Positions 1 to 35,712 of a DNA stretch of 35,712 nt are shown piece after piece. Both the position numbers and the translations under genes were made by a program. Source of the stretch: Bacteroidota bacterium (GTDB taxonomy: Bacteria; Bacteroidota; Bacteroidia; AKYH767-A; OLB10); NCBI GenBank assembly GCA_963169675.1, contig CAUJFJ010000040.1:1-35712 (forward strand), read 5' to 3'. The notes beneath the pieces were generated by a model that ran no database searches, was not told the origin of the DNA, and worked only from the letters and a program-made list of their open reading frames with translations. Positions within the stretch are counted from its first letter, which is position 1; the number at the start of each line of letters is the position of its first letter.

Positions 1-622
1 TACTTATGAAACGAAAGTTTTTACCTTATCATTTGATGTCCGCAATAATGATGAAGTTGTGGCAGCGATTCAATCACTTCCCCATGAATGGAAAAAAATT
101 GATGTGCTGGTGACTAATGCTGGTCTTGCATCGGGACTTGCAGCAATTCAGGATGGTGACTTGAGTGATTGGGAGACGATGATAGACACTAATGTCAAAG
201 GGCTGCTCTATGTTACCAAAGCCATTTTACCATTTATGACAGAAAGAAAAAGTGGACACATTATCAATATTGGCTCCATTGCTGGTAAGGAAGCTTATGC
301 TAAAGGGAATGTTTATTGTGCAACCAAACACGCTGTGGATGCATTGTCAAAATCGATGCGAATTGATCTGTTACCTTTTGGAATAAAAGTTACTGCTATA
401 AATCCCGGTGCCGCTGAAACGGAATTCTCCATTGTCAGGTTCAAAGGCGATACCGACAAAGCAGCACAAGTGTACAAAGGATATGAACCACTTAAACCTG
501 AAGATATTGCTGAAGTAATCTATTTCGCAGCAAGCAGACCGGCTCATGTAGTGTTGAATGATATCATCATAACACCACTTGCTCAAGCCAACACTTCCAA
601 TTTCCTTAAAAACACAAATTAA
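1..622 (+). CDS. SDR family NAD(P)-dependent oxidoreductase, 5' end missing
   Basis: Short-chain dehydrogenase/reductase, probably of the YdfG-like group that oxidises 3-hydroxy acids or similar small alcohols with NADP; the substrate is inferred only from overall resemblance. The frame is already open at base 2, so the protein begins before the window and the N-terminal glycine-rich cofactor loop (about 40-50 residues) is not seen. Visible SDR marks are VTNAG (the NAG motif), the catalytic Ser in IGSIAG, and the catalytic Tyr and Lys in YCATK, followed by the usual INPGAAETEF segment. A GTG at 59 could be mistaken for a start but lies inside the fold. The stop is 6 bases before the next gene, so the two are probably cotranscribed. 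The family is certain; the specific reaction is not. Confidence 0.9.
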   Translation, partial: TYETKVFTLSFDVRNNDEVVAAIQSLPHEWKKIDVLVTNAGLASGLAAIQDGDLSDWETMIDTNVKGLLYVTKAILPFMTERKSGHIINIGSIAGKEAYAKGNVYCATKHAVDALSKSMRIDLLPFGIKVTAINPGAAETEFSIVRFKGDTDKAAQVYKGYEPLKPEDIAEVIYFAASRPAHVVLNDIIITPLAQANTSNFLKNTN

Positions 623-628
623 AAACTG

Positions 629-2293
629 ATGCACCGCCTATATCATTTGTTTGCCCTGTTTTTAACTTGCTTCATTTTTGCTTTGGCAGGATGCAGCACT
701 GATACGAAACCAAAAGCAGATGCGATTTATTATAATGGAGTAGTTTATACTCTGAACAATCATTTTACCAAAGCTACAGCATTTGCTGTGTTGAATGGGG
801 CAATTCTTGAAATTGGTTCTGATGCATCAGTAAAAAAATATGAGGCAACAAAAAGAATAGACCTGAACGGCAAATTTGTTTATCCGGGATTGCAAGATGC
901 ACATTGTCATTTTTACGGATACGGAAGTGATCTGGGTAAAATCTGGTTGCTGGGAACTTCTTCTTTCGATGCGATACTTGATACCTTAAATGCCAATAGA
1001 AATGCTATTCGTAATGGCTGGATATTTGGTCGCGGTTGGGATCAGAATGATTGGGAGATCAAAAGTTATCCCGACAAGGCTAAATTGGACCTATTGTTTC
1101 CTGACACTCCGGTATTTTTGTTAAGAATTGATGGGCATGCAGCATTGGTGAACCAAAAAGCTCTTGATATTGCAGGAATCTCACCTGCCACCACAGTCTC
1201 AGGTGGTATAATCGAAAAAAGAAATGGCAGGTTGACCGGAATATTGCTTGACGCAGCTGTAGATATTGTTTACAAAGCTATCCCTCCTATCAGTAAAGAA
1301 AATCAAATTCAAGCTTTACTTCAGGCACAGCAGGATTGTTTTGCCGTAGGTCTTACCTCGGTTACCGATGCAGGAATTGAAAATAGTGGCTTACCCTTTT
1401 CATTAATTCAATTAATTGATTCGTTACAGAAAAGAGATACCCTTAAAATGCGATTGAATGTGATGGCATCTCCTGAAGAAGCTGCCATTTATGTAAAGAA
1501 CGGCAAAATCAAAACTTCATCCTTGTCGGTTCAAAGTTTTAAGCTTTACGCCGATGGTGCATTAGGATCTCGTGGAGCTTGCTTGTTAGAACCTTATAGC
1601 GACCAACCCGGCCATTATGGATTTCTGATCCACACTCCTGAATACCTGGATAGCATGGCCCGAGTGACTGCAGCAATGGGATTTCAATTGAATACGCATT
1701 GCATTGGAGATTCATCTCATCGCTTGATGCTTAAAATTTATGAAAAATATGTGGGTGGTGTAAATGATCATCGCTGGAGAATTGAACATGCTCAGGTGAT
1801 TCATAAAGACGATATCCCTCGATATACCAAAAATAAAATAATTCCAAGTGTGCAACCTGTTCATGCTACATCTGATATGTACTGGGCTGCTGACCGTCTC
1901 GGTGCCGAAAGAGTAAAATATGCCTATGCCTACCAAAAACTTTATAAAGCTGCAGGAGTAATTGCTGCAGGCAGTGATTTTCCTGTTGAGCATATCAATC
2001 CGCTATTCGGCTATTACGCAGCCATTGCAAGAAAAGATCAGAAATCATTTCCTGAAGGTGGTTTTCAAAAAGAAGATGCAATGACCAGAGAAGAAGCTTT
2101 ACGAGCAATGACCATTTGGGCTGCTTATGCAGGATTCAGTGAAAATGAAACAGGTTCGCTTGAAAAGGGTAAGATGGCTGACTTTGTTATTTTTGATGAA
2201 GATCTGCTAACCGTAGATGAATCCAGAATTTACCAGCTGAAAGTCAATGCAACCTATGTAGGTGGCGTAAAAGTGTTTCAACGGGGGAAATAA
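629..2293 (+). CDS. Lipoprotein amidohydrolase of the YtcJ-like family
   Basis: Metal-dependent amidohydrolase (554 aa) predicted to be a lipoprotein: a hydrophobic leader ends in the lipobox LAGC with Cys22, so it should be anchored in the envelope. Family marks are the HxH metal ligands in DAHCHF (about His92 and His94), a further His in NTHCIGD (near 356), RIEHAQ (near 386) and the Asp of GSDFPVEH (near 448). The C-terminal part forms the small beta-sandwich typical of the superfamily (GSLEKGKMADFVIFDED). Relatives hydrolyse amide or formamide-like bonds, but the substrate cannot be told from sequence. It follows the SDR gene by 6 bases. Its last 16 bases overlap the end of the convergent glycosyltransferase gene, with no terminator hairpin between them. 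Confidence 0.9.
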   Translation: MHRLYHLFALFLTCFIFALAGCSTDTKPKADAIYYNGVVYTLNNHFTKATAFAVLNGAILEIGSDASVKKYEATKRIDLNGKFVYPGLQDAHCHFYGYGSDLGKIWLLGTSSFDAILDTLNANRNAIRNGWIFGRGWDQNDWEIKSYPDKAKLDLLFPDTPVFLLRIDGHAALVNQKALDIAGISPATTVSGGIIEKRNGRLTGILLDAAVDIVYKAIPPISKENQIQALLQAQQDCFAVGLTSVTDAGIENSGLPFSLIQLIDSLQKRDTLKMRLNVMASPEEAAIYVKNGKIKTSSLSVQSFKLYADGALGSRGACLLEPYSDQPGHYGFLIHTPEYLDSMARVTAAMGFQLNTHCIGDSSHRLMLKIYEKYVGGVNDHRWRIEHAQVIHKDDIPRYTKNKIIPSVQPVHATSDMYWAADRLGAERVKYAYAYQKLYKAAGVIAAGSDFPVEHINPLFGYYAAIARKDQKSFPEGGFQKEDAMTREEALRAMTIWAAYAGFSENETGSLEKGKMADFVIFDEDLLTVDESRIYQLKVNATYVGGVKVFQRGK

Positions 2294-4221
2294 ATGTTCA
2301 TTTTGAAATCATCAAAATAAACCACCTTACGTTTCTCATTCCAGCAATAAATTTTTATTGTTTCATCGCCTGCAAGTTTATTGGGCAAATCGAAATGCAT
2401 CACCACCGTTGACCATTTGCCTGGTTCCGACAAATACCTGTCGAAGTCTGAGGCCTGCCACGATAATGTTTCATTGTTTTTTTCAATACTGACTACAAGC
2501 TTAGCTCCTGATACAGATTCAGGGCTCATACCTTTGATACTGATATCAACTGAGCTTCCGGCATTTAATTTCAATTCACTAACTGTTCGAAAAAGTCCGG
2601 GACCGAATTCATTCGTGGAGTCAACTTTGATGGCATACTTTCCTGCCGTTACAGCAATACTATCCCGAAATCTTAATTCGTCTTTCCATTCGCCGGTTTC
2701 AAAACCATACGACAATACTGCATCAGGTAGTGCATTCCATACCATTCCGTTCTTGTCTTTTGAATATAAACGTAAACCGGAATTAAAAAAAGAATCCCGT
2801 TCAATGATAAATGGAAATTGCGTTCTTATCAAAGCATCAATTGCAGGGTCATCGTAGGTATTCGAGAATGCAAACAAAAGATAGTTTTTACGACTCTCCG
2901 TGACTAGCCTGTTTAAGGATTTAACTTCAGAATCATTCATTACTGAATTAATTTTAAAGTCAGTCGGATGCTTTAGAATATCCAGATAATACTGCAAATA
3001 ATAAGGATGAAAAACATTTACAACTTTATCCATGCTTGCAGGATCATATTTAACATCCAATTCCTGGATACGTTTTGCTATGCCACGAAACTCACTGAAA
3101 TGAGGTGTTGAATAATACTTTTTCTCTTTTACAGTACTATATGCACCACCGGTTAAAATGACAACCGTAAGAAAAGCAGCCGTTAACCCTTTGGTATTAT
3201 TCGGAATAAACGAAAATATAAATAATAATAAAAACGGAAACGAGAATAAGAGCACGGAATGTTGAAAAACGGGATTTTTATAAATCGAATAAAAGTAGGC
3301 TATGGCAAATGGAGTCAGGAAAAAAAACAGAGCAAGGAAATGATATCTGGTGACCCGTATCTCCTTTTTGTATAGTAATATTGTTCCACTCATGATCATG
3401 GAAAACAAAATCAGCAATTGTCTGGAATCATTAAAAACAAACTCCAGGTATTTCACGAATGCATCACTTTTGGGAGGCCCGAGCCACCCATCAGCACCAC
3501 CTACTCCACCTTTTGCCAGTTGATGTACAAATAAATTGTAGTGAGGCAAATACAATAAAACAATTGCAACACCCGCCAACAAATAAGGCACCAGGGTTTG
3601 TTTCCTGACAAAAAACAATCCTGCCAAACAATACAATCCGGCAGTAATAAAGCTAAAATAGTGATTGTACATACATGCACTGACAGCCAATACGAAACCT
3701 GCCAGATATCCATAAGTCAATTTCTTATTTTCCGGACTGGTAGCAGCTGTCTTAAAAAATGCCGACCAGCAAAAAATCGCAAGCATACTAAAAAATAATC
3801 CGGAACTATAAGGCCGCGCAATCTGACTATAAAGCACAGGATATTCCAGTACTGCCAAAGAAGCTGCTGCTAATAAGGCAGTACTTTGATTGAACCAGAT
3901 TTTACCGGTTCTGTAAAGTAAGTAAACTGCCCCAACCCCTGCTATTGCAAAAGGTAATCTGATTATAAATTCAAAACTTCCCAATATTTTGGTCCAATAG
4001 TAAAGAAACACCTGGACCCCTGCAGGATGAAAATCGGGATAGACACCAAAAAGGACAACATCTTTAAGCGTATCAAAGCGTAACCTCGAGATGGCACTCA
4101 GTTCATCATTAGAAAGTGAGAATCCTGTTAAGCCATGTAATCTCAGATATGCAGCAACACCTAAAATTACAACCAATAAAAACGGTGTACGATCGCTTTG
4201 CTGTAAATTGCCGATATTCAT
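2278..4221 (-). CDS. GT-C family membrane glycosyltransferase (family 39-like) with C-terminal beta domain
   Basis: Polytopic inner-membrane glycosyltransferase of the GT-C fold (647 aa), resembling ArnT/PMT-type enzymes that move a sugar from a polyprenyl-phosphate donor. An Asp-Glu pair in LSNDELSA (about 39-40), in the first outer loop after the first membrane span, is the expected catalytic motif. PDFHPAG (about 62-68) is a second loop motif common in this group. Roughly ten hydrophobic spans run to about residue 360. A soluble region follows; its last 150 residues (about 500-645) look like a jelly-roll, carbohydrate-binding-like sandwich. It is the last gene of the minus-strand run, 6 bases after rlmB. 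Donor and acceptor are unknown. The end overlaps the convergent amidohydrolase gene by 16 bases. Confidence 0.8.
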   Translation of the reverse strand: MNIGNLQQSDRTPFLLVVILGVAAYLRLHGLTGFSLSNDELSAISRLRFDTLKDVVLFGVYPDFHPAGVQVFLYYWTKILGSFEFIIRLPFAIAGVGAVYLLYRTGKIWFNQSTALLAAASLAVLEYPVLYSQIARPYSSGLFFSMLAIFCWSAFFKTAATSPENKKLTYGYLAGFVLAVSACMYNHYFSFITAGLYCLAGLFFVRKQTLVPYLLAGVAIVLLYLPHYNLFVHQLAKGGVGGADGWLGPPKSDAFVKYLEFVFNDSRQLLILFSMIMSGTILLYKKEIRVTRYHFLALFFFLTPFAIAYFYSIYKNPVFQHSVLLFSFPFLLLFIFSFIPNNTKGLTAAFLTVVILTGGAYSTVKEKKYYSTPHFSEFRGIAKRIQELDVKYDPASMDKVVNVFHPYYLQYYLDILKHPTDFKINSVMNDSEVKSLNRLVTESRKNYLLFAFSNTYDDPAIDALIRTQFPFIIERDSFFNSGLRLYSKDKNGMVWNALPDAVLSYGFETGEWKDELRFRDSIAVTAGKYAIKVDSTNEFGPGLFRTVSELKLNAGSSVDISIKGMSPESVSGAKLVVSIEKNNETLSWQASDFDRYLSEPGKWSTVVMHFDLPNKLAGDETIKIYCWNEKRKVVYFDDFKMNIYFPR

Positions 4222-4227
4222 AACTGA

Positions 4228-5001
4228 CTATTTATTCAAACGTTGTCTGATAGCTTCATATAAGATCATGCCCGCAGCAACTGACACATTCAAAGAAGCT
4301 GTTTTGCCAAGAATTGGAATTTTTAACTGACTGTTGCATTTCTTCAAATACTCGGGCGAAATACCATCCTCCTCAGATCCCATGATGATGCAAACCGGAC
4401 CATCGAAATCACCCTGATAAACCGGCAGATTCCCTTTTTCCGTGCATCCAATAATGGTAAAGCCTGATTCACTCAAATAATCAATGGTACTTTTCAGATT
4501 AAATTCTCTGCACAAAGTAATTCTGTTCAGTGCTCCTGCTGATGCTTTAACCGCATCACCGGTTACCAATGCACCACCACGTTGTGGGATTATTACAGCA
4601 TCTACATCAAAACACTCTGCAGTTCTGCAAATGGCTCCAAAATTCCTGACGTCGGTAATCCGGTCCAGCATCAGTACAAGTGGAAATTTCTCCCGTTCAA
4701 AAAGAACTGGGACTATATCTTCCACTTTCTGATAAGTTACATTGCTTAAATAGCAAACTACTCCCTGATGGGTTTTACGGGTTAAACGGTTCAGTTTTTC
4801 AACCGGAACTGCTGTATAAACAATGTTATGTTTTTTTAATAAATCCTTGAGCTCCCGAATAAGCGGATTATTCAAATCGCGCTGAATAAATATTCGTTCT
4901 ACTTCTTTTCCTGAATCAATGGCTTCAATAACTGGCCTGATTCCAAATATCATCATCTCGTCGTCACGTTCAGCAGACGGACGTTCATTAAATTGTCTCA
5001 T
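4228..5001 (-). CDS. rlmB: 23S rRNA (guanosine-2'-O)-methyltransferase RlmB (SpoU family)
   Basis: SAM-dependent SPOUT methyltransferase (257 aa) that, by family, methylates the 2'-O of G2251 in 23S rRNA. The N-terminal substrate-binding domain starts at MIFGIRPVIEAI (about 17-28). The three SpoU motifs are present: NFGAICRTA (about 120-128, with the catalytic Arg), GSEEDGI (about 208-214) and SLNVSVAAG (about 236-244), which build the knot that binds SAM. The chosen ATG overlaps the stop of the GWxTD gene by one base (TAATG), which favours it over the internal Met16 or Met17. The related TrmH family shares these motifs, but the length and N-terminal domain fit RlmB. Confidence 0.93.
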   Translation of the reverse strand: MRQFNERPSAERDDEMMIFGIRPVIEAIDSGKEVERIFIQRDLNNPLIRELKDLLKKHNIVYTAVPVEKLNRLTRKTHQGVVCYLSNVTYQKVEDIVPVLFEREKFPLVLMLDRITDVRNFGAICRTAECFDVDAVIIPQRGGALVTGDAVKASAGALNRITLCREFNLKSTIDYLSESGFTIIGCTEKGNLPVYQGDFDGPVCIIMGSEEDGISPEYLKKCNSQLKIPILGKTASLNVSVAAGMILYEAIRQRLNK

Positions 5002-6263
5002 TAGTTATTTTCATTTACAACTCTTCCATCCCTCCACGAATCAACAGCACGATACCACGGCATTTCATAATAATTACTTCTGCGCAGTTTATAATCGTTA
5101 TTGGTAAAAGGATTAAAAAGTTTATCGAAGGTAAAATTCAACGGACCATAGGAATAATTCTGACTGTAATTCCAGGTTTCAGATTCATTAGTGCGATAGA
5201 TAGTATTTGGGGGGCCAAAAATGATGTAGATTAACCCACGATCCGATTTCCATCCTTCCAGATAAGAGGTAAAAAACCGATTCGCCAACTGTACCCTGGA
5301 ATAATAATTCCGAATTAAAACCCTGGCACGCTCTCTGTTTCCGGCCATCTTCAACCAAAATTCATCGACAGCCTGTTTCTGATTTTTACTGTTACTGATT
5401 TTATCAAACTCTTCCCGAGTGGTTAAAAATCTGATGGATTCAATTAAACTGGCAGCATCGGTGAGCTTTGGAAAATCTTCATCGAATCTAAAAATGGTGA
5501 ATCCTTCTTTGACCATCGTGTCATACTGAAAATGATAAATGCCCGGCTTATCAAGAATATATTCTTCCCGGTTGGCGACATCAAGAAGTTGAAACCCATC
5601 AGAAGAATAACTTAAAGGTTTTGCCATATCATTTCCAAATGGCGGCGAAGTCAATCCATATCTGTTTTTAAAATATCTCACATAAAGTTTGCGGGTTTCA
5701 TTTTCAGAAGTAAGAATTCTGATCCTTTCCTCTCTATCGGTAATTGAAGAAACCATAGGTTTCCCGGTACGCATATCTATTGCAATGAAATTATCCGGCG
5801 ATTGCTGACCTGTTCTGTCCATGGTAATAAAACTCCCCACTGCCTGCCTCCGGTTAAAATCAGTTAACAAGACATTCAATACATAATTCGCACTATCAGG
5901 TGCATGCACATCAAAATAACCGGTTGCTTTGCTTAGTGAATCAGTTGGTTGCTGCAGCACAAAATTAATCTGTCCTGAATCTAATAATTGCTTCGATTCA
6001 TAATCACGATAAAGTTCATAAGTAAAACCGTATTCAGCCATAAAACCTAATGAATCATCAGCTTTCATAAACAGAAGCTCAGAGGCATCCAGATTGAAAA
6101 ACACACGACAGGTATCGCCTTTCAGATTATAAACCTTGTATTCGGGATAAATGAAATTCAAACCCGGAGCAACTAAATAGGCCAGATTCTGATTACTCAG
6201 TTTCTTGCTTCCTGAGCAGGAAACAAGTGCAAAAATGGTTATGAGTAATAAATATTTTCTCAT
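5001..6263 (-). CDS. GWxTD domain-containing lipoprotein
   Basis: Envelope lipoprotein (420 aa) with a GWxTD domain, a family found mainly in Bacteroidota and relatives whose biochemical role is not established. The leader ends in a lipobox-like VSC (Cys16). The C-terminal third carries the defining segment YLEGWKSDRGLIYIIFGPP (near 335-353), where the signature reads GWKSD instead of GWxTD, followed by ETWNY. The middle is beta-rich without recognisable motifs. The start overlaps the stop of rmuC by 4 bases (ATGA) and the stop overlaps the rlmB start by 1 base, so translation is probably coupled along this run. Confidence 0.88.
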   Translation of the reverse strand: MRKYLLLITIFALVSCSGSKKLSNQNLAYLVAPGLNFIYPEYKVYNLKGDTCRVFFNLDASELLFMKADDSLGFMAEYGFTYELYRDYESKQLLDSGQINFVLQQPTDSLSKATGYFDVHAPDSANYVLNVLLTDFNRRQAVGSFITMDRTGQQSPDNFIAIDMRTGKPMVSSITDREERIRILTSENETRKLYVRYFKNRYGLTSPPFGNDMAKPLSYSSDGFQLLDVANREEYILDKPGIYHFQYDTMVKEGFTIFRFDEDFPKLTDAASLIESIRFLTTREEFDKISNSKNQKQAVDEFWLKMAGNRERARVLIRNYYSRVQLANRFFTSYLEGWKSDRGLIYIIFGPPNTIYRTNESETWNYSQNYSYGPLNFTFDKLFNPFTNNDYKLRRSNYYEMPWYRAVDSWRDGRVVNENN

Positions 6264-7633
6264 GATTTTTTTTCCGGTAATAATTGCTCATCATCATCTG
6301 AGGATAACTTATCATCCAGGTAATTGGCAGGTATCGATTTAGATGCATTTGCTCCCAGATTTTTTATTTTCTGCACAGCATTAATCAAATTTCCTTTCCC
6401 TGTTGCTAATTTATTCTTGGCAGATTCCCAACTGCGATGCGACATCTCAATCTGATCACCCACCTTTTCAAAATCAGCCAGCAAACCTACAAATTTATCA
6501 TACAGTGCTCCTCCCTGACGAGCAATTTCCAATGCATTTTTATTCTGATACTCTAGTTTCCATAAATGTGCTATCGTTCGTAAAGTAGCCAATAAGGTAG
6601 ATGTACTTACAATTACAATATTATGCTCAAAGGCTTCATTGAACAATTCGGGATCATGCTGAATGGCTGCAGAAAAAGCTGGCTCAATGGGCATAAACAG
6701 CAATACGAAGTCGAGTGTTTTAATATCATACAGTTGCTGATACTTTTTCTCACCTAAACCTTTGATGTGTCTTCTTAAAGAAATTATATGTTCTTTTATT
6801 GCCAGTGCTCGTTCTTCTGGTGTATCGGCATTGGCATATCTTTCATAAGCTACCAGTGATACTTTGGAATCAATGATGATGGTTTTATTTTCCGGTAAAC
6901 GAATTAAAACATCGGGCTGCAGTCGGCGGCCTTCATCAGAGGTCATGCTTGATTGAACGGTGTATTCTCTGTCCTTTACCAGCCCTGAACGCTCTAAAAT
7001 AGTTTCAAGAATTACTTCACCCCAGTTTCCTTGAGTTTTGACCTGGCCTTTTAAAGCAGCAGTTAAATTTCGGGCTTCATCGCCGATACTTTTATTCATC
7101 TCCTGCAACAATTTCAATTGCTCCTTCAGCGATTGATTCTCCCGAATGCTTTCTTTATGTGTAGTATCAACAGTAGTTTCAAACTTTTCAATTTTCTCTT
7201 TCAACGGATTCAGAATATCGGTTAGCTTATCCGAATGCTGTTGCTGGATCATGCGTGAATTATCGAAAATAATTTTGCTGGCAATATTTTCAAATTGCTC
7301 TTTTATTTTTTTATGCAGATCTTCTAATTCTGCTTTCTGGTTATCCAGCTTTTCCATCAATCCCTTATTAACGGTTTCCAAACGGGAAATTTCAATATTG
7401 AATGAAGTGGCTTTTTCACGATTGGTATAGGATTCCCTTTTAAAATCATCAACCGCCGATCGTAAATCATTCACTTTTTGTTCCAGCACCAGCTTGTCAT
7501 TGCTCATAGAAACATATTCATCAACTGAAAAAGGCGACACATAATTAAACTTCGATTTGGCATAAAACCAACCGATTGCTCCTCCGATCAACAGACCGGC
7601 AATGAGAAAAATAAAAGTTGCAATTGTATCCAT
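6260..7633 (-). CDS. rmuC: DNA recombination protein RmuC
   Basis: RmuC family protein (457 aa). Family knowledge: in E. coli RmuC limits inversions at short inverted repeats and the domain has a restriction-nuclease-like fold. The N-terminus has one membrane span (about 4-25, with a GLLIGGAIGWFY segment). A long charged coiled coil follows (about 40-185) and then the RmuC domain (about 190-420), including GNWGEVILETILERSGL, QPDVLIRLPENKTIIIDSK and FMPIEPAFSAAI. The DVLIRLP...IIIDSK spacing is compatible with the nuclease core. The tail is acidic. It is 43 bases downstream of the BamA-like gene and overlaps the GWxTD gene by 4 bases. Confidence 0.93.
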   Translation of the reverse strand: MDTIATFIFLIAGLLIGGAIGWFYAKSKFNYVSPFSVDEYVSMSNDKLVLEQKVNDLRSAVDDFKRESYTNREKATSFNIEISRLETVNKGLMEKLDNQKAELEDLHKKIKEQFENIASKIIFDNSRMIQQQHSDKLTDILNPLKEKIEKFETTVDTTHKESIRENQSLKEQLKLLQEMNKSIGDEARNLTAALKGQVKTQGNWGEVILETILERSGLVKDREYTVQSSMTSDEGRRLQPDVLIRLPENKTIIIDSKVSLVAYERYANADTPEERALAIKEHIISLRRHIKGLGEKKYQQLYDIKTLDFVLLFMPIEPAFSAAIQHDPELFNEAFEHNIVIVSTSTLLATLRTIAHLWKLEYQNKNALEIARQGGALYDKFVGLLADFEKVGDQIEMSHRSWESAKNKLATGKGNLINAVQKIKNLGANASKSIPANYLDDKLSSDDDEQLLPEKKS

Positions 7634-7676
7634 AACAGACTTTAGAGGCTTTAAAATTAGTGATTCCTGAGGAGCT

Positions 7677-9425
7677 TCAGAAATAATTGATCAATCCGAA
7701 ATGAACTTTTGCTGTTTTAAAGCGAATTGGATTGTCGAATTCCTTGCCTAATGCATAATTGAAAGAGAATATCCCCAGTTTTGTCTCAAAGGTAATTCCG
7801 GCCCCAAATCCAATCGGATCATCCTGAGTATAAGCACTTCCCGAATTTCGCTCATACCACCCTTGATTTAAGAAAACAAACAAATAGGAGTTTTGTTCGA
7901 GCAAGTATCGGATCTCCACTTTTCCAACAGCATACAGGGATGCAGTCAGCGATTCTTCATCAAATCCACGTAATGTACGCAATCCACCGAAGCGATAAAG
8001 TTCATTATCGAAGGTGTTTTCACCCGATAAAGCAGCTCCCATAACACCAATATTCACCACATTTCGCTTAAAAAACGGGATGTAATAATCGAATATGAGC
8101 TCGCCATTGTATTGCACTGACTTCAACTCCAGCGAATCGTAAACGGTTTGATTCAATTTGCTGTTTTTTTCAATGGTTTTGTTACCGGCCGATGCGGTGA
8201 GCTCCAGGCTATATCCCTTGCGGGGATTAAACCGGTAATCGAGATTGGCAGATTTATAACCAATACCATATGAGGTGAGTCTTACATCGGCAAACGAAGG
8301 AAGAACGGTGGTGTTTTCAAAGGCTTTGGTAGAAAGTAAATTCGACTTTTTATCAGTCACAAAAGCCTTCAGATAATTGCCTCCTTTCAATAAAAATTGC
8401 ACCCCACCACCAAGAGTCACTTCAAGGTAAGAAGTATCTTTTTTATAGATACCAAGATTAAAGTCTAGTCCGAATTGAGATGAAAAAATAAAAGGATAAT
8501 TGGTACGAACTTTCAAGTCCTGCGTTTTTGCCTGAGGTTGTTTCCAGTTCAAATCAAAAAGTTCGCCCCTTCCAAAGGATGAAAGTAAACGGATTCTCAG
8601 ATCTCCTGTGATCTGTATTTTTCCGGAACCTGAATTATCCGGCAATACCCCTATAACACCATCAATCTGACTGGCTTTTTTATCATCCAATGCTAAAATT
8701 AAACGGGCTTTATCTTCCACAAAAACCACACTAAACGGACGAACTTCTGTTACCATAGGCAACTCACGGACTCTGCTTCCTACTTTTTTAACCAACGATT
8801 CATTGTAGATATCGCCGGGTTTCATGGATAAGTAATTGGTCAGGTATTTTTGTGAAAGGCGTGAACTTCCTTTCACAATTACACTGTCAATGGTCACCAG
8901 TCTTTCACTCTGCAAAAACAAGGATGCAGAAACCTGTGCACCATCAAACTCGAAATTATCGTAAACGAGACTTGCAAACGGATATCCGTGATTTTCGCAA
9001 TATTCCAGAATGCGTTTGTTTAAATCGTTTATTCCTTTGACAGATACTGGTTTATTGTCGTAAAATTTTTCTCTGAATCCTGTTTCAGTTAACAGACCTT
9101 CATCCAGATTTCCATTCTTCAAATGCATCCAGTTGTATGCAACACCGGAATATATTTGTGCGAATAAAGTATCGTTGGAAAGATAAAATGTATCTGCTGA
9201 AGCAGCCAGATATCCAAAATCATAAAGAGAAACCAGAATTCGTTCAACGGATCGCTTTCCCTCTTCCATTCCGGTAATCTGACTTTCTGTAGTCAGTTTT
9301 CTTAAAACGGAATTTGGCACCGAATCGATTGTTGCTTTAAAATATTTTTGCGCCAGCGAATCATTGATAGTAAAAAAAGCTATCGCCAATGCTACTCCGG
9401 CTATTTTCAGGTAAAGCCCCATCAT
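7677..9425 (-). CDS. BamA/TamA-like outer membrane protein (POTRA plus surface-antigen barrel)
   Basis: Outer-membrane protein of the Omp85 group (582 aa from the chosen start). A signal peptide (about residues 1-26, ending DSLAQ) is followed by POTRA-like modules in the first 250 residues (e.g. RLVTIDSVIVKGSSRLSQKY and YNESLVKKVGSRVRELP). The rest is a 16-strand-type barrel with the conserved FGGLRTLRGFDEESL segment and a C-terminal aromatic (NYF), as expected for Bam-assembled proteins. The frame is open up to 9602, but the upstream 59 residues overlap ung and do not resemble a leader. The tandem ATG at 9425/9422 begins exactly at the signal peptide, 7 bases after the ung stop. It is shorter than essential BamA (usually near 800 aa with five POTRAs), so a TamA-like or accessory role is likelier. 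Confidence 0.85.
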   Translation of the reverse strand: MMGLYLKIAGVALAIAFFTINDSLAQKYFKATIDSVPNSVLRKLTTESQITGMEEGKRSVERILVSLYDFGYLAASADTFYLSNDTLFAQIYSGVAYNWMHLKNGNLDEGLLTETGFREKFYDNKPVSVKGINDLNKRILEYCENHGYPFASLVYDNFEFDGAQVSASLFLQSERLVTIDSVIVKGSSRLSQKYLTNYLSMKPGDIYNESLVKKVGSRVRELPMVTEVRPFSVVFVEDKARLILALDDKKASQIDGVIGVLPDNSGSGKIQITGDLRIRLLSSFGRGELFDLNWKQPQAKTQDLKVRTNYPFIFSSQFGLDFNLGIYKKDTSYLEVTLGGGVQFLLKGGNYLKAFVTDKKSNLLSTKAFENTTVLPSFADVRLTSYGIGYKSANLDYRFNPRKGYSLELTASAGNKTIEKNSKLNQTVYDSLELKSVQYNGELIFDYYIPFFKRNVVNIGVMGAALSGENTFDNELYRFGGLRTLRGFDEESLTASLYAVGKVEIRYLLEQNSYLFVFLNQGWYERNSGSAYTQDDPIGFGAGITFETKLGIFSFNYALGKEFDNPIRFKTAKVHFGLINYF

Positions 9426-9432
9426 CCGGTTA

Positions 9433-10131
9433 TTATAGTTTCCAGTTGATTGGTTTGCGGCCGGTGTTGAGTAATATTTCATTAACCTTTGAAAAATGTT
9501 TACATCCAAAAAATCCGTTGTACGCCGACAATGGAGACGGATGCGCTGCTTTAAGAACAAAATGCTTTCCTGTATCAATAATGGCCTCCTTTGCTTGTGC
9601 AAATCTTCCCCATAGGAGGAAAATTAATCCTTCTTTCTCTTCCGATAACAAACGGATAACTGCATTGGTGAATTGTTCCCATCCTTTATTCTGATGTGAC
9701 CCCGCTTCTCCAGCTCTTACAGTCAATGTTGCATTCAAGAGTAAAACACCCTGCTTTGCCCAGCTTTCCAGATTCCCCGACTCAGGAATCGGATATCCCA
9801 AATCATCCCTTATTTCTTTGAATATGTTTTGTAAAGAAGGTGGCTTTGGAATTCCCGGTGCAACCGAAAAGCACAACCCATGTGCCAGCCCGGGACCATG
9901 ATATGGATCCTGACCCAAAATGATCACCTTCACTGAATCAAAGGATGTGTGATCGAATGCATTGAAGATTTTATTGCCCGGTGGGTACAACTGCTTGCCG
10001 GCAGCCTTCTCATCCAGCAAAAAGGCCTTAAGATCAACGAAATACGAAGATTCAAATTCCTTTTTCAACCGATCTTTCCAGTCCTTGCTCAGCTTGGGAT
10101 CAACCCCTGGTGTATTTTTTATGACGCTCAT
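9433..10131 (-). CDS. ung: Uracil-DNA glycosylase, family 1
   Basis: Uracil-DNA glycosylase (232 aa) that removes uracil from DNA to start base-excision repair. The water-activating motif GQDPYHGPGLAHGL has the catalytic Asp at about 75. The uracil-binding Asn lies in LLNATLTV (about 133) and the minor-groove loop HPSPLSAYNGFFGCKHF begins at His197. Length and motifs are canonical for family 1. It is the first gene of the minus-strand run that continues into the BamA-like protein and rmuC. The ATG is unambiguous, since the upstream region (10132-10263) is non-coding. Confidence 0.97.
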   Translation of the reverse strand: MSVIKNTPGVDPKLSKDWKDRLKKEFESSYFVDLKAFLLDEKAAGKQLYPPGNKIFNAFDHTSFDSVKVIILGQDPYHGPGLAHGLCFSVAPGIPKPPSLQNIFKEIRDDLGYPIPESGNLESWAKQGVLLLNATLTVRAGEAGSHQNKGWEQFTNAVIRLLSEEKEGLIFLLWGRFAQAKEAIIDTGKHFVLKAAHPSPLSAYNGFFGCKHFSKVNEILLNTGRKPINWKL

Positions 10132-10263
10132 TTTGAGAGGTGAAAATTACCAATTTAATGCTTACACGCCTCAGATTAGCATATCAATGAACAATTTTAT
10201 ATATTTGACGTAATTATAGGTAAATCTATGCGTTGTTAGTAACTTATACTACTTATTAACATA

Positions 10264-10296
10264 TTGAATATATGTGATTTGAGTTTTGTTACTTTG
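10264..10296 (+). promoter_or_regulatory. Putative promoter of the 43-aa lipoprotein gene
   Basis: A TTG at 10264-10266 and TTACTTTG at 10289-10296 (one mismatch to TAnnTTTG) are 22 bases apart, within the Bacteroidota range. The predicted transcript would start near 10303, about 40 bases before the ATG at 10345. Confidence 0.4.
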
Positions 10297-10344
10297 CTTC
10301 CATTATCAACTGAATCCTCAAATCGAATCCGTAAAGAATATAAA

Positions 10345-10476
10345 ATGAAAAAAATAACTGCACTTCTCCTGTTGGTTTCTGCTATCGTTTTTGTGAGTTC
10401 TTGTAAGCCAAGGGAAAAATGCCCTGCTTATGGTAAAAACATGCCTAAGAAGGTGCAGCCTGCTGCTCATTCATAG
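10345..10476 (+). CDS. Small lipoprotein of unknown function, 43 aa
   Basis: Tiny lipoprotein: a Lys-rich start, a hydrophobic stretch and a lipobox-like VSSC (Cys20), leaving a mature peptide of only 24 residues. The peptide contains CPAYG, a motif I associate with short lipoproteins in many Bacteroidota whose role is not known. The frame extends upstream to 10264, but those residues are not leader-like and the putative promoter lies there, so the ATG at 10345 is preferred. The gene stands alone, with its own promoter and a strong hairpin terminator 22 bases after the stop, which argues that it is real and perhaps well expressed. Confidence 0.75.
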   Translation: MKKITALLLLVSAIVFVSSCKPREKCPAYGKNMPKKVQPAAHS

Positions 10477-10498
10477 TCAACTAGCACTCAAAATATCG

Positions 10499-10530
10499 AT
10501 CCGCCACCCCAAAGTGGCGGATTTTCATTT
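10499..10530 (+). terminator. Rho-independent terminator after the small lipoprotein gene
   Basis: Perfect stem CCGCCAC/GTGGCGG (10501-10507 with 10514-10520), extended by two A-T pairs, with a six-base loop CCCAAA and a T-rich tail on the + strand. Confidence 0.85.
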
Positions 10531-10577
10531 TTATACTATTCATAATCAATAACTTCTGATTTATTCTACTTATTTCC

Positions 10578-10609
10578 TTTGACTTTTATACTTTTAAGTA
10601 CTTACTTTG
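10578..10609 (+). promoter_or_regulatory. Putative promoter of the membrane protein-regulator pair
   Basis: TTTG at 10578-10581 and TTACTTTG at 10602-10609, spaced 20 bases apart, match the Bacteroidota pattern TTTG-N20-TAnnTTTG with one mismatch. The -7 box lies within the left arm of the palindrome at 10603-10621, an arrangement suited to repression. The start codon at 10629 leaves a leader of roughly a dozen bases. Confidence 0.5.
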
Positions 10610-10621
10610 CAATTCAAAGTA
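10603..10621. promoter_or_regulatory. Palindromic operator candidate 1 (TACTTTG-N5-CAAAGTA)
   Basis: Perfect 7-base arms around a 5-base spacer, overlapping the putative -7 box of the operon that encodes the winged-helix regulator. The core ACTTTG-N5-CAAAGT recurs at 11588-11610. The site also sits between two AAGTACTT palindromes whose centres are 21 bases apart. Confidence 0.55.
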
Positions 10622-10628
10622 CTTTCCA

Positions 10629-11264
10629 ATGGAATCAAATCAACACCTCGACAACCTTGCGCACATCAGGTCACTGATGGAGAAATCAACCCGCTTTCTT
10701 TCACTCAGTGGATTAACCGGAGTTGCTGCAGGAGTTTATGCCCTTGTGGCTGCCTTTATTGCGTGGTGGTACCTCGATAATCCTACCGTAGCCGCAACCT
10801 ATTCGCGATTGATTCATCCCCTCCAAATAAGCGGCATTTTGACTCACTACCTGTTTTTTGTTGCTCTGGCGGCAGCCACTTTGGCTATGTCACTGGTAAC
10901 CGGTATTGCATTTACTATGCGAAAAGCTTCCAAAAGAGGTGAAACAGTATGGAATAAAGCTTCCAAACGAATGGCCATTAATCTCATGATTCCTTTAGCT
11001 GCAGGAGGTTTGTTTTGTGCCCAATTGATCAACTACGGTCTTCCTGAATTAGTCGCACCTGCAATGCTTATTTTTTATGGTCTAGCCTTAATTAACGGAA
11101 GTAAATACACGCTGGAGGATATTAGGTATTTGGGATTAATTGAAATAGCACTTGGCATTTTGAACTTGTTTTTAATCTCATACGGCCTCTGGTTCTGGGC
11201 CATCGGTTTCGGATTGATGCATATTGTTTATGGGATAGCCATGTATTACAAATACGAAGCATGA
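10629..11264 (+). CDS. Conserved integral membrane protein, function unknown
   Basis: Protein of 211 aa that I do not recognise as a characterised family. A short hydrophilic N-terminus (HLDNLAHIRSLMEKS) is followed by about six hydrophobic spans (near 25-46, 72-97, 110-130, 135-152, 160-178 and 183-205), so it should sit in the inner membrane. No catalytic motif is evident. The stop overlaps the ATG of the winged-helix regulator by 4 bases (ATGA). This indicates coupled translation and suggests a functional pair, such as a membrane partner or sensor with its transcription factor; that role is inference. Its promoter overlaps a palindrome shared with the next transcription unit. Confidence 0.8.
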   Translation: MESNQHLDNLAHIRSLMEKSTRFLSLSGLTGVAAGVYALVAAFIAWWYLDNPTVAATYSRLIHPLQISGILTHYLFFVALAAATLAMSLVTGIAFTMRKASKRGETVWNKASKRMAINLMIPLAAGGLFCAQLINYGLPELVAPAMLIFYGLALINGSKYTLEDIRYLGLIEIALGILNLFLISYGLWFWAIGFGLMHIVYGIAMYYKYEA

Positions 11265-11551
11265 TTGGTAATCTCAATAAAGCTTTTGAAAACAGAGTCC
11301 GGCTCGGATTGATGTCGCTGCTTATGGTAAATGAGCAACTCGACTTCAACTCCATCAAAGAGTTGCTCGAAATTACTGATGGTAACCTGGCCAGCCATGT
11401 CACAGCATTGGAAAAAGCAGGCTATATTTCAATCATGAAACAATTTGTCGGCCGTAAGCCACAAACTTCTTATAAGGCAACTGCAGAAGGAATAAAAGCT
11501 TTTCAGGAACATCTTGCAGCTCTGGAAAAACTAATCAGAAAAATAAATTGA
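11261..11551 (+). CDS. Winged-helix transcriptional regulator (MarR/PadR-like, single domain)
   Basis: Small DNA-binding protein (96 aa) consisting almost only of one winged helix-turn-helix domain. Helix 1 includes NRVRLGLMSLLMVNE, the recognition helix is TDGNLASHVTALEKAGYI (about 39-56), and the wing runs across KQFVGRKPQTSYKATAEG (about 60-77). A final helix (LAALEKLIRKI) probably makes a dimer. No ligand domain, metal-binding Cys/His cluster or phospho-acceptor is seen. Translation is coupled to the membrane protein by a 4-base overlap. The two similar palindromes at 10603-10621 and 11588-11610 are its most likely operators, implying autoregulation and control of the DUF4173 unit. The family call is firm; the targets are inferred from position. 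Confidence 0.88.
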   Translation: MIGNLNKAFENRVRLGLMSLLMVNEQLDFNSIKELLEITDGNLASHVTALEKAGYISIMKQFVGRKPQTSYKATAEGIKAFQEHLAALEKLIRKIN

Positions 11552-11587
11552 TAAAAATTAATTCACAAATACAATAAAACACGCTTA

Positions 11588-11610
11588 TTCACTTTGAGAT
11601 ACAAAGTGAA
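11588..11610. promoter_or_regulatory. Palindromic operator candidate 2 (9-base arms, N5 spacer)
   Basis: Perfect inverted repeat TTCACTTTG / CAAAGTGAA around the 5-base spacer AGATA. It lies 18 bases before the DUF4173 start codon and 36 bases after the regulator stop. It shares the core ACTTTG-N5-CAAAGT and spacer length with the palindrome at 10603-10621. Confidence 0.6.
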
Positions 11611-11628
11611 ATCCTAAAACACCAAGCC

Positions 11629-13209
11629 ATGCTAAAAAAATATGCACTATCAATCACAGGACTGTTATTGCTGCTTATCTACAACTACATTTTCTGGAAC
11701 GAAAAACCGGGAATAAATTTTGGAATATTCAGCACATTACTTGCAGTTTCTCTGGCATTCATCAGACCGCAAATAATCTATCGCACAAACTGGTGGTTCG
11801 CGGTTGTTTGTGTTATAGTGACTGGAATTGGGGTAACACTATTTAATAGCGGCTTGTCGATTGCCATGCACTTTTTCAGTTGTTTGGTGATGATTGTATT
11901 TTCATGGCCGTCCAATGTCAAGTCACCTGCTGTAGCTATCATTAATTTTTTCGCAGGCGCATTCAACCAGGTGCAGACATTTTTTCAGCATGGGATTAAA
12001 TTTATTTCTAAAACTAAATCGGGAAGAACCTTTTTATACTACTTCAAAATAGCAATTGCTCCACTGGTGATCATGGGTATCTATCTGTTGTTGTATAGCG
12101 GCTCCAGCAATACTTTTGCTAACTATTTTAGCAGTTTCTTTAATACCATAGGTCAATTAATAGAGAACTTATTTGAGAATGTAAGTGCTCCGTGGCTGAT
12201 TTTTCTCCTTGGCGGGATGACCTTGATTGCTCTTGCGCTGAAATCAACACCTGCCATTCGCACCATGAATTATCTGAGTGAAGGTTTTGATGATTTATTC
12301 CGGCTTAATAAATCGACAAGAACACCTGGCGGGTTCCGTCAGATGATTTACAGACCGGTTACACCGATGAATGCTATTCGAAAACAATTTAAATCGGGAA
12401 TGCTATTGCTGATTGGCGTTAACATTTTGTTATTGATCTTTAACATTACGGATATTAAAGAAAACTGGTTCGGATATCAGGTGCCGGAAAATTTCAGTCT
12501 TAAAAATTTTGTGCATGAAGCAACCTGGTATTTAATTATAAGTATGTTGCTCTCCATTGTGATTTTACTCTATTACTTTCATGGAAACCTCAACTTCTAT
12601 AAGAAAAACAAAACCATCAAAATATTATCGTATGTATGGATTGTACAAAATACATTGCTTTGCACATCTGTATTACTCAGAAACTGGCACTATATTTCTT
12701 ACCATGGTCTTGCCTACAAAAGGATTGGAGTTTTAGTCTTTCTGGCTTTGGTAATTGTTGGATTAATATCCATGTACAAAAAAATCGAACAGCGAAAAAC
12801 TGCCAGATGGCTTCTCAAAATTAATTCACTGGCCTGTGCGTTTCTGCTTTCTTGTTTATCATTGGTTAACTGGGATCAGGTAATTGTGAAATATAACTTA
12901 AACCATGCCAATACAAGCGAAATCGATGTTGATTTCTATCTGAAGCTCGGACCAGCTGTATATCCGGTATTGTATGAAAACCTTGCTATTATAGAAAAAC
13001 AAATTAATGCACATCATGCCAAACCAACACGCTGGTGTAACACGCAAACCATTCAGGAATTTCGATCCCTGCTGAATACAAAAGCCTCCCGTTTCACTGA
13101 GGTCTACCCCAAATATACCTGGCCTTCCTATAACACTGCTGAAGCAACAGCCTACCATTGGTTAACATCGCAGAATGAAAATCTTAAATTATCTGAAGCC
13201 ATAAAATGA
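11629..13209 (+). CDS. DUF4173 domain-containing membrane protein
   Basis: Large integral membrane protein (526 aa) that fits the DUF4173 family (related to DUF4153), for which I know no established biochemical role. There are about a dozen hydrophobic spans. The loop after the first group of spans contains GFRQMIYRPVTPMNAIRK, followed by a span with GVNILLLIFNITDI. The C-terminal 100 residues are soluble (KLGPAVYPVLYENLAII, ending near HWLTSQNENLK). The gene begins 77 bases after the regulator, behind its own palindrome. It overlaps the next gene by 4 bases (ATGA), so it heads a subunit of the operon that also encodes the 240-aa and DUF1361 proteins. Confidence 0.8.
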   Translation: MLKKYALSITGLLLLLIYNYIFWNEKPGINFGIFSTLLAVSLAFIRPQIIYRTNWWFAVVCVIVTGIGVTLFNSGLSIAMHFFSCLVMIVFSWPSNVKSPAVAIINFFAGAFNQVQTFFQHGIKFISKTKSGRTFLYYFKIAIAPLVIMGIYLLLYSGSSNTFANYFSSFFNTIGQLIENLFENVSAPWLIFLLGGMTLIALALKSTPAIRTMNYLSEGFDDLFRLNKSTRTPGGFRQMIYRPVTPMNAIRKQFKSGMLLLIGVNILLLIFNITDIKENWFGYQVPENFSLKNFVHEATWYLIISMLLSIVILLYYFHGNLNFYKKNKTIKILSYVWIVQNTLLCTSVLLRNWHYISYHGLAYKRIGVLVFLALVIVGLISMYKKIEQRKTARWLLKINSLACAFLLSCLSLVNWDQVIVKYNLNHANTSEIDVDFYLKLGPAVYPVLYENLAIIEKQINAHHAKPTRWCNTQTIQEFRSLLNTKASRFTEVYPKYTWPSYNTAEATAYHWLTSQNENLKLSEAIK

Positions 13210-13928
13210 AAGTTGAATTTTCAATCACCAGAAATACCACTTTGGTAATACTATTCAGTTTGGCGATGGGCTTTCTCGAATCGGCAGTTGTGGTTTATCT
13301 CAGAGAACATTATTATCCGCTTGGCTTTCAATTTCCATTGGTGCCCGTTTCTTTAACAACAGGCATCACCGAAATTGCTCGCGAAGCAGCCACTGTAGTT
13401 ATGTTGGTGTGCATAGGATGGCTCGCAGGATTTAATGCCACTACCCGATTTGCTTATTTCATACTTTCTTTTGCTGTTTGGGATCTAATGTATTATATCG
13501 GACTAAAACTAGTTCTTGACTGGCCAGTTTCTATTCTTGAATGGGACATATTATTCCTCATCCCTTTTCCTTGGCTGGGCCCCGTTTTAGCTCCTTGTTT
13601 ACTATCTGCACTCATGATCATTCTTTCCTTATTCTTATTGAAAAATAGTGTTCAACAGTTATCAATCTTATTGCCGGTAAAATCCTGGTTGCTTCTGATT
13701 ACCGGATCGCTTGTTTGTATTGGGTCGTTTCTGTATGAATACATTCTTTACCGGCAAATGACCATCTCGTCATCCATTCTTCCGGCAAACGAAAGTCAAA
13801 TCATGGCCGATCTTAAAACGTTCATCCCGGGAGAATTTTCCTGGCTTTTCTTTCTATCGGGATTCCTGCTTTTAACCATACCGGTTTATAATCTCATTCT
13901 CAAATCATTCAGAAATACAATAGCATGA
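13206..13928 (+). CDS. Conserved polytopic membrane protein of unknown function
   Basis: Integral membrane protein (240 aa) with about six hydrophobic spans. I cannot name a family, but several segments look strongly constrained: MGFLESAVVVYLREHYYP in the first span, EIAREAATVVML, and a long WDILFLIPFPWLGPVLAP segment (about 116-133) rich in Trp, Pro and an Asp. Charged residues inside spans (Glu in FLES and REAA, Asp in WDLMYY and EWDI) hint at transport or an intramembrane enzyme, but no known catalytic motif is present. It overlaps both neighbours by 4 bases (ATGA), so it is translationally coupled to DUF4173 upstream and DUF1361 downstream. Confidence 0.75.
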   Translation: MKVEFSITRNTTLVILFSLAMGFLESAVVVYLREHYYPLGFQFPLVPVSLTTGITEIAREAATVVMLVCIGWLAGFNATTRFAYFILSFAVWDLMYYIGLKLVLDWPVSILEWDILFLIPFPWLGPVLAPCLLSALMIILSLFLLKNSVQQLSILLPVKSWLLLITGSLVCIGSFLYEYILYRQMTISSSILPANESQIMADLKTFIPGEFSWLFFLSGFLLLTIPVYNLILKSFRNTIA

Positions 13929-14626
13929 AAATACAGACAAAAAGAATTCCGGATCCGGGAAATAAATTAATTTCCATTTTATTGATGACAACAATAATTG
14001 CCTCCTCCTTGATTTTGTACCGTCACGAAATAACAGGCAACAAAACTTATCTTTTCCTGCTATGGAATTTGTTCCTGGCCTGGATTCCACTAATTATTTC
14101 AACATCATTAAAAGCATATACCTCAAAAAAAAGAAACGGACTATTACTGTTGCTTCCTGCTGCATTGTGGTTGCTGTTTTTCCCCAACACCCCTTACATC
14201 ATTACCGACTTGGTTCATCTTAAGCCCAGAAACGACATCGCCTATTGGTATGATTTTCTGATATTGATTTTCTGCTGCTTCAACAGCCTGTTTATAGCTT
14301 TTGCTTCACTAATACAAATGAAACGCATTATTCATAAATATCTCCCCGACTGGCTTAGTCATATTACAACCATTTCTATTTTGGTTTTAACCAGTTTCGG
14401 TATATATTTGGGGCGGTTTGAAAGATACAACAGTTGGGATCTGGTGGCTCAACCTGTCAATTTGTTTACTGATATTTATAGTTTGATCATAAATGCAGGA
14501 CAAAATCACCAAATGGTTTACGTGGTAGGTATACTTGCTATATTCCTTATCTTAAATTATTTCACACTCTTGTTTATAGTTAATGATGCCAGCCATGTCA
14601 ACGAATCAGCACAAAAAGAAAAATAG
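13925..14626 (+). CDS. DUF1361 domain-containing membrane protein
   Basis: Membrane protein (233 aa) of the DUF1361 family, function unknown. There are about six spans. The family-typical segments are LLWNLFLAWIPL (about 43-54), LLFFPNTPYIITDLVHLKP (about 83-101), the YWYDF loop and GIYLGRFERYNSWDL (about 160-174). The conserved Pro-Asn-x-Pro-Tyr and Arg-Phe-x-Arg-x-Asn-Ser-Trp groups are probably functional, although no reaction is known. It follows the 240-aa membrane protein with a 4-base overlap. Its 3' end contains the start of the diacylglycerol kinase gene (up to 44 bases shared), so the whole run should be one transcript. Confidence 0.85.
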   Translation: MKIQTKRIPDPGNKLISILLMTTIIASSLILYRHEITGNKTYLFLLWNLFLAWIPLIISTSLKAYTSKKRNGLLLLLPAALWLLFFPNTPYIITDLVHLKPRNDIAYWYDFLILIFCCFNSLFIAFASLIQMKRIIHKYLPDWLSHITTISILVLTSFGIYLGRFERYNSWDLVAQPVNLFTDIYSLIINAGQNHQMVYVVGILAIFLILNYFTLLFIVNDASHVNESAQKEK

Positions 14627-14960
14627 TTTCAGTTATGCAATAAGTGGCATCATAGAAGTCACCAAAACACAATGGAACTTTCGATTTCATCTTTTTGCCA
14701 TAATAGCTGTGATCATTTCGGGGTTCTTTTTTAAAGTTTCTACCAGCGAATGGCTGGCACTAATTGGTGTTATTGGATTGGTGCTGGTAGCAGAAACAAT
14801 AAACACCGCGCTTGAGTATCTGGTGGATTTAGTGTCGCCTGAATGGAATGAACTTGCCGGAAAAGTGAAAGATATTACTGCGGGAGCCGTATTAATTTCA
14901 GCAATAATTGCAGCCATCACCGGGCTGTTAATTTTTATTCCTAAAACCGGTTTGCTTTAG
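14583..14960 (+). CDS. dgkA: Diacylglycerol kinase family membrane protein
   Basis: Small three-span membrane kinase (125 aa) that phosphorylates a lipid alcohol, either diacylglycerol or undecaprenol; sequence alone does not decide. The signature ETINTALEYLVDLV (about 71-84) holds the catalytic Glu and Asn, and the conserved KVKDITAGAVLIS (about 94-106) follows. The N-terminal amphipathic segment (FSYAISGIIEVTKTQWNFRFH) is typical. In-frame ATGs at 14583, 14586 and 14595 are all possible starts. Each lies inside the DUF1361 gene, giving an overlap of 32-44 bases. The stop is 7 bases before the convergent guaD stop, with no clear hairpin between. Confidence 0.88.
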   Translation: MMPAMSTNQHKKKNSFSYAISGIIEVTKTQWNFRFHLFAIIAVIISGFFFKVSTSEWLALIGVIGLVLVAETINTALEYLVDLVSPEWNELAGKVKDITAGAVLISAIIAAITGLLIFIPKTGLL

Positions 14961-14967
14961 CAAGTAA

Positions 14968-15441
14968 TTAATACAACGATTTATCCGGATTTAATTTCCA
15001 CTTCTCAAAAACCTTTTCCGCATCTTTTTCGGGACAATGAATCATGGGAATTGATCTGACTTCAGGTTCAACCCCTATTTCATCATAAATAAAAGCATCA
15101 TCGAATCCGGCATCAGCAGCCTGATTTCTGGTATTTGCAAAATAGACACGTTCAGGCCTTGCCCAGTAAATAGCACCCAGGCACATAGGGCAAGGTTCAC
15201 AGGAGGTATAAATTTCACATCCGTCGAGCTGAAATGCTTTTAATCTGCTACATGCATCGCGGATTGCTACAATTTCAGCATGTGCAGTGGGGTCATTGAG
15301 AGAAGTCACACAATTAAAACCTTCACCAATAATTTCCCCATTTTTAACCACAATAGCCCCAAAAGGTCCTCCGTGCCCCGCAGCGGAACCGGTATCAGAC
15401 AATGCGATTACATACTTTAAGAATTCCTTATTGAAACTCAT
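14968..15441 (-). CDS. guaD: Guanine deaminase (CDA-fold nucleobase deaminase)
   Basis: Zinc deaminase of the cytidine-deaminase fold (157 aa), very like the short bacterial guanine deaminase that converts guanine to xanthine. Zn ligands are His54 in the HAE motif (Glu56 is the proton shuttle) and Cys84 and Cys87 in EPCPMC. Markers that separate guanine deaminase from tRNA adenosine deaminase include SCEPCPMCLGAIYWARP, the AADAGFDDAFIYDEI stretch and the length near 156. The upstream osmC gene ends 1 base before the ATG, so the two are cotranscribed. Confidence 0.92.
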   Translation of the reverse strand: MSFNKEFLKYVIALSDTGSAAGHGGPFGAIVVKNGEIIGEGFNCVTSLNDPTAHAEIVAIRDACSRLKAFQLDGCEIYTSCEPCPMCLGAIYWARPERVYFANTRNQAADAGFDDAFIYDEIGVEPEVRSIPMIHCPEKDAEKVFEKWKLNPDKSLY

Positions 15442-15442
15442 T

Positions 15443-15856
15443 TCAGATGGAATTGAAATTGAAGATTATATTCTGAACCACATCAGAATGAAGACTAAGT
15501 GCAACCGGACAATTATGTGCAGCGTGTTTCAAAATTCGTTGCTGACTCTCTGTATAATTTTGATGCGGAAATGTAAATTCAATTTTAACCTCACCTACTT
15601 TTCTGGGATTTGAAACCATAATTTTAGTGATGGCAATTTTGGTACCATCTATATCAAATTTGTGTTCCCTGGCTGCAATGCCCATAATTGTGAGCATGCA
15701 ACTTCCCAAAGATGCTGCTAGAAGGTCGGTTGGAGAAAAAGCCTCTCCTTTCCCCTGATTATCGACCGGAGCATCGGTTATAATTTCGGCACCTGATAGA
15801 ACATGTAGTGCATTGGTTCTCAGAGAACCTGAGTAAACTGTTTGAATTGTAGCCAT
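15443..15856 (-). CDS. OsmC family protein
   Basis: OsmC/Ohr-type protein (137 aa), a family of thiol peroxidases that reduce organic hydroperoxides. The two conserved Cys are present: Cys53 in AASLGSCMLTIMG and Cys116 in HAAHNCPVALSL. FSPTDLLAASLGSC is typical of the OsmC branch. The frame is open to 15994, but the added N-terminus is not conserved-looking and would run through the divergent promoter region. A perfect -7 box (TAATTTTG on the minus strand, 15862-15869) 5 bases before this ATG supports the short form and an almost leaderless message. It is the first gene of an osmC-guaD operon. Confidence 0.9.
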   Translation of the reverse strand: MATIQTVYSGSLRTNALHVLSGAEIITDAPVDNQGKGEAFSPTDLLAASLGSCMLTIMGIAAREHKFDIDGTKIAITKIMVSNPRKVGEVKIEFTFPHQNYTESQQRILKHAAHNCPVALSLHSDVVQNIIFNFNSI

Positions 15857-15861
15857 AGTGT

Positions 15862-15869
15862 CAAAATTA
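15862..15869 (-). promoter_or_regulatory. -7 promoter box of osmC-guaD
   Basis: Reads TAATTTTG on the minus strand, a perfect TAnnTTTG match 5 bases before the osmC ATG. No convincing -33 box is visible at the expected distance. Confidence 0.45.
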
Positions 15870-15880
15870 GGCATTTCCTG

Positions 15881-15912
15881 TTTGCATTCATCCTTTTCTT
15901 TACCTACCTTTG
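15881..15912 (+). promoter_or_regulatory. Consensus Bacteroidota promoter of the 252-aa barrel gene
   Basis: TTTG at 15881-15884, 20 bases, then TACCTTTG at 15905-15912: a perfect match in both boxes and spacing. The ATG at 15921 is 8 bases after the -7 box, so the message is nearly leaderless. This decides the start in favour of 15921 over 15858. Confidence 0.7.
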
Positions 15913-15920
15913 TTTTTAGA

Positions 15921-16679
15921 ATGAAAATATTCCATAAACTTTTAATTGCTGCAAACCTATTGGTGTTGCCATACTGTGCTTTTTCGCAGAGCAACCCCTA
16001 TGAATATGAGGAAGAAAAGCCTGTTTTACTAAAGAACGAATTTGTTTTCGGAGTGAATATTCATACCAGTGGATGGGGCTTTGATTTCCGCAAAGGCAAG
16101 AACCTCACTGCTGCAAAAAAGCGGATGTTTGAAGCTGAGATAGTAAACATGAAACATCCTAAGGAAGTACGGTCCGTAAATCCTTATTTTGATAATGCGA
16201 AGTCGTTTTTTTATGGAAAGCTGAATTCCGTGATTGTTATGCGGGCAGCAATCGGGCAGCAACAAATCCTGTTCGATAAATCAGAAAGAAGCGGTGTAGA
16301 AGTTCGGTTTAATTACACTGCCGGTTTATCTCTTGGACTTGCCAAGCCGGTATATCTGAATATCCTTTATCCGACGGCATTTGAAGGCGAATATGAAGTG
16401 GTTGTAGAGAAGTATAACCCTGAAAAACATTATGTTGACAATATTTACGGCCGTGCCCCATTTACAGAAGGAATCGGCGAAACCACTGTTTACCCGGGTG
16501 GATATGCCAAGTTAGGGCTGAGTTTTGAATATGGAGCCATGCACGACGATGTTAAAGCCATTGAAACGGGCATTACTGTGGATGCATATGCCAAAAAACT
16601 CCCAATAATGGCTGAAACTACCAACAATCAGTTTTTCTTTAATTTTTATATAAATATCCTTTACGGAAGAAAGTGGTAA
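15921..16679 (+). CDS. Putative outer-membrane beta-barrel protein, function unknown
   Basis: Secreted protein (252 aa from the chosen start) with a clear signal peptide ending CAFSQ (about 1-23) and an acidic mature start (NPYEYEEEK). The rest alternates hydrophobic and polar residues in short strands and ends in an aromatic-rich segment (FFFNFYINILYGRKW). Together these suggest a small outer-membrane barrel. I do not recognise a named family. Segments such as FGVNIHTSGWGFDFRKGKN and EGIGETTVYPGGYAKLGLSFEYG look constrained. Its promoter lies inside the longer open frame, which rules out the upstream ATG at 15858. Its TAA stop forms the first three bases of the lipA -7 box. Confidence 0.75.
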   Translation: MKIFHKLLIAANLLVLPYCAFSQSNPYEYEEEKPVLLKNEFVFGVNIHTSGWGFDFRKGKNLTAAKKRMFEAEIVNMKHPKEVRSVNPYFDNAKSFFYGKLNSVIVMRAAIGQQQILFDKSERSGVEVRFNYTAGLSLGLAKPVYLNILYPTAFEGEYEVVVEKYNPEKHYVDNIYGRAPFTEGIGETTVYPGGYAKLGLSFEYGAMHDDVKAIETGITVDAYAKKLPIMAETTNNQFFFNFYINILYGRKW

Positions 16680-16684
16680 TTTTG
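16677..16684 (+). promoter_or_regulatory. -7 promoter box before lipA
   Basis: TAATTTTG, a perfect TAnnTTTG match whose first three bases are the stop codon of the upstream gene. It lies 17 bases before the lipA ATG. No clear -33 TTTG is seen upstream, so lipA may also depend on readthrough. Confidence 0.4.
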
Positions 16685-16701
16685 CGTCCTGAACTAATTC
16701 T

Positions 16702-17577
16702 ATGTCGGACGAAACAACTATCAATTCAGAAGAATCTAAAACCCGGAAACCTTCCTGGCTGCGAGTCAAATTACCTGTTGGCGAAGCTTACCGGAATGTT
16801 CGCAATATAGTATCTGAGCAAAAACTGCATACGATCTGTGAAAGCGGCAATTGCCCCAATATGGGCGAATGCTGGGGTGCAGGAACCGCAACTTTCATGA
16901 TATTAGGTAATGTCTGCACCCGATCCTGTGGATTTTGTGCTGTTGCTACAGGAAGACCTTCTGCTGTGGATTTAAAAGAACCTCAAAGAGTCGCAGAATC
17001 TGTTAAAGCAATGGGTATTAAGCATTGCGTAATAACATCTGTAGATCGTGATGATCTGAAAGATGGTGGTGCTGCGGTTTGGGTGGAAACGATCCGGGCA
17101 ATCAGAGAACTTTCGCCTTCCACCACAATGGAGACCTTGATCCCTGACTTTCAGGGCATTTGGGAGAATCTAAATCTGTTAATTCTTGAAAAACCGGAAG
17201 TAATTTCCCATAATCTGGAAACGGTCAGACGACTTACCAAACAGGTCAGGATACAGGCAAAATACGATCGTAGTCTGGAAGTACTTGCAAGAATAGCTGC
17301 AGGAGGCGTCAGGGCTAAGTCTGGCATCATGCTTGGACTGGGAGAAAGTGAAAGTGAAGTGCTTGAATCCATGGAGGATCTTAGACGATCGAATGTGGAG
17401 ATTCTTACTTTGGGTCAATATTTACAGCCAACCCGCGAACATCTTCCGGTTGCAGAGTACATTCACCCCGACCAATTTGCCAAGTACAAAGAAGCAGGTT
17501 TAAAGATGGGTTTCAGATATGTCGAAAGTGGACCTTTAGTAAGGTCTTCTTACCATGCCGAGAAACATCTTTTTTGA
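16702..17577 (+). CDS. lipA: Lipoyl synthase
   Basis: Radical-SAM lipoyl synthase (291 aa) that inserts two sulfurs into protein-bound octanoyl groups to complete the lipoyl cofactor of 2-oxoacid dehydrogenases and the glycine cleavage system. The auxiliary-cluster cysteines are Cys46, Cys51 and Cys57 ([12 protein letters not shown]). The radical-SAM triplet is Cys72, Cys76 and Cys79 (CTRSCGFC). The C-terminal RSSYHA Ser, the fourth ligand of the auxiliary cluster, is also present. Length and motifs are canonical. The GAPDH gene follows after 43 bases on the same strand and may share its transcript. Confidence 0.97.
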
Positions 17578-17590
17578 TGAAAATATTTAG

Positions 17591-18628
<1,038 letters not shown>

Positions 18629-18649
18629 TTTTACAAACTCGTTAAAATA

Positions 18650-18680
18650 ACAAAAGCCCCGCAAATTGCAGGGCTTTTGT
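18650..18680. terminator. Bidirectional terminator between gap and the T9SS type A protein gene
   Basis: Stem ACAAAAGCCC / GGGCTTTTGT (18650-18659 with 18671-18680) with a short inner GCA/TGC pairing. T runs on both strands allow it to end both convergent genes. Confidence 0.85.
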
Positions 18681-18696
18681 CGTTATTCTGTACTCA

Positions 18697-21387
18697 TTAT
18701 TTTTTAACAAAACGGTTCACTGATTTACCTAAGGATGATGTAATTTCAACTACATACATTCCTGAAGATAATCCGGTAACATCTAGTTCTGAATTTTTCT
18801 GACCATCTTCAACAGTCACCTGATGAATCATCATAGAACGGCCGGTTAAATCAAGAATTTCAATGCTAACATTTCCTGAAACATTTTTATCATGTGAAAT
18901 GATCAAACGATCTTTTGCAGGGTTTGGATAAACCGAAGTAAGATCATTGCGGGTATCAGGATTCTGTGTACGGCAATTGAAAATTACTCTCAATGCTGAT
19001 GCACTTGATGCACCACAATTGTTCACCGCGCGGCAAGTAACCTGTCCGTCTGTGCTTCCAAAATCAACAGTAATACTGTTAGTTCCTGCTCCTGAGGAAA
19101 TAACCGCTCCTGCAGGTACAGACCACTGATAAGAAGTAGCACCAACAACAGCATCAACATCGAATGCATTGCCTGTACTGTTAGCACATGCTGAAGCACT
19201 TCCGTGGATTGTGGTTGGTTTAGCTGGATAAGCCTGGATCAGACGTGCACGTGCAGGACTGTCACCACAGTTATTTTTAGCAACCACACTCACATTTCCT
19301 GAAACAAAGGCTGGACCAAAATCGATAGTTACTGAATTAGTTCCCTGACCGGCGCTTATTGAAGCTCCTGCAGGCACTGACCAAGTATAAAGAGTTGCTC
19401 CGGCTACATTGTTGATTGAATATACCTGACTTGAATTACATACATTGTATCCTGCTCCGCTAATTGCACCAGGTTGACTTGGAATACTTACAATAGATTT
19501 GCAACGAGGCTCAGTAGCTCCACAAATATTTTCTGCATTCACACAAACTTGTCCGCTTGTAAATGCTCCTGAGAAATCAAGAGTAGCAGCTTTAGTACCC
19601 TGGCCACCTGATACAGATGCACCTGCTGGAGCAAACCATGTATAGCTGGTAGCACCAATCACATCATTTACTTCAAACTGAACTGCATTTGAACCGGCAC
19701 ACGCAGATGCAGGTGCTATTGAAAACTGAGGAATCGAAACTGTTCTTCTCACCCAGGTAATTGTTGAATCACTTGTACCGCAGAAATTCGCAGCTCTTAC
19801 TTCAATAGTGTAACCTGAAGTTACAGAAGCACCGAAATCAACTACTGCGTTTACAGAACCTTGACCACCAACAATTGATGCTCCATTATATCCTGTCCAC
19901 ACATAAGTATCTGCATCAGGTACAGGAGCGATGAAGAAATTCTCACCGGCATAACCAGGACAAGCCACACTTAGACCTGTTACTAAACCTGGAGCAGCAG
20001 GAATTGCTCTCACAACTAAAGCTTCCGCAGCAGATGTAATAGGATCTGAACAGTTATTACTTACGATACAGTCGAAAGCACCTGCATCTGCAACTAATGC
20101 ATTCGATACAGTAAGAGTTGCAGTATTGGTACCTGAATATGTAGCATTATCAGAAAGTGGAGCACCATTTCTTCTCCATTGGTAATTGATTCCCAGACCA
20201 GGAGATACAACTGTAAATGTTGTACCTGTTCCATCACAGATTTCAGCATCAACAGGATTTGATGTAATTGTTACTTCTCCATCAACTCTTAATTTAGATT
20301 CAGCAGAAGATCCACAAGTATTATTTGCAACAACACGAACATAACCGTTATTCAGATTTGAATTAAAGAATACAGTTACTGTGTTTGTACCCTGTCCGCC
20401 GGTGATAGTACATCCAGCAGGAGGTGTCCATGTATAAGATGTTGCTCCTGCAACAGCTGGCACATTATAAGTTTGAGTTGAACCGCAAACACCGGAAACT
20501 GGTCCGATTGGATCAGCAGGATTTGAAAGTACAGAACGTGTGCTTAATGAACGGGCACTACTCGATCCACAAGCATTCTCATTCACAACATTTAATGATC
20601 CTGAAACATAACCTGCAGGGAAGGTAATATCTACCTGGTTTGACCCCTGGTTAGTGATGATAGATCCTACCGGAGCCGACCACTGATAGTTAGTGATGTT
20701 AGCAACTACCGGAGTTGAAAATGTATAGGTAGTATTCTCACAAGTTGTAATTGAACCTGTGATAGCTCCCGGCGTTACAGGATTATCCTCACTTAATGTT
20801 CTGTTCAAGGCAATACCGCTACCACATCCATTGTGAGCTACTATTGTAACTGTTCCAGAACTTGTAAATGTTCCATCATAGTCAATTGTAACTGATGTTG
20901 ATGTTGTATTATAAACACTTTGTCCATTTATAGTTGCACCGGTTGGAAGCGTCCATGTGTATGAAGCTGCTCTCAATGCAGGATTAATAGTGTTTGCAAT
21001 AGATGCTCCCGGACAAGCTTTGGTAACACCATTTAAAGTGTTAACAGCTCCCGGTGCTGAAGAAAATTTGGTAACAACTTTTGGTTGTGATGCTTCGATG
21101 CAACCTGCACCATCATCAACGGTTACTACATAGCTACCTGCTGTAGAAACAACAATGCTTTGAGATGTTGCTCCATTCGACCAATTGTATGCTGATCCAG
21201 CACTGGCTGTCAAAGTTACTGATCCACCTGTACACAGGTCGACTGAACCGGATGGTGTGATTGTAGGCACCGGGCATTGTGCCATCACTCCATTAAGACT
21301 AGCCAAAAGCCCGAAAGTTCCGATCATAAGAACAGCTTTCGAAGCCAAAGTTCTTGTCACTTTTTCGAGGTTGTTTGTTTTTGTCAT
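18697..21387 (-). CDS. Secreted multi-repeat protein with PKD-like domains and T9SS type A sorting domain
   Basis: Exported repeat protein (896 aa from the ATG at 21387; an upstream in-frame ATG at 21423 would add 12 polar residues). The signal peptide ends in GVMAQ (about 1-37). Order of modules: an Ig-like domain (about 38-110), three PKD-like repeats, a second Ig-like domain (with YQWRRNGAPL), four more PKD-like repeats, then a sorting domain (about 820-896) with YPNPAKDRL, LDLTGR and GMYVVEI. The repeats are about 80 residues and share the pattern GATxYxWxxPAGAxIxxGQGTNxVTVDF...ANNCG. The sorting domain predicts export by a type IX system and attachment or release at the cell surface. No enzyme domain is seen, so adhesion or a structural role is inferred. 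A hairpin shared with gap ends the transcript. Confidence 0.88.
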   Translation of the reverse strand: MTKTNNLEKVTRTLASKAVLMIGTFGLLASLNGVMAQCPVPTITPSGSVDLCTGGSVTLTASAGSAYNWSNGATSQSIVVSTAGSYVVTVDDGAGCIEASQPKVVTKFSSAPGAVNTLNGVTKACPGASIANTINPALRAASYTWTLPTGATINGQSVYNTTSTSVTIDYDGTFTSSGTVTIVAHNGCGSGIALNRTLSEDNPVTPGAITGSITTCENTTYTFSTPVVANITNYQWSAPVGSIITNQGSNQVDITFPAGYVSGSLNVVNENACGSSSARSLSTRSVLSNPADPIGPVSGVCGSTQTYNVPAVAGATSYTWTPPAGCTITGGQGTNTVTVFFNSNLNNGYVRVVANNTCGSSAESKLRVDGEVTITSNPVDAEICDGTGTTFTVVSPGLGINYQWRRNGAPLSDNATYSGTNTATLTVSNALVADAGAFDCIVSNNCSDPITSAAEALVVRAIPAAPGLVTGLSVACPGYAGENFFIAPVPDADTYVWTGYNGASIVGGQGSVNAVVDFGASVTSGYTIEVRAANFCGTSDSTITWVRRTVSIPQFSIAPASACAGSNAVQFEVNDVIGATSYTWFAPAGASVSGGQGTKAATLDFSGAFTSGQVCVNAENICGATEPRCKSIVSIPSQPGAISGAGYNVCNSSQVYSINNVAGATLYTWSVPAGASISAGQGTNSVTIDFGPAFVSGNVSVVAKNNCGDSPARARLIQAYPAKPTTIHGSASACANSTGNAFDVDAVVGATSYQWSVPAGAVISSGAGTNSITVDFGSTDGQVTCRAVNNCGASSASALRVIFNCRTQNPDTRNDLTSVYPNPAKDRLIISHDKNVSGNVSIEILDLTGRSMMIHQVTVEDGQKNSELDVTGLSSGMYVVEITSSLGKSVNRFVKK
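18980..21065 (-). repeat. Seven PKD-like repeats interrupted by one Ig-like module
   Basis: Units of about 240 bases encoding about 80-residue modules. Each has one Cys near the beginning (as in ACPG, VCNS or ACAG) and a CG dipeptide near the end (NNCG, NICG or NTCG). Copies have diverged at the DNA level, with the best conservation around the PAGA and GQGTN segments. Confidence 0.75.
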
Positions 21388-21447
21388 GTTGTTTGTTTTG
21401 TTTGTTTGAGTACATCCCCTCATACGAATTCACGAAAGAATGTTACT

Positions 21448-21475
21448 CAAAATAACAGCATTTTTTCGTAGCCAA
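21448..21475 (-). promoter_or_regulatory. Putative promoter of the T9SS type A protein gene
   Basis: On the minus strand, TTG (21473-21475), 17 bases, then TTATTTTG (21448-21455), one mismatch to TAnnTTTG. The predicted start near 21441 lies upstream of both candidate ATGs, so it does not decide between them. Confidence 0.35.
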
Positions 21476-21618
21476 TTGATTTTCAATCACAAAATCTTAC
21501 CAGTTATTAACATCATGTTAGTAAATAGAGTCGCAAATCCCAAAATATTGCATGTCATTGATAATCAATGTATTAATTACAACCAACTAAAAATCAATGC
21601 TTTTAAAGGCATCACTAT

Positions 21619-21771
21619 ATGAACAATTTTATGGCGATTCCTTACGGTTTAGAGCGCTTTGGAGAGGCCGATTTCCCAAAATTGATGATCAAAATCATTC
21701 CGTTTTATTCACAATATGATGTTCATTTCATGGTTAACAACCTGTGGAATGGCTCAACTAATTGTCACTAA
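21619..21771 (+). CDS. Possible 50-aa protein upstream of ftsK
   Basis: An open frame of 50 codons starting MNNFMAIPYGLERFGEADF and ending WNGSTNCH, 27 bases before the ftsK ATG. I do not recognise it. The composition is protein-like (no low-complexity runs), but a frame this long can occur by chance, and no good promoter or ribosome site is seen. It could equally be a leader peptide or nothing. Confidence 0.2.
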   Translation: MNNFMAIPYGLERFGEADFPKLMIKIIPFYSQYDVHFMVNNLWNGSTNCH

Positions 21772-21798
21772 ATTTACCTCTTCAACCATTTTCATCTC

Positions 21799-24426
21799 AT
21801 GGCACCAAAAGGAAACAGAGTACGGGAACCCAAAGTAACCGACGAACAGGATATTGAAATCGCAGAATTACCTCGCGAAAAAGAAAAGAAGAAAGAGAAG
21901 GAAAAACCGAAAAGGCGTCAAACCGAACCAGATGGTCCTTCAGCATCCCAAAAGTTTAAATTGGTGATGACAGATGAGCGATTGCATAAAATCACCGGAT
22001 TAGCACTGGTTCTTTTATCAGTTTTCATGTTGATCGCATTCACTTCATTTTTCTTTACGTGGACAGCCGATAACGACAAAGTAGCTGGCTCGTGGTGGGA
22101 TTTGCTTGCCACATCTTCTGTTAAAGTTGATAACTGGCTTGGAAAATTTGGTGCAATATTTTCGCACTTGATGATTCAAAAATGGTTTGGTGTTTCCGCT
22201 TTTGTTTTTGTTGTTGTTTCTTTTGTTGCTGGCTTTAAAATTTTGTTTAAAGTGGAATTACTTCCAATGATTAAAACATTGAAGTATTCATTCTTCGCAT
22301 TCTTTTTTGTTGCAGCAATACTGGGATACACATTGAGCTCGAATGGTAAATTATTATTTCTTGCCGGTTCACTTGGCTTTCAAATGAATTTATGGATGCA
22401 GTCCTTACTTGGTAGTGCAGGTACTGGATTGTTTCTTGCTTTTGCTGCATTATCTTTTGTGGTGGCTGTGTTTAATATTAGATTTAAACTTCCGGCATTC
22501 CTTCAAAAAAATGAACAAGCTTCCAAAGATGAAGTTGAAGATGCGCTTTTAGCTGTTGCAGATACTTCTTCCGGCAACAGACCAAAAGAAACCGTGGTAG
22601 CAGAAGTGCCTTCTGAAGATGTGTTTTCATTCGACGAATCTGATTTACAAAATGAAACAGTAGAACTCGAATTAAACACCCCCTCCCCTACCCCACCCGC
22701 TAAAATTTCAAATCCAGATGAAATTTTATTTGATGTGGAAGAAATGCCAGTTGCAGTTCCTGTTGCCAGCACAGAAATGGAAATCAATATTCCGGAACAA
22801 CCGGTTGCTGTTGTTTCAGATGAAGTACCTCTTTCTATCGAACCTCTTCCTGAAGGATCTGAAATTATTGCTGATGAAGAAGCAACTGCTGAAGTACTTG
22901 GCGAATATGATCCTACCTTGGATCTTTCTTCATATAAATTTCCAACTATTGAACTTCTCGAAAATTATACCAGCGCAAAAAGCACACAAAACCGTGAGGA
23001 ATTAAAAATTGAGCTGGAAGCAAATAAAAATAAAATCGTTGAAACTCTCGGTCATTATAATATCGCCATCGATAAAATAAAAGCAACCGTTGGTCCAACC
23101 GTTACGCTGTTTGAAATTATTCCTCAGGCCGGTGTCAGGATTTCAAAAATTAAAAATCTGGAAGACGATATCGCTTTGAGCCTTTCAGCTTTAGGTATCC
23201 GCATCATTGCGCCTATACCGGGAAAAGGAACCATTGGAATTGAAGTTCCGAATCAAAATCCGGAAGTTGTTTCCATGCGTTCTGTGATGGCATCCGAAAA
23301 ATTCATGAATTGCGAATATGATCTTCCAATTGGATTGGGAAGAACAATTTCGAATGAAATATTTGTTGCTGATCTAGCGAAAATGCCTCACTTGCTGATG
23401 GCAGGTGCTACTGGTCAGGGTAAATCGGTTGGTTTGAATGCGGTATTGGTTTCCCTGCTTTATAAAAAACATCCTTCGCAGGTGAAGTTTGTATTGGTGG
23501 ATCCTAAGAAAGTGGAGCTTACACTTTTCAAAACCATTGAACGTCACTTCCTGGCTAAACTTCCCGGTGAAGAAGATGCTATTATTACCGACACCAGAAA
23601 AGTGATCAATACGTTGAACTCCTTATGTATTGAAATGGATCAGCGTTACGAATTGCTTAAAAATGCACAGGTCAGAAATATTCGTGAATACAACGCCAAA
23701 TTTGTTGCCCGTCGCTTGAATCCAAATAACGGTCACCGATTCCTGCCATTTATTGTTTTGGTTATTGATGAGTTCGCCGATCTTATTATGACTGCAGGCA
23801 AGGAAGTGGAAACTCCAATTGCACGTCTGGCGCAACTTGCCCGGGCGATTGGTATTCACCTCATTATTGCGACACAAAGACCATCCGTTAATATTATTAC
23901 CGGAACAATCAAAGCCAATTTCCCCGCCAGAATGGCATTCCGGGTGACCTCTAAAATCGATTCCCGTACTATTCTCGATACCGGTGGTGCCGATCAGTTG
24001 ATTGGTCGTGGAGATATGCTCCTTTCTACCGGTGCCGACCTCATTCGTTTGCAATGTGCTTTTGTTGATACTCCTGAAGTGGACCGTATTACTGAATATA
24101 TTGGATCACAACGTGGTTATCCTGAGGCATTTATGCTTCCGGAATATGTTGGTGAAAATGAAGCTTCCGGAAGTTCCGACTACGATGCATCAGACCGTGA
24201 TCCACTGTTTGAAGAAGCTGCCCGAATGGTGGTTCAACACCAGCAAGGATCGGCTTCTCTGCTTCAAAGACGCCTCAAATTGGGATATAACCGGGCAGGA
24301 AGGCTGATCGATCAGCTTGAAGCTGCCGGAATCATAGGTCCGTTCGAAGGAAGTAAGGCCCGTGAGGTGAAAATTAAGGATCCAATGGCTTTGGAACAGT
24401 TTTTGAATGTGGCCCATAAGCCTTAA
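21799..24426 (+). CDS. ftsK: DNA translocase FtsK/SpoIIIE
   Basis: Septum-located DNA pump (875 aa) that moves chromosome ends apart during division and, by family, activates XerCD at dif. A charged cytoplasmic N-terminus (about 1-60, rich in Lys and Glu) precedes four membrane spans (about 70-235). An acidic linker with many Glu and Pro residues runs to about 370. The motor follows, with Walker A GATGQGKS (about 536-543) and Walker B VIDEFADLI (about 655-663). The C-terminal gamma winged helix that reads polar DNA signals is seen in LLQRRLKLGYNRAGRLIDQLE (about 815-835). The TAA stop is the beginning of the lolA -7 box. Confidence 0.96.
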   Translation: MAPKGNRVREPKVTDEQDIEIAELPREKEKKKEKEKPKRRQTEPDGPSASQKFKLVMTDERLHKITGLALVLLSVFMLIAFTSFFFTWTADNDKVAGSWWDLLATSSVKVDNWLGKFGAIFSHLMIQKWFGVSAFVFVVVSFVAGFKILFKVELLPMIKTLKYSFFAFFFVAAILGYTLSSNGKLLFLAGSLGFQMNLWMQSLLGSAGTGLFLAFAALSFVVAVFNIRFKLPAFLQKNEQASKDEVEDALLAVADTSSGNRPKETVVAEVPSEDVFSFDESDLQNETVELELNTPSPTPPAKISNPDEILFDVEEMPVAVPVASTEMEINIPEQPVAVVSDEVPLSIEPLPEGSEIIADEEATAEVLGEYDPTLDLSSYKFPTIELLENYTSAKSTQNREELKIELEANKNKIVETLGHYNIAIDKIKATVGPTVTLFEIIPQAGVRISKIKNLEDDIALSLSALGIRIIAPIPGKGTIGIEVPNQNPEVVSMRSVMASEKFMNCEYDLPIGLGRTISNEIFVADLAKMPHLLMAGATGQGKSVGLNAVLVSLLYKKHPSQVKFVLVDPKKVELTLFKTIERHFLAKLPGEEDAIITDTRKVINTLNSLCIEMDQRYELLKNAQVRNIREYNAKFVARRLNPNNGHRFLPFIVLVIDEFADLIMTAGKEVETPIARLAQLARAIGIHLIIATQRPSVNIITGTIKANFPARMAFRVTSKIDSRTILDTGGADQLIGRGDMLLSTGADLIRLQCAFVDTPEVDRITEYIGSQRGYPEAFMLPEYVGENEASGSSDYDASDRDPLFEEAARMVVQHQQGSASLLQRRLKLGYNRAGRLIDQLEAAGIIGPFEGSKAREVKIKDPMALEQFLNVAHKP

Positions 24427-24431
24427 TTTTG
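24402..24431 (+). promoter_or_regulatory. Promoter of lolA inside the ftsK 3' end
   Basis: TTTG at 24402-24405, 18 bases, then TAATTTTG at 24424-24431; both boxes match the Bacteroidota consensus. The ftsK stop codon TAA is the first half of the -7 box, and the lolA ATG at 24447 follows 15 bases later. Confidence 0.6.
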
Positions 24432-24446
24432 CATAAACTTATTTAA

Positions 24447-25103
24447 ATGAAATCATTGTCATTCGTAGTTGCCCTGATGGGCGCAGTTGCCTTTATTAAT
24501 CCTGTAGCAGCTCAGGGTCAGAAAGACCCAAAAGCACAGGAAATACTTAAAGGTGTTAGCGCCAAATACAAATCCATGAAGTCACTTTCTGCATCCTTCA
24601 AAGTAACCACCATGGATCAGAAAGCTAAAACTACCGACTCCCAAACCGGAACTCTTTTGGTGAAAGGTGAAAAATACAAACTTACTTTAAAAGGTCAGGA
24701 AGTTATTTCGGATTCTAAAACGGTATGGACTTACCTTAAAGAATCAAATGAAGTTCAGATAAATGATGTTGCTGAGAAATCTGATGCTATCTCCCCTACT
24801 TCCATTTTCACTATTTATGAAAAAGGATTTTCAACTAAATATATTGGTGATAAAAAAGAAGGAGCTATAACCTATCAGCAAATTGAACTGGTTCCTGACG
24901 ATCAGAAAAAAAATTACTTTAAAATTCAGATCTCTATCAACAAAACTGAAAAGGTAATTTCAAGTGCTAAAATTTTTGAAAAGAGCGGAACTAATTATGT
25001 TTATCTGATTGAGAAGTTTAAAGCAGATGCCGAAGCACCTGACGCCGCTTTCACATTCGATAAAGCAAAGCATCCGGGTGTTGAAGTTGTTGATCTCCGG
25101 TAA
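24447..25103 (+). CDS. lolA: Outer-membrane lipoprotein carrier protein LolA-like
   Basis: Periplasmic lipoprotein carrier of the LolA fold (218 aa), which by family shuttles lipoproteins from the inner-membrane LolCDE complex to the outer membrane. The signal peptide ends PVAAQ (about 1-23). The mature part begins with the typical helix DPKAQEILKGVSAKYKSMKSL, then the strands of a half-barrel, including TGTLLVKGEKYKL and SDSKTVWTYLKESNEV (about 90-107). Family membership is clear; transfer of lipoproteins by this copy is inferred. Linkage to ftsK is close, but it has a consensus promoter of its own. A two-way terminator follows. Confidence 0.88.
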   Translation: MKSLSFVVALMGAVAFINPVAAQGQKDPKAQEILKGVSAKYKSMKSLSASFKVTTMDQKAKTTDSQTGTLLVKGEKYKLTLKGQEVISDSKTVWTYLKESNEVQINDVAEKSDAISPTSIFTIYEKGFSTKYIGDKKEGAITYQQIELVPDDQKKNYFKIQISINKTEKVISSAKIFEKSGTNYVYLIEKFKADAEAPDAAFTFDKAKHPGVEVVDLR

Positions 25104-25115
25104 ATAAAACCAAAT

Positions 25116-25154
25116 AAAAAAAAGGGCTGAGGAAAATTCTTCAGCCCTTTTTTT
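25116..25154. terminator. Bidirectional terminator between lolA and the giant PKD gene
   Basis: Stem AAAGGGCTGA / TCAGCCCTTT (25121-25130 with 25141-25150), extended by A and T runs on either side, with the loop GGAAAATTCT. It serves both convergent genes. Confidence 0.9.
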
Positions 25155-25164
25155 ATTGTCAGGG

Positions 25165-28100
25165 TTATCTCACTAAAGTCACAGTGCCTACCCGTTGATG
25201 CGTTTTCCCAAATACGTCTTTAACAGTGACCTGGTAAACATACACATCCTGCTGCGCTAAACCGTTATCTTTTTGTACACTTCCATCCCAACCGGCATCG
25301 CGGCTGCTTGTAGTGTAAATATTTTCACCCCAGCGATTAAATATTTCCAGATTCATGCTTACGATTCCAATTCCTGCAATCGAAAATGCATCATTGATTC
25401 CATCCTGATTTGGTGTGAATGCATTTGGAACATACAGTGTGAACTCAGGAATAATATACACCCAATGCGACACGGTATCAAAACAGCCATAACTGTTCTG
25501 AACATGCAATACTACTTCATACCATCCTGTATCAGGATAAGTATGTACAGGTTCGAACAAAGTTGAACTTAGTCCATCACCAAATGTCCAGTTATATAAG
25601 TTAGCACCGGATGAAGTGTTTTCAAATTCTATTACAGGATGCAATATAGATGCTTCATAAGGATTTGGTGTAAAGGCTGCTTCCGGTCCGGGATAAATGG
25701 TAATAGCATTTGGCTGTGTAAAGGTTTGTGTACATCCCATATCTGTAGTAACAGTAAGTGTTACACCATAAGTTCCACTGGAACTGTAAACGGTTGAAGG
25801 ATTTTGCAGATTAGATGTTTCACCATTTCCAAAATCCCATGCCCAGGCTACGATGGTTCCGGAAGTCACGAATGAAGAATCGGTAAAATAAATTGTTAGA
25901 GGTCCGCAACCTGCTGCCTGACTATAGGTGAAATTAGATACAGGAAGTGGGAAAACAGTTATTTGTTGTGTGGTGGAATCGATACAACCATTGTCGGATA
26001 CTGCAATTAAGGTTATGGTGTACACTCCTGCAGAATCATAAGTATGAACAGGATTTACCAAACCTGAACCAGAAGATCCATCACCAAAATTCCAGATATA
26101 TTGTGTTATTGATCCAGATGATATCGTGGAAGTATTATTGAACTGCACACTGCTTTCAGCACATGCATCCGCAAAATCAAATCCGGGTTCCGGAACAGGA
26201 TAAAGCGTAACTGAAGAAGTTGCACTTGCCACACATCCATTGGCATTGGTCATTGTAAGTGAAACAGCATAAGTACCGGCTGCTGTATATTGATGCATTG
26301 GATTTTGTATCGCTGAAGAATTTCCATCACCAAAAGCCCATTGATAATCGTAAATCGCAGTATCACCAATTGCAGTTATTCCACTGAAAGATGTTGGATC
26401 ACCAAGACAGTTATTCGAAACTGAAATAACAGGAATTGGTAATTCATATACACTTACAGAATCAGTTATTGTTCCTGAACAACCATATAAGGAAGTGACG
26501 GTAAGTGTTACTGCATAATTTCCCGGGCCGGCAAATGTATGATATGGATCGGCTGCGGCAGTTGTTGAGCCATCACCAAAGTTCCAGTTCCAGGAACTGA
26601 TGGAGCCATCAATGGAAGTCGATAAATCGGTGAATGATACCGGTGATTCATCACAGGCATTAACGAAACCAAATGCTGCTACCGGAGCAGCATAAATAGT
26701 AACCTGTTGTGTGATAGTATCACTACATCCATTTTGTGTTGTAGCGATTAACGTCACATTGTAATTTCCGGGAGAAGCATAAACATGTTGCGGGTTCTGA
26801 TCGGTAGATGCATTTCCATCACCAAAATTCCATGAACAATTAATTACGCCACCACCTGCAACCTGCGACTGATTAAAGAATTCAGAAACCGTTCCCTGAC
26901 ACACATCAGCTCTGGTAAAATTAGCCGTTGGCACGGGATAAACATTAATTTGTGATTGAATAGAATCGGTACAACCCTGATCGCTTGTAACCAGCAACGA
27001 TACCTGGTAACTGCCGGGAGTAGCATAACTGTGTACAGGATTCTGGTTCGAAGATGAATTTCCATCACCTAAATTCCAGTTCCAGTTTACTATACTTCCT
27101 GATGCTATAGTTGACAAATCACTTAAATTAACTGTGCTGTATAAACAAGCATCGGATCCATTGAAAGCCGCTGCAGGAACAGGATAAACAGTCACTGATG
27201 CCATTGCAGAATCAACACAACCCTGATCGCTGGTTGCTGTCAGCAATACCTGATACGTTCCGTTTCCGGCAAATAAGTGTGTAGGATTTTGCTGATTGCT
27301 GCTACCACCATCTCCGAAATTCCAGTATACATTCGAAATGTTTGCATTCGAAACTGTTGTAGTTCCCGTAAAGGAAGTTGCAACACCTTCACACACCGGA
27401 GAAGCAGCAATGACAGTCTGTGGATTTGAATAAATTGTTACAGGTTGTGTTAATGATGCTGAACATCCCAAATCAGATGTTGCTGTAAGAGTAATATTAT
27501 AACTGCCTGCACTGCTGTACTGATGAACCGGATTGGAAGTGGTATCTGTTGAACCATCGCCAAATGACCAGGCATATCCGGAAATAGTTCCGTCAGAAAT
27601 AACTGAACTATTGTTTAATGTAACAGCAGTTCCATCACATACATTTGATAAACTGAATTGAGGCAATGGTGTATCATAAACCTGAACTTGCGCAGATATA
27701 GAATCAATGCAACCATTTGTTGAAGCCACTAACAAAGTTGCTGTATAAACACCGGGAGCATTATAAGTATGAACCGGATTCTGATCCGTTGATACATTTC
27801 CATCACCAAAATTCCAATTCCAGTTAGCGAGTGAACCGGTGCTTATTTGTGAAGAATCGGTAAATACAGTTCCTGAACCCAAACAAGCTACTGTATTTCC
27901 AAAAGCAGCAACTGGCATCGGCTCTATGGTAACCGGCTGACTTAACTGAGATGTACATCCCATACCTGTTGTTGCACTGAGTGTGACATTGTAGGTGCCT
28001 GGTGTTGCATATAAATTAGAAGTAGCCTGAGCATTTGAAGAATTCCCATCGCCAAAATCCCACAACCAACCAGTAATGTTACCGGATGCAAGGGTTGTTG

Positions 28101-31100
28101 TATTGGTGAATAAAGTGCTATTGCTTTCACATGTTGGTGATGAAACAAATGATATTGCAGGAACCGGATTGGCAAGAACATTCGATGCAAAGGAAGCTGA
28201 GCATCCAAAAACATCGGTAATGGTTACCGTATAGGAACCAGCAGCTGAAACATTTATAGTCTGGGTGGTAGCACCATTCGACCATAAATAAGTTGCAGTT
28301 GGATTTCCAGCACTTAAAATAGTTGTTTCTCCATCACATATTTGCACATTTGTTGGGTTAGCACTCAATCCATTTCCTCCAACAGTAACTGTTGTTCCGG
28401 CATATCCGATACAACCGTTAGGGCTGATTATAATTACGTCGAAATATCCGGAATCAGAAACCTGAATTGTTTGTGTTGTTTCTCCGTTTGGAGACCATAA
28501 ATAGGATGACCCGGGATTTTGAGCATCAAGAATTGTTGTTGTTCCAATACAAATGAATGCAGGGGATAAATCTGCTATCGGGGTAGGATTAATACCAACA
28601 GAAACGGAGTCCCATGCTTTGCAACCATTAGCATCTGTAACCTGAACTGCATATACACTAGGTAATGTTGGGTTAACATAAATGGATGCTGCTGATGAGC
28701 CGGTTGGAGTCCATTGATAACTTACACCACCGGTTGCAGTAATGGTTGCTGTTGTTCCTTCGCAAATCATTTGATCGGGACCTGCATTTGCTAAAGGCAA
28801 TGGATTAACATTTACTGTAACTGTATCGGTATTCGTACATCCATTCGAACTGGTACCGGTAACTATGTAAGTTGTAGTCTGCATTGGTGAAACAGTCACC
28901 GAATTGCCTGTAATATTTCCCGGCATCCAAATATTCGACAAAGCACCGGTTACATTCAAGGTCACTGGACTTCCTGCACAAACAGTTTTATCGGGACCTG
29001 CAAAAACGTTTGGAAGGTTATTAATATAAACTCTTACACTGTCTGAAGCAGAACATCCATTAACATCTGTTACTGTAACATGATAGGTTGAATTTACCAC
29101 TGGCGTGACTGAAGTTGACTGTGTAGTACTTCCATTGCTCCACAGGTATGATACTCCTCCTGTTGCATTCAATGTTGCGGAAGTTCCTCTGCACAATATT
29201 TGTGGTGAACCGGCATCAGGAACAGGAAGTGGATTAATTAATACGGGTTGTGAAATTGTATCATTACAGCCATTTGAACTTGTCACTATCAGTGATACAT
29301 TGTATGTTCCTGCATTATTGTAAACAGCTGAAGGATTTTGCAATACCGAAGTAGTTCCATTTCCAAAATCCCAGAACCAGGATGAAAGAACACCGCCGGG
29401 AACAGCTGACGTGCTATTGAAAGCAACAGGAGATCCTTTACAACTTTGTCCTGCAGTAAACGAAGCAACTGGTAACGGACTTATTGTAATTTGTTTCTGG
29501 ATGCTATCGACACAACCACCTGCAGTTGTTATCAATAAATCAACAGGATAAATTCCTGGTGCACTGTATGTGTGCGCAGGGTTTTGCTGAGATGCTGTAG
29601 CACCATCACCAAATGACCATTGCCATCCGGTAATATTTCCGACAGAAGTCGTAGAGGTATTCGTAAAGCTAACTGCATTTCCTTCACAACTGTTAAGGAA
29701 AGTGAAGTTTGCTGCTGGTAATGGAAATACATTAAAGGTTTTTATAAGACTATCGACACATCCCATATCAGATGTAACCACCAGAGTAACAGCAAATGTA
29801 CCGGATGAAGGATAATAATGAGAAGGATTCTGTTGTTGCGATACGTTTCCATCGCCAAAGCTCCACGACCATCCGGTTATACTTCCCGAGCCTATGGTAG
29901 ATACATCCATAAATTGCATAGGCTCATTAATACAAACATCGTTTGGTGTGAACTGTGCATCAGGCAAAGGATTTACATTCACCGTTGTTGAAAGTGTTCC
30001 TGAACAACCATTAGCATCAGTTATGGTTACACTATAAGCTCCTGCTGCATTTACAGTTATGGTTTGTGAAGTCGATCCATTTGACCATAAGAAACTATTT
30101 CCGGGATTTCCTGCATCCAGAACTGCACTACCACCTGCACAGAATGCTACGTTGGTTAAATTGTTAACTATAGTTCCTCCCTGACTAACAACACTAGAAT
30201 CGCCACCGGTACATCCAAACTGATTGGTAACAGTTACTGAATAAACTCCTGGTGATGAAACTGGAATTGATTGTGTCGTTTGTCCATTCGACCATAAATA
30301 AGTACTTCCCGGATTTCCTGCATTCAATGAGGAACTGATTCCGGCACAAATAAACAAGTTAGAGAGGTTAACATTTGGCAAAGGATTAACTGTTACAGAT
30401 ACGAAATTCGTAGCACTGCATCCATTGGCATTGGTGCCTGTTACTGCATAAGTTGTTGATGAACCCGGAGAAACTGTTATGGTACCGGTTGTATTTCCTG
30501 AAGGACTCCAGTTGTAGGTGACTCCTCCTGTAGCAGTGAGCGTAACAGACTGCCCCAGACAAATAGCTTGTGACGGAGAAACATTGATTACAGGAAGTGG
30601 ATTTACATTCACATTTACAGTAGCCGAAGCAGTACATCCGTTTGCATCTGTAACGGTAACAGTATAGGTAGTATTGGTTGAAGGAGACACATTAATTACG
30701 TCTGTGGTATATCCTCCGGGACTCCAGGAATAGGTTACTCCACCCGAAGCAACCAGGGTTGCTGTACCACCTAAACAAATAACCTGATTGGCCCCGGCAT
30801 TCGCTACCGGAGGCGGATTAATAGCAATTGTTTGTAAGATGGAAGCCGTACACCCAAAACTATTTGTTACAACTAAAGTAACATCGTAATTTCCGGGATT
30901 GGGATAATTGATAACCGGATTTGAACCGTTTGAAGTCTGACCGTTTCCAAATGTCCAGTCCCATCCTGTGATGGTTCCACCATTTCCGTTGGAGCTATCC
31001 ACGAAAGTGATATTTCCACCCTGACAGGCAACTGCAGAATAAGTGAACGCCGGAATTGGTAACGGATTTATCACAACCTGTTGTACTGTAGTATCAGCAC

Positions 31101-32922
31101 AACCAGTGGTATCGCCGGCAACCAATGTTACGGTATAGGTACCTGGATTTGCATAAACAACACCTGGATTTTGGGATGTTGAACCAGTGCCATTTCCAAA
31201 ATTCCAGTTCCAGTTATAATTTCCGGGAGGTGTTGTGGTATTATTAAATGTTAATGACGTGCCTACACAACCTTGTCCCACATTGAACGCAGCAACCGGA
31301 GGTGGTGCAATAGTAACAGGTACCACAACGGTATCTATACATCCGAATGAAGTCTCAATTATTAAAGAAACATTATACGTTCCGGGACCCGGGAACTGAT
31401 GAATTGGATTTTGAATAGTAGAAGTTCCTCCATCACCAAAATTCCAGTTCCAGGAGATAATAGTACCTCCGGGTAAAGTTGACTGATCAGTGAACTGAAC
31501 CGGAGTGTTCGGACAAGTACCTACAGCAGTAAAGGCTGCAGTTGGCTCAAAAGCATTTGCGACGACAACTGTATCCTGATTCGAGCAAACACCATCGTTT
31601 ACAGTGACAATATAGGTACCTACTCCAACTGTTTGAATTGGTAAGGTAACACCATTACTCCACAAATAAGTATAATTTCCTGTTCCACCGGAAGCAGTGA
31701 CGCTGACAGTTGCAAGGTCATTACAGGCAATAAACTGATCGGGGCCGGCACTCACGTTAATACCAATTACATTGATGCAATAAGAGTAGATCTGAGCGCC
31801 GATCATTGGGCAGGCATCATCATTTACCCGCACTGTAAAACAATATGGATTTGATGAAATATCTGCCTGAGTCGGAGTCCAGCAAAATGTACCGGTTGGA
31901 CGAGTTGCTCCATTCGATGTGAAGGTACCAGCCGGAATTGCACCATCCCAGTTAATAAAAACATTTTGACCTGCGTCTGGATCTGTTGAAAGGATATCAA
32001 AACATAAAGGTTCTCCGGCACAAACGGTGATATCAAAATTATTCGTTCCGTTAATACCTGATAAAGTTGGTAATGTATTATTACAATTTAATACAGTAAT
32101 TTGGATATCACGCTCTACAGTTCCAATCAGCACTCCATTTCTATATTCAGAAACAAGAACTGCCATCACAGTAACTTCCAGATTTTGTGGTGTCATGCAA
32201 ATATCACCTGTTGCCGGATTAAATGATACCGCAGGTGAAGATGTCAGAGGATCAGTAGCGTTAAATGGTGGAATATAATCAACTGTAGTTGTAGCATTCT
32301 GATAAGGTGTAATTAAGGAATAAACCAAGGAATCGCCATCTGCATCATAAGCACCATGATTAAAGCAATATTGCTGCCCAACACATGCAAAAGGAACTGG
32401 TTTGTTCGAGAATGTCGGAGAAGTATTACAAGGACTAATGGTATTATTTAAAGATGCATAGATATAAAATGTACTTGTTCCTGGGTTGGTAATTGTAGTA
32501 ATTGCAGCATTCCGGCAACACAAATTATAACTGAATACCCAGTCGGTGCATTGCATGGGTAAAGTGATCACTCCTTCGTACACCCATTCCTGAATTCCGG
32601 TAAATATTCCACCGTTACAAGATGAAACTGCGGAGGGACATAATGGTGTTACTTCTTGTCCGGTTCCAGGAATCGGATTACAGGTAATACCAAGATTTTG
32701 GCCACAGGTAACTGAACGGATATTTACAAAAACATTGTTGGGTGCCGGTATACCAATACAATCGCGGTAAAATGAAACTCTGATTTTGTAGGTATTACCA
32801 CCGAGACACTCATACGTAAGGTCAGCACCCATTGCATGGCTTGCTTTGGCCTCTCTGAACTGTACCATCAGCAGTAATGCCGTGATTGTGATCAGTAAGA
32901 TTTTTTGTAGCTGTTTACTCAT
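25165..32922 (-). CDS. Giant PKD/Ig-like surface protein with T9SS type B (gliding-motility-associated) C-terminal domain
   Basis: Secreted protein of 2585 aa. The signal peptide ends REAKA (about 1-27). Then follow: a Cys-rich module (about 28-387, starting SHAMGADLTY); one Ig-like module; PKD 1-3 (about 455-700); four Ig-like modules; PKD 4-6 (about 986-1230); five Ig-like modules; PKD 7-17 (about 1590-2492); and a type B sorting domain (about 2493-2585) with VPNAFTPNQDGINDAF and IFNRWGENIY. The PKD core is WxFGDG with NPxHxY and GxYxVxL. The open frame begins at 32964, but the signal peptide starts at the ATG at 32922 and a perfect -7 box at 32962-32969 covers the upstream ATG. Family knowledge predicts export by the type IX system and display on the surface; adhesion is inferred. 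No enzyme domain is seen. Confidence 0.92.
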   Translation of the reverse strand: MSKQLQKILLITITALLLMVQFREAKASHAMGADLTYECLGGNTYKIRVSFYRDCIGIPAPNNVFVNIRSVTCGQNLGITCNPIPGTGQEVTPLCPSAVSSCNGGIFTGIQEWVYEGVITLPMQCTDWVFSYNLCCRNAAITTITNPGTSTFYIYASLNNTISPCNTSPTFSNKPVPFACVGQQYCFNHGAYDADGDSLVYSLITPYQNATTTVDYIPPFNATDPLTSSPAVSFNPATGDICMTPQNLEVTVMAVLVSEYRNGVLIGTVERDIQITVLNCNNTLPTLSGINGTNNFDITVCAGEPLCFDILSTDPDAGQNVFINWDGAIPAGTFTSNGATRPTGTFCWTPTQADISSNPYCFTVRVNDDACPMIGAQIYSYCINVIGINVSAGPDQFIACNDLATVSVTASGGTGNYTYLWSNGVTLPIQTVGVGTYIVTVNDGVCSNQDTVVVANAFEPTAAFTAVGTCPNTPVQFTDQSTLPGGTIISWNWNFGDGGTSTIQNPIHQFPGPGTYNVSLIIETSFGCIDTVVVPVTIAPPPVAAFNVGQGCVGTSLTFNNTTTPPGNYNWNWNFGNGTGSTSQNPGVVYANPGTYTVTLVAGDTTGCADTTVQQVVINPLPIPAFTYSAVACQGGNITFVDSSNGNGGTITGWDWTFGNGQTSNGSNPVINYPNPGNYDVTLVVTNSFGCTASILQTIAINPPPVANAGANQVICLGGTATLVASGGVTYSWSPGGYTTDVINVSPSTNTTYTVTVTDANGCTASATVNVNVNPLPVINVSPSQAICLGQSVTLTATGGVTYNWSPSGNTTGTITVSPGSSTTYAVTGTNANGCSATNFVSVTVNPLPNVNLSNLFICAGISSSLNAGNPGSTYLWSNGQTTQSIPVSSPGVYSVTVTNQFGCTGGDSSVVSQGGTIVNNLTNVAFCAGGSAVLDAGNPGNSFLWSNGSTSQTITVNAAGAYSVTITDANGCSGTLSTTVNVNPLPDAQFTPNDVCINEPMQFMDVSTIGSGSITGWSWSFGDGNVSQQQNPSHYYPSSGTFAVTLVVTSDMGCVDSLIKTFNVFPLPAANFTFLNSCEGNAVSFTNTSTTSVGNITGWQWSFGDGATASQQNPAHTYSAPGIYPVDLLITTAGGCVDSIQKQITISPLPVASFTAGQSCKGSPVAFNSTSAVPGGVLSSWFWDFGNGTTSVLQNPSAVYNNAGTYNVSLIVTSSNGCNDTISQPVLINPLPVPDAGSPQILCRGTSATLNATGGVSYLWSNGSTTQSTSVTPVVNSTYHVTVTDVNGCSASDSVRVYINNLPNVFAGPDKTVCAGSPVTLNVTGALSNIWMPGNITGNSVTVSPMQTTTYIVTGTSSNGCTNTDTVTVNVNPLPLANAGPDQMICEGTTATITATGGVSYQWTPTGSSAASIYVNPTLPSVYAVQVTDANGCKAWDSVSVGINPTPIADLSPAFICIGTTTILDAQNPGSSYLWSPNGETTQTIQVSDSGYFDVIIISPNGCIGYAGTTVTVGGNGLSANPTNVQICDGETTILSAGNPTATYLWSNGATTQTINVSAAGSYTVTITDVFGCSASFASNVLANPVPAISFVSSPTCESNSTLFTNTTTLASGNITGWLWDFGDGNSSNAQATSNLYATPGTYNVTLSATTGMGCTSQLSQPVTIEPMPVAAFGNTVACLGSGTVFTDSSQISTGSLANWNWNFGDGNVSTDQNPVHTYNAPGVYTATLLVASTNGCIDSISAQVQVYDTPLPQFSLSNVCDGTAVTLNNSSVISDGTISGYAWSFGDGSTDTTSNPVHQYSSAGSYNITLTATSDLGCSASLTQPVTIYSNPQTVIAASPVCEGVATSFTGTTTVSNANISNVYWNFGDGGSSNQQNPTHLFAGNGTYQVLLTATSDQGCVDSAMASVTVYPVPAAAFNGSDACLYSTVNLSDLSTIASGSIVNWNWNLGDGNSSSNQNPVHSYATPGSYQVSLLVTSDQGCTDSIQSQINVYPVPTANFTRADVCQGTVSEFFNQSQVAGGGVINCSWNFGDGNASTDQNPQHVYASPGNYNVTLIATTQNGCSDTITQQVTIYAAPVAAFGFVNACDESPVSFTDLSTSIDGSISSWNWNFGDGSTTAAADPYHTFAGPGNYAVTLTVTSLYGCSGTITDSVSVYELPIPVISVSNNCLGDPTSFSGITAIGDTAIYDYQWAFGDGNSSAIQNPMHQYTAAGTYAVSLTMTNANGCVASATSSVTLYPVPEPGFDFADACAESSVQFNNTSTISSGSITQYIWNFGDGSSGSGLVNPVHTYDSAGVYTITLIAVSDNGCIDSTTQQITVFPLPVSNFTYSQAAGCGPLTIYFTDSSFVTSGTIVAWAWDFGNGETSNLQNPSTVYSSSGTYGVTLTVTTDMGCTQTFTQPNAITIYPGPEAAFTPNPYEASILHPVIEFENTSSGANLYNWTFGDGLSSTLFEPVHTYPDTGWYEVVLHVQNSYGCFDTVSHWVYIIPEFTLYVPNAFTPNQDGINDAFSIAGIGIVSMNLEIFNRWGENIYTTSSRDAGWDGSVQKDNGLAQQDVYVYQVTVKDVFGKTHQRVGTVTLVR
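25450..31750 (-). repeat. Coding repeat array: 17 PKD and about 10 Ig-like modules
   Basis: PKD units are about 246 bases (82 residues) and Ig-like units about 213 bases (71 residues). The order is Ig1, PKD3, Ig4, PKD3, Ig5, PKD11. The stretch encoding the WNFGDG core recurs at the DNA level as close variants of CCATCACCAAAATTCCAGTT (read on the + strand; near 26573, 27065, 27797 and 31432), a possible substrate for unequal recombination. Confidence 0.85.
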
Positions 32923-32961
32923 GTCAGGAGGATTAATCGTGAATGATAGGTTTATCACTAC

Positions 32962-32969
32962 CAAATTTA
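32962..32969 (-). promoter_or_regulatory. -7 promoter box of the giant PKD gene
   Basis: TAAATTTG on the minus strand, a perfect TAnnTTTG match about 39 bases before the ATG at 32922. It overlaps the codon of the alternative ATG at 32964 and so argues against that start. A -33 box is not clear. Confidence 0.45.
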
Positions 32970-33202
32970 TCCTATCCCTGATACGTCATTGAATCGATTG
33001 AGTTGACTCTACAATTTTGTAAGAAAAAGTAGTGTTTGAACAGAAAAACCCATGTTTGGCAATACAAAACTTAAGCTATGCAATTGATTTTGAAACGAAT
33101 TCCACTGTTGGTTATCCTAAAATAATGATGAAAGAAACTGGAATAAAACATCTAAACCTGAATAAAAAGTGACAATTCCTCCTATAAAGAATGAAATCAT
33201 AC

Positions 33203-33223
33203 AACCTAAGATTAATTTAGGTT
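33203..33223. terminator. Weak inverted repeat, possible end of the DHPR-like SDR transcript
   Basis: AACCTAA (33203-33209) and TTAGGTT (33217-33223) with a 7-base loop, 71 bases beyond the SDR stop on the minus strand. There is no T run after the stem, so terminator function is doubtful. Confidence 0.25.
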
Positions 33224-33293
33224 TGAAAATTCAAGTGAAAAACACAATAATTAAGCTGTTAAAAGGTGTGCAACAATAACAATGCCAAACGCA

Positions 33294-33980
33294 TTATTCT
33301 TCATACATCTTAACAATCAAACACGGCCTATCATTTCTGGTTATGATTTGAATTATTCGTTCAGAAATAGCTTCAGGAGTGACCCATTGAGAAAAGTCTT
33401 CATCAGGCATATTAACTCTGTTCACAGGTGTATCAATTACAGATGGAATGATGACATGAGCATGAATGTTTACATTTTCAGGAGTTAGACTATACCGTTG
33501 AGCAAGATTAATCAATGCAGATTTAGAAAGCGTATAGGCAACTGCATTGTTTCCTTTTTCCGGTTCAATGGCAGGTCGCGCACCCACAAAAAACAAATAT
33601 CCTTCTGAGGTCAAAGCATTCATTTCATTGAACAGTGCTTGAGACAGATAAAATGCTGTATCAAAATTAACTTTAAACATCATGCTTATCTGCTCCCTGG
33701 TTGTGTTTTTAATAGTACCTTCCGCATAACCACCAGCCAGAAATAACGCAGCATGAACAGCTATTTTCGACTGTTTTAACAAACTAGTGAATTGCTCAAC
33801 CTCAAGTTTATCGGTTAAATCTAGTTTATGAACTGAAATAAATCCGGAACTTAAATCCCATTCAGTTGTATCGTGTTTTGAAATAAGTGCATGAACAAAA
33901 TATCCGGCAGCTAAAAACTCGCGACAAACAACGCGTCCTAATTGTCCGGCAGCACCGGAAATAACAACATGCTTTACCAT
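33294..33980 (-). CDS. Dihydropteridine-reductase-like SDR
   Basis: Short-chain dehydrogenase fold (228 aa) that most resembles quinonoid dihydropteridine reductase, which recycles tetrahydropterin cofactors with NADH. The cofactor loop is GAAGQLGR (about 8-15). The NAG motif is replaced by LAGGYAEG, like the AGGWAGG of animal enzymes. The catalytic YTLSK is present. The C-terminal stretch PSVIDTPVNRVNMPDEDFSQW, followed by RNDRP, matches the animal enzyme pattern closely. The usual catalytic Ser is replaced in FFVGARPA, as in the dihydropteridine reductase group. A perfect -7 box precedes the ATG. Pterin as substrate is inferred by resemblance. Confidence 0.8.
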   Translation of the reverse strand: MVKHVVISGAAGQLGRVVCREFLAAGYFVHALISKHDTTEWDLSSGFISVHKLDLTDKLEVEQFTSLLKQSKIAVHAALFLAGGYAEGTIKNTTREQISMMFKVNFDTAFYLSQALFNEMNALTSEGYLFFVGARPAIEPEKGNNAVAYTLSKSALINLAQRYSLTPENVNIHAHVIIPSVIDTPVNRVNMPDEDFSQWVTPEAISERIIQIITRNDRPCLIVKMYEE

Positions 33981-33997
33981 TTCATTTTTTAGTTTCT

Positions 33998-34005
33998 CAA
34001 AGGTA
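33998..34005 (-). promoter_or_regulatory. -7 promoter box of the DHPR-like SDR gene
   Basis: TACCTTTG on the minus strand, a perfect TAnnTTTG match 17 bases before the ATG at 33980, located after the terminator of the DUF5777 gene. The -33 box is not evident. Confidence 0.45.
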
Positions 34006-34024
34006 GTATAAAATCATAAAACAT

Positions 34025-34054
34025 AAAAAAACCCGGAAGCGAGGACTTCCGGGT
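34025..34054 (-). terminator. Rho-independent terminator after the DUF5777 gene
   Basis: Nine-base perfect stem ACCCGGAAG / CTTCCGGGT (34031-34039 with 34046-34054), six-base loop, followed on the minus strand by a run of T. It separates the YceI-DUF5777 unit from the SDR gene. Confidence 0.88.
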
Positions 34055-34106
34055 CACCAAAACACATTTCAATCATCTGAATCACACCATCCAGATTGAT
34101 CGGGTA

Positions 34107-34125
34107 TAGAACGCGACACGTTCTA
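34107..34125. repeat. Inverted repeat at the DUF5777 stop codon
   Basis: TAGAACG (34107-34113) and CGTTCTA (34119-34125) around the spacer CGACA. The right arm includes the stop codon of the DUF5777 gene. There is no T run, so it is not a classical terminator; it may protect the message 3' end. Confidence 0.4.
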
Positions 34126-35022
34126 TTTCTTTTTACCGCTATCCAGGGTAAATACTCTTGATATATTGAAGCCGAAGTGAATATCACCTTTCGACCAATC
34201 ACCTTTATTTTCTGTAATAAATGTTTTCTCGTTCATGGCAGGAGCATTGGTGAAATGCAGCTGGAATACGTGACCACCGGTTTCAATGTCAAATCCAATC
34301 GATAACGGATGTGTATTTTCATCGGGAAGCTGATCAGGTAAAATGTAGAAATAATCGGCAGTTAAAGCCAAACGTCGGGTTAATTTAACCCGGGCACCAA
34401 TTTCAGCAGCATAGATATCATGTTTATCATCGTTGGTTTTTACAAGATTGCGATGAACCATCATAGGTGCAATCTGCAAAGAAAAGGCATCTGAGAATTT
34501 GCGTCCTATAATTATCTGATGGTAGAAACCCATTCTTGAACTGAAGTAGTTCTTTCTGTCGGGATCTGACCATTTTAGCATGTTCGCTGTAGTTCCGGAA
34601 ACTAAGATAATTGATAATGGTATTGCCTTCTTACCTTTCGATTGCCAAAGCAACCGGTATTTTACAAAACCATCGAGTTCCTTATATAAAGAACTTCTTC
34701 CAAAACCAACAGTGATGCGATCTGTAACTCCGTAATCGAGTCCCAGCCTTATTGTTGCCTGATCTAATCCAAACAACTCATATCCTCCACCATTGATATT
34801 TCCGAAACGGTGCATGATTCTGAAATCGAGTACTCCACCGGCAACATGTTCCAGTGAATGAGAACCAATTACCCGCGTCGATTTAAAAGCATTGGTTACA
34901 TATTCCCGTTCAGTCGATTCATCTTCATCCGAGATCATATCCAGCAAATCGGTCTGAGACCATGCAGGAACCGATATGAATAAAAGTATGAATGATGCTA
35001 AAACTCTCAGACTACTCTTCAT
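34123..35022 (-). CDS. DUF5777 family beta-barrel protein
   Basis: Predicted outer-membrane protein (299 aa) of the DUF5777 family, which I recognise from the HRFGNINGGGYELFGLDQATIRLGLDYGVTD region (about 71-101). The function is not established. The signal peptide ends PAWSQ (about 1-23). An acidic segment follows (DMISDEDESTERE), then about twelve amphipathic strands with turns such as GFGRSSLYKELDGFVKY and GRKFSDAFSLQIAPMM. The C-terminus (NISRVFTLDSGKKK) is unusually basic for a barrel. It lies 14 bases downstream of the YceI gene and shares its transcript, ending at a strong terminator. The pairing with YceI suggests a joint envelope role, possibly linked to lipid or quinone binding; this is inference. 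Confidence 0.8.
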   Translation of the reverse strand: MKSSLRVLASFILLFISVPAWSQTDLLDMISDEDESTEREYVTNAFKSTRVIGSHSLEHVAGGVLDFRIMHRFGNINGGGYELFGLDQATIRLGLDYGVTDRITVGFGRSSLYKELDGFVKYRLLWQSKGKKAIPLSIILVSGTTANMLKWSDPDRKNYFSSRMGFYHQIIIGRKFSDAFSLQIAPMMVHRNLVKTNDDKHDIYAAEIGARVKLTRRLALTADYFYILPDQLPDENTHPLSIGFDIETGGHVFQLHFTNAPAMNEKTFITENKGDWSKGDIHFGFNISRVFTLDSGKKK

Positions 35023-35036
35023 AGAAACCGATTTAA

Positions 35037-35600
35037 TTATTTAGCCTGAAAGGGTTCATAACTGATTTCAACAACAACCTTCACAGATTCCGCAACCTTG
35101 TCTTTTACAACTTTTGGAATTTCAATGTTGTAGTCTTTAATCAACAAATTAAAAGTTGAAGTTGCAGTTGGTTTTCCTCCTTTGATAGTGATAGTACCAT
35201 CCGCATTCATATCTTTTGTAACGCCATGCAATGTCATTTTACCAGCGACCTTTACAGGATAGGTACCGTCAACAGTCCACTTAACTTCACTGTTATTAGA
35301 AATAACACCTTTGAAAACAGACTTCGGAAATTTATCTGATTCCACATAATTCTCATTGAAGTGTTCCATCATTAAAGCTTTGTCAAATTCAAATGCTTTC
35401 ATGAGAATAGAAAATTCAATTTGTCCGGTTTGGGTGTCAATAATACTGGTAGCTTTTTTATTTACGCCGTCAATTTCTTCCATAGGTGCTTTGCTAAAGA
35501 AGTGCACCTTCCCTTCTCTGGTTAAAAATTTTCCTTGTGCTGAAACATCTGCAAAGTGCAACAGCATCAATGCAACAATAAATAAACTGATCTTTTTCAT
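35037..35600 (-). CDS. YceI family periplasmic protein
   Basis: YceI-like lipocalin-fold protein (187 aa); relatives bind polyisoprenoid lipids in the periplasm. A signal peptide ends DVSAQ (about 1-22). Conserved segments are GKVHFFSKAPMEEIDG, FNENYVESDKFPKSVFKG (the usual xMxxxYLxxxKyPxxxF pattern) and GKMTLHGVTKDM. The frame is open to 35705, but the signal peptide begins at the ATG at 35600, so the 35 upstream residues are rejected. It is the first gene of the pair with DUF5777. The ligand is unknown. Upstream sequence to the window end is AT-rich and carries no clear consensus promoter. Confidence 0.92.
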   Translation of the reverse strand: MKKISLFIVALMLLHFADVSAQGKFLTREGKVHFFSKAPMEEIDGVNKKATSIIDTQTGQIEFSILMKAFEFDKALMMEHFNENYVESDKFPKSVFKGVISNNSEVKWTVDGTYPVKVAGKMTLHGVTKDMNADGTITIKGGKPTATSTFNLLIKDYNIEIPKVVKDKVAESVKVVVEISYEPFQAK

Positions 35601-35712
35601 GTTTTGATTTTTTTGGTTAAAAATGGTAAAGTAATCCTCGATAAAACAAATAATTAGGTGTGAATAATTTATTAAATTAATTAAAATATCATTTGACAAT
35701 AACACAACGGGT

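Follow-up and report, generated by a model that had tools for sequence, protein, structure and literature searches.

Related systems

Modules of the SdpR-SdpI type consist of a small winged-helix autorepressor and a co-encoded membrane protein. The locus considered here, from the genome of a Bacteroidota bacterium, shares this layout, with a winged-helix regulator and a polytopic membrane protein encoded in one operon for which autorepression is predicted. The proteins themselves are different. The regulator reaches 13.6 bits against the SdpR cut-off of 100, and its partner, a 211-aa protein called M211 hereafter, has neither a Pfam match (E up to 0.1) nor an NCBIfam match, so that it is not recognisable as SdpI. 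A PDB fold search with the predicted M211 structure (pLDDT 87) gave no usable match.

In Proteobacteria, creD is driven by the two-component system CreBC (PMC4689548). The same gene is the commonest one after the second of the two sites described below in Bacteroidota relatives (30 of 60, with Coq4 following the site in 13 and DUF4153 in 4). Unlike CreBC, the control predicted from sequence for Bacteroidota is that of a one-component winged-helix protein acting at a different site, and the genome under study has itself no CreD (PF06123) match.

The regulator resembles PH1061 (1ub9), of the HTH_34 family, both in sequence (E=1.2e-13 with the profile) and in predicted fold. Small repressors of the PadR, MarR and ArsR types (Rv3488, YusO) are alike in fold and in the logic of a palindromic operator. 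For the HTH_34 family no operator or regulon was found in the literature searched, whereas both can be predicted for the present member. The open-access literature searched held no published description of this regulator, its site, its regulon or the control of DUF4153 genes.

The locus and its two palindromes

The window, that is, the whole stretch of 35,712 nucleotides analysed, belongs to an assembly of 3.87 Mb in 351 contigs (97% complete). The cluster is composed of the following features:

10603..10625 (+), predicted operator site 1, TACTTTG-CAATT-CAAAGTA-CTTT, with the palindrome at 10603-10621 and a third half-site CTTT at 10622-10625
10629..11264 (+), M211, 211-aa polytopic membrane protein, start of the regulator operon and conserved partner
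11261..11551 (+), 96-aa winged-helix regulator, HTH_34 (PF13601), its start overlapping the M211 stop
11588..11610 (+), predicted operator site 2, TTCACTTTG-AGATA-CAAAGTGAA, with no T7 tract and no third half-site
11629..13209 (+), DUF4153 membrane protein, 526 aa (PF13687, E=4.6e-37), first gene after site 2
13206..13928 (+), M240, 240-aa membrane protein with no Pfam match, overlapping the DUF4153 stop
13925..14626 (+), DUF1361 membrane protein, 233 aa (PF07099, E=2e-44), overlapping the preceding stop
14583..14960 (+), diacylglycerol kinase (DAGK_prokar; PF01219, E=9.9e-35), overlapping DUF1361

A sequence-only reading of this DNA had pointed out two perfect ACTTTG-N5-CAAAGT palindromes with an equal spacer, at 10603-10621 and 11588-11610, and had proposed that they are operators of the winged-helix protein. 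Read directly, the sequence has perfect arms and a 5-base spacer at both sites, with the arms of site 2 reaching 9 bp in the window, and the regulator gene sits between them. Seven bases separate site 1 from the M211 ATG (10629), and 18 separate site 2 from the next ATG (11629). The latter spacing was as first given; the gene concerned had been called DUF4173 and is DUF4153 by its Pfam match, an error with no consequence for the argument. The form proposed for the site describes its core correctly, but the full site is larger and includes the extra third half CTTT.

M211 has several predicted transmembrane helices, and its homologs beside the regulator are 38-52% identical. Downstream of site 2, the diacylglycerol kinase gene is probably the last of the run; it neighbours the locus in many relatives too, and an M240-type protein is encoded close to DUF4153 in several of them. 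Ahead of site 1, a 43-aa lipoprotein-like ORF (10345-10476) is followed by CCGCCAC-N6-GTGGCGG (10501-10520) with T-rich sequence after it. This arrangement is a good candidate for an intrinsic terminator and would shield site 1 from transcription that begins further upstream. Elsewhere in the window (25165-32964, minus strand), a 2599-aa ORF with a TTG start would encode a very large protein.

The regulator matches HTH_34 with 108.4 bits (cut-off 27), covering positions 1-80 of the 80 in the profile. Its predicted structure (pLDDT 91) displays a winged-helix fold, with a recognition helix (H40-52) and a beta wing (strands 56-63 and 66-73), and finds its best PDB match in 1ub9 (TM 0.86). It falls below the MarR and PadR cut-offs and stands at that of ArsR HTH_5 (22.1 against 22). 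A PADLOC match to Csa3 (25 bits) was discarded, since a winged helix common to both is most likely all that lies behind it.

Conservation around regulator relatives

Relatives of the regulator were compared at 75 loci (706 kb), nearly all distributed across Bacteroidota, plus one from a Gemmatimonadota MAG. The exact motif occurs 127 times in these homologous loci and the reversed pattern not once; all 127 copies have the 5-base spacer, and no half-site pair was found in the 75 loci at spacers 0-4 and 6-12. Allowing up to one mismatch, a site lies ahead of the conserved membrane gene M211 in 74 of the 75 loci, placed as an autoregulatory operator of the M211-HTH operon would be, and the remaining locus (L033) has an exact core copy slightly beyond the scanned stretch. 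The downstream site, after the regulator, is found at the same tolerance in 68 of 75 and is wholly absent in five (L033, L051, L058, L075 and L076). The order site, M211, HTH gene, site, next gene is kept nearly always. Orthologous clusters retaining the regulator while lacking the palindromes had been named beforehand as the outcome that would speak against the proposal, and the comparison gave the opposite picture. It is this comparative evidence, of the decisive kind, that supports the proposed interpretation.

The Gemmatimonadota locus has one near-perfect site (L076:4316-4340), a regulator 53% identical and a weak M211 homolog; either the module has moved from one phylum to another or the assembly is at fault.

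In the aligned copies (73 of site 1 and 64 of site 2) the spacer bases vary and the arms are fixed, the outer flanks (A before, T[AG]CTTT after) being nearly fixed as well. The full form can be written ACTTTG-N5-CAAAGT-A-CTTT, with A or G and then CTTT after CAAAGT in nearly all copies. In the third half-site, the first three letters are each present in 73 of 73 copies of site 1 and the last in 72, and at site 2 each letter is kept in 62-63 of 64. Most loci phylum-wide also have a near-invariant tract of 7-8 T residues, which directly adjoins the HTH stop codon and lies about 8 nt ahead of site 2 (for example L028:5289-5295; seen in L003-L074). The window keeps the third half-site at site 1 and has neither this element nor the T7-8 tract at site 2, which makes the strength of its site 2 uncertain. 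Site 2 is without the third half-site also in the sibling species L039 (regulator 95% identical) and in L062.

Predicted promoter geometry

For the Bacteroidota primary sigma factor, a TAnnTTTG box with TTTG near -33 is cited in PMC7366714, and the position of the -7 box is -12 to -5 (PMC9723704). Two elements of this kind are found at site 1:

10578..10581 (+), candidate -33 element TTTG, 20 bases before the -7 box
10602..10609 (+), candidate -7 box TTACTTTG, one mismatch to TAnnTTTG, sharing the left arm of site 1

Site 1 overlaps this candidate -7 box, as already noticed in the earlier reading. As TTTG-N20-TTACTTTG fits the consensus with one mismatch, transcription is predicted to start near 10614, and site 1 would span about -11 to +12, covering the -7 box as well as the start. 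Among 73 loci, TTG at the -33 offset is moderately conserved; in the -7 box the first T is present in 72, TTTG in 73 and the second-position A in 31. At site 2 of the window no good -33/-7 promoter is visible, so that a weak promoter or read-through could be the target of control there. A reverse-strand promoter at site 2 was considered and rejected: TACTTTG does not fit TAnnTTTG.

Coverage of the candidate -7 box and putative start by site 1 makes repression the likeliest mode. The HTH_34 protein could instead be an activator or a dual regulator that aids the polymerase at a poor promoter by binding close to its -7 box, as might be suggested by site 2 promoters without a recognisable -33 element and by the T7 tract about 20 bp upstream of the centre of site 2 in relatives. 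The geometry of site 1 is, however, the usual one for a repressor, and we consider activation unlikely.

Which protein reads the site

The palindromes could also be operators of a different, unlinked DNA-binding protein controlling the regulator operon and its neighbours, given that the genome encodes other such proteins, including two further HTH_34 genes. The distribution of the site bears directly on this. A first sample comprised 49 Bacteroidia genomes. Two or more exact sites were present in 29 of the 34 that encode a close HTH homolog and in none of the other 15. Genomes encoding the regulator but seemingly without exact sites (G080, G049, G186, G146, G107, G035, G151 and others) have copies with 0-2 mismatches in the same places, part of them upstream only. 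A second sample of 99 Bacteroidia genomes, some of them also in the first, had the extended site only where the regulator occurs, in 31 of 35 genomes with it against 0 of 64 without (Fisher 1e-21, shared ancestry ignored), and the extended pattern, when reversed, gave 0 in all 99. The window's family includes four other genomes that encode an ortholog, each with a site adjacent to it (with 1-2 mismatches in G293 and upstream only in G296).

The paralogs narrow the association to one HTH subfamily. No site within 2 mismatches was found at 17 further HTH_34 loci of the window's family (29-38% identical, no M211), nor at one HTH_34 locus outside it (G150, no M211). The recognition helix reads DGNLASH in the site-linked regulator and AGNLSVQ or AGNLSLQ in nearly all site-less paralogs, and the wing residue is K66 in the former and Y66 in nearly all of the latter. 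Compared between orthologs and paralogs, site presence and recognition helix go together. One of the two further HTH_34 genes of the genome (L079, G000:C195:13733-13999) adjoins ABC-transporter-like genes; its recognition helix is AGNLSVQ, no ACTTTG site accompanies it, and a separate operator of another kind is probable for it.

The association might, in principle, be due to a further protein that is invariably inherited together with the module. Nevertheless, with the regulator gene always between or beside both sites, and with paralogs of another recognition helix devoid of them, an unlinked protein appears quite improbable as the reader of the palindromes.

A role as RNA hairpins that terminate transcription or tune translation is still harder to sustain. 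As RNA the palindromes do fold into short stems (-3.8 and -8.6 kcal/mol), and site 2 comes after a stop codon and is preceded in relatives by a U7 tract, but the one-mismatch exceptions break the stem with no compensatory change to restore it, the invariant third half-site is outside the stem, and the predicted start within site 1 leaves its left arm untranscribed. The T7 tract and palindrome were also considered together as an intrinsic terminator and rejected: the tract precedes the stem, the wrong side for termination, and most loci are without a G+C stem before the tract. We regard the hairpin explanation as very improbable.

Counts within the genome are, taken alone, uninformative. A scan of the assembly, which the sequence-only reading had put forward as a check, returned two exact copies of ACTTTG-N5-CAAAGT, both flanking the regulator locus, and three copies of the reversed control pattern. 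When one mismatch is tolerated there are 13 sites genome-wide and 23 in the control, and since such sites are rarer than the control no extra regulon member is claimed in this genome. The count is not enriched and proves nothing by itself; the placement and the conservation are what is non-random. That the palindromes arose by chance in AT-rich intergenic sequence, for which one could invoke this lack of enrichment and the thirteen 6-bp-arm N5 inverted repeats of the window (about 9 expected), is already refuted by conservation, the same sequence recurring in the same two places across the phylum and, once, in a MAG of Gemmatimonadota.

Sites elsewhere in the genomes

The 99 genomes contain 55 extended sites, 15 of which show no linkage with the HTH gene. 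Among 23 extended sites inspected, earlier examples included, 16 lie at most 120 nt before an ATG, oriented as sites 1 and 2. Unlinked sites precede three DUF4153 genes in three genomes (L156, L226 and L227), two Coq4-like genes (one just below the Pfam cut-off), two polysaccharide-export protein genes and several genes for a membrane protein of 187-192 aa that matches no Pfam family. The families recur in cis after site 2, as given above for CreD, Coq4 and DUF4153. Control of the DUF4153 genes through site 2, as predicted at the outset, draws its strongest support from the sites before unlinked DUF4153 genes.

Tandem copies were observed about 100 bp apart before a DUF4153 gene (L226, G275:C27:52978-53098) and 27 bp apart between acyltransferase and glycosyltransferase genes, related to the envelope (L152:2049-2092); they suggest cooperative binding in some species. 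Four extra exact sites (L145, L146, L148 and L155) are intragenic and have no third half-site, and were set aside as chance occurrences.

Proposed mode of action

In summary, both palindromes are very probably operators of the 96-aa HTH_34 protein encoded between them, as the sequence-only reading had suggested, with support from the presence of the upstream site in 74 of 75 loci and from the restriction of the extended site to genomes with the regulator (31 of 35 against 0 of 64). An HTH_34 dimer would read ACTTTG-N5-CAAAGT, aided by the third half-site CTTT just downstream; the distance of 11 bp between half-sites, close to one turn of the helix, suits a dimer that contacts both from the same side of the DNA. 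Bound to site 1, the dimer would exclude RNA polymerase, leading to autorepression of the M211-HTH operon, and bound to site 2 it would control the DUF4153, M240 and DUF1361 genes and perhaps that of the diacylglycerol kinase. By analogy, M211 may plausibly sense the state of the envelope and relieve repression.

A broader scenario can be proposed only tentatively, as somewhat short of probable: a phylum-wide envelope regulon in which an M211 sensor would hold or release the HTH_34 repressor, and a tripartite operator would control genes for CreD, DUF4153, Coq4-like, polysaccharide-export and other membrane proteins.

Implications

Regulator-operator pairs are ordinary in principle, and what sets this one apart is its unusually strong comparative support, together with the wide regulon behind the regulator, which apparently has not yet been described. 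A very widespread uncharacterised regulator gains in this way a precise predicted operator and a list of target families. Since the extended form is distinctive (0 in the 64 genomes without the regulator), the regulon can be read directly from genomes. Its predicted targets and partners include families with no assigned function, namely DUF4153, M211 and the 190-aa and 240-aa membrane proteins, and creD, elsewhere a two-component target, becomes linked in Bacteroidota to a different type of switch. Taken as a whole, the findings point to a conserved switch for membrane-protein genes across most Bacteroidota.
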